Below, piece after piece: positions 1 through 64,000 of a DNA stretch of 64,000 nt. Below the pieces are notes generated by a model, which saw only the letters and a list, made by a program, of their open reading frames with translations, had not been told where the DNA came from and searched no databases. The DNA is from an uncultured Alcanivorax sp. (GTDB taxonomy: Bacteria; Pseudomonadota; Gammaproteobacteria; Pseudomonadales; Alcanivoracaceae). The stretch spans positions 248,001-312,000 of the forward strand of contig NZ_CAMYIV010000002.1 in the NCBI RefSeq assembly GCF_947258575.1, in the 5' to 3' direction. Made by a program: the position numbers and the translations under genes. Positions within the stretch are counted from its first letter, which is position 1; every line of letters starts with the position of its first letter.

Positions 1-690
1 CTCAAGCTGAGCGGTGAAGCGCTGGCGGGTGACGAGGGCTTCGGGATTGATCCCAAAGTACTGGATGCGATTTCCCTGGAAATCGGTCAGCTCGTCGGTA
101 TCGGGGTCCAGGTGGGCCTGGTAGTGGGTGGTGGTAATCTGTTCCGCGGCGCGGCGTTGCAAAGCGCTGGTCTGGACCGGGTGGCAGGTGACCATATGGG
201 CATGCTGGCGACGGTGATGAACGGCCTGGCGCTGCGTGATGCACTGGAGCGGTCCAATATCCGCACTCGTCTGATGTCGGCGATCCCCATGAGCGGGGTG
301 GTGGAGCATTATGATCATCGTAATGCCAATCGCCATCTCAAGAATGGAGAAGTAGTGATCTTCTGTGCCGGCACCGGCAACCCCTTCTTTACCACCGATT
401 CTGCGGCCTGTCTGCGCGGTATCGAGATCAGTGCCGATGTGGTTCTCAAGGCCACCAAGGTGGATGGCGTCTATAGTGATGATCCGCAGAAAAATCCGGC
501 GGCAATCAAGTATGACACCTTGACCTATGACGAGGTGCTGGATAAAAAGCTTGGAGTCATGGATCTGACGGCTATCTGTCTGTGCCGCGATCACTCCATG
601 CCTCTGCGTGTGTTTGATATGAACAAGAAGGGTGCGCTGCTGAACCTGATGCTGGGTGGCAGCGAAGGGACCCTGGTAGAGGCCGGTTAA
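1..690 (+). CDS. pyrH: UMP kinase (5'-truncated by window edge)
   Basis: UMP kinase converts UMP to UDP with ATP in the cytosol, the first dedicated step from UMP to UTP and CTP. The frame is open from base 1, and the first visible residues, LKLSGEAL, are the phosphate-binding start of the amino-acid-kinase fold. Only about ten residues are therefore missing. [10 protein letters not shown] and the acceptor-site segment [15 protein letters not shown] follow, and the protein ends TLVEAG as family members do. frr begins 121 bp downstream, the usual pyrH-frr order. Identification is secure; only the start is unknown. Confidence 0.97.
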
Positions 691-811
691 TCCCCGGCTG
701 AAGCTGTTGGAAGTTTTTTTGTTGTCCGCCCTGCGGACGTTGCATAACAAGGGTCTGGTTGGCGTCTCGAGGCTTTCCAGGCTCTGCTGAAAAGAAAGGC
801 GAGGAATAACG

Positions 812-1369
812 GTGATTGACGATATTCGCAAAGATGCAGAATCCCGCATGAAGAAGAGCCTGGCTGCGCTGGATACCGCGCTGAAACGTGTGCGTACCGG
901 TCGTGCCCACCCCAGTCTGCTGGACAATATCACGGTGGATTACTATGGCGCGGAGACGCCGCTGCAGCAGTTAGGCAATATCTCCGTGGAAGAGGGGCGC
1001 ACCCTGACCATCTCTCCCTTCGACAAGAGCCTGATCCCGCAGATTGAGCGGGCCATCATGACCTCTGACCTGGGTCTGAACCCGTCCACCTCCGGTAGCC
1101 TGATCCGGCTACCGTTGCCGCCGCTGACCGAGGAAACCCGTCGGGACCTGGTCAAGGTGGTCCGGGCTGAAGCCGAGCAGGCACGGGTATCCGTACGCAG
1201 CGTCCGCCGTGACGCCAACAGCGACCTGAAAGAGCTGCTCAAGGAAAAGGAAATTTCCGAAGATGAAGAGCGTCGCGGCGAAGAGCTGATCCAGCAGCTC
1301 ACCGACAAGATGGTGGTGGAAGTGGATCGCGTGCTGAAAGAGAAAGAAGAGGAATTGATGACCGTTTAA
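812..1369 (+). CDS. frr: Ribosome recycling factor
   Basis: Ribosome recycling factor splits post-termination ribosomes together with EF-G. The 185-residue length is exactly the family norm. The N-terminal helix contains [16 protein letters not shown], followed by the signature [13 protein letters not shown] and, near the C-terminus, [19 protein letters not shown]. The start is GTG, preceded by a purine-rich GAAAGGCGAGG ribosome-binding stretch. A strong hairpin with a T-tract follows the stop codon, so at least part of the pyrH-frr transcript probably ends before uppS. Confidence 0.97.
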
Positions 1370-1393
1370 TACAACCGGTCATCGTTCACGGAT

Positions 1394-1444
1394 GCGGGCT
1401 GTGACCTGAAGCCAAGGATTCAGGTGTGCGTCAGCCCGCTTTTT
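1394..1444 (+). terminator. Nested-hairpin intrinsic terminator between frr and uppS
   Basis: GCGGGCTG (1394-1401) pairs with CAGCCCGC (1432-1439) and is followed directly by TTTTTG. Inside the loop a second perfect stem, ACCTGAA/TTCAGGT (1404-1410 with 1419-1425), gives a branched structure. The T-tract runs to within about 20 bp of the uppS ATG, so it could also act as an attenuator for the downstream operon. Confidence 0.8.
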
Positions 1445-1463
1445 GTTATTTGGCGGATGCAGT

Positions 1464-2243
1464 ATGGCCAGCGAAAACATCCACTCCAGTGCCCCGGATA
1501 TCGATTCCCACCAAGGCGAACTCCCCCGGCATGTGGCCATTATCATGGACGGCAACAATCGCTGGGCCCGCAAGCAGGGGCTGCCCGGGGAAGAAGGGCA
1601 TCGTGCCGGTGAAGCCACGGTGCAGACTATTATCCGCAGTGCGGCTGAGCGGGGTATCGAAGCGCTGACCCTGTTTGCCTTCAGCTCGGAGAATTGGCGT
1701 CGCCCCCAAGGGGAAGTGGACCACCTGATGGCGTTGTTCCTCAAGGCCCTGGGCGGTCGAGTGGAAGAGCTGCATGGCCACGGTGTGCGTATCCGCTTTA
1801 TCGGTGATCGCAGTGCTTTTGCCGAGGACCTGCAGAAGGGCATGGCAGAAGCCGAGGCGCTGACCGGTGATAATCCTCGCATGACGGTGGTCATCGCGGT
1901 GAATTACGGTGGTCAGTGGGATATTGCCCAGGCGGCCCGTCAGCTGGCGATTCAGGTGGAGCAGGGCAGCATCACGTCCGACCAAATCACGGCCGAAGCC
2001 CTTGGGCAGCATGTGGCCATGGCCGATCTACCTCTGCCCGACCTGCTGATCCGCACTGGTGGCGACCAGCGCATCAGCAACTTTCTGCTGTGGCAACTGG
2101 CCTACAGCGAACTGTTTTTTTCCCCGTTGTTATGGCCTGATTTCGATGCGGACGCCTTTGCTGCCGCCTTGCAGGATTATGCCGGCCGCCAGCGTCGTTT
2201 TGGACGCTCTGGTGAAGAAGTGGCCGGATTGAAAGGAGAATAA
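1464..2243 (+). CDS. uppS: Undecaprenyl diphosphate synthase (cis-prenyltransferase)
   Basis: Adds eight isopentenyl units in cis to farnesyl diphosphate, giving the C55 lipid carrier for peptidoglycan and LPS O-antigen. IIMDGNNRWARKQGLPG holds the catalytic Asp and diphosphate-binding residues. Later motifs are FAFSSENWRRP and LLIRTGGDQRISNFLLWQ. The ATG at 1464 gives 259 residues, close to the usual 250. An upstream in-frame TTG at 1443 was not chosen because it lies in the terminator T-tract. cdsA starts two bases after the stop, so they are co-transcribed. Confidence 0.96.
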   Translation: MASENIHSSAPDIDSHQGELPRHVAIIMDGNNRWARKQGLPGEEGHRAGEATVQTIIRSAAERGIEALTLFAFSSENWRRPQGEVDHLMALFLKALGGRVEELHGHGVRIRFIGDRSAFAEDLQKGMAEAEALTGDNPRMTVVIAVNYGGQWDIAQAARQLAIQVEQGSITSDQITAEALGQHVAMADLPLPDLLIRTGGDQRISNFLLWQLAYSELFFSPLLWPDFDADAFAAALQDYAGRQRRFGRSGEEVAGLKGE

Positions 2244-2245
2244 GA

Positions 2246-3070
2246 ATGTTGAAACTGCGCGTGATTACAGCGCTGATCCTGCTGCCCATTGTGTTGGGCG
2301 CCGTCTTCGGGCTTGGCCGATTGCCGTTTGCTCTGGTGGCCGGTGTGTTCTTCCTGATGGCCGGCTGGGAATGGGCGGCCATGATGGGAAAGGTGTCAGC
2401 CGCGGTTCGTAGCGGTTGGGTCATCGGTCTTGGTGTGGTGATGGCCTTGGCAGAGATCTATCGCCCTGCCTGGTTACTCAATGCTATTCCTGTCTGGTGG
2501 TTGCTGGCCCTGATTCTGGTTATCGGTTACCCGGGCAATGCCCGTGTCTGGTACCGCCCGGCCCTTATGGCTCTGGTCGGGTTGCTGTTGCTGGTGCCTT
2601 CCTGGGCAGCAATCGTACAACTCCAGGACGAGGGTGCGCTGGGTCTGGCGGGCCCGTGGGCACTGATGTTCATCCTGCTCTGGGTGTGGGCCGCGGATAC
2701 CGGCGCCTATTTTGCCGGCCGAGCCTTCGGTAAACACAAGCTGGCGCCACTGGTCAGCCCCGGCAAGACCATTGAAGGACTTGCCGGTGGTGTGGCGTTG
2801 GCGTTGGCAGTGGTGGCGGGTGTCTATGCGGCCGGTCTTCTCGATGCCAAGTTGCTGCCACTGATGATTGTGGCCCTGCTGACGGTGCTGGCATCCGCTT
2901 TGGGTGATCTGTTCGAGAGCATGGTGAAGCGTGAGCGCGGCTTCAAGGACAGTGGCACCATCCTGCCCGGCCATGGCGGCATGCTGGACCGCATCGACAG
3001 TGTGACTGCGGCCCTGCCCATTGCTCTGGCCGGTTTCAACTGGTTTTCCCTGCCGGGAGGCAGTCTGTGA
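2246..3070 (+). CDS. cdsA: Phosphatidate cytidylyltransferase (CDP-diglyceride synthase)
   Basis: Integral inner-membrane enzyme that makes CDP-diacylglycerol from phosphatidic acid and CTP, the branch point of phospholipid synthesis. It has 274 residues with multiple hydrophobic helices. The C-terminal CDS signature is complete: [19 protein letters not shown] followed by [13 protein letters not shown]. The start codon is set by tight spacing after uppS. The last codons overlap the GTG start of dxr, which implies translational coupling. Confidence 0.96.
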
Positions 3071-4251
3071 CACCCTCTGCCAGACAGCGTCTGACTATTC
3101 TTGGTGCCACTGGCAGTATCGGCCAGCAGACCCTGGATGTGGTGGGCCGACATCCGGAACGCTATGAGGTGTTTGCCCTCACGGCCAGTTCCCGCTGGCA
3201 GCTGATGGCCGAGCTGTGCCAGACAGTCCAGCCGCGTTTTGCCGCCATGTCTGACCCGGCAGCGGCGGCGGCGCTCAGGAACCATCTGGCCGAGGCCGGG
3301 TCTCAAGTTGAAGTATTGTCCGGGCCCACGGCTCTGGCGGATCTGGCGGCCCATCCCGATGCGGATACGGTGGTTGCCGCCATCGTCGGGGCGGCTGGGG
3401 TCAGGCCCACCCTGGCGGCGGTGGAGGCCGGCAAGCGAGTGTTGTTGGCCAACAAGGAAGCCTTGGTGGTCACCGGCTCATTGTTTATGGATGCGGTAAA
3501 GCGTCACGGAGCCACGCTGCTGCCACTGGATTCCGAACACAACGCCATCTTCCAGTGTTTGCCGGATGAGGGCGTTAATGCCGGTGTGGAGCGTCTGTTG
3601 CTGACGGCCTCCGGCGGTCCGTTCCGTGAATTCAGTGCCGCCGAGCTTGCGGCGGTGACGCCGGCGCAGGCAGTGAAGCATCCAAACTGGGACATGGGCC
3701 CAAAGATTTCGGTGGATTCCGCCACCCTGATGAACAAGGGCCTGGAATTCATTGAAGCCTGCTGGTTGTTCGACGTGTCCCCGGACATGATCGATGTGGT
3801 GGTGCATCCGCAGAGCGTGGTGCATTCCATGGTGGCCTACCGGGACGGCTCGGTGCTGGCTCAACTGGGTACACCGGATATGAGAACACCCATTGCCTGC
3901 GGTTTGTCGTGGCCAGAGCGGGTGGAATCCGGCGCCCAGCGCCTGGATTTTTCTGCCCTCATCGGACTGAATTTCGAGGCGCCGGATCTGCAGCGTTTTC
4001 CCTGCCTGGGATTGGCGAGGAATGCCATGCGCGCCGGAGGCACAGCCACGGCAGTATTGAATGCGGCCAACGAAGAAGCTGTTGCCGCTTTCCTGGCTGG
4101 CAGGCTGGACTTTATGGGCATCCCGGCGGTCGTGGAACTGACACTGGAAAAGCAGGCTTCACCCGCCTGTACGGATGTGGATGCTGTGATGGAAATCGAC
4201 CGCCAGGCTCGTGAAATGGCCTGCCGACTGATCAAGGAACGCGAATGCTGA
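3067..4251 (+). CDS. dxr: 1-deoxy-D-xylulose 5-phosphate reductoisomerase
   Basis: Second step of the MEP isoprenoid pathway: rearrangement and NADPH reduction of DXP to 2-C-methyl-D-erythritol 4-phosphate. It has 394 residues. The N-terminal NADPH loop is [13 protein letters not shown]. The metal and substrate site is [12 protein letters not shown] with SGGPFRE, and [11 protein letters not shown] follows. The GTG start overlaps the end of cdsA by four bases, and the end overlaps rseP by seven. ispD and ispF of the same pathway lie about 21 kb downstream. Confidence 0.97.
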
Positions 4252-5552
4252 CGCTTCTGGCTTTTGTAGTCACCATCGTCATTATTGTGGCCTTCCATGA
4301 GTGGGGTCACTTTTTGGCCATGCGTGCGTTTGGCGTTCGTGTGCTGACTTTTTCTGTGGGCTTTGGCCCCAAGCTGTTCCGGTTTACTGACAAAAAAGGG
4401 ACTGAATGGGTCGTCAGCGGGATCCCTCTGGGTGGCTACGTGAAGCCACTGGATGCCCGTGAAGATGAAACTGCCGAAGGTGACCCGGGCGAGTTTTCCA
4501 GCAAACCGGCCTGGCAACGGGTGATTACCTATGCCGCTGGCCCGGTATTCAATTTTATTCTAGCCCTGCTCATTTATTGGCTGTTGATGGTCGGCTTCGG
4601 CCAGAGTCGCATGCAGGCGGTGGTGGGGCCGGTGGCACCAGGGACGGTGGCGGAACAGGCCGGCTTTGCCCCTGGAGATCGCATTTTGGAGGCGGGTGGT
4701 ACCGCTGTTGAGGGCTGGCGTCCTTTCTACAACGAATTGATTCTGCATCTGGGAGAAAAGGAAAAACTGCCGGTGACAGTAGCCACCGCATCCGGTGATA
4801 CGGCGGTGCGCGAGCTGGATACGTCGCCCTGGTCTGCGGACCTGGAGAAGCTGCCACTGGATGCACTTGGCATCAGTCAGGCGGTGTTGATTGGCGAGGT
4901 TGTCGGGGGTAGTGCTGCAGATCAGGCCGGCTTGCTGGTCGGTGATCAGGTGATAGCACTGGACGGCGAGCCGCTCAGCGGCTGGCAGGCCTGGCAGGAA
5001 ACCATCATGGCGTCTGCAGGGCAGACTCTGGAGCTCACTGTGCTGCGAGACGGGGCAATACGGCGTTTTGCTGTCACCCCGGAAACAGTCACAGAAGGAG
5101 AGCAGAGTTTCGGCCGTATCGGCGTAGCCATGGGCGGAATTTACCAGCAGCAATTCGGCCCGGGCGGTGCCATTGTGGCGGCCTCCGAACGTTTTGTGGA
5201 ACAGAGCGAAGTGGTCTGGGCAAGCCTGGTAAAACTGGTGACTGGCAAGTTGTCCCTGGATAATCTGGGCGGCCCCATTACCATTGCGCAGGTGGCTGGG
5301 GAGAGTGCTTCCTATGGCATTGCCAGTTTTCTGGCGCTGCTGGCCTATCTGAGCATCACACTCGGTATTATCAATCTGCTCCCGGTACCCATGCTGGACG
5401 GCGGCTGGATTTTCTTTGGAATCATTGAAATGATTCGCGGTCGCAGTTTACCGGAGCGGTTTCTTATGGCCGCGCAAGGAGTAGGGCTGACGCTAGTGAT
5501 CAGCTTTATGCTACTGGCCATTTACAACGACTTGGTGAAGCAGTTTTCATGA
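4245..5552 (+). CDS. rseP: Site-2 intramembrane zinc metalloprotease RseP
   Basis: Inner-membrane S2P protease that in relatives makes the second cut of the anti-sigma factor RseA and clears signal-peptide remnants. It has 435 residues. The zinc motif HEWGH lies in the first membrane segment (near residue 18). Two PDZ-like regions cover roughly residues 110-290. The C-terminal motif [12 protein letters not shown] holds the third zinc ligand Asp; many relatives have LDGGH there. It overlaps dxr and bamA, the standard order for this cluster. Confidence 0.95.
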
Positions 5553-7912
5553 TATTTGGGGACAAACTAAACCGCCCCCTGAAGGGCCTGTTGGCGGTAG
5601 CCTGCCTGTGTCTGGCACCTTGGGTGAACGCGGAATCCTTGGTGCCATTCAAGGTGCACGATGTACGTGTGGAAGGGCTTCAGCGCCTGCCTGTGGAGCG
5701 GGTCTATGCGGAATTGCCGATTCAGGCAGGTGACACGGTGGACCGCGATCAGATTGTTGATGCGGTTCAGCGTCTGTTTGCCACTGGCAACTTCGAGGAT
5801 GTTCAGCTGGGTCGCGATGGCGATGATCTGGTAGTGGTGGTCGCGGAGCGTCCCAGCATTGCCCGCATCGAACTATCAGGCAACAAGTCCATCGACGAGG
5901 AAAACCTGCGCAAGGGGCTAACCGAAGCCGGTCTTGCCGAAGGCGAGGTGTTCCAGCGCTCCACATTGCAGGCGATCGCCGGTGAGCTGGAGCGCCAATA
6001 CGTCAGCCAGGGTCGTTATGGTGCCGATATCAAGACCGAATCGGTGCCGCTGCCTCGTAATCGGGTCGGACTCAAGATCGAGATTTACGAAGGCAAGGCC
6101 GCTCGTATTCGCGATATCAATATCGTCGGCAACGATCTGTTCGATGACGAGGAACTGCTGAAAGATTTCGAACTGAATTCCACCGGCTTCTGGTCGTTCA
6201 TCAAGGGTGATGACAAATACTCCCGGCAGAAACTGAGCGGTGACCTGGAGCGGTTGCGCTCCTATTACCTTGATCGTGGCTACATCAATTTTTCTATCGA
6301 ATCCACCCAGGTGTCCGTGACTCCGGACCGTCGCAGCGTGTTTATCACGGTCAATGTGGCGGAAGGTGAGCAGTACACCGTCAATGAAGTGAGCCTGGCA
6401 GGTGATTTGGTGGTGGGCGAGGAGCAGCTCGAGCCCCTCTTGATCGTCAAAAAAGGGCAGGTGTTCAGCCAGCAGTTGGTGACCTACACCAATGATCTGC
6501 TCAAGCGCCGTCTTGGCAATGAGGGTTATACCTTTGCCGAGGTCAACGGCCGTGACCACAACGCCAACGATGAAGACAACACCGTCGACGTGACGTTCTA
6601 TGTGGAGCCTGGGCGCAAGGTATACGTGCGCCGTATCAACTTCAGCGGTAACGCTAAAACCGATGATGAAGTGCTGCGTCGTGAGCTTCGCCAGTTTGAA
6701 CAGGCGCCAGCGAATACCTCCCTGGTGGACCTGTCTCGGCAGCGCTTGCAGCGTCTGGGCTACTTCAGTGTGGTGGAAGCTGACACTCCCCGTGTGCCGA
6801 ACTCCGAAGACCTGGTAGATGTGGAATACAAGGTGGAAGAGCAGCCTTCTGGCTCCATCGGCGCCAATGTGGGTTTCTCCGATGCCTCCGGGTTTATCTT
6901 TGGTGCCAATGTCACCCAGAACAACTGGCGTGGCTCCGGTAACCGGGTGTCTTTTGCACTGAGCCGTTCGGATATCCGCGATTCCTACAGCTTTTCCCAT
7001 TACAACCCGTACTACACCCTGGACGGTGTGAGCCGTGGTTTCAGCCTGTTCTATTCCAAAATTGATTTTGATGAAACCTCGGTAGCCTCCTACGCGGCCG
7101 ATCGTCTGGGTGGCTCGGTGACCTTCGGTTATCCGATTTCTGAATATTCACGGCTGAGTTTCGGTGGCACCTATGAGCAAACCGATATCACCACCGGTGA
7201 TTTCGTTGCCGTGGATATTTTCAACTTCCTGGAGAAGGAAGGTACCGAGTTTAACGAGTACAAGCTCAATGCCTCCTTGCAGACCAGCACGCTGAACAGA
7301 GGTGTGTTGCCGGATCGCGGTTGGTCCAGCAGCCTTGGCTTGGAAGTTGCCGTCCCCGGCTCGGACTATGGCTTCTATAAACTGAATTGGAACGGCCAGA
7401 AATATTTCCCGATCACTCAGCGATGGACATTGCGTACCCGGGCAGATGTGGCTTACGGGGATGGTTACGGTGACGATGCCGTATTGCCGTTCTTCGAGAA
7501 CTATTACTCCGGTGGCATCGGTTCGGTGCGGGGCTATGAATCGCGTTCCCTGGGCCCGCGCTCTGAAGGGCTGGCGTTTTTCCTCAACGGCACCCGTGAC
7601 CCGGACCCGGATCCCATCGGTGGCAACTTGCTCACCGAGGCCAGCCTGGAGCTGATCTTCCCGACGCCGTTTGCGCCGGAATCCCGAAGCGTGCGAACCT
7701 TCCTGTTCGCCGATGCGGGCAACGTGTTTGAAACCGAACGCAGTGACATTGTGGCCGACTTCGAAGCTACAGACCTGCGTACTTCCGTGGGGGTAGGCCT
7801 GACCTGGCTGACAGCGATTGGCCCGCTCAGTTTCAACCTCGCCAAGGCACTGAATGACCAGTCCGGCGATGATACGGAAGTTTTCCAATTTTCTCTGGGA
7901 CAGACTTTTTAG
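5549..7912 (+). CDS. bamA: Outer-membrane protein assembly factor BamA
   Basis: Core of the BAM complex that inserts beta-barrel proteins into the outer membrane. It has 787 residues with a signal peptide ending near APWVNA (about residue 28). Five POTRA repeats run to about residue 430, starting VHDVRVEGLQRLP. A C-terminal barrel ends in FSLGQTF with the terminal Phe. The barrel contains the GSVRGYESRSLGPR loop, the conserved VRGF-type motif in its Tyr form. The ATG overlaps the rseP stop. skp, encoding the periplasmic chaperone for its clients, follows. Confidence 0.97.
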   Translation: MIFGDKLNRPLKGLLAVACLCLAPWVNAESLVPFKVHDVRVEGLQRLPVERVYAELPIQAGDTVDRDQIVDAVQRLFATGNFEDVQLGRDGDDLVVVVAERPSIARIELSGNKSIDEENLRKGLTEAGLAEGEVFQRSTLQAIAGELERQYVSQGRYGADIKTESVPLPRNRVGLKIEIYEGKAARIRDINIVGNDLFDDEELLKDFELNSTGFWSFIKGDDKYSRQKLSGDLERLRSYYLDRGYINFSIESTQVSVTPDRRSVFITVNVAEGEQYTVNEVSLAGDLVVGEEQLEPLLIVKKGQVFSQQLVTYTNDLLKRRLGNEGYTFAEVNGRDHNANDEDNTVDVTFYVEPGRKVYVRRINFSGNAKTDDEVLRRELRQFEQAPANTSLVDLSRQRLQRLGYFSVVEADTPRVPNSEDLVDVEYKVEEQPSGSIGANVGFSDASGFIFGANVTQNNWRGSGNRVSFALSRSDIRDSYSFSHYNPYYTLDGVSRGFSLFYSKIDFDETSVASYAADRLGGSVTFGYPISEYSRLSFGGTYEQTDITTGDFVAVDIFNFLEKEGTEFNEYKLNASLQTSTLNRGVLPDRGWSSSLGLEVAVPGSDYGFYKLNWNGQKYFPITQRWTLRTRADVAYGDGYGDDAVLPFFENYYSGGIGSVRGYESRSLGPRSEGLAFFLNGTRDPDPDPIGGNLLTEASLELIFPTPFAPESRSVRTFLFADAGNVFETERSDIVADFEATDLRTSVGVGLTWLTAIGPLSFNLAKALNDQSGDDTEVFQFSLGQTF

Positions 7913-7922
7913 GAGTTTAATA

Positions 7923-8420
7923 ATGATGAAAAAATGGATTGCTGTTTTTGCTGTAATGTTGCCGGCACTCGCCATGGCTGAAAGTCGTGTGGGCGTGATT
8001 GACCCCATCGGTGCGCTGCAGGCTGCTGACAACGTGAAATCCCGCATGAGTGCACTGGAAAAAGAGCTGGGTGCCGATGAGCAGCGTCTCAACAGCCTGC
8101 GTCAGGAAGTGGGAAAGATGCAGGAAAAAATGCAGAAAGAAGGCATGACCATGTCTTCCGAGCAGCAAGAGCAGATGCAGACCGAAGGTCAGCAGAAAAT
8201 GATCGAGATCCAGAGCCTGCAGCGCAAACTGCAAAAGCGTGCCAACGATGCCCAGCGTGAACTGCTGCAGGAAATGGAGCCGAAGCTGCAAAGTGCCGTT
8301 GCCGAAGTGGCCAAGAAAGAAAACCTGGATCTGGTTGTCAGCGCCCAGGCAGTGATTTACACCAAGCCGGATCTGGATATCACTGAAGCGGTAACCAAAC
8401 AACTGAACAAGATGAAGTAA
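7923..8420 (+). CDS. skp: Periplasmic chaperone Skp/OmpH
   Basis: Trimeric periplasmic holdase that carries unfolded outer-membrane proteins to BamA. It has 165 residues. The signal peptide MMKKWIAVFAVMLPALAMA is followed by the SRVGVIDPIGAL beta strand and a long charged helical region of about residues 40-130 that forms the tentacle coiled coil. The start at 7923 has an AGGAG box eleven bases upstream, overlapping the bamA stop. Its stop overlaps the ATG of lpxD by one base. Confidence 0.94.
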   Translation: MMKKWIAVFAVMLPALAMAESRVGVIDPIGALQAADNVKSRMSALEKELGADEQRLNSLRQEVGKMQEKMQKEGMTMSSEQQEQMQTEGQQKMIEIQSLQRKLQKRANDAQRELLQEMEPKLQSAVAEVAKKENLDLVVSAQAVIYTKPDLDITEAVTKQLNKMK

Positions 8421-9430
8421 TGCTGACTCTCGGTGAACTGGCCCGGCAGCTGGACGCCGAGCTGGTCGGAGATCCCGACCAGCCGGTGGACGGTCTGGGT
8501 ACAATACAATCTGCCACGGACAGCCAGCTGACCTTTCTGGCGAATCCCCGATATCGCAGCTTCCTGGAGCAGACGCGGGCTGCTGCGGTGCTGATCCCCG
8601 AGTCCCAGCGGGAGTTCTGCCCGGTGGCTGCGTTGATCGTGAAAGATCCGTATCTGAGTTTTGCCAGGGCCAGTGCCTTTTTCGAAACCGCGCCGGTAGC
8701 AACCCCGGGCATTCATCCCTCTGCCGTGGTGGATCCGCAGGCCCGGATTGCCGATTCCGCCTCCATCGGCCCCAATGCGGTGGTCGATGCCGGTGTAACG
8801 GTAGGCGAGGGGGCCGTGATCATGGCCAATTCCGTGGTGGGCGCCGGTTCGGTGATCGGGGATCAGTGCAAGATCTGGCCAAATGTTACAATTTATCATG
8901 GTGTGACACTGGGCCCGCGCACTATCATACATGCCAATTGCGTGATTGGCGGCGATGGTTTCGGCTTCGCCTTCAATGGCGGCGGCTGGACCAAGCTGCA
9001 TCAAGTCGGCGGTGTCATCATCGGCGCAGATGTGGAAATCGGCGCCGGTACCACCGTGGATCGGGGTGCCATTGAAGACACTGTGATTGGTGATGGTGTG
9101 ATTCTGGATAATCAGATCCAGGTTGCCCACAACGTGGTGATCGGGAACCATACGGCTATCGCGGGTAAAGCCGGTATTGCCGGTTCTGCCAAAATCGGCG
9201 CCTACTGCTTGATCGGCGGGGCTGCCGGGATTGCCGGGCATATCGAAGTCTGTGACAAGGTGCAGATACTGGCCATGTCACTGGTGTCGAGTTCCATCAA
9301 AGAGCCTGGTACTTATGGCTCAGCGTTACCCGTGGATACCCAGAGTCGCTATCGTCGAAATGTGGCTCGCTTCCGAAATCTTGATGATCTGGCTCGCCGT
9401 GTGCGCAAACTGGAACGTTCAAGCGATTAA
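8420..9430 (+). CDS. lpxD: UDP-3-O-(3-hydroxyacyl)glucosamine N-acyltransferase
   Basis: Third step of lipid A synthesis: N-acylation of UDP-3-O-acyl-glucosamine from hydroxyacyl-ACP. It has 336 residues. An N-terminal uridine-binding domain (about 1-95) precedes a left-handed beta helix of hexapeptide repeats (about 100-300), with the catalytic His in NQIQVAHNVVIG. A C-terminal helix follows. It starts inside the skp stop codon and is followed by fabZ after a short gap. Confidence 0.96.
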   Translation: MLTLGELARQLDAELVGDPDQPVDGLGTIQSATDSQLTFLANPRYRSFLEQTRAAAVLIPESQREFCPVAALIVKDPYLSFARASAFFETAPVATPGIHPSAVVDPQARIADSASIGPNAVVDAGVTVGEGAVIMANSVVGAGSVIGDQCKIWPNVTIYHGVTLGPRTIIHANCVIGGDGFGFAFNGGGWTKLHQVGGVIIGADVEIGAGTTVDRGAIEDTVIGDGVILDNQIQVAHNVVIGNHTAIAGKAGIAGSAKIGAYCLIGGAAGIAGHIEVCDKVQILAMSLVSSSIKEPGTYGSALPVDTQSRYRRNVARFRNLDDLARRVRKLERSSD

Positions 9431-9466
9431 CGACCGCGTATTGCGGCACTTGCCTGTGTGGAACAC

Positions 9467-9907
9467 ATGATGATGGATATTCAGGCGGTCAGGGAATACC
9501 TGCCGCACCGTTACCCTTTTTTGCTGATTGACCGTGTTCTTGATGTGGAGCCCGGCAAGCGCATTGAAGCGATCAAGAACGTGAGCATTAACGAGCCCTT
9601 CTTTAATGGTCATTTTCCCCATGAACCGATCATGCCGGGTGTGCTGATCATCGAGGCCATGGCTCAGGCGGCGGGAATCCTCGGTTTTGTTACCGAGAAC
9701 AAGAAACCTGGCGACGGTTTTATCTATTTGCTGGTTGGCACTGACCGCGCGCGCTTCAAGCGTCGTGTGGTGCCGGGTGACACGCTGCACCTTAGTGCCG
9801 AGTTCATCATGACCAAACGCAACATCCTCAAGTTCGCCTGTGAGGCCAAGGTTGACGGCAAGATCGTCGCCAGTGCCGAAATGCTTGTGGCTGAACAGAA
9901 GGTCTGA
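9467..9907 (+). CDS. fabZ: 3-hydroxyacyl-ACP dehydratase FabZ
   Basis: Dehydrates 3-hydroxyacyl-ACP in fatty-acid elongation and competes with LpxA and LpxD for the same hydroxyacyl-ACP pool. The hotdog fold has its catalytic His in [13 protein letters not shown] and its Glu in [12 protein letters not shown]. Three consecutive ATGs (9467, 9470, 9473) are possible starts and the first was chosen; an in-frame GTG at 9458 is less likely. The product is about 146 residues. Confidence 0.95.
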
Positions 9908-9978
9908 GTCGGGCGGCATATGCCATAACGGTTTGGCGTATACTCCCTGTATTTACAGCAGAATAAAGCGAAAATTCC

Positions 9979-10746
9979 ATGATACATCCGACCGCCCTTA
10001 TCGATCCGGCCGCGGAGCTTGCAGAGGATGTGCAGGTCGGCCCCTATACGGTCATCGGCCCCGATGTAAAAATCGGTTCCGGTACCGTCATTGCCTCTCA
10101 TGTGGTCATCAAGGGACCGACCACCATTGGCAAGAACAACCATATTTTCCAATTTGCGTCCGTGGGTGAAGACTGCCAGGACAAGAAGTACAAGGGTGAG
10201 CCAACCCGGTTGGAAATCGGTGATGACAATGTGATCCGTGAGTCGGTGACCATTCATCGCGGTACCATTCAGGACAATTCCCTGACCAGGATCGGCAGCC
10301 GTAATCTACTGATGGCCTATGTGCATGTAGCCCATGACTGCATGGTGGGTGATGATTGCATTTTCGCCAACAATGCCTCTATTGCCGGGCACGCCCATGT
10401 GGGTAATGGCGTGATTCTGGGTGGCATGACAGGGGTTCATCAGTTCTGCAAGATTGGCTCCTATGCCATGACCTCCGGTTGCTCTCTGGTACTCAAGGAT
10501 ATTCCCGCCTACGTGATGGTGTCCGGAAACCCGGCCCAGGCTCGCAGCATGAATTTCGAGGGTATGAAACGCCGTGGCTGGTCCAAACAGACCATCGCGT
10601 CTCTGCGTACCGCCTACAAGGTGTTGTATCGCCAGGGGCTGACCCTGGAGCAGGCTCTGGCAGAGATGGAAGCCATGGAAGCCTCCGACGAGCTGCAACT
10701 GCTTATTGATTCGCTCAAGGCATCCGAACGCGGTATCACCCGCTGA
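9979..10746 (+). CDS. lpxA: UDP-N-acetylglucosamine acyltransferase
   Basis: First acylation step of lipid A on UDP-GlcNAc. It has 255 residues. The N-terminal two thirds are hexapeptide-repeat beta helix, with the active-site His in VHVAHDCMVGDDC and the following ANNASIAGHAHVG. The C-terminal helical domain includes NFEGMKRRGWSKQ. The ATG is 71 bp after fabZ and the stop is one base before the lpxB ATG. Confidence 0.97.
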   Translation: MIHPTALIDPAAELAEDVQVGPYTVIGPDVKIGSGTVIASHVVIKGPTTIGKNNHIFQFASVGEDCQDKKYKGEPTRLEIGDDNVIRESVTIHRGTIQDNSLTRIGSRNLLMAYVHVAHDCMVGDDCIFANNASIAGHAHVGNGVILGGMTGVHQFCKIGSYAMTSGCSLVLKDIPAYVMVSGNPAQARSMNFEGMKRRGWSKQTIASLRTAYKVLYRQGLTLEQALAEMEAMEASDELQLLIDSLKASERGITR

Positions 10747-10747
10747 G

Positions 10748-11902
10748 ATGGAAGCCAGCAAGGACGCTCCGCTTGTTGCCCTGATCGCCGGAGAAGCCTC
10801 CGGCGATATTCTTGGTGCAGGATTGATGCAGGGCCTGCAGGCTCGTTATCCGGGGGCCCGATTTATCGGTGTCGGTGGCGAGGAAATGGCCGCCGCTGGT
10901 CTCTCCAGCCTGTTTCCCATGGAAAAGCTCTCGGTGATGGGAATTACCGAAGTGCTGGCGCATCTGCCGGAACTGTTGCGCCTGCGCAAACAGCTAGTGA
11001 GCTTCCTGCTCGAACAGCGCCCGGATGTGGTCATCGGCATTGATTCGCCGGATTTCACTCTCCCCATCGCACGACGCCTCCACGCACAGGGTCTGAAAAC
11101 CGTCCATTACGTGAGCCCTTCGGTGTGGGCGTGGCGGCAGGGCCGAATCAAGGGCATCAAGCGCAGCATCGACTTGATGCTCTGCTTGCTGCCGTTCGAA
11201 GCGCGCTTTTACGAGCAACACCAGGTGCCGGTGGCGTTTGTGGGCCACCCCCTGGCGGACCGTGTACCCCTGGAAACGGATACCCCGGCGGCGCGTACCG
11301 AGCTTGGTCTGCCGGAAAGTGCCGACATTCTGGCAGTCTTGCCAGGCAGCCGGGGCGGGGAAGTGGGGCAGCTGATGCCCGCCTTTCTGGATGCCATGCT
11401 GGCCCTGCATGCTCGGCGGCCGGATCTGCACTTTGTGATTCCCGCAGCCAATAGTGCCCGCCGTGAACAGATTCAGGCATTGCTGGATACAGCGACGGAT
11501 TTGCCGGTCACCCTGGTAGACGGGCAAAGCCGTACCGTGATGGCGGCGGCAGATGTGATTCTGATGGCCTCTGGTACAGCGACCCTTGAGGGCCTGTTGG
11601 TGGGTAAACCCATGGTAGTGGGCTACCGGGTGGGTAGCATTACCTATGCCATCGCCAGTCGATTGGTGAAGAGCGAATTCGTGTCGCTGCCCAACCTGCT
11701 CTGTCGCGAACAAATGGTCCCCGAGCTGATCCAGGACGGCCTGACCACCGACGCCATTGTGCAGTCCGTGGGCCATTGGTTCGATAACCCGGATCAGGCT
11801 GATGCCCTCAAGTCCCGCTTCCGTGCCGTGCACGAACAGCTGCGTGGTGGTGCCAGTGAAAAAGCGGCGGATGCGGTCAGCCAACTGCTGGAGCGCAGCT
11901 GA
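10748..11902 (+). CDS. lpxB: Lipid-A-disaccharide synthase
   Basis: GT19 glycosyltransferase that joins lipid X to UDP-diacylglucosamine, forming the lipid A disaccharide at the inner leaflet. The ATG at 10748 gives 384 residues, the family norm. An in-frame TTG at 10706 inside lpxA was rejected. Motifs include [15 protein letters not shown] near the N-terminus, [13 protein letters not shown], and PGSRGGEVG in the nucleotide-sugar domain. The stop codon overlaps the ATG of rnhB. Confidence 0.96.
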
Positions 11903-12540
11903 TGGATCCGTTTTCCGAATACGCCCTGGCCGAGCCTTTCATTCCTTCCGTGTTTCGCTGGCAGCCGGGTATGCGAGTGGCCGGTGTGGATGAGGTCGGT
12001 CGCGGTCCCTTGGTGGGAGCGGTGGTGACCGCCGCAGTGGTGCTGGATCCTGCGCGCCCGATCCCCGGTCTGGCTGACTCCAAGAAAATCAGTGAAAAGA
12101 AAAGGTTGCAGCTGGAAGTTGAGATAAAGTCTCATGCTCTGGCCTGGTCGCTGGGGCGCGCTGAACCGGAAGAAGTTGATGAGCTGAACATCTTCCATGC
12201 CACCTTGCTGGCCATGCAGCGTGCGGTACTTGCCTTGCCTCTTGACGTGCACGCCGTGCTGGTGGACGGTAACCGCGTCCCCGAGCTTGTCTGTCCGGCA
12301 GAGGCGGTGGTGAAAGGTGATGGCCGGGTGCCAGCCATTTCCGCAGCCTCCATTCTGGCCAAGGTGGCTCGCGACCGGGAAATGCAGCAGCTTCACCAGC
12401 AACATCCCCAGTATGGCTTCGATCGCCACAAGGGTTACCCAACCAAGGTGCATCTGGCCGCGCTGGAACAACATGGTGCTCTGGCTCAACACCGCCGCTC
12501 CTTTGCGCCGGTGGCCAGAATTCTCGGCGTCCATGTTTGA
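11902..12540 (+). CDS. rnhB: Ribonuclease HII
   Basis: Cuts RNA in RNA-DNA hybrids and starts removal of single ribonucleotides misincorporated by DNA polymerase. It has 212 residues. [17 protein letters not shown] carries the first two acidic catalytic residues (D and E). DGNRVPEL and [12 protein letters not shown] follow with the remaining acidic site and the conserved AKVxRD block. It is coupled to lpxB by one-base overlap and precedes dnaE. Confidence 0.95.
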
Positions 12541-12593
12541 CCTGGCACTGACCGGGGCGGCTTGCCGAAATACGTTACGAACACAGCAACACT

Positions 12594-12598
12594 GAGGA
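12594..12598 (+). promoter_or_regulatory. Ribosome-binding site that decides the dnaE TTG start
   Basis: GAGGA ends eight bases before the TTG at 12607. The upstream in-frame TTG at 12562 lacks such a box and would add a tail that DnaE proteins do not have. Confidence 0.6.
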
Positions 12599-12606
12599 AC
12601 ACCCCA

Positions 12607-15600
12607 TTGAGTGACCCCCGTTTTGTCCACCTGCGCCTGCACACCGATTATTCCCTGGTGGACGGGGTCGTGCGGGTCAAGGAACTGATCAAGACCTGTG
12701 CCAGCCAGGCCATCCCGGCGGTGGCCGTGACGGATGATTCCAATCTGTTCGCCATGATCAAGTTCTACTCCGCAGCCATGAATGCTGGGGTCAAGCCGTT
12801 GATGGGGGCGGATCTGTGGGTGGAAAGCGCCCATATCGAAGAGCCGGCAAAGCTGTCTTTCCTGGTACAGAACGAACAGGGCTACCAGAACCTGACCTTG
12901 CTGATCAGCCGCGCCTGGCAGACCAATCAGGACCGGGGCAGGGCTCTGGTCAAGGCAGAATGGCTGGAAGAACTCCATGAGGGGTTAATCGTGCTGTCCG
13001 CCGCCAGCCAGGGTGAAGTGGGGCAGTTGTTGCTGGCCGAAAAAACCGACCTGGCGCGCCAGCAGGCTCGCTGGCTGCAGTCTGTTTATGGTGATCGTGT
13101 CTACCTGGAAGTCCAGCGCACCTCCCGGCCGGGGGATGAAGATTGCCTGCACGCCACCGTGGCTCTGGCGGCAGAACTGGCTCTGCCAGTGGTAGCGACC
13201 AATGACGTACGGTTTATTCGCCGGGGGGATTTCGAGGCCCATGAGGCCCGCGTCTGCATCCATGATGGCAACACCCTGGAGGATCCGCGCCGGCCCAAGA
13301 AGTATTCCGAAGAGCAGTACCTGAAATCGGAAGATGAGATGGCGGCGCTGTTTTCCGATCTGCCGGAAGCGCTGGAAAACACCGTCGAAATCGCCCGTCG
13401 CTGCACCCTGGATATTCGCCTGGGCGAAAACTTCCTGCCGGACTTCCCGATCCCGGATGGCATGACCATTGAGCAATATTTCGAAAAGCTTTCCCGGGAT
13501 GGCCTGGAAGACCGCCTTGCGGTGTTGCTGGACAGAAATGACCCGGAGTACCCGAGCAAGCGCAAAGACTATGACGACCGGCTCAAGTTCGAGCTGGATA
13601 TCATCAACCAGATGGGCTTTCCCGGCTACTTTCTGATCGTTGCCGACTTCATCCAGTGGGGTAAGGACAACGAGGTGCCGGTTGGGCCGGGGCGGGGGTC
13701 CGGTGCCGGCTCGCTGGTGGCCTATGCCCTCAAGATTACCGATCTCGACCCCATTGGCTACGACCTGCTGTTCGAACGTTTCCTTAACCCGGAACGGGTA
13801 TCCATGCCTGACTTCGATGTGGATTTCTGCATGGAGAAGCGCGACCGGGTGATCAACTACGTGGCCGACAAGTACGGCCGTGATGCGGTGAGCCAGATCA
13901 TCACCTTCGGCACCATGGCGGCGAAGGCGGTGGTGCGCGACGTGGCGCGGGTGCAGGGCAAGCCTTATGGCCTGGCAGACCGGCTCTCCAAGATGATCCC
14001 GCCCACCCCGGGGATGACCCTGGAAAAGGCGTTTGAGCAGGAAGAAACCCTGCGCGAGTTTTTGGAAAGCGACGAGAACTCCGACAAGGACTCCGCCAAC
14101 GAAATCTGGGAAATGGCGTTGAAACTGGAAGGCCTGACCCGGAACGTGGGCAAGCACGCCGGGGGCGTGGTGATTGCACCGGGCAAGCTGACCGACTTCG
14201 CGCCGCTCTATTGTGAGGAAGACGGCACCAACCTGGTAACCCAGTACGACAAGGACGATGTGGAATCCGCCGGGCTGGTGAAGTTCGACTTTCTCGGCCT
14301 CAAGACCCTGACCATCATTGACTGGGCGGTGAAGGCTGCCAACGTCAAACGTCAGCGGGAAGGGCTGGATGATCTCGACATCGACCATATTCCGCTGGAT
14401 GATTCGCCCAGTTTCGACCTGCTCAAGAAAGGCGATACCACCGCCGTATTCCAGCTGGAAAGTCAGGGCATGAAGGAGCTGATCAAGAAGCTCAAGCCCG
14501 ACGTCTTTGAAGACATCATTGCACTGGTGGCCCTGTACCGGCCGGGGCCACTGGAATCCGGCATGGTGGACAACTTCGTCAACCGTAAACACGGCCGCGA
14601 GCCGCTGGCTTACCCGGATCCGCAGTACCAGCACGAATGGCTGGAGCCGATTCTCAAGCCGTCCTACGGGGTCATCCTGTATCAGGAGCAGGTGATGCAG
14701 ATCGCCCAGGAGCTGGCTGGCTACACCCTGGGTGGTGCGGACATGCTGCGTCGGGCCATGGGCAAGAAAAAGCCGGAAGAAATGGCCAAACAACGGGTCA
14801 TCTTTGAAGAGGGTGCCAAGGGCAAGGGCGTTGACCCGGACCTGGCCATGAAGATCTTCGACCTGGTGGAAAAATTTGCCGGCTACGGCTTCAACAAGTC
14901 CCACTCGGCTGCCTATGCACTGGTGGCCTATCAGACCGCCTGGCTGAAGGCTCACTATCCGGCGGAATTCATGGCCGCTACCATCTCGGCCGATATGCAG
15001 AACACCGACAAGGTGGTGACCTTCATCGACGAGTGCAAGACCATGGGCTTGCAGGTGTTGCCGCCGGATGTGAACTCCTGCGGTTACCGTTTTACGGTGA
15101 ACCCGGAAGGCGACATCGTTTACGGTCTGGGCGCCATCAAGGGACTGGGCGAGGGGCCTATCGAGGCCATTGTGTCCGCCCGCGCCGACGGTGGTGGCTT
15201 CAAGGACCTGTTCGATTTCTGCCGCCGTATCGACCTGAAAAAGATCAACCGTCGCTCCCTGGAAGCCATGGTGCGAGCCGGGGTGCTGGACAAGCTGGGC
15301 CCCCCTTCCTCCGACAAGCGATCCAGCTTCCATGACCGCGCCACGATCCTGGCGACCTTGCCCGATGCCATCGCCGCCGCCGACCAGGATGCCCGTAATG
15401 AGGCCGCCGGCATCATGGATATGTTCGGTGCGGTGGACGAAAGTCCAGCCACGGCCGTGGAATGGAAACCGGCCCGCTCATGGAACGACGACACTCGTCT
15501 TAACGGCGAGCGTGACACCCTGGGGCTGTTTCTCACCGGCCACCCCATTGATCAGTATGAGAGCGAAGTGCGCCAGTTCGTTTCCGCCAGGCTCAACTCG

Positions 15601-16122
15601 CTGCTACCCACCGGTAAAGGCGAGGCCGCAACGGTGGCCGGCCTGGTGGTGGCTTTGCGTATAACCCGCAGCAAGCGCAGCGGCGAGCGTATGGCGTTCG
15701 TCACCCTGGATGACAAGACCGGGCGTGTTGAAGTCTCCGTGTTCGGCAAGACCTTTGCTGAATACGGGGATCTTGTGCAAAAGGATGCCCTGTTGATCTT
15801 CAAGGGCGGTGTCCGTAACGATGACTATACTGGCGGTTTCAATCTCATCGCCGATGAAATCATGGACATGCGCCAGGCCCGGGAAACCTTCGCCCGGCGA
15901 CTGCGTGTGGCGGTGCCGGTATCCGACGGGCTGCCCCGACGCCTGCAACAGACGCTGGCTCCGTACCAGGGAGGGAGCACCCCGGTGCTGCTGGATCTGG
16001 ACCATCCCATCGCCGCTGCCAGCTTCTGGATGGGCGAGGCCTGGAAAATCAGCCCCCACGAGTCCCTGGTAGAGGAGCTGCGAGTGCAGTTCGGCGAAGA
16101 TGCAGTGCGGATGGAGTATTAA
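12607..16122 (+). CDS. dnaE: DNA polymerase III alpha subunit
   Basis: Catalytic subunit of the replicative polymerase. It has 1171 residues with a PHP domain at the N-terminus (VHLRLHTDYSLVDGV). The polymerase core has its catalytic aspartates in MPDFDVDFCMEKRD near residue 400 and GPGRGSGAGSLVAYAL before it. The GYGFNKSHSAAYAL block lies near residue 765. An OB domain at about 1000-1075 (TVAGLVVALRITRSK) and a tail follow. The start is TTG, giving MSDPRFVHLR, which matches the usual MSEPRFVHLR beginning. Confidence 0.97.
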   Translation: MSDPRFVHLRLHTDYSLVDGVVRVKELIKTCASQAIPAVAVTDDSNLFAMIKFYSAAMNAGVKPLMGADLWVESAHIEEPAKLSFLVQNEQGYQNLTLLISRAWQTNQDRGRALVKAEWLEELHEGLIVLSAASQGEVGQLLLAEKTDLARQQARWLQSVYGDRVYLEVQRTSRPGDEDCLHATVALAAELALPVVATNDVRFIRRGDFEAHEARVCIHDGNTLEDPRRPKKYSEEQYLKSEDEMAALFSDLPEALENTVEIARRCTLDIRLGENFLPDFPIPDGMTIEQYFEKLSRDGLEDRLAVLLDRNDPEYPSKRKDYDDRLKFELDIINQMGFPGYFLIVADFIQWGKDNEVPVGPGRGSGAGSLVAYALKITDLDPIGYDLLFERFLNPERVSMPDFDVDFCMEKRDRVINYVADKYGRDAVSQIITFGTMAAKAVVRDVARVQGKPYGLADRLSKMIPPTPGMTLEKAFEQEETLREFLESDENSDKDSANEIWEMALKLEGLTRNVGKHAGGVVIAPGKLTDFAPLYCEEDGTNLVTQYDKDDVESAGLVKFDFLGLKTLTIIDWAVKAANVKRQREGLDDLDIDHIPLDDSPSFDLLKKGDTTAVFQLESQGMKELIKKLKPDVFEDIIALVALYRPGPLESGMVDNFVNRKHGREPLAYPDPQYQHEWLEPILKPSYGVILYQEQVMQIAQELAGYTLGGADMLRRAMGKKKPEEMAKQRVIFEEGAKGKGVDPDLAMKIFDLVEKFAGYGFNKSHSAAYALVAYQTAWLKAHYPAEFMAATISADMQNTDKVVTFIDECKTMGLQVLPPDVNSCGYRFTVNPEGDIVYGLGAIKGLGEGPIEAIVSARADGGGFKDLFDFCRRIDLKKINRRSLEAMVRAGVLDKLGPPSSDKRSSFHDRATILATLPDAIAAADQDARNEAAGIMDMFGAVDESPATAVEWKPARSWNDDTRLNGERDTLGLFLTGHPIDQYESEVRQFVSARLNSLLPTGKGEAATVAGLVVALRITRSKRSGERMAFVTLDDKTGRVEVSVFGKTFAEYGDLVQKDALLIFKGGVRNDDYTGGFNLIADEIMDMRQARETFARRLRVAVPVSDGLPRRLQQTLAPYQGGSTPVLLDLDHPIAAASFWMGEAWKISPHESLVEELRVQFGEDAVRMEY

Positions 16123-16125
16123 CAG

Positions 16126-16173
16126 CAGCTTCTAGCTACTAGCCTCTAGTTGCGAGCTAAAAGCTAGAAGCTG
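16126..16173. repeat. AGCTTCTAGCT-type palindromic repeat after dnaE
   Basis: CAGCTTCTAGCT (16126-16137) and AGCTAGAAGCTG (16162-16173) are perfect inverted arms around a loop containing TTGCGAG. ATTTATT follows, so it may end dnaE transcription. Related AGCTACTAGCT arms occur at 28421-28523. The remaining spacer up to accA shows no further recognisable feature. Confidence 0.65.
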
Positions 16174-16360
16174 ATTTATTCCCTGAAACAGTTTGCAACC
16201 TAGCCGTGGGCTTCGCGTCTCGACCTTGTCATCCGGTTACGGCTACACTTGTGCAGGCCAATTCCGGCGGGATCAGGGATGACGATTCTGCCAGCCATGC
16301 GCCAGAGAGGGCGATTTTTCCCGGCGTTGCCAGCAAAACACCATAAACAGGCTCAGAGAT

Positions 16361-17332
16361 ATGAACCCGAACTTCCTCGAATTTGAACAACCCATCGCAG
16401 ATCTGGAAGCGAAGATCGAGGAATTACGATTGGTAGGTAGTGGCAGCGAGGTCAACATTTCCGAGGAAGTGGCCAAGCTGCAGGAAAAGAGTATTTCGCT
16501 TACCGAGAACATTTTCAGCAACCTCAGTGCCTGGCAGATCTCGCAACTGGCCCGTCACCCCAAACGGCCTTACATGCTGGATTACATCAAGCGGATTTTC
16601 GCTGATTTCGATGAACTGCATGGGGACCGTGCCTTTGCCGATGATCCGGCCATCGTTGGTGGCATTACCCGCCTGAACGGTCAGCCGGTGATGGTGATCG
16701 GTCACCAGAAAGGGCGCGAAGTGAAGGAGAAGGTGCGTCGCAATTTCGGCATGCCCAAGCCGGAAGGCTACCGCAAGGCCCTGCGTCTGATGGAGATGGC
16801 CGAGCGTTTCAAAATGCCGATTCTTACCTTTATCGATACTCCCGGGGCGTTCCCGGGAATTGATGCGGAAGAGCGCGGCCAGTCCGAGGCCATTGCCCGC
16901 AACCTGCGCGTCATGTCCCAGCTGAAAGTACCGATCATCGCCACGGTGGTAGGTGAGGGCGGCTCTGGCGGGGCGCTGGCCATCGGTGTCTGTGACCACC
17001 TGCAGATGCTGGAATTCTCTACCTATTCGGTAATTTCCCCGGAAGGTTGCGCCTCTATTCTCTGGCGCAGCGCCGACAAGGCCCCGGAAGCCGCGGCGGC
17101 CATGGGCCTCACCGCGGGCCGACTCCACGAGTTGGGTATCGTCGATCAGGTCATCAAGGAGCCGCTGGGTGGCGCTCATCGTGATTATGACCAGGCGGCG
17201 GATGCCATCCGCAAGGCGCTGGTCAAGCAACTCGATGAGCTCAAGACTCTGGAGGTTGAAGCACTGGTGGAGCGCCGCTACGACCGGCTGATGAGCTACG
17301 GCAATGTCGTCAGCGCTACCGCCGACGAATAA
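16361..17332 (+). CDS. accA: Acetyl-CoA carboxylase carboxyltransferase subunit alpha
   Basis: Alpha subunit of the carboxyltransferase that moves the carboxyl group from biotin to acetyl-CoA, the first committed step of fatty-acid synthesis. It works with AccD, which is not in this window. It has 323 residues, starting [19 protein letters not shown] as the family does. The crotonase-like core has [19 protein letters not shown] and [14 protein letters not shown], and EGCASILWR follows. The gene stands alone, 238 bp after dnaE, the frequent order in gammaproteobacteria. Confidence 0.97.
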
Positions 17333-17455
17333 CCGTCTGCCGGCCGTCCTCTAGCCGCCCGTCACGCTGCTGTGGGAAGCTAGGTTTGCATAGCGAAGGC
17401 GGCGGCGCCTTTTTGCTAAAACCCGGTTCCGGCAAGCGTGATAATCTGATTCCCA

Positions 17456-18742
17456 ATGGCAAACCTTCCCCTGATTTCTGATCTGGCACAGCAGGCCCCA
17501 CCGGGGCCGTTGTTGCTTGCCTTCAGTGGCGGCCTGGATTCCACCGTATTATTGCACCTGCTGGTGGAAGCCGGTTTTGGCTCGCGCCTGCGAGTGGTTC
17601 ATATCAACCATCAATTACAGCCTGACAGCGGTGACTGGGCGGCACATTGCCAGCAGGTCGTCTCAGCCATGGGGTTGCCCTGTGAGGTAATCGCTGTGCG
17701 GGTGGAGGCCGGCAAGGGCATTGAAGCCGGGGCCCGGCAAGCGCGATACCAGGCCCTGTTTGCTGACGCCCACCGGGATGGTGCCACCGTGATTACCGCC
17801 CACCACCGCGATGATCAGGCCGAGACCCTGCTGCTGCGCTTGCTGCGTGGCGCGGGTGTGCAAGGGCTTGCCGCCATGCGTGCCCTGGATCATCGTCAGG
17901 GAATAGCCGTATGGCGTCCCCTGCTGGACCAACCCCGATCTGTTTTGGAGTGCCATGCCCATGAGCAGGGGCTGCAATGGCAGGATGATCCCAGCAATCA
18001 GGATCAATCCCTGCGCCGTAACTATCTGCGCCACAGCATTTTACCGGCCCTGCGTCAGCGCTGGCGCGGGGCCGATGAAATTCTGGCCCGAACTGCCCAG
18101 CACATGGGCGATGCCCGTGAGTTGCTGGACGAAAGGGCGCAACAGGATGCTGACGCCGGTGGGGTTAGTGAACAGTTTCCACTGGCGGCACTGGCAGCAT
18201 TAGGCCCGCCCCGGCAGCGAAACCTGTTACGTTGGTGGCTTCATCGTCGCGGTGCCAGCGCGCCCAGTGCAGCTGTGTTGGCCGAGTTGCTGGCCCTGCG
18301 GGGTGCCGCCCAAGACAGCCAGGCCAGGGTGGAATGGGGGCACTGGGCAGTGCGCTTGTTTCAGGGGGCCTTGTATTTGCTTCCCCGCGACGCCTTGGCG
18401 CCCTGGCAGGGCGAGTTGCTCTGGTCGGCGGACTCGCCCCCGCCCCCGCTGCCATTCTGGCGATTGGCGACCACGGCCGAGGAGGGCGGGGTAAGCCTGA
18501 TGCGCCCGCCTGGTGACCTCACCCTGCGCCCCTTCACTGGTGGCGCCCGTCTGTTGCGTAATGGCATGCACCAGCGCATCAAGGAACTGTGGCGAGCGGC
18601 CGGCGTGCCTCCCTGGCAGCGTCATCAGTGGCCACTGTTATACCGGGGCGAGACGCTGGTATCGGTGCCGCTGGTAGGGTTGGCGGATGGCGAAGAGGCA
18701 GCAAGCTGTGAAGAATGGTTTTTGTTGCCGGACTCTCGTTAG
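17456..18742 (+). CDS. tilS: tRNA(Ile)-lysidine synthetase
   Basis: Attaches lysine to C34 of the tRNA-Ile CAU anticodon, changing its decoding from AUG to AUA. It has 428 residues. The PP-loop is LAFSGGLDSTVLLHLL near residue 22, and ITAHHRDDQAETLLLRLLRG is the conserved adenylation segment. C-terminal substrate-binding domains follow (LRPFTGGARLLRNGMHQRIKE split over 360-385). It starts at ATG 17456 after a spacer of about 120 bp; accA-tilS adjacency is common. Confidence 0.95.
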   Translation: MANLPLISDLAQQAPPGPLLLAFSGGLDSTVLLHLLVEAGFGSRLRVVHINHQLQPDSGDWAAHCQQVVSAMGLPCEVIAVRVEAGKGIEAGARQARYQALFADAHRDGATVITAHHRDDQAETLLLRLLRGAGVQGLAAMRALDHRQGIAVWRPLLDQPRSVLECHAHEQGLQWQDDPSNQDQSLRRNYLRHSILPALRQRWRGADEILARTAQHMGDARELLDERAQQDADAGGVSEQFPLAALAALGPPRQRNLLRWWLHRRGASAPSAAVLAELLALRGAAQDSQARVEWGHWAVRLFQGALYLLPRDALAPWQGELLWSADSPPPPLPFWRLATTAEEGGVSLMRPPGDLTLRPFTGGARLLRNGMHQRIKELWRAAGVPPWQRHQWPLLYRGETLVSVPLVGLADGEEAASCEEWFLLPDSR

Positions 18743-18789
18743 CCATGTGAAGTGATGGTTGCTCCGCGAGGCCTTCAGCCTGTTTTACG

Positions 18790-18822
18790 GTGCAGTTCGC
18801 CTTAGGCTCAGTGCACCCTACG
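18790..18822 (+). repeat. Single arm of the GTGCAGTTCGCC repeat family
   Basis: The 33 bases GTGCAGTTCGCC...CAGTGCACCCTACG match one arm of the 81-bp palindromic elements at 37984-38064 and 53052-53132 nearly base for base. Only one arm is present here, so this is a partial or decayed copy in the tilS-recQ spacer. Confidence 0.8.
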
Positions 18823-18982
18823 AAGCGTTCCAGATTGGCCAATGTCCTACAGATTTGATCAACGCTGACTGATATAGCAGGGGACTTCAGGTCTGTACCT
18901 TTGGATTATGGGCCTGCAAGCAGGCAGCCATGACCCTGGCCAGCGTGCCCCGAACTTCGCCTGATTAGCCAAAAGAGTATCC

Positions 18983-20884
18983 ATGCAAGACGCGCAACAA
19001 TTACTGCAACAAACATTCAAGCTCCCGACCTTTCGTCCCGGTCAGCAGGCAGTCATCGACGCGCTGCTGGCTGGCCGCTCGGCGTTGGCGGTGTTTCCTA
19101 CCGGCGGCGGTAAAAGCCTCTGTTACCAGTTGCCGGCATTGATGCTGGATGGGCTGACGCTGGTGGTGTCGCCGTTGATTGCGCTGATGAAGGATCAGGT
19201 GGACCAGCTCAATCGCCTGAATATTCCGGCAGCACGACTGGATTCCAGTGTCGACGCCGGAGAGTTGCAGGCCATCTATCAAGGTCTCGACGAAGGCACT
19301 ATCAAGCTGCTCTATGTGGCGCCGGAGCGTCTCGCCAATGAGCGTTTCCTGGCCCGGTTGAAGCGCCTGTCTATCAGCATGATGGCAGTGGATGAGGCGC
19401 ACTGTGTGTCCGAGTGGGGGCATAACTTTCGACCCGACTATCTGAAGCTGGCGCAGCTGGCCCGGGATCTCAAGGTGGGCCGGGTGCTGGCGCTGACCGC
19501 CACGGCCACCCCGCAGGTGGCAGAGCAGATTTGCGATAGTTTCGACATCGCCGGGGCGGATCATATTCAGACCGGTTTTTTTCGTCCCAATCTGGCCCTG
19601 GCGGTGCGCCCTTGCCGTACTGCCGAGCGTGATCAGTACCTGCTGGATCAGCTCACCAGTCGGCCTGCTGAACCCGCTATCGTGTATGTGACTTTGCAGA
19701 AGACCGCCGAGACGGTGGCGGCCTTTTTGCAGGCACAGGGATTTAATGCCCAGGCCTACCACGCCGGGCTCAAAGATGAGCCCCGCCATCAGGTGCAGGA
19801 GGCGTTCATGGCCGGGGAGACCGACATCGTGGTTGCCACCATCGCTTTCGGCATGGGGATCGACAAGGCCGACATTCGCGCGATCTATCACTACAACCTG
19901 CCCAAATCCCTGGAAAACTATATGCAGGAAATTGGCCGGGCCGGTCGCGACGGACAATCCTCCCATTGCCATCTGCTTGCCAACCGGGATGACCTGACGG
20001 TGCTGGAGAATTTCACCTATGGGGATACACCGGACGGTGAGTCGCTGGCTGCCCTGATTCGCTGGCTGTTGTCGCAGCCGGGGCAATTCGACCTTGCCGT
20101 TCATGAGTTGTCCGGGCAGTTCGATGTGCGGCCTCTGGTCATCAACACCTTGCTGACCTACCTGGAACTGGAAGGGGTGATCCGCGCTACGGCGCCGTTC
20201 TATACCGAATACAAGGTGGCTTTCCAGGGTTCGAGGGAAGAGATTCTTGCCGGCTTCAACCCGGAGCGGGCCGCTTTTCTGGAGCGCCTGTTTGCCACTG
20301 GTAAGGAGGGTCGAGTTTGGCTGACCTTGCGGCCCATCGACGCCGCCCAGACACTGGGCGATGATCGATTGCGGATCCTCAATGCCCTGAACTATCTGGA
20401 ACAGCAGCAGATGATCGAGCTACGGGTGGCCGGTGTGCGTCAGGGGTATCGAATGCTCAACCCGCCAGCGGAAAGTGAGCCCTTGATCGTGCGGATGCAG
20501 GAGCAGTTTGCCCTGCGTGAGCAGCGCGATATCCAGCGCTTGCAGCAGGTGTGTGACTGGGCGGGGAGTGGTGATTGTCACCAGCAGGCATTGGTCGGCT
20601 ATTTCGGCGAGACTCTCGCGCAGCCCTGCGGCCAGTGCAGCGCCTGCCTCGGCGAACAGCCGCAGTTGCCGTCCCGTCGCCACCGTGCACCGGACCCGGC
20701 AGTGATTCACGCCATGCGTGAGGAAAACCACCAGGCCCTGACCACGCCCCGGCAGTTGGCCCGCTTTCTCTGCGGCATCACCAGCCCCAGAGCCAGCCGA
20801 GCCCGCCTGGCCCGACACCCGTCGTTCGGCTCACAGATGGGGGCGCCGTTTTCCGAGGTGCTGGCCGCCTGTAAGGGCGACTGA
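18983..20884 (+). CDS. RecQ-family ATP-dependent DNA helicase with unusual C-terminal order
   Basis: 3'-5' superfamily-2 DNA helicase of the RecQ type, expected to act in recombination and fork repair. It has 633 residues. Walker A is FPTGGGKSLCYQLPAL (near residue 35-50), the DEAH box VDEAHCVSEWGHNFRPDY, and motif VI EIGRAGRDGQ. In canonical RecQ a zinc domain follows at once. Here about 150 residues of winged-helix-like sequence come first, and the cysteines (C524, C532, C549, C552) lie near the end. No clear HRDC domain is visible. It is recQ-like, but perhaps not the orthologue of E. coli RecQ. Confidence 0.85.
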   Translation: MQDAQQLLQQTFKLPTFRPGQQAVIDALLAGRSALAVFPTGGGKSLCYQLPALMLDGLTLVVSPLIALMKDQVDQLNRLNIPAARLDSSVDAGELQAIYQGLDEGTIKLLYVAPERLANERFLARLKRLSISMMAVDEAHCVSEWGHNFRPDYLKLAQLARDLKVGRVLALTATATPQVAEQICDSFDIAGADHIQTGFFRPNLALAVRPCRTAERDQYLLDQLTSRPAEPAIVYVTLQKTAETVAAFLQAQGFNAQAYHAGLKDEPRHQVQEAFMAGETDIVVATIAFGMGIDKADIRAIYHYNLPKSLENYMQEIGRAGRDGQSSHCHLLANRDDLTVLENFTYGDTPDGESLAALIRWLLSQPGQFDLAVHELSGQFDVRPLVINTLLTYLELEGVIRATAPFYTEYKVAFQGSREEILAGFNPERAAFLERLFATGKEGRVWLTLRPIDAAQTLGDDRLRILNALNYLEQQQMIELRVAGVRQGYRMLNPPAESEPLIVRMQEQFALREQRDIQRLQQVCDWAGSGDCHQQALVGYFGETLAQPCGQCSACLGEQPQLPSRRHRAPDPAVIHAMREENHQALTTPRQLARFLCGITSPRASRARLARHPSFGSQMGAPFSEVLAACKGD

Positions 20885-25129
<4,245 letters not shown>

Positions 25130-25186
25130 ATGATGCCGGATACCAGAACCAGCAGGGCAGGGACGGAATCTGGCAAGCGGGAGGCC

Positions 25187-25492
25187 ATGCAGCTGTCTCC
25201 CGCCAGTCAGATTGTGATTGCTCTGTTGGCTCTGGTATTTGTTGGCCTGCAGGCCCGGCTGTGGTTTGGTGAGGGCAGTCTGCGTCATGTGGCGACACTG
25301 GAAAAAGAGGTGGCCACACTCAAGCAGAGCAATGCCAAACTGAACGAACGCAACCGGCTGATGGCAGCCGATGTGAAAGATCTCAAGCAGGGCACCGAAG
25401 CGGTGGAAGAGATCGCCCGCAAGGATCTGGGCATGATCCGCGACGGTGAAAGTTTTTTCCTGATTCTCGAACAACCCCGGGGCGGTGAGTGA
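25187..25492 (+). CDS. ftsB: Cell division protein FtsB
   Basis: Small bitopic divisome protein that links FtsL and FtsQ. From ATG 25187 it has 101 residues, close to the family's 103. It has a membrane helix IVIALLALVFVGLQARLWF, the WFGEGSL motif, a coiled coil over about 30-70, and a C-terminal DLGMIRDGESFF segment. The start is uncertain: GGGAGG lies only two bases before 25187, and an earlier ATG at 25130, just after the eno stop, would add 19 hydrophilic residues. Confidence 0.9.
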   Translation: MQLSPASQIVIALLALVFVGLQARLWFGEGSLRHVATLEKEVATLKQSNAKLNERNRLMAADVKDLKQGTEAVEEIARKDLGMIRDGESFFLILEQPRGGE

Positions 25493-26202
25493 ATCCTGTC
25501 ATTAACGGCCCTCTCTTTGCGGTGGTACCGGCTGCCGGTATCGGTGAACGCATGGGGGCGGGTTTTCCCAAGCAGTACCTGTCACTGGCCGGCAAGACCC
25601 TGGCCGAGCATACCCTCAATCGTTTGTTATCGTTTGCCCCCATCGACCGGGTGTTGGTAGCCGTATCCGCTCAGGATCCCTGGTGGCCGACGCTGGGGGT
25701 GTCCACGCATTCGCGTATTGCCACTGTCAGTGGCGGAGCCGCTCGGGCCCAATCCGTGCGCAACGGCGTCGCCAGGGCGCTGGAGCTGGGTGGAGAGAAC
25801 GCCTGGGTGCTGGTTCATGATATGGCCCGGCCTCTGGTACGGTTGTCAGACATTCAGAACCTGCTCGACCAGACCGACAGTCAGGGCGCTATATTGGCCT
25901 TGCCGGTGGTAGATACCATCAAGCAGGCCGATGAGGGCAACCATATTGCCGCCACTCTGGATCGTGACTGTATCTGGCGGGCGCTGACGCCGCAGTTGTT
26001 CCCTGCTCGTGCGTTGCACGATGCCCTGCAGGGTGATCTGACCGGCATTACCGATGAAGCCTCTGCCATGGAACGAGTGGGACGCCGTCCGGCGTTGGTG
26101 GCGGGGCATGGTGACAATATCAAGGTTACCGTCCCGGAAGATCTTGCACTGGCCCGTTTCTATCTGGCCTGCCAGCTGGGCGACGAGGAGAGCATGCTGT
26201 GA
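25489..26202 (+). CDS. ispD: 2-C-methyl-D-erythritol 4-phosphate cytidylyltransferase
   Basis: MEP-pathway enzyme that joins CTP and methylerythritol phosphate. It has 237 residues. The nucleotide-binding loop is [20 protein letters not shown], the substrate segment is [11 protein letters not shown], and [10 protein letters not shown] closes the fold. The GTG start overlaps the ftsB stop by four bases, and its end overlaps ispF in the same way. Confidence 0.96.
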
Positions 26203-26678
26203 GTATTCGTATCGGCCAGGGCTTCGATGTGCATGCGTTCACAGACGGTGACCACGTGATGCTGGGCGGTGTGGCGATCCCTCACAGCCATGGACTCAAG
26301 GCTCACTCGGATGGTGATGTGGCCCTGCATGCCCTGTCGGATGCCTTGCTCGGAGCTCTGGCTCTGGGGGATATCGGTCACTACTTCCCGGACACCGATC
26401 CGCAATGGCAGGGCGCGGATTCTGGCACCTTGTTGGCGGCGATCTATCAGGATGTGACCGCGGCCGGCTGGCAATTGGGCAATGCGGATATCACCGTCAT
26501 CTGCCAGGCCCCTAAACTGGCTCCTCATATTGGCGCCATGCGCCAGCGCATTGCCGATCTGCTCGATTGCGAGGTGGGGCAGGTTTCCGTCAAGGCGACG
26601 ACCACCGAAAAACTCGGTTTCACTGGTCGCAAGGAAGGTATTGCGGTGCAGGCCGTGGTACTTGTGGAGTCTCGATGA
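26199..26678 (+). CDS. ispF: 2-C-methyl-D-erythritol 2,4-cyclodiphosphate synthase
   Basis: Cyclises CDP-ME 2-phosphate with release of CMP. It has 159 residues and is a zinc-dependent trimer. The ligands and active-site residues are in GQGFDVHAF and [17 protein letters not shown], followed by [11 protein letters not shown] and [16 protein letters not shown]. The GTG start lies within the end of ispD, and the stop codon overlaps the truD ATG as ATGA. Confidence 0.97.
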
Positions 26679-27706
26679 GTCTTCCCTGCGCCCATGGCGG
26701 CCCGGCATCCACGGGGGTGCTGAAAGCTTCCCCGGCGGACTTTCAGGTATTCGAGCACATGCATGTGCGCCCGGAAGGCGAGGGCGAGCACCTGTGGCTG
26801 GAGATTGAGAAGACCGGCTGGAACACCGAGGATGTGGCGTTGTTACTGGCCAAACAGGCGGGCGTGCACCGCCTGGCTGTAGGCTACAGCGGGCTTAAAG
26901 ATAAGCATGCCATTACCCGCCAGTGGTTCAGCCTGCATCTGCCCGGCAAGGCAGACCCTGAGTTTGACTGGCCGCCAGGGCTGAGGGTGCTTCAAGGCCT
27001 TCGCCACCGCCGCAAGCTGAACCGGGGTACTCATCGTGCCAACGGTTTTGTGCTTCGTGTCACCGATTTCCAGGGGGATCGCCAGCAGCTGGAACAACAA
27101 CTGGCCACCATTGAGCGTCAGGGCGTGCCCAACTATTTTGGTGAACAACGCTTTGGTCGCGGTGCCGGTAACCTGGTGCGGGGAACTGAGTGGTTGTGTG
27201 GGGGTGAAGCGCCGCGCAAGAAAGCGCTGCGCGGCCTGTGGCTGTCAGCGGTGCGCAGCGACTTATTCAACCAGGTCCTTGCCGAGCGCGTTAACCGACA
27301 ATGCTGGGACCGGGTACTGGCCGGTGATCTGCTGCAGCCGCAAGGGAGCCGCGGCCTGTTCCCTGCGGACGACGACACAGATGCCTACGAAAGAGTGATT
27401 GCCGGTGAGGTTCATCCAACCGCCCCTTTGCCGGGGGTGCCGGGCATGGCATCATCTGGCCCTTGCCGGGAACTGGAACAGCAAATACTCGCACCCTACG
27501 CCACCGTAATTGATGGCCTGTGCCGCGTCGGCGTTGACGAAGCCCGCCGGGCAACACGGTTGCCGGTACGGGAATTGCAGTGGTCCTGGCAAACTGAAAG
27601 GGAAGGGGAAGTGTGCCTGGAGCTGGCGTTTACGCTGCCCACAGGCGCTTTTGCCACGACAGTCATGGCGGAAATAATAAAACCTGAGTCACAAACCGCA
27701 GGTTAA
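26675..27706 (+). CDS. truD: tRNA pseudouridine(13) synthase
   Basis: Makes pseudouridine 13 in tRNA-Glu and others. It has 343 residues from the ATG that overlaps the ispF stop. The catalytic Asp lies in [33 protein letters not shown] and [17 protein letters not shown] are family signatures flanking the insertion domain. In E. coli and relatives surE follows; here the next gene is pcm. Confidence 0.96.
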
Positions 27707-27754
27707 CCCTGAGTGATCCGCCGAGAGGCACATCCAGAGGCAAAAGAAGTACAG

Positions 27755-28417
27755 ATGGATATCCAACTTAGTGGCATCGGCATGACCTCTGCACGGACCC
27801 GGGATCGTCTGGTGCAGCGGCTGCGTGATGCCGGTATCAGTGACGAACGTGTGCTTGATGCCATCCGCAATACGCCGCGTCACCTGTTTATTGAAGAAGC
27901 TCTGGCACACCAGGCCTACGACGATACGGCATTGCCCATCGGCCACGGACAGACCATTTCCCAGCCCTGGGTGGTGGCACGTATGACCGAATTGTTGATC
28001 GCCAACGGCAGACCAACCAAGGTGCTCGAGATCGGCACAGGCTGTGGTTATCAAACGGCAGTGCTGGCCCAATTCTGTGACGCCCTCTATTCCGTGGAAC
28101 GCATCCGGCCATTACAGGATCAGGCGCGCAAGCGTTTGATGAAGCTGGGCCTGGCTCGGGTACAGCTCAAACACGCGGATGGTGGCTTTGGCTGGAAGAG
28201 TGAAGCCCCCTTTGATGCGATCCTGGCTGCCTGCGCCCGTGCGGACATTCCTGATGATCTGTTGTCACAACTGGCAGACGGTGGCCGTTTGGTGATGCCA
28301 GTGGGCGGTGATCGTCAGCAGATCCTTACTGTGGTCGATCGTGATGGCGACCAGTTCCATGTGCAATCACTGGATGCTGTCCGCTTCGTGCCATTCCAGC
28401 GTGGGGTGATGCGGTAG
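27755..28417 (+). CDS. pcm: Protein-L-isoaspartate O-methyltransferase
   Basis: Methylates isoaspartyl residues so that damaged proteins can be repaired. From ATG 27755 it has 220 residues. A GTG at 27713 would add fourteen. The family block NTPRHLFIEEALAHQAYDD is followed by ALPIGHGQTISQPWVVARM, and the SAM-binding motif is VLEIGTGCGYQTAVLA. It is cytosolic and lies 48 bp after truD with no surE between. Confidence 0.95.
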   Translation: MDIQLSGIGMTSARTRDRLVQRLRDAGISDERVLDAIRNTPRHLFIEEALAHQAYDDTALPIGHGQTISQPWVVARMTELLIANGRPTKVLEIGTGCGYQTAVLAQFCDALYSVERIRPLQDQARKRLMKLGLARVQLKHADGGFGWKSEAPFDAILAACARADIPDDLLSQLADGGRLVMPVGGDRQQILTVVDRDGDQFHVQSLDAVRFVPFQRGVMR

Positions 28418-28420
28418 GGC

Positions 28421-28523
28421 AGCTACTAGCTACTAGCTGCGAGTAAAACAAGCACTTTTCTTTAGTTAGGGGTCGCGCTTCGTTTGGGGCGAGCCCCACC
28501 CTGAAAGCTAGAAGCTAGAAGCT
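28421..28523. repeat. AGCTACTAGCT-type inverted repeat after pcm
   Basis: AGCTACTAGCTACTAGCT (28421-28438) and AGCTAGAAGCTAGAAGCT (28506-28523) are inverted arms matching at 16 of 18 positions, each an internal tandem duplication. The spacer holds TGCGAG and a GC-rich GGGGCGAGCCCC palindrome. It shares arm sequence and the TGCGAG core with 16126-16173. Confidence 0.65.
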
Positions 28524-28539
28524 CTTTTCAAGGACTAAC

Positions 28540-29448
28540 ATGATTCGACCCGGTATTTTCTTTCGCGGCATGGCCATGGGCGCAGCTGATGTGGTGCCTG
28601 GGGTCTCTGGTGGCACCCTGGCGTTGATCACCGGCATTTATGAAGAGTTGATCGATACTCTGGGCGGGCTGACGCCGCGTTTGCTGAAGGTATGGCACCA
28701 GCAAGGCGTTGTGGCGTTCTGGCAACAGGCCAATCTGACGTTTCTGGTGACGCTGCTGGCGGGAATATTCACCAGTATTGCCGTGCTGGCCCGTCTGATA
28801 ACCTGGTTGTTGGACACGCACCCGGTGCCGGTATGGGCGTTCTTCAGTGGCCTGATTCTGGCCAGCATCTTCCTAGTATTGAAACCCCTGCGAAAGCGGG
28901 GCCCGGTGCAGATCGCCGCCTTTGTGGCGGGCACTGGCATTGCCGTGGCCATCGGGCTGGCGCCGGCGCTGTCAGCGGTGGGCAGTGGTGCAACGGTGTT
29001 CTTCTTCAGCGGCATGCTCGCCATCTGCGCCATGATCCTGCCCGGCATTTCCGGCAGTTTTATCCTTCTTTTACTGGGAATGTACCAACCGGTGCTGGAG
29101 GCAGTGAAGCAAGGTGAGATACCGTTGTTACTGGCCTTTATGGCCGGCTGTGCCATCGGGCTGTTGAGTTTTGTACATGTGCTCAAATGGACCCTGCACC
29201 GATATCACGACACCGTGATGGCCTTGCTGGCCGGGTTCATGGCCGGGTCGTTGCTGAAGCTGTGGCCCTGGCGGGTATCGGGTGAACAAGGTCTGGAAGA
29301 TCGTTGGTTGTCACCGGCGCAATATGCCAGTGAAACCGGTGACGGTTCGCAATTGGCATTGGCCCTGCTGGCCGCGCTGGTCGCGGCAATGCTGGTGTGG
29401 CTACTGTATCGGCTGGCGCCAGTGCATAATGTTGCGCAGGATTCGTAA
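28540..29448 (+). CDS. DUF368 membrane protein, probable undecaprenyl-phosphate transporter (PopT type)
   Basis: The 302-residue polytopic membrane protein begins FRGMAMGAADVVPGVSGGTLAL, the DUF368 signature, and repeats the related LPGISGSFILLLLG near residue 165, as expected for an inverted-repeat transporter. DUF368 proteins have been shown to recycle undecaprenyl phosphate across the inner membrane. The family assignment is clear and the substrate is taken from the family. It sits beside an NlpD-like cell-wall protein, in keeping with an envelope role. Confidence 0.85.
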   Translation: MIRPGIFFRGMAMGAADVVPGVSGGTLALITGIYEELIDTLGGLTPRLLKVWHQQGVVAFWQQANLTFLVTLLAGIFTSIAVLARLITWLLDTHPVPVWAFFSGLILASIFLVLKPLRKRGPVQIAAFVAGTGIAVAIGLAPALSAVGSGATVFFFSGMLAICAMILPGISGSFILLLLGMYQPVLEAVKQGEIPLLLAFMAGCAIGLLSFVHVLKWTLHRYHDTVMALLAGFMAGSLLKLWPWRVSGEQGLEDRWLSPAQYASETGDGSQLALALLAALVAAMLVWLLYRLAPVHNVAQDS

Positions 29449-29536
29449 GTATTGAATTTCCGGTACCGTAATCCGGTGCCATTTCGAGGGAGTGGTTAAT
29501 GGCGTGCCAACACCCGACAGGTAGCGACTCATTCTG

Positions 29537-30325
29537 ATGCGTGTCCTGGCGACGGCATTGATCTTCGTGATGGTAAGCGGCTGCAGTGCGGGAAACTTTG
29601 CACCGGTCGTTGATATCTATGGTCAAGAGCCGCGAACCAGCAAGGTCACCGCTGGCACCCATGAAGTGCGCGGGGGAGAAACCTTATATTCCATCGCCTG
29701 GCGTTATGGTTGGGACTATCGTGAGCTGGCCAGGGCCAACAGGATTCCGGCGCCCTATACCATCTATCCGGGGCAGCGTATTTCCCTGGCGCTGAAAGCG
29801 CCCTCCAGCGGTACTTCATCGGCCTCCTCAAGTACCAGTAAACCGGCACCGAAAGCCCAGGACAAACCCACCAGCAAACCGGCACCCGCCAAGCAGCAAA
29901 AAACACCTGCGCCCAAACCCTCTGCGACTGCTTCTGCAGGCTCCACGGTGGGCCCGGTGAGCTGGCGCTGGCCGGCAGGCGGGCAGGTGGTAGAAACCTT
30001 TTCCAGTGACAACCATGGCCGCAAGGGCATTGCCATTTCCGGTAAAACCAACAGCCCGGTAGTGGCAGCGGCGGATGGGCGAGTGGTGTATCGTGGCAGT
30101 GGCCTGACCGGTTACGGCAATCTGTTGATTCTCAAACACAGTGATCGCTGGCTGAGTGCCTATGCCCACAATGACAGGATGCTGGTCAAGGAAGGAGATG
30201 CGGTAAAGGCAGGACAGCAGATCGCCGCCATGGGAGCCACTGGTACTTTCCGTACCCAGTTGCACTTTGAAATTCGCAAGGATGGCAAACCGGTAGATCC
30301 GCTCACCTACTTGCCCAAGAAATAA
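29537..30325 (+). CDS. nlpD: NlpD-like LysM/M23 lipoprotein, probable amidase activator
   Basis: It has 262 residues. A lipoprotein signal has its lipobox Cys at residue 16 (MVSGCSAG). A LysM domain at about 41-86 (GETLYSIAWRYGW) is followed by an Ala/Pro/Lys/Ser linker. A C-terminal M23 domain lies at about 145-260. Catalytic zinc ligands are missing: the usual GxDI reads GIAIS and HLHFE reads QLHFEI. This degenerate state is typical of NlpD and EnvC, which activate amidases rather than cut peptidoglycan. Unlike many gammaproteobacteria, rpoS does not follow. Confidence 0.88.
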   Translation: MRVLATALIFVMVSGCSAGNFAPVVDIYGQEPRTSKVTAGTHEVRGGETLYSIAWRYGWDYRELARANRIPAPYTIYPGQRISLALKAPSSGTSSASSSTSKPAPKAQDKPTSKPAPAKQQKTPAPKPSATASAGSTVGPVSWRWPAGGQVVETFSSDNHGRKGIAISGKTNSPVVAAADGRVVYRGSGLTGYGNLLILKHSDRWLSAYAHNDRMLVKEGDAVKAGQQIAAMGATGTFRTQLHFEIRKDGKPVDPLTYLPKK

Positions 30326-30353
30326 CGCCTCTGCTTACCAATGGAACCCATCC

Positions 30354-31274
30354 ATGACCAGTGAAACCCGCCGGGAACACCGCCTTTTGATGATTGCCGC
30401 ATTGGCATCAATCTTTACGGCGTTGCTGCTGATCGCGGCCAAGACGGTGGCCTGGCTAATGACCGGCTCGGTGAGCCTGCTGGCATCGCTGGTGGACTCG
30501 GTGATGGATTCGCTGGCCTCGCTGATCAATTTCTTTGCCATTCGTTATTCTCTGGTGCCTGCCGATGAAGAGCACCGCTTTGGCCATGGCAAGGCTGAAG
30601 CGCTGGCGGGGTTGGGGCAGGCAATTTTCATTGCCGGCTCGTCAATATTCCTGATTCAGCAGTCCGTTTTCAAACTGATGGATCCGCAACCGATTGAGCA
30701 GAATGCCGTGGGGGTAGCAGTGATGGTGTTTTCCATCGCGCTGACCTTCGGACTGCTGCTGATCCAGAAATTCGTGGTCAGAGAGACCGGCTCAACCGCC
30801 ATTGAGGCTGATTCACTTCACTATCTGTCAGATCTGTCAGTAAACGCCGGGATCATTCTGGTGTTGGTGGTCAGCCAGTATGGTTTTCTGTGGCTGGATG
30901 GCGCCATGGGGTTGGTGATTGCCTTGTTTATTCTTTACAGCGCCTGGTCGATTGCCGGCGAGTCCATTCAGTTGCTGCTGGATCGGGAGATTCCCGGTGA
31001 TGTGCGTGATGTAATCGGGGCCATTGTGGCGGAACACGCCCCGGCACTGGGGTTTCATGACCTGCGTACCCGCCAGTCTGGCCGCACCCAGTTTATTCAG
31101 TTACATGTGGATATGGATCAGAACCTGTCGCTGCGTGAGGCCCATGACCTGGCTGAGCGTATCGAGCAGGGGATCCGGCAGGCCTATCCGGCGGCGGATG
31201 TGATTATCCACCAGGATCCGGTGGCGGTAGGCCCCAGCGTGCCGGTGGCGCGCCCCCATCACAGCGATTCCTGA
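30354..31274 (+). CDS. fieF: Cation diffusion facilitator, FieF-like (Fe/Zn efflux)
   Basis: Proton-coupled exporter of divalent metals in the inner membrane. It has 306 residues with about six membrane helices and a cytosolic C-terminal domain. The metal-site motifs are SLVDSVMDSLASL in helix 2 and HYLSDL in helix 5. The loop PADEEHRFGHGKAEALAGL matches FieF closely. The C-terminal domain ends with HQDP before a short His-rich tail. The gene starts 28 bp after nlpD. Metal preference cannot be read from the sequence. Confidence 0.88.
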   Translation: MTSETRREHRLLMIAALASIFTALLLIAAKTVAWLMTGSVSLLASLVDSVMDSLASLINFFAIRYSLVPADEEHRFGHGKAEALAGLGQAIFIAGSSIFLIQQSVFKLMDPQPIEQNAVGVAVMVFSIALTFGLLLIQKFVVRETGSTAIEADSLHYLSDLSVNAGIILVLVVSQYGFLWLDGAMGLVIALFILYSAWSIAGESIQLLLDREIPGDVRDVIGAIVAEHAPALGFHDLRTRQSGRTQFIQLHVDMDQNLSLREAHDLAERIEQGIRQAYPAADVIIHQDPVAVGPSVPVARPHHSDS

Positions 31275-31391
31275 TACGCCTTTCTGGCCGCTTGTTCTGT
31301 GCGGTCAAGCCTCCCTGTCAGAGTAAACACATTGTATTCATGTGGTCTTTTGAGTAGCTTCAAGGCTGTGTTTCTGCGTTGAGGACAGACC

Positions 31392-32021
31392 ATGAAAAGC
31401 CAGCTTCAGGCGCGGCGGGTTTCCGCCATCTGGCAACAGGGCATGGCCCGCCGGCGGTTTCTGAAATGGGGCCTGCTGGGCTCCGCAGGTGTGGCGGCTG
31501 TGGCCGCCGGGGGCTTCGCCTTCTTGCGCCGCTCCCCTCTGGACAAGCAAGCGGCTCCGGCCTGGGCACAAGGCCTGTCCGAGGCGGAATACCATCTCTT
31601 CAACCGGGCACGCCAGGTACTGTTGCCCGTTGATGGCACCACTTTGCTGCCCAGCGAGCAGGTGCCAGTTGTGCAGAATGTGCAAACCCTGTTGGGGCAT
31701 TTGCACCCACTGACGCGAAAGGAGGTGGCGGCCGGCCTGGGTCTGTTTGATAACGCTGCGGTGTTCACGCTAGGCAGCCGTTTTGTCGATTTGAATGATG
31801 ACGATGCCCGGGCCTATTTCGATAGTTGGGGCCAGGGCAATGTGATCCAGCGGACCCTGGCCACGGTTATCAAGCAGCTCGTCTATAGTGCCTACTGGCA
31901 GGATTCCGCCACCTGGCCACCCACGGAGTTCGATGGACCGGTGAGTGACAAGTGGGGGCTGGAATACCTGGGTAATGCACCGCTGCCTGACAGTGTTGCT
32001 GATGGGGAGGCGCGGGCATGA
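31392..32021 (+). CDS. Tat-exported gluconate 2-dehydrogenase subunit 3-like protein (pair 1)
   Basis: It has 209 residues with a twin-arginine signal, ARRRFLKWGLLGS, and a hydrophobic segment up to about residue 45. The rest resembles the small subunit of membrane gluconate, sorbitol and FAD-glucose dehydrogenases: LPSEQVPVVQNVQTLL, then a C-terminal KWGLEYLGNAPLP. In that family the small subunit carries the Tat signal for a signal-less GMC partner. Its stop overlaps the ATG of the GMC gene by four bases, fitting a 1:1 complex. Confidence 0.8.
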   Translation: MKSQLQARRVSAIWQQGMARRRFLKWGLLGSAGVAAVAAGGFAFLRRSPLDKQAAPAWAQGLSEAEYHLFNRARQVLLPVDGTTLLPSEQVPVVQNVQTLLGHLHPLTRKEVAAGLGLFDNAAVFTLGSRFVDLNDDDARAYFDSWGQGNVIQRTLATVIKQLVYSAYWQDSATWPPTEFDGPVSDKWGLEYLGNAPLPDSVADGEARA

Positions 32022-33556
32022 GCGAAGTGAAATGGCAGGCTTCCGGCTTGCGAGTCCACCAGGCCAGTGATGTTACCCGTGACCATTTGCAGCTGGAAGC
32101 CGATGTGGTGATCGTCGGGTCTGGCGCTGGTGGGGCAGTCAGCGCCTATGAGTTGGCCAAACGGGGAATGAAAGTGCTGGTGCTGGAGGCAGGTCCTTAT
32201 GTGCCCTCCAAGGACTTCACCGAGAATTTCACCGACAGCCTGGACACCCTCTATCAGGATCATGGCAGTCAGAGTAACAGCGACGGCGATTTGCTGGTGC
32301 TTCAAGGGGCCTGTGTGGGAGGCTCCACGGTAGTCAACGGCTGTGTCTGTTTCCGAACCCCGGACTTTATTCTGCAGGACTGGCAGCGGGATTTCGGGCT
32401 GAATGAACTCACCGTTGACGAACTGGCGCCGTATTTCGACGAAGTGGAAAAGAACCTGGCCGTTCATGATAACGGTGAGCATGAAATTCCTCGGCATGGT
32501 CGTCTGATCCGCGCTGGTGCCAATCGACTGGGCTGGTCGGTGAAACCGCTCAAGCGCAATATCCGCCAGTGCGGCCTTACCGGACATTGCCTGTCCGGCT
32601 GCAAGACCGAGCGTAAGCAATCCATGCTGGTGACCTATCTGCCATGGGCGGCGGCTCATGGGGCGCAGATATACGCGGATACCCGGGTGGAAAAAATCCT
32701 CACCCGCGAGGGTAAGGCCAGTGGCGTGGAGGCGATCATTACCCGCCATGACGGCACGGTGGCGGCAACGCTGTCCGTGTCTGCGCCCCGTGTCATCCTG
32801 GCCGCTGGGGCAGTGCAGACCCCCTTGCTGCTGCTCAAGAGCGGGCTGGCAAATCGGTCCGGACAGGTGGGCAGAAACTTTGCCTGCCACCCCTCCCTGT
32901 ATGTGCCTGCCCGTTACCCGGAGCCGGTGTACCCCTGGCGTGGGGCCATGCTGGGGGTCTATGTGGATGAATTTATGCATCCGGACAAGGGTGGCTTTGT
33001 GCTGGAAGATGGCGGGGCAGGGCTGGTAGAGCTGACCATGGCCGCAGAACCTGGCACCGGCAAGCCGTTTATGGATTATATGGCCAATGCCAAATATCTG
33101 GCCGGGTTGGTGACGCTGATCCACGATCACAATGTGGGCAGCATCGAATGGGATGGCGAGCGTAAAAAAATCAACTACCAGCTGAGTGATATCGATTTCC
33201 CCTCCATGCAGCGGGCGCTGAAGGCCGCCGCCAGGTTGCATCTCGCTGCTGGAGCCAGCGAAGTCTATGTGCCTGCCAGCGATCAGCGTGTCATCCGCAG
33301 CGAGGCCGATATCGACAGCCAGGTGGACAGCCTGGAAAACCAGCCCCAGCATCTGCGCATGGTCAGCTACCATCCACAGGGTACGTGCCGTATGGGGGCG
33401 GACCCGGACCACAGTGTGGTCGCCGCCAATGGCCAAAGCCATGATGTACCCGGCCTCTATGTGGCCGATGCCAGCCTGTTACCCACCTCTATCATCGTTA
33501 ACCCTCAGATCACCGTGTATGCCCTGGCGACACGCATTGCCCGCCATATGGGCTGA
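32018..33556 (+). CDS. GMC-family FAD oxidoreductase with Cys motif (pair 1)
   Basis: Flavin dehydrogenase of 512 residues. The FAD-binding loop is VVIVGSGAGGAVSAYELAKRG (split, from about residue 29). Conserved GACVGGSTVVNG and RVILAAGAVQTPLLLLKSG follow. The catalytic C-terminus has His452 in HPQGTCRMG and Asn495 in NPQITVYALA. A cluster QCGLTGHCLSGC (C185, C191, C195) has the spacing used for a [3Fe-4S] cluster in FAD-glucose dehydrogenase large subunits. It has no export signal of its own, so co-export with the upstream Tat protein is likely. The substrate, perhaps an alcohol or polyol, is unknown. Confidence 0.85.
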   Translation: MSEVKWQASGLRVHQASDVTRDHLQLEADVVIVGSGAGGAVSAYELAKRGMKVLVLEAGPYVPSKDFTENFTDSLDTLYQDHGSQSNSDGDLLVLQGACVGGSTVVNGCVCFRTPDFILQDWQRDFGLNELTVDELAPYFDEVEKNLAVHDNGEHEIPRHGRLIRAGANRLGWSVKPLKRNIRQCGLTGHCLSGCKTERKQSMLVTYLPWAAAHGAQIYADTRVEKILTREGKASGVEAIITRHDGTVAATLSVSAPRVILAAGAVQTPLLLLKSGLANRSGQVGRNFACHPSLYVPARYPEPVYPWRGAMLGVYVDEFMHPDKGGFVLEDGGAGLVELTMAAEPGTGKPFMDYMANAKYLAGLVTLIHDHNVGSIEWDGERKKINYQLSDIDFPSMQRALKAAARLHLAAGASEVYVPASDQRVIRSEADIDSQVDSLENQPQHLRMVSYHPQGTCRMGADPDHSVVAANGQSHDVPGLYVADASLLPTSIIVNPQITVYALATRIARHMG

Positions 33557-33889
33557 TTCAGTGCCTTCAACAGCCTGCCCGGGGGTGGCTGACAGGATGT
33601 CGGTTGCTCCCGGTCACTGGGGCTTTGGCGTTTGTAACGGTTTGTTATAGACTGGGACCTGCATCCGTGGCCTCATCGCGGCGCCTGACGTAAGCCTTTG
33701 CCGCCACAGACAATTTTCTTCAGTCGGTCGTATTGCCTGATACGCCGCTTCTTCAGAAAATTGCCTGTGACAACAAATTCTTGCGCCATGCATCCACACT
33801 GAAGCCACGGATACAGGTCACTAGAAATTACCGCTCCACCAATAACAACAAGGACCCAAAGGAACAGGGTCTGCCCAGGAGAGGGTTAG
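33557..33889. other. 333-bp spacer between the two dehydrogenase pairs
   Basis: No gene is seen. It contains the structured repeat at 33657-33818 described separately. The last 70 bases hold GGAGAGGGTT, a purine-rich ribosome-binding stretch before the ATG at 33890. No promoter could be assigned with confidence. Confidence 0.5.
33657..33818. repeat. 162-bp element bounded by 18-bp imperfect inverted repeats
   Basis: ACCTGCATCCGTGGCCTC (33657-33674) matches the inverse of GAAGCCACGGATACAGGT (33801-33818) at 16 of 18 positions. Nested inside, CACAGACAATTTTCT (33705-33719) is inverted at 33755-33769 with one mismatch. The left part, TCATCGCGGCGCCTGACG and CCTTTGCCGCCAC, recurs at 55187-55242, so this is a dispersed element. 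Confidence 0.65.
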
Positions 33890-34486
33890 ATGAATAACAA
33901 CAAGCGTGCGCCGCTGCCCGGCTTTCTGGCCGGTCTGGAGCCGTTGAGTCGTCGCAGTTTTTTGCGCAGCTCCGTGCTTGCCAGCGCCGCAGTTACCTCC
34001 GGTTGTGCCAGTATGTTCGGGCGACGAAATGCCCCGCAAGCGCTGCAATATCATAGCCTCAATCAGGACGAAGCCCGGGTTATCACCCGCCTGACCGAGG
34101 TCATGCTACCCACCGCCAGTTATGGGCTGCCATCCAGTACCGAGGTCGTGCCGACGGTCAAGAATGTGGACGCCATGACCCAGCGTATGCCCCAGCAGAC
34201 CCGCGAGTTGCTCGGCCTGGGCATCTGGGTGTTCAACAACCGCCCCATGGTCAGCTTCAAGTTCAGCCAGTTCACCTCCCTCTCCGATGACAAGGCGCTC
34301 GATTACGTTAACGCCATGCAGGAAGGGTCGTTCTTCGAGCGTGGCCTGATGACTACGCTGAAAGCGCTGGTGGCATTGAACTACTGGCGTGATGAGCGCA
34401 CCTGGCCGGGGCTGGAATACCATGGCCCGGTGACCGAAGTGTGGGGCGTGCGGCGTCTGGGTAATGCACCGTTGCCGCGAGCCTGA
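33890..34486 (+). CDS. Tat-lipoprotein-like gluconate 2-dehydrogenase subunit 3-like protein (pair 2)
   Basis: It has 198 residues. The signal carries both a twin-arginine motif, LSRRSFLRSS, and a lipobox-like SGCAS (Cys near residue 39), so it may be a Tat-exported lipoprotein. The mature part resembles the protein at 31392-32021: TYPE-like LTEVMLPTASYGLPSS, YWRDERTWPGLEYHGPV, and the shared ending RRLGNAPLP. It lies eleven bases before its GMC partner and may anchor it to the membrane. Confidence 0.8.
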   Translation: MNNNKRAPLPGFLAGLEPLSRRSFLRSSVLASAAVTSGCASMFGRRNAPQALQYHSLNQDEARVITRLTEVMLPTASYGLPSSTEVVPTVKNVDAMTQRMPQQTRELLGLGIWVFNNRPMVSFKFSQFTSLSDDKALDYVNAMQEGSFFERGLMTTLKALVALNYWRDERTWPGLEYHGPVTEVWGVRRLGNAPLPRA

Positions 34487-34497
34487 CAGGGGGAATT

Positions 34498-36096
34498 ATG
34501 GCTTTTGTACGTGTCGCCCGTGACGGTGTCCCCGTCACCGAGGCAAAGGATGTGGCCCTGGATGCAAACCTGGGCAAACGCTTCACCCTGAAAACCGATG
34601 TGGTGGTGGTGGGCTCTGGTGCTGCCGGTTCCATTGTGGCCTATGAAATGGCCAAAGCCGGTCGCGATGTACTGGTGCTGGAATCCGGCCGCTATTACCC
34701 CAGCTCCCAGTTTACCGAACACCTGGGCGATACCATGACCAAGATCTATCAGGATCAGGTCGGCCAGGTAAATACCACGGCGGACATCATTTTCGTCCAG
34801 GGCGCCTGTGTTGGGGGTTCCACGGTGATCGGTGCCTGCGTGATGGAAGAGCCCGGCGATGCAGTGCTGGATGGCTGGGCGAGCCGGTATGGCCTGGAGA
34901 ATCTGTCGGCGGAAAAATTCCGGCCTTACCTGGATGGTGTGGCCGACCAGTTGCAGATCCATATCAACGAGGCTCATGAAATCAATGCCTGTGCCCACAA
35001 GGTGATCCAGGGCTGCGAGAAAATGGAGTTTTCCTGGAAACCGGCCCAGCGCAACGTGAAGCAGTGCGCGCTGACCGGGCACTGCCTGGCCGGTTGTCCT
35101 TCTGACCGGAAAATGAGCTCTCTGGTGACGCATTTGCCCTGGGCTGCCGCCCATGGCGCACGAATTTTCTCGGATACCGAAGTGGTACGCGTGCTTACCC
35201 GTGATGGTCGTGCCCGTGGCGTCGAAGCGCGAATTACCGACCCGGACAGCGGTGCCCACGTGGCCGACATGCAGGTGGATGCGGACATGGTGGTACTGGC
35301 CGCTGGCGCTATCCATACACCGCTGATCATGCAGCGCAGTCAGGTGGAAGATCGCAGTGGCCAACTGGGTCGCAACCTGTCCATTCAGCCCTTCACCCAG
35401 GTACTGGGAAAGTTCAAGGAGCCTCTTTATGGCTTCCGCGGTGCGTTGGTCGGGGTGCAGGTGGATGAATTCACCCGCACCGATGGCTATACCATCTTCT
35501 CGGGGTTGGCAGAGCCGGAATCCCTGCTGGCTCAGGGTGACATGAAGGCGGGCAAGGCCCATATCGACTTCATGAAGAACTACAAGTACTACGCCGGTGT
35601 GAATGCGTTCAGCACGGACCAGGGCAGGGGATACGTGGAATGGTCCGGGGACGCCTATAGCGGCGACAAGACCATTCACTGGAACCCGAACCGGGAAGAA
35701 TTCAACAATATGAAGGCGTCTGCTGCTCTGGCGGCGCGTATCTTCTTCTCCGGCGGCGCGGAAAAGGTCTACATGCCTACCTTCCAGAACCTGGAAGTGG
35801 ATTCGGTCTTTGCGCTGGATGAAACCCTGGACAAGGTGGATTTCGGCCTGAAAGGCATGTACACCTTCCGGGCCAACAGCTTCAGCCCCCATGGTACCTG
35901 CCGGATGGGGTCTGACCCCTACGAGGCGGTGGTGGCGCCCACGGGGCAGGTGTATGGCACAGCAGGCCTGTTCGTGGCTGATGCCAGCCTGATCCCCGAA
36001 CCCATGACGGCGCCGGTACAGTGGACCGTGCAGGCGCTGGCTCAGTATGTGAGCGACAAGATCAACGAGAACGCGCACAGCTACTTTATCAGTTAA
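34498..36096 (+). CDS. GMC-family FAD oxidoreductase with Cys motif, altered catalytic site (pair 2)
   Basis: It has 532 residues and is a paralogue of the flavoprotein at 32018-33556. The FAD loop is VVVVGSGAAGSIVAYEMAKAG (split, from about residue 35), with GACVGGSTVIGACV. The Cys cluster QCALTGHCLAGC (C190, C196, C200) is kept. At the C-terminus the canonical His of HxxGTC is Ser463 (SPHGTCRMG) and the Asn of NPQIT aligns with Pro506 (APVQWT), so the usual catalytic pair is absent. It has no signal of its own. Activity and substrate are uncertain. Confidence 0.83.
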   Translation: MAFVRVARDGVPVTEAKDVALDANLGKRFTLKTDVVVVGSGAAGSIVAYEMAKAGRDVLVLESGRYYPSSQFTEHLGDTMTKIYQDQVGQVNTTADIIFVQGACVGGSTVIGACVMEEPGDAVLDGWASRYGLENLSAEKFRPYLDGVADQLQIHINEAHEINACAHKVIQGCEKMEFSWKPAQRNVKQCALTGHCLAGCPSDRKMSSLVTHLPWAAAHGARIFSDTEVVRVLTRDGRARGVEARITDPDSGAHVADMQVDADMVVLAAGAIHTPLIMQRSQVEDRSGQLGRNLSIQPFTQVLGKFKEPLYGFRGALVGVQVDEFTRTDGYTIFSGLAEPESLLAQGDMKAGKAHIDFMKNYKYYAGVNAFSTDQGRGYVEWSGDAYSGDKTIHWNPNREEFNNMKASAALAARIFFSGGAEKVYMPTFQNLEVDSVFALDETLDKVDFGLKGMYTFRANSFSPHGTCRMGSDPYEAVVAPTGQVYGTAGLFVADASLIPEPMTAPVQWTVQALAQYVSDKINENAHSYFIS

Positions 36097-36105
36097 CCAG
36101 GAAAC

Positions 36106-36144
36106 AGCCCCGAGACGGAACGCTAGGCGTTCCGTCTCGGGGCT
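36106..36144. terminator. 17-bp perfect hairpin after the second GMC gene
   Basis: AGCCCCGAGACGGAACG (36106-36122) pairs perfectly with 36128-36144 around a five-base loop. No T-tract follows, so it is either a factor-assisted terminator, a mRNA-stabilising 3' end or a repeat element. Confidence 0.55.
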
Positions 36145-36207
36145 ACCGTTCTTCCTGAGTGTATGGCTAGCTTCCAGCCTGACCCCGTTTTTTCTCTTCT
36201 CAGTAAA

Positions 36208-36224
36208 CTCTGTGCCCTCTGTGG
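36208..36224. repeat. Single arm of the CACAGAGGGCACAGAG repeat family
   Basis: CTCTGTGCCCTCTGTGG with the preceding CTCAGT context matches the right half of the inverted repeat at 53743-53812. It lies in the spacer before the alcohol dehydrogenase gene. Confidence 0.6.
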
Positions 36225-36344
36225 GAAAAAATGATTTCCTGCTGGTAGCCACGACGCAAATCGCGGCCCCCACGGCGTCATTCGCCATCCCCGCCTGTGC
36301 TAGCATTGATGCCCTAATCGGCACGTCATTTCAGGAGAGTCATC

Positions 36345-37502
36345 ATGCCGGGTTACGAATTCGCAACCACCCATCGTGTGCTGGTAGAGGCGGGCGCCGC
36401 CGGCCGTCTGCCCGGGCTGTGTCAGGAGCGTGGAGCCAGCTGGGTACTGCTGGTCACGGATCCGGGTATCCGCAGCACGCCACTGCTTGGCCCGGTGGAA
36501 GACAGTTTTCGCCAAGCCGGTATGTCGCTGACCATCTTCGATCAGGTCAGCGCTGATCCAGCCGATACGGTTGTGCTGGATGCAGCGCGGCAGGCCAGAG
36601 AGGCGAAAGCTGACCTTGTGATTGGGTTCGGTGGCGGTTCATCCATGGATGTGGCCAAGCTGGTGGCGTTGCTGGCGCATCCGGATGCCAGTCAGCAACT
36701 GTCCGATATCTACGGGGTAGGCCTGGCCACAGGGCCGCGCCTGCCGTTGATACAGGTGCCCACCACGGCAGGAACCGGTTCGGAAGTTACCCCGGTCGCT
36801 ATTGTGACTACCGGTGCTACCACCAAGGCGGGTGTGGTAGCACCCTCCCTGCTACCGGATCTTGCCGTGCTGGATGCGGAGCTGACCCTCGGCCTGCCGG
36901 CCCCTGTGACGGCTGCCACCGGTGTGGATGCCATGGTCCATGCCATCGAGGCGTACACCAGTGCTCACAAGAAAAATCCTTATTCGGATATGCTCGCCCG
37001 CGAGGCCTTGCGCCTGTTAGGCGATAACCTGGTGACAGCAGTGAACGATGGCAGCAACCTGGCGGCCCGTGAAGCCTGTTTGCTGGGAGCGATGATGGCC
37101 GGGCAGGCGTTCGCCAATGCTCCGGTGGCCGCCGTGCATGCGCTGGCCTATCCGCTGGGTGGGCATTTTCATATTCCCCATGGTTTGAGCAACTCCCTGG
37201 TACTGCCCGAAGTGCTGAAATTCAATGCCGAGGCGGCTGCGCCTCTGTACGCAGAGCTGGCGCCGATTCTCAGTGATCGGAGTTTTACTGATGCCAGAGG
37301 TGGTGCCGAGGCACTGATTGAGGCGCTGGAGGCTCTGATCCATGCGGTTGGATTGCCCGTGCGTCTGCGCGATGCCGGGGTTAGCGAAGATAGCCTGGAA
37401 ACTCTTGCAGCGGACGCAATGCTTCAGCAGCGTTTGCTGATCAACAATCCACGGGAAGTCTCCGAGGCGGATGCTCTGGCGATCTACAAGGCGGTGTACT
37501 GA
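36345..37502 (+). CDS. Iron-containing alcohol dehydrogenase
   Basis: Group III NAD(P)-dependent dehydrogenase of 385 residues, cytosolic. The cofactor motif is GFGGGSSMDVAKLVALLA near residue 90, then TTAGTGSEVTPVAIV. The metal ligands are the Asp and His residues of GVDAMVHAIEAYTS and the His residues of ALAYPLGGHFHIPHG. Substrates cannot be deduced; medium-chain alcohols would fit an alkane-using organism but this is inference. Its stop overlaps the start of the thioesterase gene. Confidence 0.9.
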   Translation: MPGYEFATTHRVLVEAGAAGRLPGLCQERGASWVLLVTDPGIRSTPLLGPVEDSFRQAGMSLTIFDQVSADPADTVVLDAARQAREAKADLVIGFGGGSSMDVAKLVALLAHPDASQQLSDIYGVGLATGPRLPLIQVPTTAGTGSEVTPVAIVTTGATTKAGVVAPSLLPDLAVLDAELTLGLPAPVTAATGVDAMVHAIEAYTSAHKKNPYSDMLAREALRLLGDNLVTAVNDGSNLAAREACLLGAMMAGQAFANAPVAAVHALAYPLGGHFHIPHGLSNSLVLPEVLKFNAEAAAPLYAELAPILSDRSFTDARGGAEALIEALEALIHAVGLPVRLRDAGVSEDSLETLAADAMLQQRLLINNPREVSEADALAIYKAVY

Positions 37503-37933
37503 TGGCAGAGAAGGGCAACCGGCCTGGTCGTGATGCGTATGGGTATCTCTGCCCGGTGGACAGCCGCTGGAGCGACAACGATATCTACGGCCATATCAAT
37601 AACGTGGTTTATTACAGCTATTTTGATTCCACCATCAACCGCTATCTGATTGAGCGCGGCGGCCTGGATATTCATGATGGCGAGCATATCGCCTATGTGG
37701 TCAGTTCCGGTTGTGATTATCTGGAAGCCGCTGCTTACCCGGACTCGTTGTCAGTGGGCATGAAGGTGGACAAGTTGGGTAACAGTTCAGTGCGTTATGG
37801 CCTGGCACTGTTCGGTGCTGAAGGGCCGGCCAAGGCGACCGGTTTTGTTGTGCACGTTTTTGTGAATCGGGAAAGCGGTCGACCGGTATCGATCCCGGAA
37901 CCGTTGCGCGCAGCGCTGGATAAACTGATCTGA
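37502..37933 (+). CDS. Acyl-CoA thioesterase of the 4HBT hotdog family
   Basis: It has 143 residues and a single hotdog domain. WSDNDIYGHINNVVYYSYFD contains the 4HBT catalytic Asp and the HxNN turn (starting near residue 22). It probably hydrolyses an acyl-CoA or 4-hydroxybenzoyl-CoA-like thioester. It starts inside the stop codon of the alcohol dehydrogenase gene, so the two are co-translated. The exact substrate is unknown. Confidence 0.85.
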   Translation: MAEKGNRPGRDAYGYLCPVDSRWSDNDIYGHINNVVYYSYFDSTINRYLIERGGLDIHDGEHIAYVVSSGCDYLEAAAYPDSLSVGMKVDKLGNSSVRYGLALFGAEGPAKATGFVVHVFVNRESGRPVSIPEPLRAALDKLI

Positions 37934-37983
37934 CAGACAGATTCGTTTTACCTTTAAGGTCTCTCTAATGGGCAGGGGATAAA

Positions 37984-38064
37984 GTAGGGTGCACTGAGCC
38001 TGAGGCGAACTGCACCATTAAACGCCGGATCGGTGCAGTTCGCCTTAGGCTCAGTGCACCCTAC
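37984..38064. repeat. 81-bp palindromic element, GTAGGGTGCACTGAG family (copy 2)
   Basis: The left arm (37984-38015) and right arm (38033-38064) are 32-bp inverted repeats differing at about one position, around a 17-base loop CATTAAACGCCGGATCG. The loop is the reverse complement of the loop at 53084-53100 with two differences. It is therefore a discrete element inserted in opposite orientation at the two places. Confidence 0.85.
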
Positions 38065-38070
38065 GGATAC

Positions 38071-38103
38071 AAAAAAGCCCGGCCTTTTGAGCCGGGCTTT
38101 TTT
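38071..38103. terminator. Bidirectional intrinsic terminator
   Basis: AAAAAAGCCCGGC and GCCGGGCTTTTTT form a perfect 13-bp stem around a seven-base loop, with A and T tracts on either side. It serves both the plus-strand thioesterase gene and the minus-strand motor operon. Confidence 0.92.
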
Positions 38104-38120
38104 ATGGCCGATCGTTATGA

Positions 38121-39086
38121 TCAGTTGGGGAAGAAGTTCAACTTGTAGTCTCCCTTCCAGGTTTCCACATTCATGGCACCAAAGTTCATGCCCTTGGCAA
38201 TCAGCATGATGCGCCGTTCCAGTTGGCTGTCGCCCAGCTGGCTGGATTTCACTTTCACATCCTGCACATCGCCATTGGGAGCAATCACCAGGTAAAGCAC
38301 CACAGTGCCTTGCAGGGCCGGGTTGCTGCGCAGCGCCCGCTGGTACTGGCTATTGAACTTGCCAGCGTAGCGATCGAATACGCGCCGCAGCTGCTCCTGG
38401 GTACGACGGCTCTTGCCATCGCTGCCCTTGCGACTGGTGCTGGCAGCCTGGCCGGATTCGGCAATCTTGCTGTCCACCTTGCCGGCGCCAACAGTGCCAG
38501 CGGACAGGGTGCCACCGCCGCCACCGCCGCTGGAGGCCCTGGCAGTTGCCACACCGCCGGAGCCGGTTCCGGCACGCTTGCCGATCAGATCTCGCTCGGC
38601 CTTGGCTGCGCTATCGCCGCCGGTACGAAGGTTGTCGCCGGAATTCACCAATGGGCCGATATCATCCAGACCCGCCAGGGAATCGCCAAGATCTTCTTCC
38701 AGTCGAGCCTGGGCTTTTTCCCGGGCCTGTTCCCGCTGTGGTTCGACGGGGTCGGGCTTCGGTTGCGGTTTGGGCTCCGGTTTGGGTTCTTCCGGTTCCG
38801 GCTCTTCTTCCTCGGGTTCAGGCTCAGGCTCCGGTTCGGGCTCCGGCGGCGGCGGTTCTTTTTGCTTCTCAAGGACCAGCTGCGCCAGACGTTCCGGGAT
38901 TTCCTGTTGTTCACGCGGGTCCGGTTTCTCGATGGTGACCGATTCCACCACAATCATCAGCAGCAATGACAGAATCAGCAGAATGATAATGATGCCGTAA
39001 AGGCGCCGGTCTTCCCCCTCTTGTTTGTCCCAGGGCAGGGAACCATCGATGAGTATGCGCAGTTTGTTGTTATTGTTCTGCGTCAT
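38121..39086 (-). CDS. TonB-like energy transducer with AgmX/PglI-type C-terminal domain
   Basis: It has 321 residues: a short cytosolic N-terminus, one membrane helix (about 30-49), a Pro/Glu then Pro/Lys-rich linker (about 78-118), a Gly/Ser-rich stretch (about 170-215) and a C-terminal globular domain (about 230-321) with ALQGTVVLYLVIAPNGDV. This is the build of TonB and of the AgmX/GltJ and PglI/GltG proteins of Myxococcus. It probably passes motor movement from the ExbB/ExbD complex to a periplasmic or outer-membrane partner. Last gene of the nine-gene run, overlapping the upstream exbD-like gene by four bases. Confidence 0.85.
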   Translation of the reverse strand: MTQNNNNKLRILIDGSLPWDKQEGEDRRLYGIIIILLILSLLLMIVVESVTIEKPDPREQQEIPERLAQLVLEKQKEPPPPEPEPEPEPEPEEEEPEPEEPKPEPKPQPKPDPVEPQREQAREKAQARLEEDLGDSLAGLDDIGPLVNSGDNLRTGGDSAAKAERDLIGKRAGTGSGGVATARASSGGGGGGTLSAGTVGAGKVDSKIAESGQAASTSRKGSDGKSRRTQEQLRRVFDRYAGKFNSQYQRALRSNPALQGTVVLYLVIAPNGDVQDVKVKSSQLGDSQLERRIMLIAKGMNFGAMNVETWKGDYKLNFFPN

Positions 39087-39583
39087 TCAGACTCCTCCTC
39101 TGCCACTTTCAGGACAGCAAAGGCGACCTTGGTGTAGGGCGTCTCCATGCAACTGCGCATCAGTTTCTTGATGACGGCATAGGGCACATCCCGGTCGGCC
39201 TGAATCATCACTTCCCGTTCGTCTTCCGGGTTTATCGCAATAGCGCGGGAAGCCCGGAATTTCAGCTCTTCCACCAGGGCATCGACGGTACGTTCTTCTT
39301 GCACTTTAACCGCTTGGGTATCGGCAATTTTACGGCCATCGATAATCACATTAGTGGCACTGACCTGGATGATCAGAACATCGTTGGGCAGTTCCTGTGC
39401 GGTAGATTCCGGTAGCTGAATATCCTGATCTTCCGGTAATTTGGCAGCGTTGTTGTTATTCACCAGCAGGAAGATCAGCAGGATGGTGAAGATATCCATC
39501 AGTGAAGTCAGGTTCAGGGTGGCAACCATCTTGTGGCGGCCATGGTGACGGGCCATACGGCGGGCGCGGGCGGATTTCTTCAC
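39083..39583 (-). CDS. ExbD/TolR-type motor protein with intact Asp
   Basis: It has 166 residues: a basic N-terminus, one membrane helix (about 28-42) and a periplasmic ExbD/TolR domain. The proton-path Asp is present as Asp30 in LNLTSLMDIFTILL. The domain includes VIIDGRKI and EVMIQADRDVPYAVIKKLM. It should form the rotating or stator dimer inside the ExbB-type pentamer. It overlaps both neighbours by four bases. Confidence 0.9.
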   Translation of the reverse strand: MKKSARARRMARHHGRHKMVATLNLTSLMDIFTILLIFLLVNNNNAAKLPEDQDIQLPESTAQELPNDVLIIQVSATNVIIDGRKIADTQAVKVQEERTVDALVEELKFRASRAIAINPEDEREVMIQADRDVPYAVIKKLMRSCMETPYTKVAFAVLKVAEEESE

Positions 39584-40110
39584 GCGTCACCTCCGTTACT
39601 GCCAGTCTGATCCTGTGGCGCTGAACCGATGCTGATACTCGGGAACAGCTCTTTCTTGATGGTCTGGCCATTGACCTGCGTGTTGTACAGGCGCACGGCA
39701 TCCATGGTGTGGATCATCACCTCATAGGGGGTGTCATCCTCACAGAGCAGGGTTATGGCGGTTTCCTCGGGAAACTTTTCTTTCAGTGTCACCAGATAAT
39801 CATGCAGGGCGGCACTGTCGTGATCCTCGCCCTGATTATCGACAATTTTCAGGACGGCACTGGTGTTACGGTCCACCACTTCATAGCGGTTACCGTAAAT
39901 CAGCACTTCCAGCACCAGCTTGTCTTTTTCGTCGTCTTCCGAAGGTGGACTGCTTTCATTCACCGCCGGCAGGTTCAACTGCAGGATGGAGACCTGCGCG
40001 AAGACCGCGTTGATGAGCAGAAAGGGAATCAGCACTACCATCAGATTCAGAAAGGCAGTGATGTTCAGTTCCACATCGGTGTCGCGCGAACGTCGTCTGC
40101 GAAATCGCAT
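39580..40110 (-). CDS. ExbD/TolR-type motor protein with Asn in place of the proton-carrying Asp
   Basis: It has 176 residues: an Arg-rich N-terminus (RFRRRRSRDTD), one membrane helix and a periplasmic domain ending in a Gly/Asn-rich tail. The segment LNITAFLNLMVVLIPFLL aligns with LNLTSLMDIFTILLIFLL of the next gene, placing Asn22 (codon AAT) where ExbD/TolR proteins have Asp. No other acidic residue is in the helix. It may pair with the Asp-bearing protein in a heterodimer. Confidence 0.87.
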   Translation of the reverse strand: MRFRRRRSRDTDVELNITAFLNLMVVLIPFLLINAVFAQVSILQLNLPAVNESSPPSEDDEKDKLVLEVLIYGNRYEVVDRNTSAVLKIVDNQGEDHDSAALHDYLVTLKEKFPEETAITLLCEDDTPYEVMIHTMDAVRLYNTQVNGQTIKKELFPSISIGSAPQDQTGSNGGDA

Positions 40111-40153
40111 ACCAGATCCTTACACCAGATTGGCGAAAACAAGAAAGTACGGC

Positions 40154-40843
40154 TTACTGGCCGTCGTTCTTGCGCTCTTGCTGGGCAGAAACCTGGCGGA
40201 AGACGTTAACGAATTTCACCGAGGCCATTTCCATGCTATCCACCAGTTTGCCGGCCATGGCGTTGATAAAGGCGAAGGCCAGCAGCATGGGGATGGCGGC
40301 AATCAGGCCGAAGGCGGTGGTGTTCATGGCAACGGAAATGGAGGCGGAAAGCAGGTCGGCTTTCTGGGCCGGGTCAGCACTGGCCACCGCGGTAAAGGCG
40401 CTGATCAGACCGAGAATGGTACCCAGCAGGCCGAGCAGGGTGGCGATGTTGGCAAAGGTGCCGATGTAGGGGGTGCGGGCTTCCAGGCGTGGGATGATTT
40501 CCATCAGGCCTTCTTCCATGGCCAGCTCGATATCGTCATGACGCTTGGCAGTCTTGGCGCGCTCCAGGCCGTAGCCGATGACTTTGGCCATGCCTGTATT
40601 GCTGTTGCTGACCACATCCAGCGCCTGGCGAAATTGGCCCTTGGCGATCAAAGGATAGACGTCTTTCCAGGTTTTCTGGTTCTTTGCCTTGGTGGCCTGG
40701 AGGTAAATGATTCGTTCCAGGGACAGGGCAAGGCCCAGGGCCAGGACGACAAGAATGGGGTACATGAAGAAACCGCCATCCTGAATAAAGGTAATGGCGG
40801 TCTCGACAACCCCAGAGTTCTGGGCGGCGGTGGTGGTTGGCAT
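40154..40843 (-). CDS. MotA/TolQ/ExbB-type proton channel protein
   Basis: It has 229 residues from an ATG preceded by AGGAGA. Three membrane helices are predicted at about 25-43, 125-150 and 168-190, with the family block YIGTFANIATLLGLLGTILG and, in the third helix, SISVAMNTTAFGLIAAIP. It forms the proton-driven pentameric stator with the two ExbD-type proteins encoded 43 bp downstream. The gene order matches AglR-AglQ-AglS of Myxococcus. Confidence 0.92.
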   Translation of the reverse strand: MPTTTAAQNSGVVETAITFIQDGGFFMYPILVVLALGLALSLERIIYLQATKAKNQKTWKDVYPLIAKGQFRQALDVVSNSNTGMAKVIGYGLERAKTAKRHDDIELAMEEGLMEIIPRLEARTPYIGTFANIATLLGLLGTILGLISAFTAVASADPAQKADLLSASISVAMNTTAFGLIAAIPMLLAFAFINAMAGKLVDSMEMASVKFVNVFRQVSAQQERKNDGQ

Positions 40844-40983
40844 GGACTTCTCCTGCGGTATTCCTGTTAGTGTTATTGTTTCGCGTGCAGCAATGCCGTG
40901 GTGGTGGCTGCTACACCTTCCCCAAAGCGCCAATTTTTATCAGAAAAAAGGCGTGGGCGCATCTAGTGATATCGGTTGATGTG

Positions 40984-41271
40984 CTATTTCAGGAACAGAT
41001 CATCATTATCCGGCTCCTGATTAAGGAGCTGGTGATACTCGATTTCCCGCATCAACACCTCCTGGTCCAGGGGCTCAAGTACCCGGTTTAGCAGGGAAGA
41101 GGTGGGATCTTTTTTCTCCAGCTTTACCTCCCGGTCCTTCCAGGGCACCACGTTGAGCACCGTGGGGGCTTCCTGGGTGCCGATCACATTGGTTGACGCT
41201 TCCTGGCCATCGCCTTCAGCGTGGCTGACTGTGGCGCACATGAGGGCGGTGATCACGAGTAAAGGGCGCAT
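40984..41271 (-). CDS. Small secreted protein in motor operon, unknown
   Basis: It has 95 residues with a signal peptide (MRPLLVITALMCATVSHA) and a mature part of about 77 highly charged residues: PWKDREVKLEKKDPTSSLLN and a tail rich in Asp/Glu. No family was recognised. Its ATG sits at the stop codon of the TPR lipoprotein gene, so it is a genuine member of the operon. It is probably periplasmic. Confidence 0.7.
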   Translation of the reverse strand: MRPLLVITALMCATVSHAEGDGQEASTNVIGTQEAPTVLNVVPWKDREVKLEKKDPTSSLLNRVLEPLDQEVLMREIEYHQLLNQEPDNDDLFLK

Positions 41272-42023
41272 CAGTTCAACTCTCCATTCTTGTTACCGGC
41301 ATCCTGGTCCGCCACTGGCTGGCTGGGAGCGTCCGGCGCTCTGCGCTGCAGGTCTACAATCCAGTTGGACACGTTCTCATCCGGCAATTTCTGCAGGTTC
41401 TGGTAGGCCTGAAAATGTTCCAGTGCCAGTTGCAGATCCTGCAGGTAAAGCTCGGCGAGAACCGCCAGGTTGAAATGAGCGCGAGCATATTTCGGGTCCA
41501 GAACCAGAGCCCGCTCATAATGGATACGGGCGTCATCGAACTGGCCCTGCTCACGTAATGCCAAGCCCAGCCCATTGTGGGCATAGGGATTGGCATCATT
41601 GATGGCAAGGGATTGTTCGAAAGCCTGTTGTGCCTTGGCGTAGTCTTCCTGTTCCATGTAGATCAGACCCACATTGAGCTGAGGGCCGGACAGTTGCGGG
41701 AAACGCTCACCCAGGGAGCGGAACATCACCAGGGCTTGCTTGTCTTTGCCAGCTATTCGAGCCTGCAATGCACGGGCATATTCCGCCATGGCCTGCTCGG
41801 CGATCTTTTCTACCTTGGGATCATGGGGTACTGGCGGAATATGAATGGCGTCACTGTCGGCGGCAGCGCCACCGTCTTTCTGTTGCTCATATTTGCTGGT
41901 GCCGCCCTCGCCGGAGCCCTCCAGCCCGATGCCGCCTTTGCTGGCGCAGCCTGACAGTGCCAGGACGGCGAGCAGTGCGGTGGCCGCGCCCAGGCGGCCA
42001 CGATCAGTAAATGATGTCCACAT
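41271..42023 (-). CDS. TPR lipoprotein
   Basis: It has 250 residues. The lipobox is LALSGCAS with Cys26. A Gly-rich stretch follows, then about three to four tetratricopeptide repeats over residues 75-205 (for example NPYAHNGLGLALREQGQFDD and YARAHFNLAVLAELYLQDL). TPRs are scaffolds for protein contacts. It is likely lipid-anchored in the outer membrane or inner membrane on the periplasmic side. Its start overlaps the end of the preceding large TPR gene by 20 bp. Confidence 0.82.
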   Translation of the reverse strand: MWTSFTDRGRLGAATALLAVLALSGCASKGGIGLEGSGEGGTSKYEQQKDGGAAADSDAIHIPPVPHDPKVEKIAEQAMAEYARALQARIAGKDKQALVMFRSLGERFPQLSGPQLNVGLIYMEQEDYAKAQQAFEQSLAINDANPYAHNGLGLALREQGQFDDARIHYERALVLDPKYARAHFNLAVLAELYLQDLQLALEHFQAYQNLQKLPDENVSNWIVDLQRRAPDAPSQPVADQDAGNKNGELN

Positions 42024-44949
42024 AGCTTTCTACCTGTTCAAACTTCGCATAGCGGCCTGGGATCAGTTCTGCCAGAGCGCCAAAGCTTTTCTTTACCCAC
42101 TGGTCATAAATATCGTCGGTGACCAGATTGGTATTGGCGATAAGGATGTCGATAGCCTGGTCCTCGTAGGGGAAGGCCTTGTCTTCCAGCAGCATGGTGT
42201 ACTCTTCGAGCTCCAGTTCATCCAGCCCGTTCGGGCGTTCAGATGCGATCAGGTCGCGGGCCAGTACCCGATACATTTCGCCGATTTTGTAGTTGGCGGC
42301 GGTGGCATATTCCGCGACGCCAATGTCAGCGACTGCCTGGTAATCCGCCAGAGCTTTTTTCATGACGGCGGTCTTGGCGGCCAGGGAGGGTTTCAGCGGC
42401 TGCGTAAGGGTAATGCGTTTGAATTCCGCGAAGTTGGGTTCTGCCAGGGTAAAGCTGGCGTAGGCAGCCAGCCAGGCAACCCGGTCATTGGCTTCACTGC
42501 CGGCTTGGCGGTAGCTGGTCACCAGTTGTTGCAGCCAATGGTTTTCCCGCTCGCTGTTGCCGGTTTTCCGATTCAGCTCTACCAGCCGGAACTGCGCTTC
42601 AGAGCGGAAATCGTAGGGTTGTGGCCATTCCTGTAGATACTGCTGGTAGAGGGCAATGGAGGCCTGGGGCTGTTCGGCCCGGTCCTGCATTTCCGCCGCT
42701 TTCCATAACGCCTGGCGGGAGAGCTCCGGATCGTCGCCTTTGTAATTGGCGGCAATCAACTGTAGCTCGCCGGCTGCGGCGGTGTAGTTGCCCTGTTTCT
42801 CGTAGGCAATGGCCAGCTTGTCGGGGATGGTGTCGGTGAGCGGGTCGTCGGGGTAGCGCTGACGGAAGGCCTCCAGAACCGGGATGGCATCGGCGCCGCG
42901 GCCCTGGTTGATGAACAGGGTGGCGGCATCGAATTCGGCATTCTTGCGAACCGCCGCTTCCGGCACGGCCTGGCCAACACGCAGGAAGGTGGCAGCGGCG
43001 ATATCCAGGTTACCCTGTTCCTGCTGCTGCTCGGCCTGGCGGTAAATGCTGACCGCCAGTTTCTCCCGGTATTGTGCGCGTTGTTTGGCGGACATCTGCA
43101 TATCGAGCAGTTTGCCGTAAGCCATTTCGGCCACTTTGAAACGGCCCAGATCGAATTCACCGTTGGCAATGGTGGCCCAGCCATAGCGCATCAGCTCGGC
43201 GGAAGGGGGCGGTTGTCGATTGACCAGAATGCCTGCGGTTTTCACAGCGCCTTCCACGTCACCCAGCGCCAGTTGGTCCTCGGCGGTGTCATGCAACACA
43301 TTGGGGACTTCCGGGTGTTCCGGGAAGCGTTGTCCGTATTGCTGGGCGCTGGCGATTTTCTTGGTCCGCCAACTGCTTTCCTGTTCCTCGTCCGGGTTGC
43401 TGTCGAGAATCTGCTGGTAGGCTACCAGGGCGTTGAAGGCGGCATCACCGCCTTTTTCATAGCCTTGGTACTGATAGGCCGTACGTTCAAACTCGCTGAT
43501 AGCGGCAGGGAAATCCTCGGCGGCGTAGAGCACTTCCGCATAGCGGTGATTAACCTTGCCCTGGTCTTCGCTCGGAGGAGGGGTGTCCAGGTATTCCTGG
43601 TACCAGCGCGCCGGGTTGCGGTAATCCCCCGGGTTGCCGGATTTCTGGGCCAGCACATGGTGGTATTCGGCCAGGTCGAGAATATGGCCCTTGAGCAGCG
43701 ATACATACTCTTCACGAATATCGGGATGGCGGACCCAGTAATCGCTGTTGATCCCATAATGCTGAATGAATTTTTCCTTGGCCGGCAACACCAGGGTAGG
43801 GAAGCCACCTTTCTGGTAGGCGTCGATCTGCAGACTGGAGAATTCCGGTGCCAGGGTGGAATCCGGGTACACCTGGACAAACATGTCGAAGGCTTCTGCT
43901 GCATCGCGGAAGCGCTCCTGGCTCAGGTAGACCTGGCCCAGGGAGCGATAGATATCCGGTTCGTAATCCCGCTTGCCGTTGCGAGCAAACCATTTTTTCA
44001 CCGACTGTGGACCATCCAGGTTACTGAATGCCAGGCTCACCACGCGCTGGGTGTCGGCGAACAATTTATTTTCCATGCTGGTGTCGTCATTGAGCTCACT
44101 GGCGCCATTCAGGGTGTCCAGCAGGGTAAAGAAGCTGGCCTGGGCCAGCTCGTAGTCGCCCAGTTTGTAATGGCTCCAGCCATGCTTGTAGAGCGCCTGG
44201 CTGTAGAATTCATTATTCGCGCCGCGGTTGATGACGTCCGCGTAGGCTTTTTCTGCGTAATCGTAATCACCGTCCGAGAACAGCATTTCGCCCCGACGGA
44301 ACTGGGATTCCAGTGCCCATTCGCTGTTTGGATACTGCGCTACCAGGGCGTCCAGGCTGGCGCGAGCCTGTTCCAGGTTGCCATCCATGGCGTAGGCCTT
44401 GGATAACAGGTAATAGGCTTCGGCGCGCTGCTCCGGGTCGTTGGTGCTGTTAAGCAATTCCTGATACAGGGCGATGGCGGTGTTGTAATCCACGTCCTTA
44501 TCGGCCAGCGATGGCGCCATGGTGCCGGCCAGATCCAGCAGCGCCAGTTTGCGTTCGGTATCCGGTGTGGTGTTCACCTGCTCCATGGCGTTGTCGTAGA
44601 CGAGTTTGTCCACTTTTTGTTCGAGACGCTCGTTGTCGGCGTCTTCAATACCCATTTCCTGTTCGGTGGCGGAGGACAGGGCCAGATCCGCCATGCGCCG
44701 GAGGGTCTTGGCTCGACGCTCCGGGTCGTCGAACAGCTCAGCGGCCTGCCGGTAGCTGTTCAATGCATCCTGGGTGCTGGCACTTTCCAGTTGCTGTTCT
44801 TCGATGATGATGTCGGTGCTTTCCAGATCCGCCAGGGTTGTCCCCCCGAAACGGGCCTGTTGCTCCAGTGTGCCGTTCTGCGGTGCAGACGCGCAGCCGC
44901 CAAGAGCAATGATTGCGGCTGCCAGCCCATGCAGGCGAAATCGGTTCAC
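42004..44949 (-). CDS. Large TPR lipoprotein of the motor operon
   Basis: It has 981 residues. The lipobox is ALGGCAS with Cys19. Almost all the rest is helical TPR-like repeat, for example EQRAEAYYLLSKAYAMDGNL, ALYKHGWSHYKLGDYELAQ and DYEPDIYRSLGQVYLSQERF. It probably forms a long periplasmic scaffold. Similar large TPR proteins (GltD/AgmU type) belong to the Myxococcus gliding complex, though no orthology is claimed. It overlaps both neighbours, which implies coupled translation. Confidence 0.82.
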   Translation of the reverse strand: MNRFRLHGLAAAIIALGGCASAPQNGTLEQQARFGGTTLADLESTDIIIEEQQLESASTQDALNSYRQAAELFDDPERRAKTLRRMADLALSSATEQEMGIEDADNERLEQKVDKLVYDNAMEQVNTTPDTERKLALLDLAGTMAPSLADKDVDYNTAIALYQELLNSTNDPEQRAEAYYLLSKAYAMDGNLEQARASLDALVAQYPNSEWALESQFRRGEMLFSDGDYDYAEKAYADVINRGANNEFYSQALYKHGWSHYKLGDYELAQASFFTLLDTLNGASELNDDTSMENKLFADTQRVVSLAFSNLDGPQSVKKWFARNGKRDYEPDIYRSLGQVYLSQERFRDAAEAFDMFVQVYPDSTLAPEFSSLQIDAYQKGGFPTLVLPAKEKFIQHYGINSDYWVRHPDIREEYVSLLKGHILDLAEYHHVLAQKSGNPGDYRNPARWYQEYLDTPPPSEDQGKVNHRYAEVLYAAEDFPAAISEFERTAYQYQGYEKGGDAAFNALVAYQQILDSNPDEEQESSWRTKKIASAQQYGQRFPEHPEVPNVLHDTAEDQLALGDVEGAVKTAGILVNRQPPPSAELMRYGWATIANGEFDLGRFKVAEMAYGKLLDMQMSAKQRAQYREKLAVSIYRQAEQQQEQGNLDIAAATFLRVGQAVPEAAVRKNAEFDAATLFINQGRGADAIPVLEAFRQRYPDDPLTDTIPDKLAIAYEKQGNYTAAAGELQLIAANYKGDDPELSRQALWKAAEMQDRAEQPQASIALYQQYLQEWPQPYDFRSEAQFRLVELNRKTGNSERENHWLQQLVTSYRQAGSEANDRVAWLAAYASFTLAEPNFAEFKRITLTQPLKPSLAAKTAVMKKALADYQAVADIGVAEYATAANYKIGEMYRVLARDLIASERPNGLDELELEEYTMLLEDKAFPYEDQAIDILIANTNLVTDDIYDQWVKKSFGALAELIPGRYAKFEQVESYVDIIY

Positions 44950-46862
44950 GATCCTGTCCTCTGTTTGCTGCCGTCGGATGCCGAAGAGTCCTGCAGGCGG
45001 GCAACGGCCAGATGGGCCTCGGCCAACTGGTCTGCCAGTTTCTGCTGGTTGGCCAATAGCAGCGCAAGGGCATCGGCCTGCATGCTCTTTTCCAGAGCCT
45101 CTAGGGTGTCTTCGGTAAGACGCTTTATTGTTTCAATTCGCTGGGTCTGCTCGGCCAGTCTTTGGCCAAGGTCGTCCCGGGTGCGCAGAGTGGCATCACG
45201 GATCTGCTGTTGTACGGCAGCAATTCGTTCGCCCAGAACACTGCTTTCTTCTCGTAATTGGGTAGCAGCTTGCTCCTGTTTTTGCCGTTGTTCTATCGAC
45301 TGGTGAGCAATATCCCACAACAACAGGCCGCGTACTTTGCGTAAACGAAGGGCATTGGCATGGCTTGAGCCGGGCAAAGTGCCGAACTGGCGTGCCATGG
45401 CATCCACTTTCTTCCACATGATGGCCTGTTCGGCGTTGGCCACGTCTTGCGGTTTACTCATGTCGACAAAGTTGGGGATCGCTGCGGAGACCTTGTCACT
45501 GGCCAGGGCCAGCTGTTCCTGTCGGCTCATGTGGCGGGTCATTTCGCCGCGCACATGGGGCAGGTTGCGGCTCAGGCTTTGCTGCTGGATTTGATAGGTT
45601 TCCTGAAGCGCAGGCAGTGACTGCTGCCATTTCTCTACCATGCTCTTGATCTGGTGAATCTGTCGGTAGTGCTCGAAGCGTTGGGCAAAGGCGTTGCTGG
45701 AGAACAGCTTGTAGAGATAAGAGAGTTCATTGCCCTGGGCCAGATCACCACTATTGGCTGGCAGCAGGCCGGCCTGATTACCGTCTTCCGGTAGCAAGGC
45801 TTCCGACCAACCGGGTTTGGCGATGTTGTCGATGGCTTTCTGGATATCTTTCAATGCCTGACGGTATTCCGAGGCGGCATACTGGTAGCCGGCCAGGGCC
45901 TGGGGCAGACCTCCGAGCTCTTCGTAGGCACGGGGGGCCAGCATGAGCGCTTCCTGCACGGAGGGGTGGCTGCTGTTGCGGCGTACCGCTTCCAGCCACA
46001 GGGGCAGGGCGCGTTTTATCTCGCCGGCCCGGTAATTGGCCAGTCCCAGGGCGAGTAAGGCATCTTCGGAGAAGGGACCGTCACTGCGGACTTGGCGCAG
46101 GTCTGCACGGGCGCTTTGCAATTTACCTTCTCTCAATTCGGTCAGGCCGGATGCCAGAGCGGCCCGATCGCGCAGGGCGAGAGCCTGGTCAGAACTGCCA
46201 CCGGCTTCCAGCAGGGATTTGAGCAGGGCTACCCCCTGTTCACGGTGACCGCCGCGAATCAATGCCACGCCCATGTTGTAAGTGGCGTAGCGGCCTTCGT
46301 CCGTGCTCAGGGGAACGGAGTGCAGATAATCCAGGGCGCCGGCAAAATCTTCCTCGGCCATGAAGATATTGGCCAGCATGAGACGTCGGCGGGCGTCGTC
46401 TGCCGGATCCAGGCCTTCCACGTTTTCGCCGTCCAGAATCATGGCGGCTTCCGCCAGATTGCCTTCACGATAGTGCAGAGCGGCCTTGTGCAGCCAGGTC
46501 TGGGCCCGGGTGCGGCTGAGAATGTCCTTTTCCAACAGGCGGTTGAAGATGACCTCTGCCTTGCCTGGCAGGCCATAGGTTACATAGAGATCGCCCAGCA
46601 ACAGCTCCGCGTAGTCGGTGTCCTCATTGAATAGGGCCTGCTGCTGATTGACCAGCAGCGTGTTGATGGCATTGAAGTTGGCATGACGATAGTAGTCGAA
46701 CATGACCTCGCCAAAAGCCAGGTAGCGGTGCTCCTCTTGGCCAAGAGGTATCGGACCTTCGTTGATATCATCGAAGAACTCGACTTTTGCCGCCTGGACG
46801 GGGGACAACAGGGTGGCGAGGCACGCCGCGACCAGCCACCGTTTTCGCCGCACCTGTGTCAT
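44946..46862 (-). CDS. Secreted TPR/coiled-coil protein of the motor operon
   Basis: It has 638 residues from the ATG that overlaps the preceding stop as ATGA; a GTG twelve bases earlier is possible. The signal peptide ends near SPVQA (residue 23). Residues 40-330 carry TPR-like helical pairs (TYGLPGKAEVIFNRLLEKD, DALLALGLANYRAGEIKRAL). A long coiled coil occupies about 520-620, rich in Gln, Glu and Leu. It is periplasmic and probably structural. Confidence 0.8.
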   Translation of the reverse strand: MTQVRRKRWLVAACLATLLSPVQAAKVEFFDDINEGPIPLGQEEHRYLAFGEVMFDYYRHANFNAINTLLVNQQQALFNEDTDYAELLLGDLYVTYGLPGKAEVIFNRLLEKDILSRTRAQTWLHKAALHYREGNLAEAAMILDGENVEGLDPADDARRRLMLANIFMAEEDFAGALDYLHSVPLSTDEGRYATYNMGVALIRGGHREQGVALLKSLLEAGGSSDQALALRDRAALASGLTELREGKLQSARADLRQVRSDGPFSEDALLALGLANYRAGEIKRALPLWLEAVRRNSSHPSVQEALMLAPRAYEELGGLPQALAGYQYAASEYRQALKDIQKAIDNIAKPGWSEALLPEDGNQAGLLPANSGDLAQGNELSYLYKLFSSNAFAQRFEHYRQIHQIKSMVEKWQQSLPALQETYQIQQQSLSRNLPHVRGEMTRHMSRQEQLALASDKVSAAIPNFVDMSKPQDVANAEQAIMWKKVDAMARQFGTLPGSSHANALRLRKVRGLLLWDIAHQSIEQRQKQEQAATQLREESSVLGERIAAVQQQIRDATLRTRDDLGQRLAEQTQRIETIKRLTEDTLEALEKSMQADALALLLANQQKLADQLAEAHLAVARLQDSSASDGSKQRTGS

Positions 46863-47377
46863 TGCTGATTCCACTCACGGAATTCAAACTTGTGTTGCTG
46901 CTTGTTCAGGTCGTCCACCACCTGCATTTCCACCATTTTCTTGCCGGCACCCTTGGTGAAGGTATAGCTGGTGGTTTTCTGGTAATCCTTGCCGAGTGGA
47001 TCATAGCCGGTGATGGTGGCTTCCATGACATGGCGGCCACTGGCCAGGTTACCGGTGTAAAGACGTTGGATGCCGCCCTTGGTGAGGGCCTCGAATTCCT
47101 GGTCACTGTAAAAATGGTAACCCACGTGTTGGCCATCAATGGTCAGATTCACGTCGACCAGGCGGATCGGCGTACCCACATCCACGGAGACAAAGATGCT
47201 GGTTTGTGGGCTGGCATAGAGGAGCTCCTGCTCGAGCAGGGTGAGGTCCCGGTTCAGGTCCAGGGCTTCGCTTTTCAGCTGGCGGATCTGCTCGGACAGA
47301 CCATCGTCATCGGCGGCGCTGGCGACCGTACACAGGCCGATAAGGAAGGCGCCGCACAGGGGCAAGAGTGCTTTCAT
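46859..47377 (-). CDS. Secreted 172-residue protein at head of motor operon, unknown
   Basis: The signal peptide ends near VASA (about residue 21), followed by a short coiled coil (LSEQIRQLKSEALDLNRDL) and a probably beta-rich domain with VSVDVGTPIRLVDVNLTIDG and SGRHVMEATITGYDPLG. It has the look of a small periplasmic immunoglobulin-like binding domain. No family was recognised. It is the first gene of the nine-gene minus-strand run, so the promoter should lie just upstream. Confidence 0.72.
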   Translation of the reverse strand: MKALLPLCGAFLIGLCTVASAADDDGLSEQIRQLKSEALDLNRDLTLLEQELLYASPQTSIFVSVDVGTPIRLVDVNLTIDGQHVGYHFYSDQEFEALTKGGIQRLYTGNLASGRHVMEATITGYDPLGKDYQKTTSYTFTKGAGKKMVEMQVVDDLNKQQHKFEFREWNQQ

Positions 47378-47542
47378 GGGGTGGCGATCGCTTTGTGTTG
47401 TTGTTATTGGCCGGTAACCGGCTGGCGTAGTGACTAGTTGTAATCAGAAGAATGCCTTAAATCAAGGGGAACAGTCAGTCATTATTGGCCGTGAGAGCCG
47501 ATTTTGGTGGCTTCTATAGTCAAGGAATTGCGTTTAATTGCT
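47378..47542. promoter_or_regulatory. Divergent promoter region between motor operon and kinase gene
   Basis: This 165-bp AT-richer spacer separates two diverging genes and must hold promoters for both. It contains a GTTGTTGTTATTGGCC stretch next to the motor operon start and TTTAATTGCTATGAAATTG at the kinase start. No exact -35/-10 pair or operator could be fixed by eye. Confidence 0.4.
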
Positions 47543-48403
47543 ATGAAATTGCCATTATTGCTGATGAATGCCCTGAATCAGGCTGGTTTGCAGGGGGATT
47601 GGACTCTGACGCCAGTGGCGGGTGGCGACACCGCCCGTAGTGGCGTGCTCGAGGATGGCGTGAGTCGTTATTTTGTTAAACAACATCGCAACCCTCTGTT
47701 GCTGGAAGCGGAAGCGCGTGGCCTTGAGGCGCTGGCAGCAAGCCTGAGAGTCCCCAGGGTGGTGCACTGTTACTCATCCAGTGAAGGCGGTGTGCTGATT
47801 CTGGAGCACCTTCCTATTGCTTCCCTGACGGGAAGCAACCAGTGGATGGCCGCCGGAGCAGCGCTGGCTTGCCTGCACCGGGTTGAAGGGCCTGCCCGGT
47901 ACGGCAGTCACCCGGATAACTTTATCGGCGCCAGCCCGCAGAGCAACGCGGACCACGGTGACTGGATCACCTTTTTTACCAACGAAAGGCTGGCGCCCCA
48001 GCTGCAACGGGCCACTCAGCGGGGGCTGCCGCCAGTGGCTGCGGAGCGCACTGCCCGGGTCATCGAACAACTGGACCGCTGGCTTCCTTCCCGGCCGCCC
48101 TGTGCCCGGGTGCACGGTGATCTGTGGCAGGGCAACCTGGGGCAGGTGAACGGGGAGCCGGTGTTCTACGATCCGGCCTGTTATCATGGCGATCCGCAGG
48201 TGGATCTGGCCATGTTGAACCTGTTTGGCGGTGTGCCTGCGGCGTTCTATCAAGGCTATCAGGCGGAGTATCCCTCTACGTTGCGATACCAGGCCTGGCC
48301 CGTGTATGACCTGTATCACTGGTTGAATCACTACACTCTTTTTGGTGGCCAGTATGCCCGGGCAGTGGATGACACTGCCCGCCGCTTGCTGGCCTCCCGT
48401 TGA
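47543..48403 (+). CDS. Fructosamine/ketosamine-3-kinase family protein
   Basis: It has 286 residues, similar in length to E. coli YniA. Family members phosphorylate ketosamines on glycated proteins or small molecules, starting their deglycation. The catalytic segment is [14 protein letters not shown] with [18 protein letters not shown] behind it, and LILEHLP is the hinge. The ATG at 47543 was chosen; an upstream GTG at 47504 would add 13 residues. The substrate is unproven. Confidence 0.87.
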
Positions 48404-48414
48404 CAGGAAAAGCG

Positions 48415-49530
48415 ATGCAGATTATTGCCGATGCCAACATGCCGGGACTGGAAGCCTTTGACGCCTTGGGCACGGTGACCCGGGTGGATGGTCGAAGCCT
48501 GACTCGACAGCAGTTGGGTGATGCCGAGGTGTTGCTGGTGCGGTCGGTGACCCGGGTGGATGACGGGTTGCTGGCTGGATCCCGGGTACGGTTTGTGGGC
48601 TCGGCGACCATCGGCACGGATCACGTGGATCTCGGCTATCTGCAGGAGCAGGGCATTCGCTTCGCTCACGCCCCGGGTTGCAATGCCCGAGCCGTGGCGG
48701 AATATGTGCTGCAGGCAGTGCTGCGGCTCTGTCAGGCAGGTAACCGTTCCCCGCTGGGGGCAACGGCGGCGGTAGTAGGGCTGGGCAATGTGGGGCACCG
48801 GGTAGCCGACTGGCTGTCCGATCTGGGCATGATCGTGCGTGCCTGTGATCCGCTTCTGGCAGAACAGGGCTATGAGGGCCCCTACGAACTGGAGCCCCTG
48901 GATGCCATGCTTGATGCGGACCTGATCACCTTGCATGTACCCCTGACAGACAATGGCAATCACGCCACCCGCCATCTGCTGGATGCGGGCCGGCTGGCAC
49001 AGCTGTCTTCGTCGCAGATGCTGATCAATACCTGCCGGGGGCCGGTGATCGATAATCGGGCTTTATTGGCGGGGCTTGATACGGGTCGAGGGCCGGCTAC
49101 CATTTTAGATGTCTGGGAAACCGAGCCACGGGTGCCCCCTGCGTTGTTCAAGCAGGTCCTGCTCGGCTCACCGCATATTGCCGGCTACAGCGCAGAGGGC
49201 AAGCTCAAGGGGACCCAGATGCTCTATCGCGCGTTCTGTGACTGGCTCGACGTGACGGCGCAACCGGCGCCGATCTCGGCAGGTAATGAGATCATTACGC
49301 AGCCGGTGGCGAGCGAAGAGGATTTGCTCAGGGTGTTGCAGATAGCGTATCGGTTATCGGAGGATCACAGGCGGCTCGGTGACAGCCTTGCCTCGGCGGA
49401 TCCCGGCAAGGCATTTGACCGGCTGCGCAAGGAGTACCCGTTGCGTCATGAGCTCCATGATTGGCGTTACCAGGGGGATATTACTGCGCCCTGGCAGCCG
49501 ATCATGCGCCGGCTTTTTGCGCCGGCGTAA
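48415..49530 (+). CDS. pdxB: Erythronate-4-phosphate dehydrogenase
   Basis: Second step of the DXP-dependent pyridoxal phosphate pathway. It has 371 residues. The D-2-hydroxyacid dehydrogenase fold shows [16 protein letters not shown], the NAD loop [16 protein letters not shown], and [11 protein letters not shown]. The C-terminal PdxB dimerisation region follows. An ATG with an AGGAAA box lies just after the kinase stop. Its 3' end overlaps a small convergent gene by 29 bp. Confidence 0.95.
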
Positions 49531-49678
49531 ACGGTTGGGCAGAAGCCTGACTGTTTTTTTCAAGGCGCTGGAATGCTTGCTGGATCATGGCTTCTGTAAT
49601 GGGAATTTCCCGGCCCTGCTCATCAATGATGGCGGCCCCGTGGAAATTCTTGCCGGGTTGCTGGCTGTCGAGATTCAT
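49502..49678 (-). CDS. Small PA1571-family protein
   Basis: It has 58 residues. The core [20 protein letters not shown] is the hallmark of a short conserved family in Pseudomonas and relatives whose function is not known. The ATG at 49678 has AAGGGGA nine bases upstream and is preferred to 49702. The gene converges on pdxB and overlaps its last 29 bp. No signal peptide or membrane segment is seen. Confidence 0.75.
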
Positions 49679-49775
49679 GGCTGCATCCCCTTGAGTCTGC
49701 ATGATTGGGTCGTTTATTTAGGCGCTGACCACCGTGGACAGCAATGCCATTTTTGTATCTGGATATGACCGCTTT

Positions 49776-50918
49776 ATGAAAGTCGACGAAAGTCTCTGCC
49801 TCGGTGTTCTGGTAAACCCCTACGCGGGGCTTGGTGGCAGCGTGGCCCTGAAGGGTAGCGATGGCGAGGCAACCCGTGACGAAGCGCTGCGACGCGGTGC
49901 CGAGCCCCAGGCCCCGGCCCGCATGACCCGCGCGCTCAAGGCGCTTGCCGAGGCGCAAAATCTGACCGTGCTGACCTGGGCCGGCGAGATGGGTGAAACT
50001 AGCTGCCGTGAAGCCGGACTGTCCTGCCAGGTCATCGGCCAATCCGTCATGCCCAGTGGTCCGCAGGATACCCGCAGGGCGGCAGAGGCTCTGAAAGACG
50101 CGGGAGCGGAAATGATCCTTTTCGCCGGCGGTGACGGCACAGCTCGGGATCTGGTGGATACCCTGGGGCAGGGGACACCGGTACTGGGCGTTCCGGCCGG
50201 CTGCAAGATGCATTCCGCAGTCTATGCCATCAACCCGGAAGCCGCCGGTAGCCTGCTGGCAGAACTGGCTACCGGCGAGCTGGTTGGGCTGGAGCTGGCA
50301 GAAGTCCGGGATATCGATGAGGACGCTTTCCGCGAGGGGGTTGTCCGTGCTCGGCATTATGGTGAGCTACAGGTCCCTGCTGAAGCCCGTTACCTGCAGC
50401 AGGTAAAATGTGGCGGCCGCGAAGTGGAAGATCTGGTGGTCACCGAAGTGGCCGCCTGGATAGCGGATAGCCTGGAAGACGATACTTTTTACCTGATGGG
50501 CTCCGGTTCTACGGTGGCAGTGGTGATGGAACAGCTGGGTCTGGAGAACACGCTGCTGGGTGTGGACCTGGTCTACAACCAGGAAGTGGTTGGCCGGGAT
50601 CTGGGAGCACGGGCGCTGCTGGAGCAGATCGGTGATGCGCCTGCCAAAGCGGTGATCACCGTGATTGGCGGGCAAGGGCACCTGTTCGGTCGTGGCAACC
50701 AGCAATTCAGCCCGGCCCTGATTCGCCGCCTGGGCAAGGACAATATCCAGATACTGGCTACCCGCACCAAACTGAAGACGCTGGAAGGACGGCCACTGCT
50801 GGTGGATACCGGCGATGCGGAACTCGACCGGGAGCTTTGCGGACTGTGGCCGGTGACTACCGGGTATGAGGATCAGGTGTTGTATCGGGTAAGCACGGAG
50901 GCAGTTAACAGTGAATAG
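49776..50918 (+). CDS. ATP-NAD kinase/AcoX-like protein
   Basis: It has 380 residues from ATG 49776; a GTG at 49734 would add 14. VNPYAGLGG near the N-terminus and ILFAGGDGTARDLVDTL near residue 112 are the NAD-kinase/diacylglycerol-kinase fold motifs. GVPAGCKMHSAVYAINP and FYLMGSGSTVAVVMEQLG resemble AcoX-type proteins. It is unlikely to be the main NAD kinase, which is shorter. The last residues, VNSE, and the TAG stop lie inside a GTTAACAGTGAATAG repeat. Confidence 0.8.
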   Translation: MKVDESLCLGVLVNPYAGLGGSVALKGSDGEATRDEALRRGAEPQAPARMTRALKALAEAQNLTVLTWAGEMGETSCREAGLSCQVIGQSVMPSGPQDTRRAAEALKDAGAEMILFAGGDGTARDLVDTLGQGTPVLGVPAGCKMHSAVYAINPEAAGSLLAELATGELVGLELAEVRDIDEDAFREGVVRARHYGELQVPAEARYLQQVKCGGREVEDLVVTEVAAWIADSLEDDTFYLMGSGSTVAVVMEQLGLENTLLGVDLVYNQEVVGRDLGARALLEQIGDAPAKAVITVIGGQGHLFGRGNQQFSPALIRRLGKDNIQILATRTKLKTLEGRPLLVDTGDAELDRELCGLWPVTTGYEDQVLYRVSTEAVNSE

Positions 50919-51056
50919 TTAACAGTTAACAGCGCCGCGATAGGGGTTGTCATGCTTTGAAACGCAAGAGGCCGCGCCCAAACCATGGGCGCGGCCTCTT
51001 GTCTTTCAGTGATGACGCGCTGGCACGCGTCGCTATTAACTATTCACTGTTAACTG
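50902..51056. repeat. GTTAACAGTGAATAGTTAAC inverted repeat spanning the spacer
   Basis: The 24 bases at 50902-50925 are repeated inverted at 51033-51056 with one mismatch. The left arm reaches into the 3' end of the ATP-NAD-kinase-like gene and supplies its stop codon. The right arm lies ten bases from the htpX stop. A terminator sits between the arms. Confidence 0.8.
50965..51001. terminator. 16-bp GC-rich hairpin terminator between convergent genes
   Basis: CAAGAGGCCGCGCCCA (50965-50980) pairs perfectly with TGGGCGCGGCCTCTTG (50986-51001) around AACCA. TCTTTC follows on the plus strand. It can end transcription from both the kinase-like gene and htpX. Confidence 0.7.
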
Positions 51057-51066
51057 TTCACTATCT

Positions 51067-51963
51067 TCACCCGTGCCGCTTCTCCTGCAATGCCGCAATG
51101 CGATCATCCAGCGGCGGGTGCGAGGCGAACAGGGCCTTGAAGCCTTTGGCCAACCCGGAGTTGATACCGAAGGCCACCAGGGTATCCGGCATCTGGTTGG
51201 GCATCTGGGATTCGGCTTTCAGGCGTTGCAGGGCAGAGATCATGTCGCGGCGCTCTGCCAGCTGGGCGCCGGCCACATCGGCCCGGTATTCCCGGAAGCG
51301 GGAGAACCACATGACGATGGCGCTGGCGGCGATGCCGAAGATGATTTCCGCCACGATTACCACGATGTAGTAACCGAATCCCAGACCGCCCCCGCCGTCA
51401 CGGCGCATGAAGCTGTCCACCACATAGCCCACTACGCGGGCGGCAAAGATCACGAAGGTATTTACCACCCCCTGGACCAGGCTCAGGGTGACCATGTCGC
51501 CGTTGGCCACGTGACCGATTTCGTGGGCGAGCACCGCGCGCACTTCTTCCGGGCGGAAGCGGGTCAGCAGGCCCTGGGACACCGCTACCAGGGCGGCATT
51601 CTTGTTCCAGCCGGTGGCAAAGGCGTTGGATTGCTGGGCCGGGAAAATGCCCACTTCCGGCATTTTGATACCCGCCTTGTCAGACAGCTCTTTGACGGTC
51701 TGCAACAGCCATCGTTCCGCGTCGTTGCCGGGGTGCTCGATGATCTTTACCCGCGCAGACCATTTGGCCATGGGCTTGGAAATCAACAGGGAAATCAACG
51801 AGCCGGCAAAGCCGAATACCGCACTGAAGATCAGCAGGCTGGTCAGGTCCAGCCCAGAGCCGCTGGCGGCAAAATAGGAATTCACCCCGAGCAGACTCAG
51901 GGTAATGCTGGCGACCACAATCACCGCCATGTTGGTCAGCAGATAAAGCGCAATGCGCATCAT
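51067..51963 (-). CDS. htpX: Membrane zinc metalloprotease HtpX
   Basis: Heat-shock-induced inner-membrane protease that degrades misfolded membrane proteins together with FtsH. It has 298 residues starting [14 protein letters not shown], with two N-terminal membrane helices. The zinc site is [13 protein letters not shown], and the third ligand Glu lies in [35 protein letters not shown] is a family block. It converges with the kinase-like gene and diverges from the methyltransferase gene. Confidence 0.97.
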
Positions 51964-52083
51964 CGTCGGTTATCTCCACGTCTTATCGGAAACTTGATTA
52001 TGGGGGCGAAGGGTGTGAAGGCAAGGTATACTGCGCGGCAAAATTGCATCCTGCCACGTCTCTATCACTGCCTTTCCGATCCT

Positions 52084-53016
52084 ATGCAACCCACCGAACT
52101 GTCAGACCTGCTTGCCCCTTATCTGGTTCCCTCCACGCCGACCCGGCACCGCCTTTTTCATGGCCGGGGAAAAACTGTGCCGGCCCTGGAATGGTTGACC
52201 ATCGACTGTTTTGCGCCAGTGATGGTCGCCACCGTATTCCGGGCCCAGGACGAGGCCATTCTGAAAGCACTGGAGACCAGCCTGACAAAAGCGCTGACCG
52301 ACCAGGGCTGTGACACTCTGGTGGTACAGCATCGCTATGACGGCAAGGCGGAGAATGTGCTGGTGTGTGGCGAGCTGCCCGAGTCGCCGCTGGCGGAGGA
52401 AGGCGGGTTGGTCTACAAGCTGGATTTTCATCGCGGGCAGAATCTGGGGTTCTTTGCCGATATGGCGCAAGGACGGCGCTGGATCCGCGAACGCGCCGAG
52501 GGCAAAAAAGTCCTCAACCTGTTCAGCTTTACCTGCAGCTTTTCCGTGGCGGCCCTGGCCGGTGGTGCCGATTCGGTGGTGAATATTGATCTCTCCGACC
52601 CGGCGCTCAGACTGGGGCAGCAGAACCATGGGCTCAACGGGTTCGAGGATGCCAAGGTGCATTACCTGCCGCACAACATTTTCCGCAGCTGGAAAAAGCT
52701 TCACAGCCTGGGCCGTTACGACATCATCGTGATTGATCCCCCCAGCGCCCAGAAGGGCAGTTTCATGGTGGAAAAGGACTATCCGAAATTACTGAAGAAG
52801 CTGCACAAGTTGCTGGCCCCGGAGGCGGAGATCCTGGCCTGTGTGAATGCCCCCTGGCTGGACTACGGGTGGCTGGAAGCCTGTGTGGAGGCGAATCTGA
52901 CGGGAGCAGAGCGGGTAGGGCGGTTACCGGGGGCTCCGGGCTTCGACGAAGCGGGGGAAACGGCCTTGAAGACGGTGCATTATCGCTACCGGCGACCGGC
53001 AGATCTCGATAGCTGA
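52084..53016 (+). CDS. Class I SAM-dependent methyltransferase, RlmI/RlmK-like
   Basis: It has 310 residues. KVLNLFSFTCSFSVAALAGGA is split motif I for SAM binding, and IIVIDPPSAQKGSF carries the DPP(S/N) catalytic loop typical of rRNA m5C or m2G methyltransferases of the COG1092 group. FHRGQNLGFFADM precedes it. No PUA domain is visible. The target RNA is not deducible. The true start is ATG 52084; the longer upstream open frame is antisense to htpX. Confidence 0.85.
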   Translation: MQPTELSDLLAPYLVPSTPTRHRLFHGRGKTVPALEWLTIDCFAPVMVATVFRAQDEAILKALETSLTKALTDQGCDTLVVQHRYDGKAENVLVCGELPESPLAEEGGLVYKLDFHRGQNLGFFADMAQGRRWIRERAEGKKVLNLFSFTCSFSVAALAGGADSVVNIDLSDPALRLGQQNHGLNGFEDAKVHYLPHNIFRSWKKLHSLGRYDIIVIDPPSAQKGSFMVEKDYPKLLKKLHKLLAPEAEILACVNAPWLDYGWLEACVEANLTGAERVGRLPGAPGFDEAGETALKTVHYRYRRPADLDS

Positions 53017-53051
53017 GCTGGATCGCTGGCTCCTGCATTCCAACAGCTACC

Positions 53052-53132
53052 GTAGGGTGCACTGAGCCTAAGGCGAACTGCACTGATCCGGCGTTTGATG
53101 GTGCAGTTCGCCTTAGGCTCAGTGCACCCTAC
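53052..53132. repeat. 81-bp palindromic element, GTAGGGTGCACTGAG family (copy 3)
   Basis: The left arm 53052-53083 and right arm 53101-53132 are perfect 32-bp inverted repeats around a 17-base loop TGATCCGGCGTTTGATG. It is nearly identical to 37984-38064 in inverted orientation. It lies between two convergent genes and could also serve as their terminator. Confidence 0.87.
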
Positions 53133-53152
53133 GCATAGGCAACGGGCGGGGC

Positions 53153-53668
53153 TTAAAAGCCGTCTTCGTTGACGAAGTGCGGGTTGTCATTCTGCTTGAG
53201 CAAATCGGCAAACTCTTCGGCCTGTACCGGCTGCGGATTGCGTGACAGCAGATAACGGACTACCGCAGTGGTGCGCACTGAATCCTGAGCGCGAATAGCC
53301 TGCAGGAACTGTTCGGCCAGGGTGGCTTTTTCGTGTTTTACGGTGGCGGGGAGTGTCGGGTCGGTGTTGTCGAAGCGCAGTTCACTGAGGGCGGTGAGCA
53401 GCACAAACGCCTTGTTGGTCAGTACGGCCTGCTCGATGCCTTCCTGAAAGATGGTCGCTTCATAACGCAGCAACCCTTCCTCCGCCAGCCACAGCATAGC
53501 CCCCAGGCAGGCCATGTGGCGGCTACTGTGCAGGCCCACATCGTCCACTTCCGTGGGCCCGATGATGTCTTCCACGTACAGCGCGCCAGGGCGCGGGAAG
53601 CTCATGTAGGCCTGCATGAGAATGCGGGCAACGTCATGGCTGAAGTCGTCGATGTGCAGGTGTGACAT
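53153..53668 (-). CDS. Hypothetical cytosolic protein, 171 residues
   Basis: Starts MSHLHIDDFSHDVARILM (ATG 53668, chosen over an upstream TTG). It has no signal peptide or membrane segment and is predicted mostly helical, with SSRHMACLGAMLWLAEEGLL in the middle and AEEFADLLKQNDNPHF near the end. The base composition matches its neighbours, and the frame is intact, so it is probably real. No family or function was recognised. Confidence 0.7.
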   Translation of the reverse strand: MSHLHIDDFSHDVARILMQAYMSFPRPGALYVEDIIGPTEVDDVGLHSSRHMACLGAMLWLAEEGLLRYEATIFQEGIEQAVLTNKAFVLLTALSELRFDNTDPTLPATVKHEKATLAEQFLQAIRAQDSVRTTAVVRYLLSRNPQPVQAEEFADLLKQNDNPHFVNEDGF

Positions 53669-53742
53669 GGGCGGCTCTTTCAAGCAAATGTAAGAGCGTC
53701 GTTGGCGGCGCGATAAGCCAAACCAGGATCAAAAGCATTTTC

Positions 53743-53812
53743 ACCACAGAGGGCACAGAGCACACAGAGAAAAACCTGTCTTTTCCTCAGTGATTTCTGT
53801 GCCCTCTGTGGT
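53743..53812. repeat. ACCACAGAGGGCACAGA inverted repeat
   Basis: The 17 bases at 53743-53759 are perfectly inverted at 53796-53812, with a further CACACAGAGAAAA partial copy between. The right half recurs at about 36195-36224. It is located between the 3' end of alaA and the start of the hypothetical gene. Confidence 0.75.
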
Positions 53813-53872
53813 AAATACCGCTTTTCAGATTTTGGGTTATCGTGCCGCCAGCGACGCGCCTACAGGCAAATT

Positions 53873-55102
53873 TTATTTTTTTCGTGCCCGATCCAGATAA
53901 CGGGCAATGCGGCCGATGGAATCTTCCAGATCATCCACCCGAGGAAGGAAGACCACACGGAAGTGATCCGGGTCTGGCCAGTTGAAGGCGGTACCCTGAA
54001 CGATCAGGACCTTTTCTTCGCGCAGTAAATCCAGCGCAAAGGCCTCATCATCCTCGAAGGGGAAGACCTTCGGGTCCAGCTTCGGGAACAGATACAGGGC
54101 AGATTTGGGTTTGACACAACTGACCCCGGGAATGGAATCCAGCATTTCCCAGGCCAGATCCCGCTGGCGCCCCAGGCGCCCGGTGGGCAGCACCAGATCA
54201 CCAATGCTCTGATAGCCGCCCAGAGCCGTCTGGATGGCATGCTGGCTGGGCACGTTGGCGCACAGGCGCATGCTGGCCAGCATATCGAGCCCTTCGATAT
54301 AGCTCTCTGCCCGGTGTTTGGCGCCTGAAATCACCATCCAGCCAGCGCGGAAACCGGCTGCGCGATAATTTTTGGACAGGCCGTTGAAGGTGATAAAGAG
54401 AAGATCGTCAGCCATGGAGGCGATAGAGGTGTGCTCTTCGCCGTCGTAGAGGATCTTGTCGTAGATCTCGTCGGCGAACACGATCAGGTTGTTTTCCCGG
54501 GCAATCTGCAACAACTCCTGCAGCATGGCTGGTTCATAGTTGGCGCCTGTGGGATTGTTCGGGTTGATGATCACCAGGGCCTTGGTGTTCTTGTTCACCT
54601 TGGCACGGATATCGTCCAGTGACGGTTGCCAGTCTTGCTGTTCATCGCACAGATAGTGAACCGGGGTGCCGCCGGACATGCGCACCGCAGCGGTCCAGAG
54701 AGGGTAGTCCGGTGCTGGCAACAGCACTTCATCGCCGCTATTGAGCAGCGCCTGCATGGACATGACAATCAATTCGGAGACGCCGTTGCCGATGATCACA
54801 TCATCCACGGTGACGCCTTCGATGCCCTTGGTCTGGGTATACTGCATCACCGCCTTGCGGGCCGGGAACAGACCCTTGGAGTGGCAGTATCCGGTGGAAT
54901 CCGGCAGGTTGCTGATCACGTCCTGAAGCAGCTCTTCCGGTGCCTCGAAGCCGAAGGGGGCAGGATTGCCGATGTTCAGCTTGATAACCCGGTGACCTTC
55001 GTCTTCCAGGCGATGGGCTTCACGCAGCACCGGGCCGCGAATGTCGTAACATACACCGCGCAGTTTGTCGGATTTGTTGACGTGGTATTGGTCGTTGGTC
55101 AT
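53873..55102 (-). CDS. alaA: Glutamate-pyruvate (alanine) aminotransferase
   Basis: PLP enzyme that makes alanine from pyruvate and glutamate. It has 409 residues, closely matching AlaA: VCYDIRGPVLREAHRLEDEG, KLNIGNPAPFGF, IGNGVSELIVMSMQALL, and the PLP-lysine segment FNGLSKNYRAAGFRAGW. ASMRLCANVPSQHAIQTAL and LIVQGTAFNWPDPDHFR follow. It stands alone on the minus strand and diverges from the glycosylase-like gene. No operator is visible. Confidence 0.96.
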   Translation of the reverse strand: MTNDQYHVNKSDKLRGVCYDIRGPVLREAHRLEDEGHRVIKLNIGNPAPFGFEAPEELLQDVISNLPDSTGYCHSKGLFPARKAVMQYTQTKGIEGVTVDDVIIGNGVSELIVMSMQALLNSGDEVLLPAPDYPLWTAAVRMSGGTPVHYLCDEQQDWQPSLDDIRAKVNKNTKALVIINPNNPTGANYEPAMLQELLQIARENNLIVFADEIYDKILYDGEEHTSIASMADDLLFITFNGLSKNYRAAGFRAGWMVISGAKHRAESYIEGLDMLASMRLCANVPSQHAIQTALGGYQSIGDLVLPTGRLGRQRDLAWEMLDSIPGVSCVKPKSALYLFPKLDPKVFPFEDDEAFALDLLREEKVLIVQGTAFNWPDPDHFRVVFLPRVDDLEDSIGRIARYLDRARKK

Positions 55103-55170
55103 GCCGGTCCCGTTGAATTGGATAGAGCCAAGAGGCTGATTCTACAATGTCCCCAAATTACTGTATATCG

Positions 55171-55264
55171 ACCTGAATCCCTGACTTCATCGCGACGTCT
55201 GGCGCAAGGAATTATTCAGAGGTTCCCAAGCCTTTGCCGCCACGCTCAAATCACGGATTCAGGT
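55171..55264. repeat. 94-bp element related to 33657-33818
   Basis: ACCTGAATCCCTGA (55171-55184) is inverted at 55251-55264 with one mismatch. The interior TTCATCGCGACGTCTGGCG and CCTTTGCCGCCAC match the left part of the 33657-33818 element, with about 23 extra bases between them here. It lies in the divergent spacer of alaA. Confidence 0.6.
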
Positions 55265-55302
55265 ATCGAGTTACTACAAACAAAACGCAACCGGAGTAAA
55301 GC

Positions 55303-55971
55303 GTGACCCCATTCAAGGATTTGCTGGCCCTGGCGGTAAACCGCAAGGGGTCTTTAAAAGCGGTGAAGGCGGAACTGCCTGGCGTGGCGGATGCTGAGCT
55401 GTTGCGCAGCCGCGATGATGCGTTCTATTTTTCGGCGTTGACCCGGCGCATTTTCCGGGCCGGGCTCAAGCATTCCCTGGTGGACAACAAGTGGCCGGCG
55501 TTCGAGGAAGCTTTTTTCGGGTTTGATCCGGAAAAACTGGTGCTGATGCCGGACACCATGCTCGATGACCGCATGCAGGACACGCGCTTGATTCGCCACT
55601 GGGGCAAGATGAAAGCCATCCGCCATAATGCCCAACTGGTGCTGGATCTGGCCGAAGAATACGGCAGTGTTGGCAACTGGCTGGCGGATTGGCCGGCGGA
55701 TGACACCGTGGGGATGTGGCTGCTGCTAAAGAAGCGTGGCAAGCAACTGGGTGGCAACTCAGGCGCCGCCTTCCTGCGCATGGTGGGGCGCGATACCTGG
55801 TACCCCACCGGTGATGTGATTGCTGCCTTGAAGGCCCAGAACATCATCGACAAACCCCCAGCCAGCCAGCGTGACCAGCGGGCCGCACAGGCGGCGTTCA
55901 ACGTCTGGCAGCGGGAAAGTGGTTGGCCACAGGCTCATATCAGCAAGGTACTGGCGTTCACGATCGGTTGA
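55303..55971 (+). CDS. DNA-3-methyladenine glycosylase I-like protein
   Basis: It has 222 residues, GTG start with GGAG upstream. The segments FYFSALTRRIFRAGLKHSLV, FFGFDPEKLVLMPDTML and DTRLIRHWGKMKAIRHNAQL follow the pattern of the Tag family (adenine glycosylase), which removes alkylated adenine from DNA. The N-terminal YHDxEWG motif of true Tag is absent, so it is a divergent member. Activity is inferred only. Confidence 0.65.
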   Translation: MTPFKDLLALAVNRKGSLKAVKAELPGVADAELLRSRDDAFYFSALTRRIFRAGLKHSLVDNKWPAFEEAFFGFDPEKLVLMPDTMLDDRMQDTRLIRHWGKMKAIRHNAQLVLDLAEEYGSVGNWLADWPADDTVGMWLLLKKRGKQLGGNSGAAFLRMVGRDTWYPTGDVIAALKAQNIIDKPPASQRDQRAAQAAFNVWQRESGWPQAHISKVLAFTIG

Positions 55972-56015
55972 GGCGGTGTCAAAGGCGTGAGGTCCTTGAT
56001 GGCGGCAACCATTTA

Positions 56016-56024
56016 AATGATAAT
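56016..56024 (+). promoter_or_regulatory. Possible partial Fur box upstream of the iron permease
   Basis: AATGATAAT matches the core of the Fur consensus (GATAATGATAATCATTATC), but the right half is degenerate. It lies 34 bp before the FTR1 gene ATG, a sensible position for iron repression. Confidence 0.4.
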
Positions 56025-56057
56025 GCCTCTCCTTTCTATTTCGAACCTGGTTCAATT

Positions 56058-57968
56058 ATGGTTGATGTTGCCGCCAAGGCCCGTTTTAGCGCGCTGCTGA
56101 TCACGCTTTTCTCTTTCTGCCTGCCGGCGTTTGCCAATAACCAGACTGCGCTGGTGCAGCTGGTTGAATACGTGGGAGCGGATTACATCAATGCCGTGGT
56201 GGATGGCGATATCGTCAGCCCGGAAGAGTACGCCGAGATGGAAGAGTTTACCGCTCTCTTGGCGCAAGGGGTGGCTCAGCTCCCCGCCGCTGATGGCAAG
56301 CAAGACTTGCAAGATAAGGCGGATGCCCTGCAACAGGCGGTGATCGACAAGGCCACGGAACCGCGAATCAAGGCGCTGGCCCAGTCTGTCCGTGCCACCC
56401 TGGTCACCGTCTACGGTATCCCGGTGTCACCAAAAGCGGCGCCGGACCTGGAGCGCGCCGCCGAGCTGTATCAAACCCAATGCGCCGCCTGCCATGGCGA
56501 GCAAGGCCGGGGTGATGGGCCCGCTGGGGCGGCTTTGGAACCGGCTCCCACCGACTTTACAGCCGTCTCCCGCTATAACGGCCGTTCATTGCTGGGTCTG
56601 CATACCACCATCACCCAGGGGGTGGATGGCACCGGTATGGCCGCCTACAGCGATACCCTCAGCGACAAAGACCGCTGGGCCCTGGCGTTCTTCGTGGGGG
56701 CCAAAGCGGTCAGCGATGAGATGGCCGAAAATGGCAAGGCCGCCTTCAACCGGATTCCCGGCATGCAGACTTCCCTGACCCTCGATACGCTGGTGGCCCA
56801 GGCCCCGGAAGATGTGCTGAAAGAGCAGGGTGAGCAGGCCTATGCCGCTCTGGGCTATCTGCGTCGGGAGCCGTCAGCACTGTTCAACGAAAACCGCTTT
56901 ATTGCCTTGAGTGATGAGCGTTTGCATGAAGCCGAGCAGGCGTACCGCAGCGGTGATCACCAGGCAGCCCGGAGCGCTGCATTGTCCGCCTATCTGGACG
57001 GTTTCGAGATGATTGAGCAGCAGTTGGCGGCGGTGGATGGTGACCTCATGCGCCGGGCCGAGGCGGACTTCATGGCTGTGCGTGAAGCCATTGATCGACG
57101 TCACGAGGCCGACATTGTCAGTGAGCGGGCGGCGACAGCCCGGGCCTCCCTGGCGGCAGCCGCGGATGCCTTATCCGGAGACGGCTTGAGCCCTGCGGCA
57201 ACCTTTTCCGCCAGCTTCTTCATTCTGTTCCGCGAGGGGCTGGAAGCCCTGCTGGTGGTGGCAGCCCTGCTTACCTTTACCCGCAAGGCCAATGCGGCAA
57301 GCGCCACCCGCCATATCCATCTGGGCTGGGTCGCTGCGCTGCTGGCCGGCGGCCTGACCTGGTACGCAGCCAACTCCCTGATTACCTTCAGTGGCGCCTC
57401 CCGGGAAATGACCGAAGGGGTGGCCGGGGTGGTCGCGGCGCTGATCCTGTTCTATGTGGGTTTCTGGATGCACAGCAACAGCCACAGCCAGAAGTGGCTG
57501 GGGTATATCCGCAACAAGGTGGACGATGCCCTGGGTAGTGGCACCATCTGGGTGCTGACGTTTGTGTCCTTTATTTCGGTGTATCGGGAAATTTTCGAAA
57601 CCATCCTGTTCTACCAGGCCCTGTGGAGTCAGGTGACGACGGCGACCCAGGCCTTCGTGTTTTATGGTATCGGTGCGGCTGTGACAGCCCTGGCGGTGGT
57701 CTGTTTCCTGTTCTTCCGCATTGGTATGAGGCTGCCCCTTAGCCTGTTCTTCCGGGTGACCAGCCTGGTGCTGCTGGTGCTCTCGGTGGTGCTGTTGGGC
57801 CGAGGCATTGCCGCCCTGCAGGAAGCGGGTGTATTGGATGCCTATTACCTGGGGGTACCGACCATCGAGTGGTTGGGTTTCTTCCCTACGGTGCAGGGCG
57901 TGACGGCGCAGGGAATGGCTGTGTTGCTTGGTGTTCTGCTGTGGTTACGGGGAAGCAAGCCGGACTGA
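56058..57968 (+). CDS. FTR1-family iron permease with N-terminal cytochrome c domain
   Basis: It has 636 residues. The signal peptide ends near LPAFA (about residue 23). A helical region is followed by a cytochrome c-like haem site, CAACHGEQGRGDGPAG, near residue 145. A second helical region leads into a C-terminal FTR1 permease of about seven membrane helices. Iron motifs are REGLE (near 395) and REIFE (near 513), the REXXE pair of Fe permeases. It probably takes up iron coupled to a redox step. The ATG at 56058 was chosen. Confidence 0.87.
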   Translation: MVDVAAKARFSALLITLFSFCLPAFANNQTALVQLVEYVGADYINAVVDGDIVSPEEYAEMEEFTALLAQGVAQLPAADGKQDLQDKADALQQAVIDKATEPRIKALAQSVRATLVTVYGIPVSPKAAPDLERAAELYQTQCAACHGEQGRGDGPAGAALEPAPTDFTAVSRYNGRSLLGLHTTITQGVDGTGMAAYSDTLSDKDRWALAFFVGAKAVSDEMAENGKAAFNRIPGMQTSLTLDTLVAQAPEDVLKEQGEQAYAALGYLRREPSALFNENRFIALSDERLHEAEQAYRSGDHQAARSAALSAYLDGFEMIEQQLAAVDGDLMRRAEADFMAVREAIDRRHEADIVSERAATARASLAAAADALSGDGLSPAATFSASFFILFREGLEALLVVAALLTFTRKANAASATRHIHLGWVAALLAGGLTWYAANSLITFSGASREMTEGVAGVVAALILFYVGFWMHSNSHSQKWLGYIRNKVDDALGSGTIWVLTFVSFISVYREIFETILFYQALWSQVTTATQAFVFYGIGAAVTALAVVCFLFFRIGMRLPLSLFFRVTSLVLLVLSVVLLGRGIAALQEAGVLDAYYLGVPTIEWLGFFPTVQGVTAQGMAVLLGVLLWLRGSKPD

Positions 57969-58036
57969 TGGGGGCTCCTGCAATGCCTGGGGGTGTGTAC
58001 GGTGCCATTATCGGGAATAATGCCCGGCAGTATCAG

Positions 58037-58057
58037 AGCGGAGCGCTTAGCTCCGCT
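58037..58057. repeat. Short perfect hairpin after the iron permease gene
   Basis: AGCGGAGC and GCTCCGCT pair around GCTTA. There is no T-tract, so termination is uncertain. Confidence 0.4.
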
Positions 58058-58122
58058 TGGCCCGACAGGTCGGCGCTTGCCCTGCAGACGGCCAGTTGCC
58101 CTCAGATTGAAAGCGGTACCCC

Positions 58123-59022
58123 ATGTCACAAACCAAAATCAGTTTTCTCGGCATCGGTTTGATGGGCGCGCCCATGGCGGCGCGTCTGCTGGACGCCGGT
58201 TTCTCCCTGACCCTCTGGAACCGCACAGCGGAAAAGGCGCAGGCCTTGGGCGAGCGTGCGCGGCTGGCTGTCAGTCCGGCGGATGCGGTTGCCGAGGCGG
58301 ATGTGGTGATCACCATGCTGGAAAACGGCACGGTTGTGGATCAGGTGCTCTATCACAGTGGTGCCATCAATCAGCTTCGCCAGGGCGCCCTGGTCATTGA
58401 TATGAGCTCCATTGAGCCCGCCATGGCCCGCCGTCATGGGGCATTGGTGGAAGCGCAGGGCGGGACTTACCTGGATGCGCCGGTTTCCGGTGGCACCCGG
58501 GGCGCAGAAGCCGGCAACCTGTCGATCATGGCCGGCGGTGGCGATGAGGGTTTCGTCCGTGCCGCTGAGGTACTGCAACCCATGGGCATCGTGACCCATA
58601 TCGGCCCGGTGGGTAGCGGTCAGCTAGCCAAGCTTGCCAATCAGGCCATTGTCGGTATCACCATTGGCGCCGTGTCAGAGGCCCTGTTGCTGGCAGCCAA
58701 GGGCGGGGCTCGGCCGGAAAAGGTCCGTGAGGCCCTGTTAGGCGGTTTTGCCGGCAGCAAAATTCTCGAGCAGCATGGCGAGCGTATGCTGCAGCGTAAT
58801 TTCGAGCCCGGAGCGCCGGCGCGGATTCAGCTCAAGGATCTGCGCATGATCCTGGATGAGGCTCGCCATGAAGGCCTGACGTTACCGCTCAGTCAAAGGG
58901 TGTTCGAGCAATACCGGGCATTGCTCGCCAGCGGTAATGGCGAGGTGGACCACAGTGGGCTGTTGCTGGAACTGGAGCGGCTCAATGGCGTCCGACTAGG
59001 CAGCGCTGACGAGGAACACTGA
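58123..59022 (+). CDS. glxR: 2-hydroxy-3-oxopropionate (tartronate semialdehyde) reductase family
   Basis: NAD(P)H-dependent beta-hydroxyacid dehydrogenase of 299 residues. The nucleotide loop is FLGIGLMGAPMAARLLDAG, the substrate block is DAPVSGGTRGAEAGNLSIM, and the catalytic Lys lies in GSGQLAKLANQ. With hyi next to it, tartronate semialdehyde reduction to D-glycerate is likely; other beta-hydroxyacids are possible. Its stop overlaps the hyi ATG by one base. Confidence 0.85.
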   Translation: MSQTKISFLGIGLMGAPMAARLLDAGFSLTLWNRTAEKAQALGERARLAVSPADAVAEADVVITMLENGTVVDQVLYHSGAINQLRQGALVIDMSSIEPAMARRHGALVEAQGGTYLDAPVSGGTRGAEAGNLSIMAGGGDEGFVRAAEVLQPMGIVTHIGPVGSGQLAKLANQAIVGITIGAVSEALLLAAKGGARPEKVREALLGGFAGSKILEQHGERMLQRNFEPGAPARIQLKDLRMILDEARHEGLTLPLSQRVFEQYRALLASGNGEVDHSGLLLELERLNGVRLGSADEEH

Positions 59023-59804
59023 TGCCACGATTTGCCGCCAATCTGTCTCTGCTGTTCACTGAGTTGCCGTTTCTGGATCGCTTTGCTGCCGCCGCTGACG
59101 CTGGCTTCCAGGGCGTGGAGTTCCTGTTTCCCTATGACTGGCCGGCGTCGACGTTGGCGCAAAAGCTGCAACAGCATCATCTGACCCAGGTACTGTTCAA
59201 TCTGCCACCAGGGGACTGGCAGGCCGGTGAGCGGGGGATTGCCTGCTTGCCTGACCGGGTAGAGGAGTTTCGCGAAGGGGTGTTTCAGGCCTTGGAGTAT
59301 GCCGATGTGCTGGATTGCCAGCGGATCAATTGTCTGGCGGGCATTCGGCCGGGCTCACTGCCTGCTGATATCGCGTTCCAGACCCTGGTGGAAAACCTGC
59401 GTTTTGCTGCGGATCTTTTGGCGGCTAAAGGAAGGACCCTGACGGTGGAAGCGATCAATTCGAAAGTGGATATGCCGGGGTTCTTTATCGATACGTCTGT
59501 TGCTGCCATGGCGGCGATCGAGGCAGCGGGGCGAGAGAATATTCGGATACAGTTCGATCTCTACCATATGCAAATCATGGAGGGGGATCTGTGTCGTTCC
59601 CTTTCCCGACTTTGTCCCCATATAGGACATATTCAGTTTGCCGATAACCCGGGGCGTCATGAGCCGGGTACCGGCGAAATTCATTTTGATAGGGTGTTTG
59701 CCCACCTTGATACGCTTGATTATCGGGGCTGGGTCAGTGCGGAATATCGTCCGCAACAGGACACCGAGACCAGCCTTGGCTGGTTCAGACCAGGGACTCA
59801 TTGA
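59022..59804 (+). CDS. hyi: Hydroxypyruvate isomerase-like TIM-barrel protein
   Basis: It has 260 residues and belongs to the xylose-isomerase-like TIM-barrel family. It interconverts hydroxypyruvate and tartronate semialdehyde in glyoxylate metabolism. It begins MPRFAANLSLLFTELPFLDR, with GFQGVEFLFPYDWP, LTVEAINSKVDMPGF holding a metal-binding Glu, and IRIQFDLYHMQIMEGD with an Asp and a His. It follows glxR directly; no glyoxylate carboligase gene is present nearby. Confidence 0.87.
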   Translation: MPRFAANLSLLFTELPFLDRFAAAADAGFQGVEFLFPYDWPASTLAQKLQQHHLTQVLFNLPPGDWQAGERGIACLPDRVEEFREGVFQALEYADVLDCQRINCLAGIRPGSLPADIAFQTLVENLRFAADLLAAKGRTLTVEAINSKVDMPGFFIDTSVAAMAAIEAAGRENIRIQFDLYHMQIMEGDLCRSLSRLCPHIGHIQFADNPGRHEPGTGEIHFDRVFAHLDTLDYRGWVSAEYRPQQDTETSLGWFRPGTH

Positions 59805-59807
59805 TTG

Positions 59808-60626
59808 ATGATGCAACTTAACTGGGGCGGCAAAATTATTCTCGGCCTGCTGGGGATGCTGGTGGGCGGGCCTATCGGCCTGGGTATCGGGGTGCTGATC
59901 GGGCACATGCTGGACAAGGGTGCGGCCCAGGTGCAGAGCTTTCGCCCGCAACAGGGAGAAGTGCAGAAGGCCCTGTTCGATACGGTGTTTTCCATCATGG
60001 GGCATCTTGCCAAGGCGGATGGCCGGGTCAGCGAGGATGAGATCGCCCAGGCCAGGGCAGTGATGGATCGCATGCAGCTCAACGAGGAACAGCGCGCTGA
60101 AGCCATTGCCCTGTTCAATCGTGGCAAGGAGGCCGATTTCCCGCTGGATGCCACCGTGGCGGACTTCGCCGCTACCGTAAAACATCGCAAGCAACTGATT
60201 CTGGTGCTGCTGGAAATCCTGCTGCAAGTGGCCCTGGCTGATGGCCAGATTGATCAGGCGGAAGAAGATGTTCTGGTTCGGGTTGCAGAAGGGCTGGGTG
60301 TGCCGCGGGCCCAGTTTCAGCAAATCCTCAACATGCTGCTGGCCCAGGCCCAGTTCTCCGGTGCTGGCGGAGCCTATAGCGGCGGGCGCAGTGCTGCCGG
60401 TCCATCGCGGCCATCACTGGGGCAGGCCTATCAGGTGCTGGGTGTCAGTGAGTCGGCGTCCAACCAGGAAATCAAGAAGGCCTATCGCAAGCTGATGAGC
60501 GAACATCACCCGGACAAGCTGGCGGCGAAAGGGGTGCCGGACGAGATGATCCGCATGGCCACCGAGAAGACCGCAGAAATCAGCAAGGCCTACGATATGA
60601 TCAAGGAAAACCGGGGCTTTAAGTAG
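59808..60626 (+). CDS. djlA: Membrane-anchored DnaJ-like co-chaperone DjlA
   Basis: It has 272 residues. A Gly-rich membrane segment near the N-terminus (LLGMLVGGPIGLGIGVLIG) is followed by a TerB-like helical domain (about 55-185), a Gly/Ser linker and a C-terminal J domain with the HPD motif in LMSEHHPDKLAAKG. This is the DjlA order. It is thought to recruit DnaK at the inner membrane. ATG at 59808 or 59811 is three or six bases after the hyi stop. Confidence 0.92.
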   Translation: MMQLNWGGKIILGLLGMLVGGPIGLGIGVLIGHMLDKGAAQVQSFRPQQGEVQKALFDTVFSIMGHLAKADGRVSEDEIAQARAVMDRMQLNEEQRAEAIALFNRGKEADFPLDATVADFAATVKHRKQLILVLLEILLQVALADGQIDQAEEDVLVRVAEGLGVPRAQFQQILNMLLAQAQFSGAGGAYSGGRSAAGPSRPSLGQAYQVLGVSESASNQEIKKAYRKLMSEHHPDKLAAKGVPDEMIRMATEKTAEISKAYDMIKENRGFK

Positions 60627-60652
60627 GCGGCACAACAGGAAATACGCCCACT

Positions 60653-60680
60653 GTTGGAGCTTTGCTTGCAAAGCTCCAAC
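60653..60680. terminator. 13-bp perfect hairpin after djlA
   Basis: GTTGGAGCTTTGC and GCAAAGCTCCAAC pair around TT. It lies between convergent genes and has no T-tract, so it may be a terminator or a REP-type element. Confidence 0.5.
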
Positions 60681-60720
60681 GGTTAACCGCCGAGTGCCGC
60701 GTCAGGCCGGTTGCGATATT

Positions 60721-61665
60721 TCAATAGCTCACGCTGGGTAGCCGGTCCACTTTTGGGATCGACCAGCCACTGCTCACCAGATCGCTTTCTCCCGTCCACC
60801 ATCGATTCAGCAACCGGGTTGCCAGATCGGCACGAGCCCGGCCCTCCAGACGCTGGCTGGCTTCGTGATAGGCGGGCTGATAGCGCAATCGCGGTGGTAG
60901 TCGGCGGGTGATGTCCATTAGCCGGTTCAGATGCTTCTGGTAGGCTCGGTGGCTGTCAAGGCCGGTTTGCGGTAACTGGAAGGTCTGTCTCAGGTGTTCG
61001 GGGACCTGGAAAGAAGCCAGCGGCAAGTACTGTCCATAGGGCAGTCGGCCCGGGTAGCCCTGCTCGCGAATCAGGTCGTGGCCCAGCTGGCGGCGTCGAT
61101 CACTGATCGGGCCATGGTGGTTGAAACGACGTTTCCACCAGCGCCGATGGGCGTGCCAGTCTGCCGGTCGCCGGCTTTCGGGAATTCCCATGACCTGCGC
61201 CAGCAACATGGTTTCCTCGAACAATCGTTCCTGATGCGCGGTATTCAGTGGCTCTATAACCTCCTGGTACACAGTCAGGCAGGAGTCCATCCAGGCTGTC
61301 AGCGCATACAGCAGGGTTTCACTGTCATCCACGTCGAACAGGGTCTTGCGTCGCATGCGTGGGCTATCCAGTGTCAGCAATGCCTGGTCCAGGTTGCCGA
61401 AGACCAGTTTCAGCATGAACACCTGGGTGTGCTGAAGTCGTTGTACCAGATCATGGGAATCTGCCAGTAACTGGGACAGGCGACTGTCCGCCAGTGCCAA
61501 CAGCACCACTCGGCCATGTGCCAGGGAGGTGAGGTTCTCGCGCATCAATTGCCAGCAGATGGAGCCGGGGCCGAACAGGCCCGCGTCGGGCTGATGGCAT
61601 TGTTCGCTGGCCTGGATCAAGCCGTTCTGGATATGGTCGCGGGTCAGTAATTGCGGTAACGCCAT
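60721..61665 (-). CDS. DUF2236 / MpaB-family oxygenase-like protein
   Basis: It has 314 residues; ATG 61665 has AAAGGAGG upstream. LFGPGSICWQLMRENLTSL, KLVFGNLDQALL, LYALTAWMDSCLTVYQEVIEP and LLAQVMGIPESRRPADW are the pattern of the DUF2236 family, related to latex-clearing and MpaB haem oxygenases. The family's frequent LxHP segment reads LADS here, so a haem ligand may be missing. No signal peptide is seen. Function unknown. Confidence 0.7.
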   Translation of the reverse strand: MALPQLLTRDHIQNGLIQASEQCHQPDAGLFGPGSICWQLMRENLTSLAHGRVVLLALADSRLSQLLADSHDLVQRLQHTQVFMLKLVFGNLDQALLTLDSPRMRRKTLFDVDDSETLLYALTAWMDSCLTVYQEVIEPLNTAHQERLFEETMLLAQVMGIPESRRPADWHAHRRWWKRRFNHHGPISDRRRQLGHDLIREQGYPGRLPYGQYLPLASFQVPEHLRQTFQLPQTGLDSHRAYQKHLNRLMDITRRLPPRLRYQPAYHEASQRLEGRARADLATRLLNRWWTGESDLVSSGWSIPKVDRLPSVSY

Positions 61666-61885
61666 GTGCACGCCTCCTTTGTGCAGTGTGGGTTCCGACT
61701 ACCTACCGTGCTGGGCGGTGACAACGTAGCGCTATAATTTCATCTTACGGGCCTGCCTGATTGAATCTAATCAGGAAATGTGGTGATTTAATGATGTATG
61801 GGAACAGTGGCGCAGTTTTTTGTGTCCGAGAGTTAGACGTAGCCCTTACCGGGTTACGCAACGTTACCGCAAAGGAGAAATGTCC

Positions 61886-62131
61886 ATGTTGGGAGAGAAT
61901 CACAGCATCCACCATGAATTTCCGGATCAACACCAGAAGATCGATGATCTGGTAAGCCATGACCCCGGATTCAAGGCGCTGGTGATGGAGCACGACAAGC
62001 TGGACAAGCAGATACGAGGCCTTGAGATGCGTGAGAGCCCGATTGCTGACCTGGATATGGAGCGCTTAAAGCGGGAACGAATCAGGCTGAAGGACGAGGT
62101 GTACCATCGTCTCAACAATGAAGCGAGCTAG
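61886..62131 (+). CDS. YdcH-family (DUF465) small protein
   Basis: It has 81 residues. The block FPDQHQKIDDLVSHDPGFKA, then EHDKLDKQIRGLE and RLKRERIRLKDEVYHRL, is typical of this short coiled-coil family. AAAGGAG ends eight bases before ATG 61886, so this ATG is preferred over the one at 61880. It is cytosolic. Its function is not established. Confidence 0.85.
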   Translation: MLGENHSIHHEFPDQHQKIDDLVSHDPGFKALVMEHDKLDKQIRGLEMRESPIADLDMERLKRERIRLKDEVYHRLNNEAS

Positions 62132-62231
62132 TTTTATTGTTTGAGAAAAAGTCTTAAATTTCCGTTACGAGTCCTGAAAAGCAGGCTTTTTTTGCTCTTC
62201 GTGACTCGCCACAGGCAGTGACGTAGGGCAC

Positions 62232-63941
62232 CTAGAAATCCACCCTTCCTGACACAATGAACTGGACATCGTCGACTTCGTCCTGATCTACCAGTGGTGC
62301 TGCTACATCCAGATGCAGCACCCGATCCACTCTGAATTTACTGGGGCTCAGGCGTAGTCCCAGTCCCGCGTTAGCCAGGGTGCTGCCGCGGGGCTCACCC
62401 TGTTCCCAGGCTTGCCCGGCGTCCACATAAACGGCTCCGCCCACATAGGCCAGGTTGAAAATTTGCCAATTGGTAAAGCGGCGTCGCTCAACGGAAAAGA
62501 CCCAGCGGCGGTCGCCACGCTGATAGTTGGTTGGGTAACCGCGAAGGTTATCGTTGCCACCAATGGTCAGTTGTTCATCCTGACGCAGATTGCTACCGGC
62601 GTTCAGATTGAGGCGCGCGAACCAGCGATTGTTCTGGTTGAGGAAATAGTAATAACTGAGGTTTCCCCCATAGATGGTGCTGACAAAATCATCGTCTTGA
62701 TAACGCCCGCTTGCAGACAAGCCGCTGCGAAACAAGTGATGCTTGCGAATAAAGCGGGTGTTGTTGGTGCTCATGTTGAAAATGATCGACTCGGCATTGC
62801 TGCCGAGGGATTCGCTGGCGTGCCCCACACGCGCAAAGTGATACCAGCCCAGGCGAATGTCTTCCTGACGCTGGGCGCGGTTCAGATTTGAGGCTACCAG
62901 ATGCTGGTTCTCCTGATATTCCAGGGACAACCAGGGGTACACGCGACGCTCGTCCTCGGGCAGCGAGGTGGTTTCGTCGGGGACCGCGCTAAAGCGTTCC
63001 TCTTCGTCGGTGATCCCCAGCCGCCAGCGGATAACAGCTTTTTCCTTAACCCCCGGCGACCAGCCAATAAACGCTTCGTAACGGTTATCCTCAAGACGAT
63101 AGCGATTGACCGTCTGATCATTTACCTCGATGCGTTCCAGCAGGTTTTCCCGCTGTACGTCGACGCCGCCAGACCAGTGGCTGTTCAGTTGATAGAAGGG
63201 CCGTACCAGGCCGCCTGACAGGGATTCACCGTCACTGGCATTGGTATAGCTAAGATTCAGTTGTACCCGCGCGGGGAGCAGAGGGTTGCGGTAACTGAAG
63301 AAATGGCCGCTGCGGTCGGCATCATCGAAGTAGCCGGTGGCGACCCTCTGGCCGCTGCCCAACAAATTACTTTCCGTGAAACCGGCGCTGGTGCTGTCAT
63401 CGCCGCCGGAACGCGATGCCGAGGCAGAGGGTGAAAAAGTCCACACATCCCTAACTACCACCAACAGGTCTATGGTGTCTGCACAGACCTTGTGGGGGAC
63501 GATCATGGCATCGACAAGATAGTCGTTACCACGCAGTAGTCGTTCATTTTCCCTGAGGCGATCCCGTTCAAGCGACTCACCACGGGTCAGGATCATCTGC
63601 TTTTGCAGGGTGCTTTTTCGTGTCTCGATATGCAGAAAGTTGGCTGCCCGATACAGCCAGTTATCCTCAGCCGGATCGTCTTCGTTGAAGATGGGCAGCA
63701 CGGTGTAGTGAATCTCGCCGATGGAACGTCCCTGGTAGTCACTGAAGTCCACGTTCTGGCGGGTCTCGACAAATTCAAACAGGGCAGGATCACCGTAATC
63801 GTAGATAACGTTACAGCTTTCATCCGGGGAGGAGGCCCAGCTCGGCAAGGGCAACAACAACAGGAATGCCGTCAGCCAGGAAATGCCAAACCCGGCCCGG
63901 GAGAGTTGTTGCCGCTGCGTACCGGGACACAGTGCCTGCAT
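62232..63941 (-). CDS. Omp85-like outer-membrane protein with a single POTRA-like domain
   Basis: From ATG 63941 it has 569 residues; a GTG at 63971 would add ten. The signal peptide includes WLTAFLLLLPLPSWA. A single POTRA-like domain follows (RSIGEIHYTVLPIF to TIDLLVVVRDVWT, about residues 65-165). A beta-barrel ends GRVDF with terminal Phe. The DNLRGYPTNYQRGDRRW segment resembles the Omp85 lid-loop VRGY. It could belong to the surface-antigen D15 group; the cargo is unknown. Confidence 0.8.
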   Translation of the reverse strand: MQALCPGTQRQQLSRAGFGISWLTAFLLLLPLPSWASSPDESCNVIYDYGDPALFEFVETRQNVDFSDYQGRSIGEIHYTVLPIFNEDDPAEDNWLYRAANFLHIETRKSTLQKQMILTRGESLERDRLRENERLLRGNDYLVDAMIVPHKVCADTIDLLVVVRDVWTFSPSASASRSGGDDSTSAGFTESNLLGSGQRVATGYFDDADRSGHFFSYRNPLLPARVQLNLSYTNASDGESLSGGLVRPFYQLNSHWSGGVDVQRENLLERIEVNDQTVNRYRLEDNRYEAFIGWSPGVKEKAVIRWRLGITDEEERFSAVPDETTSLPEDERRVYPWLSLEYQENQHLVASNLNRAQRQEDIRLGWYHFARVGHASESLGSNAESIIFNMSTNNTRFIRKHHLFRSGLSASGRYQDDDFVSTIYGGNLSYYYFLNQNNRWFARLNLNAGSNLRQDEQLTIGGNDNLRGYPTNYQRGDRRWVFSVERRRFTNWQIFNLAYVGGAVYVDAGQAWEQGEPRGSTLANAGLGLRLSPSKFRVDRVLHLDVAAPLVDQDEVDDVQFIVSGRVDF

Positions 63942-64000
63942 GAACGAACGCCTTACCGGGAGAGCTTTCACTCTACAAAGCCCTCGACGGGAATGACAAG

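Follow-up and report, generated by a model that had tools for sequence, protein, structure and literature searches.

The nine-gene operon described here comes from a relative of Alcanivorax, an oil-degrading marine bacterium, and its gene content and family profiles support kinship with the core machine of the Agl/Glt type. The core complex itself is not new, since its occurrence in gammaproteobacteria (aglRQS together with gltC, D, E and G, function unknown) was already described by Luciano et al. 2011 (PMC3169522, available in part), in agreement with the earlier note on this DNA, which had spoken of related gammaproteobacterial clusters with an unsettled role. What the core does outside myxobacteria was not settled in that work, and no later answer was found in the literature searched. 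Three features were not found in the papers searched: two differing ExbD subunits in one motor operon, an association with redox genes, and some second copies that lack motor genes. With a confidence just short of even, we suggest that a proton motor whose axle has a single proton site would drive a redox head in the outer membrane of this bacterium and other heads elsewhere, motor and head being presumably coupled.

Organization of the operon

The window, i.e. the whole analysed stretch of 64,000 nucleotides, contains the following features:

38121-47377, minus strand: nine-gene operon, nine open frames with the ends claimed in the earlier note
46859..47377, minus strand: g1, secreted protein of 172 aa, signal-peptide-like start (by eye), recurring in order with g2-g9
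44946..46874, minus strand: g2, secreted TPR/coiled-coil protein of 642 aa, TPRs, signal-peptide-like start (by eye)
42004..44949, minus strand: g3, TPR lipoprotein of 981 aa, TPRs, lipobox (by eye)
41271..42023, minus strand: g4, TPR lipoprotein of 250 aa, TPRs, lipobox (by eye)
40984..41271, minus strand: g5, secreted protein of 95 aa, signal-peptide-like start (by eye)
40154..40933, minus strand: g6, motor subunit of the ExbB/TolQ/MotA type, AglR counterpart, probable start near 40843
39580..40110, minus strand: g7, ExbD-type subunit whose proton-carrying site is occupied by Asn (FLNLMVVL)
39083..39583, minus strand: g8, ExbD-type subunit in which the Asp is conserved (SLMDIFTILL)
38121..39086, minus strand: g9, proline-rich transducer, a single TM stretch (by eye), C-terminal domain of the AgmX/PglI (TonB-like) type
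38076..38098, minus strand: terminator-like hairpin behind g9 (match at 38093-38076), of a kind that also arises by chance

Frames and family profiles confirmed the inventory given in the earlier note (one ExbB/TolQ, two ExbD/TolR, an AgmX-type transducer, TPR and small secreted proteins), and its statement that all genes lie on a single strand with overlaps at most junctions holds as well: six junctions overlap by 1-20 bases and two have spacers, namely g5/g6 with 50 bases (about 140 if the likely ATG near 40843 is the start of g6) and g6/g7 with 43 bases. Gene order is conserved, with g1-g9 complete and in order in 43/61, 51/80 and 49/89 loci of three locus sets, some of the remaining loci being cut by contig ends; this arrangement is far above chance expectation. 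A scan of the window with Rfam gave nothing reaching the gathering score, a tRNA search found none, and no TonB-dependent receptor was noticed on reading the frames at 34-52 kb by eye.

Kinship with Agl/Glt was indicated most directly by g9 and g4. The tail of g9 lies above the cut-off of 40 of the AgmX/PglI model NF033768 (56.7 bits, and 59.1 bits in a second scan); TonB_C stays below its cut-off (19.3 vs 24.6 bits), and a search against solved structures returned a low-complexity match and TonB at E 0.06-0.1. GltE is the top NCBIfam model for g4. This part of the likeness claimed in the earlier note stands, but g4 and g9 missed the equivalog cut-offs by far (GltE 41/225, GltG 30.5/650, GltJ 32.7/450 bits), and the likeness does not in itself point to gliding. 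Judged by size, place in the gene order and TPRs, g2 and g3 are putative counterparts of GltC and GltD; one region thus holds an AglR-like, two ExbD-like and GltC/D/E/G-like proteins, the composition of the Group B core complex of Luciano et al. From the Group A gliding genes (gltA, B, F, H, I, J, K) the GltJ model alone was applied, and none of the nine proteins exceeded its cut-off. A simple lipobox pattern is present in 141/226 relatives of g3 and in 175/212 relatives of g4. For g1 and g5 no Pfam or NCBIfam model was found at E 0.1; g5 carries a conserved stretch, G-N-x-E-x-P...PWK, and resembles M. xanthus GltF (89 aa) in position and size.

Motor subunits and the proton site

The motor subunit g6 clearly belongs to Pfam MotA_ExbB (90.7 bits, cut-off 22.9). 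Among narrower models TolQ (64.7 bits) scored higher than the ExbB models (31-33 bits), every one of them below its cut-off, and the search against solved structures gave TolQ and ExbB only. Both g7 (47.1 bits) and g8 (68.5 bits) pass the Pfam ExbD cut-off of 25.4, g8 with TolR and ExbD as its only matches among solved structures. Asp is present in the single TM helix of g8 and missing from that of g7.

This difference is conserved. Among the 89 loci found through g3, and not through ExbD, 20 are without a readable g7/g8 pair; in the other 69 the Asp of g8 is always kept (69/69), and the corresponding position of g7 is Asn or Ser in 68/69. The set of loci from named genomes consists of the best 80 matches to a pattern that contained Asn and was therefore left out as evidence on g7. 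When all sets are pooled, 191/196 distinct pairs are Asn/Asp or Ser/Asp, a tally that includes this one locus set selected for Asn, and only four of the 196 have Asp in both subunits. Profiles of g3 and g7 match the identical 15/398 genomes of Pseudomonadota. Within the genome studied here a canonical ExbD with Asp adjoins another ExbB (locus L002). In Myxococcus an Asp-to-Asn change in AglQ paralyses the motor. According to a 2022 review, the proton-site Asp is predicted for both AglQ and AglS of M. xanthus, and it is treated there as an open question whether the two pair with themselves or with each other (homo- or heterodimers) in the motor; with the natural Asp/Asn pair this question can be put to a clean test by genetics and structure.

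We propose that in the inner membrane a pentamer of g6 would surround an axle made up of a single copy each of g7 and g8, with protons passing through the single Asp of g8 only. One Asp per axle would mean five and not ten power strokes per turn, if the motor turns in the way suggested for other 5:2 motors, and the pair suggests that a motor of this type may work with a single proton site per axle. Alternatively g8 could form the usual dimer while g7 stays outside the axle and has a regulatory or anchoring role of its own. The lack of Asp in g7 of nearly all loci speaks for this; we regard it as unlikely, as g7 has kept its TM helix, passes the ExbD model and directly precedes g8 in the motor-bearing copies.

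Co-occurrence with outer-membrane redox genes

In other genomes the operon is often adjoined by outer-membrane redox genes, comprising the TIGR04565 barrel, TlpA, DUF4266, DUF3570, CxxCH proteins and ApbE. At least one gene of this set occurs within 7 kb on the same strand in 42/89 g3-anchored loci, and opposite-strand cases are few (DUF3570 2, TlpA 2, barrel 1, SH3 1, ApbE 0). Across the order set of 60 loci the strand bias is less clear (barrel 8 same strand and 6 opposite, SH3 1 and 3). Copies without motor genes are accompanied by redox-set genes in 8/15 cases. Two of the locus sets overlap, so that some genomes count twice in one flanking-gene tally.

The core was present in 88/369 gammaproteobacterial genomes and a short class of DUF3570 in 57/369; 56 of these 57 also have the core, a count to be read with the short class defined post hoc, after the scores were seen, and with Fisher values that ignore relatedness. 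Counted by family, short DUF3570 goes together with the core in 30/31 families, and genomes having only other DUF3570 are divided into 17 with and 21 without the core. In the order sample the core was found in 44/51 genomes with short DUF3570, seven being without a core match, and in 66/194 overall. Within the window's own family the contrast depends on three core-less genomes of a single genus.

The redox head is not universal, because short DUF3570 is absent from 32/88 core genomes. In 29 of these 32 the Tat-signal protein of a second partner set is missing too; neither marker of the two sets is thus found in 29/88. No Pfam model matched this Tat-signal protein (about 526 aa) at L233, L065 or L273, and the label 'D1501' is not supported for it. 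In other lineages a giant repeat protein neighbours the core, and T6SS genes (TssG, ClpV) stand beside g2-g5 in three loci only (L250, L253, L262). Altogether the core occurs with several distinct neighbour sets and also with none recognised.

In this Alcanivorax the redox set lies outside the window on another contig of the 13-contig draft assembly, and its partner barrel passes TIGR04565 'OMP_myx_plus'. At the aligned flavin site its DUF3570 reads SAAS by eye instead of the motif [S/T]GA[S/T], so it may escape flavinylation. Among 42 aligned DUF3570 rows, which include fragments and two full-length proteins, nine have SGAS or TGAS and 18 have SSAS (by eye). DUF3570 of Chlorobium luteolum is described as flavinylated by its own ApbE in PMC8238504, whose main text gave no hit for ExbD, AgmX, gliding or TPR.

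Proposed mechanism and alternatives

Force would be transmitted by g9 through the periplasm to the TPR lipoproteins g3 and g4 at the outer membrane, with g1, g2 and g5 as probable periplasmic parts; together these would work on a head in the outer membrane. For Alcanivorax and many gammaproteobacteria this would be the redox head, made up of the TIGR04565 barrel, an SH3-linked barrel, DUF3570, the CXC protein DUF4266, a thioredoxin of the TlpA kind and haem-type (CxxCH) proteins, and ApbE may load DUF3570 with flavin. In our view the motor would move, open or assemble this head and so let electrons or cargo through the outer membrane. Elsewhere the core appears to bear other heads, such as the giant repeat protein or, at the three loci, a T6SS neighbourhood. 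That a proton-driven rotary motor with an asymmetric axle (one proton site live, the other dead) mechanically drives a flavin/haem/thiol apparatus in the outer membrane, i.e. a motor-assisted redox or secretion machine in which a common core is combined with interchangeable heads, the gliding and spore-coat machines of Myxococcus being two further cases, is possible though doubtful.

Rather unlikely, but with real weight, is a generic Tol-like force machine for envelope integrity or for movement of lipids or polysaccharides, the redox genes being neighbours through shared lifestyle and not parts of one machine. It would suit g3, which exceeds the cut-off of the CpoB/YbgF TPR model (103.3 bits vs 90.1), the varied or unrecognised neighbours of the core, the 29 core genomes without either partner-set marker and the action of related M. 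xanthus machines on a surface polymer (PMC3858216, available in part). It hardly explains why the core accompanies 56 of 57 short-DUF3570 genomes when genomes with other DUF3570 are split 17 to 21, nor the same-strand linkage at g3-anchored loci and the redox genes by motor-less copies. A gliding or surface-motility engine is improbable: motor and core gene set are identical in kind to Agl/Glt, but Luciano et al. (PMC3169522), in the text available, deem motility driven by the core alone unlikely, and 0/9 proteins pass the GltJ cut-off. Hardly credible is a TonB2/TtpC-type energiser of iron or alkane uptake, since its ExbB/ExbD/TonB-like components and the TonB-dependent receptor homologues implicated in alkane uptake of Alcanivorax dieselolei (PMC6304351, seen in part; a remark on such receptors was the only alkane-uptake link found in the literature searched) are outweighed by two unlike ExbDs with TPR lipoproteins, a tail above the AgmX/PglI but below the TonB_C cut-off, and the canonical ExbD at L002.

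In the preferred reading of a motor-driven redox head, a redox gene set that travels with the machine in many bacteria is a concrete clue to its role, and with a named partner set in the cultivable genus Alcanivorax the function of the core becomes testable by deletions.

Comparison with known systems

The operon shares with the core complex of PMC3169522, as described in its available text, an ExbB-like and two ExbD-like subunits, TPR proteins and a TonB-like transducer, and with the gammaproteobacterial core the single region with an additional gene not found in Myxococcales. It differs by two small secreted extras (g1, g5) and by redox partners, unmentioned in that text, and, in contrast with M. 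xanthus, where AglQ and AglS are both predicted to have Asp (2022 review), one ExbD is without it. As in the Agl-Nfs spore-coat machine of M. xanthus, from the available part of PMC3858216, one proton motor would work for a second envelope module that lacks motor genes; here, unlike there, the second modules often lie behind redox barrels. TolQRA-Pal/CpoB and ExbBD-TonB have the motor family, a proline-rich transducer and a TPR partner in common with the operon, which is set apart by two differing ExbDs, the AgmX/PglI tail and nine genes without Pal, TolB or receptor. Finally, the flavin systems of Meheust et al. 2021 (PMC8238504, in its available part) likewise combine DUF3570, DUF4266 with C-terminal CXC, a thioredoxin-like protein and ApbE, whereas the short DUF3570 class reported here is linked to a proton motor and its motif is mostly SSAS, and SAAS in this Alcanivorax.

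The operon and its genes

As the earlier note had claimed, the operon comprises nine same-strand genes (g1–g9); they are on the minus strand, read from 47377 to 38121. Profile scans support the note's proposal of one ExbB/TolQ-type protein (g6), two ExbD/TolR-type proteins (g7 and g8) and TPR proteins (g2–g4). The postulated TonB/AgmX-type transducer was recovered too, since g9 lies above the cut-off of the corresponding C-terminal domain.

Genes of the operon in reading order
g1, minus strand, 172 aa: no family matched in profile scans
g2, minus strand, 642 aa: TPRs
g3, minus strand, 981 aa: TPRs
g4, minus strand, 250 aa: TPRs
g5, minus strand, 95 aa: no family matched in profile scans
g6, minus strand, 259 aa, probably ~229 from an ATG near 40843: MotA/TolQ/ExbB profile
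g7, minus strand, 176 aa: ExbD/TolR profile
g8, minus strand, 166 aa: ExbD/TolR profile
g9, minus strand, 321 aa: AgmX/PglI C-terminal domain (56.7 bits, cut-off 40)

A terminator-like hairpin is located 3' of g9. Between this terminator and a thioesterase-like gene a large inverted repeat with arms of ~35 bases (by eye) spans 37983–38068 and is perhaps a REP-type element. At 33890–36096 a small Tat-signal protein with sub-threshold similarity to Gluconate_2-dh3 is followed by a GMC oxidoreductase. The genome assembly (13 contigs, 3.5 Mb) has four MotA_ExbB loci.

Affiliation and distribution

This operon is a member of the Group B core complex, in which gltC, D, E and G together with aglR, Q and S occupy one region in non-deltaproteobacteria, along with one extra gene without Myxococcales homologues (Luciano et al. 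2011, PMC3169522). The Agl/Glt-like kinship suggested earlier turns into membership of a described complex, in keeping with the AgmX/PglI domain of g9. Size, order and TPR content, not profiles, assign g2 and g3 as counterparts of GltC and GltD, and g5 is like GltF (89 aa) in place and size.

Of 194 genomes sampled in the order, 91 have a match to the g7 protein at E 1e-4; the 66 genomes matching at E 1e-8 were taken as its copies. The g3 and g7 profiles match the same 15 of 398 Pseudomonadota genomes, all within the class of the window, where g3 is present in 88 of 369 genomes. With profiles of all nine genes 230 loci were mapped, the window included, in three sets: an order set, a named set found with a pattern including the g7 Asn, and a set anchored on g3. 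All nine genes stand in order in 43/61, 51/80 and 49/89 of these loci, respectively; g1–g2 are placed behind g9 in six, six and none, and g3 is missing from four mapped loci. Among the best 80 named loci the closest (L097–L102) are from Alcanivorax or Alcanivoracaceae, with g7 identities of 77–93%, which places the source of the window among the relatives of Alcanivorax.

Two dissimilar ExbD proteins

At the proton-carrying position of ExbD/TolR/MotB proteins g8 retains the Asp, whereas g7 has a different residue. In the g3-anchored loci, which were not selected on ExbD (20 of 89 had no pair to read), g8 has Asp in 69/69; for g7 the residue is Asn in 66, Ser in two and Asp in one. Over all sets, including the named one whose search pattern contained the g7 Asn, 196 distinct pairs comprise 186 Asn/Asp, five Ser/Asp, four Asp/Asp and one unreadable. 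The rare Asp/Asp copies (L066, L069, L072, L226) sit at two positions when the leaves of the g3 tree are read in order.

In Myxococcus xanthus, by contrast, the conserved Asp is predicted in both AglQ and AglS, and whether these form homo- or heterodimers is not known according to the same review (PMC9389320). Gliding requires the AglQ proton site (reviewed in PMC9120999), and AglQ D28N abolished proton conductance and paralysed the machine (PMC3858216). In view of this paralysis the natural Asn counts against functional homodimers of g7, and the pair would be fitted most simply by a single proton site on an axle of g7 and g8.

Redox genes beside the core

Flanking genes of the 230 loci were clustered by single linkage, and family identities were confirmed on example proteins. 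Counted by loci, with some genomes counted twice, the families are TlpA-like proteins (60), ApbE (46), DUF3570 (39), an outer-membrane barrel (37), SH3 plus barrel (27), a ~530-aa Tat-signal protein (27) and LamG (16). The fullest order, found for example in L178, L230, L231, L259 and L260, is CxxCH protein, SH3/barrel, barrel, TlpA, DUF4266, DUF3570 and then g1 onward. All four barrels tested pass TIGR04565 “OMP_myx_plus” (162.9, 140, 155.3 and 161.5 bits; cut-off 60), whereas SH3/barrel proteins match it below cut-off.

In 42/89 g3-anchored loci at least one gene of this redox set lies no more than 7 kb away in the same orientation as the core; on the opposite strand these loci have DUF3570 twice, TlpA twice, barrel and SH3 once each and ApbE never. 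Same-strand redox genes accompany 38/77 named and 23/60 order-set loci, although in the latter (n = 60) the barrel is divided 8 versus 6 and SH3 1 versus 3 between same and opposite strand. No redox-set gene adjoins the operon of the window itself.

The only DUF3570 of this genome (E 1e-10) is on contig C12, while the operon is on C2. It shares one strand with an 835-aa protein with two CxxCH motifs, SH3/barrel, TIGR04565 barrel, TlpA and a DUF4266 protein ending in GGGCGCN. The 835-aa protein (L268, 29–2536) has the hydrazine synthase alpha middle domain (HZS_alpha, PF18582; 60.6 bits), but its score for the corresponding equivalog (53.7 bits) is far below the cut-off of 800. A divergent group encodes a CxxCH protein with PSD2/DUF1585 domain (27.3 bits, cut-off 25.8), a two-CxxCH LamG protein, a 526-aa Tat protein and ApbE. 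Hence both partner sets that adjoin g1–g9 elsewhere stand together here in ~12.5 kb.

Matches to PF12094 were split into long and short, the short DUF3570 class (start ≥90, end 370–400, <160 bits) being set after scores were seen. In 369 genomes of the class 56 have short DUF3570 and core, one short only, 32 core only and 280 neither (Fisher 5e-42, relatedness ignored and the short class set post hoc). With any DUF3570 the numbers are 73, 22, 15 and 259, and genomes with other DUF3570 but without the short class divide into 17 with and 21 without core. Of 48 families, taken by label, 31 include the short class, and in 30 of these the core is present too. The order sample (n = 194) gives 44 with both, seven short only, 22 core only and 121 neither (Fisher 8e-20, same post hoc class). 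Within the family of the window core and short DUF3570 occur together in G000, G160, G109 and G136, and both are absent from three genomes of a single genus, G043, G080 and G182. The Tat protein lies ~9 kb from DUF3570 in G160, G109 and G136, is placed likewise in G000, and is absent from the latter three; yet only 3/32 core-only genomes have it versus 1/32 controls, which argues against a universal link.

Possible other heads and copies without motor

A subgroup (L073, L205, L211, L215, L218 and eight more) has a longer g9 (~450 aa), whose N-terminal part looks coiled-coil-like by eye. The adjoining protein reaches 2535 aa as far as sequence was fetched and is a candidate alternative surface head, i.e. 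outer-membrane partner; the two of these proteins that were scanned contain DUF11 along with further domains of repeat type.

No motor gene (g6–g8) was found in 19/89 g3-anchored loci, some at contig ends. Among 15 such copies examined, redox-set genes occur in eight (L198, L203, L213, L230, L244, L245, L248 and, close to the end of its contig, L260) and the LamG/Tat set in two (L233, L239). In L250, L253 and L262 g2–g5 follow directly behind T6SS TssG and ClpV genes, and neither partner set is found on the same strand in L241 or in L236, whose locus is at the end of a contig. A second copy with motor genes is among the mapped loci for 12 of the 15 genomes.

Putative mechanism and comparison with known systems

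The data establish the gene set, its conservation, the Asp/Asn pair and the association with redox genes in genomes; how the parts act together is inferred from these. A g6 pentamer might surround the g7:g8 axle with proton flow by g8; g9 would pass force to the lipoproteins g3/g4 and these would act on the barrels, perhaps moving electron carriers, opening a barrel or exporting cargo. DUF3570 may carry flavin by analogy with a Chlorobium DUF3570 protein whose flavin attachment is proven (PMC8238504), but the flavin-motif position in the Alcanivorax protein reads SAAS. Among the main texts of open-access journal papers searched, that paper was the only one with DUF3570 or DUF4266, and its main text gave no match for ExbD, AgmX, gliding or TPR. 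Judged by title and beginning of abstract, none of the matches listed links motor and redox genes, though supplementary files may hold such neighbours.

A 2025 study on periplasmic force transducers mentions AglRQS in passing (PMC12204202). In non-deltaproteobacteria the core complex was termed “of unknown function” (PMC3169522), and Wartel et al. (2013, PMC3858216) regard it as possible basal transport machinery. The motor-less copies described here resemble the situation in M. xanthus, where Glt and Nfs share AglRQS as their motor (PMC3858216).
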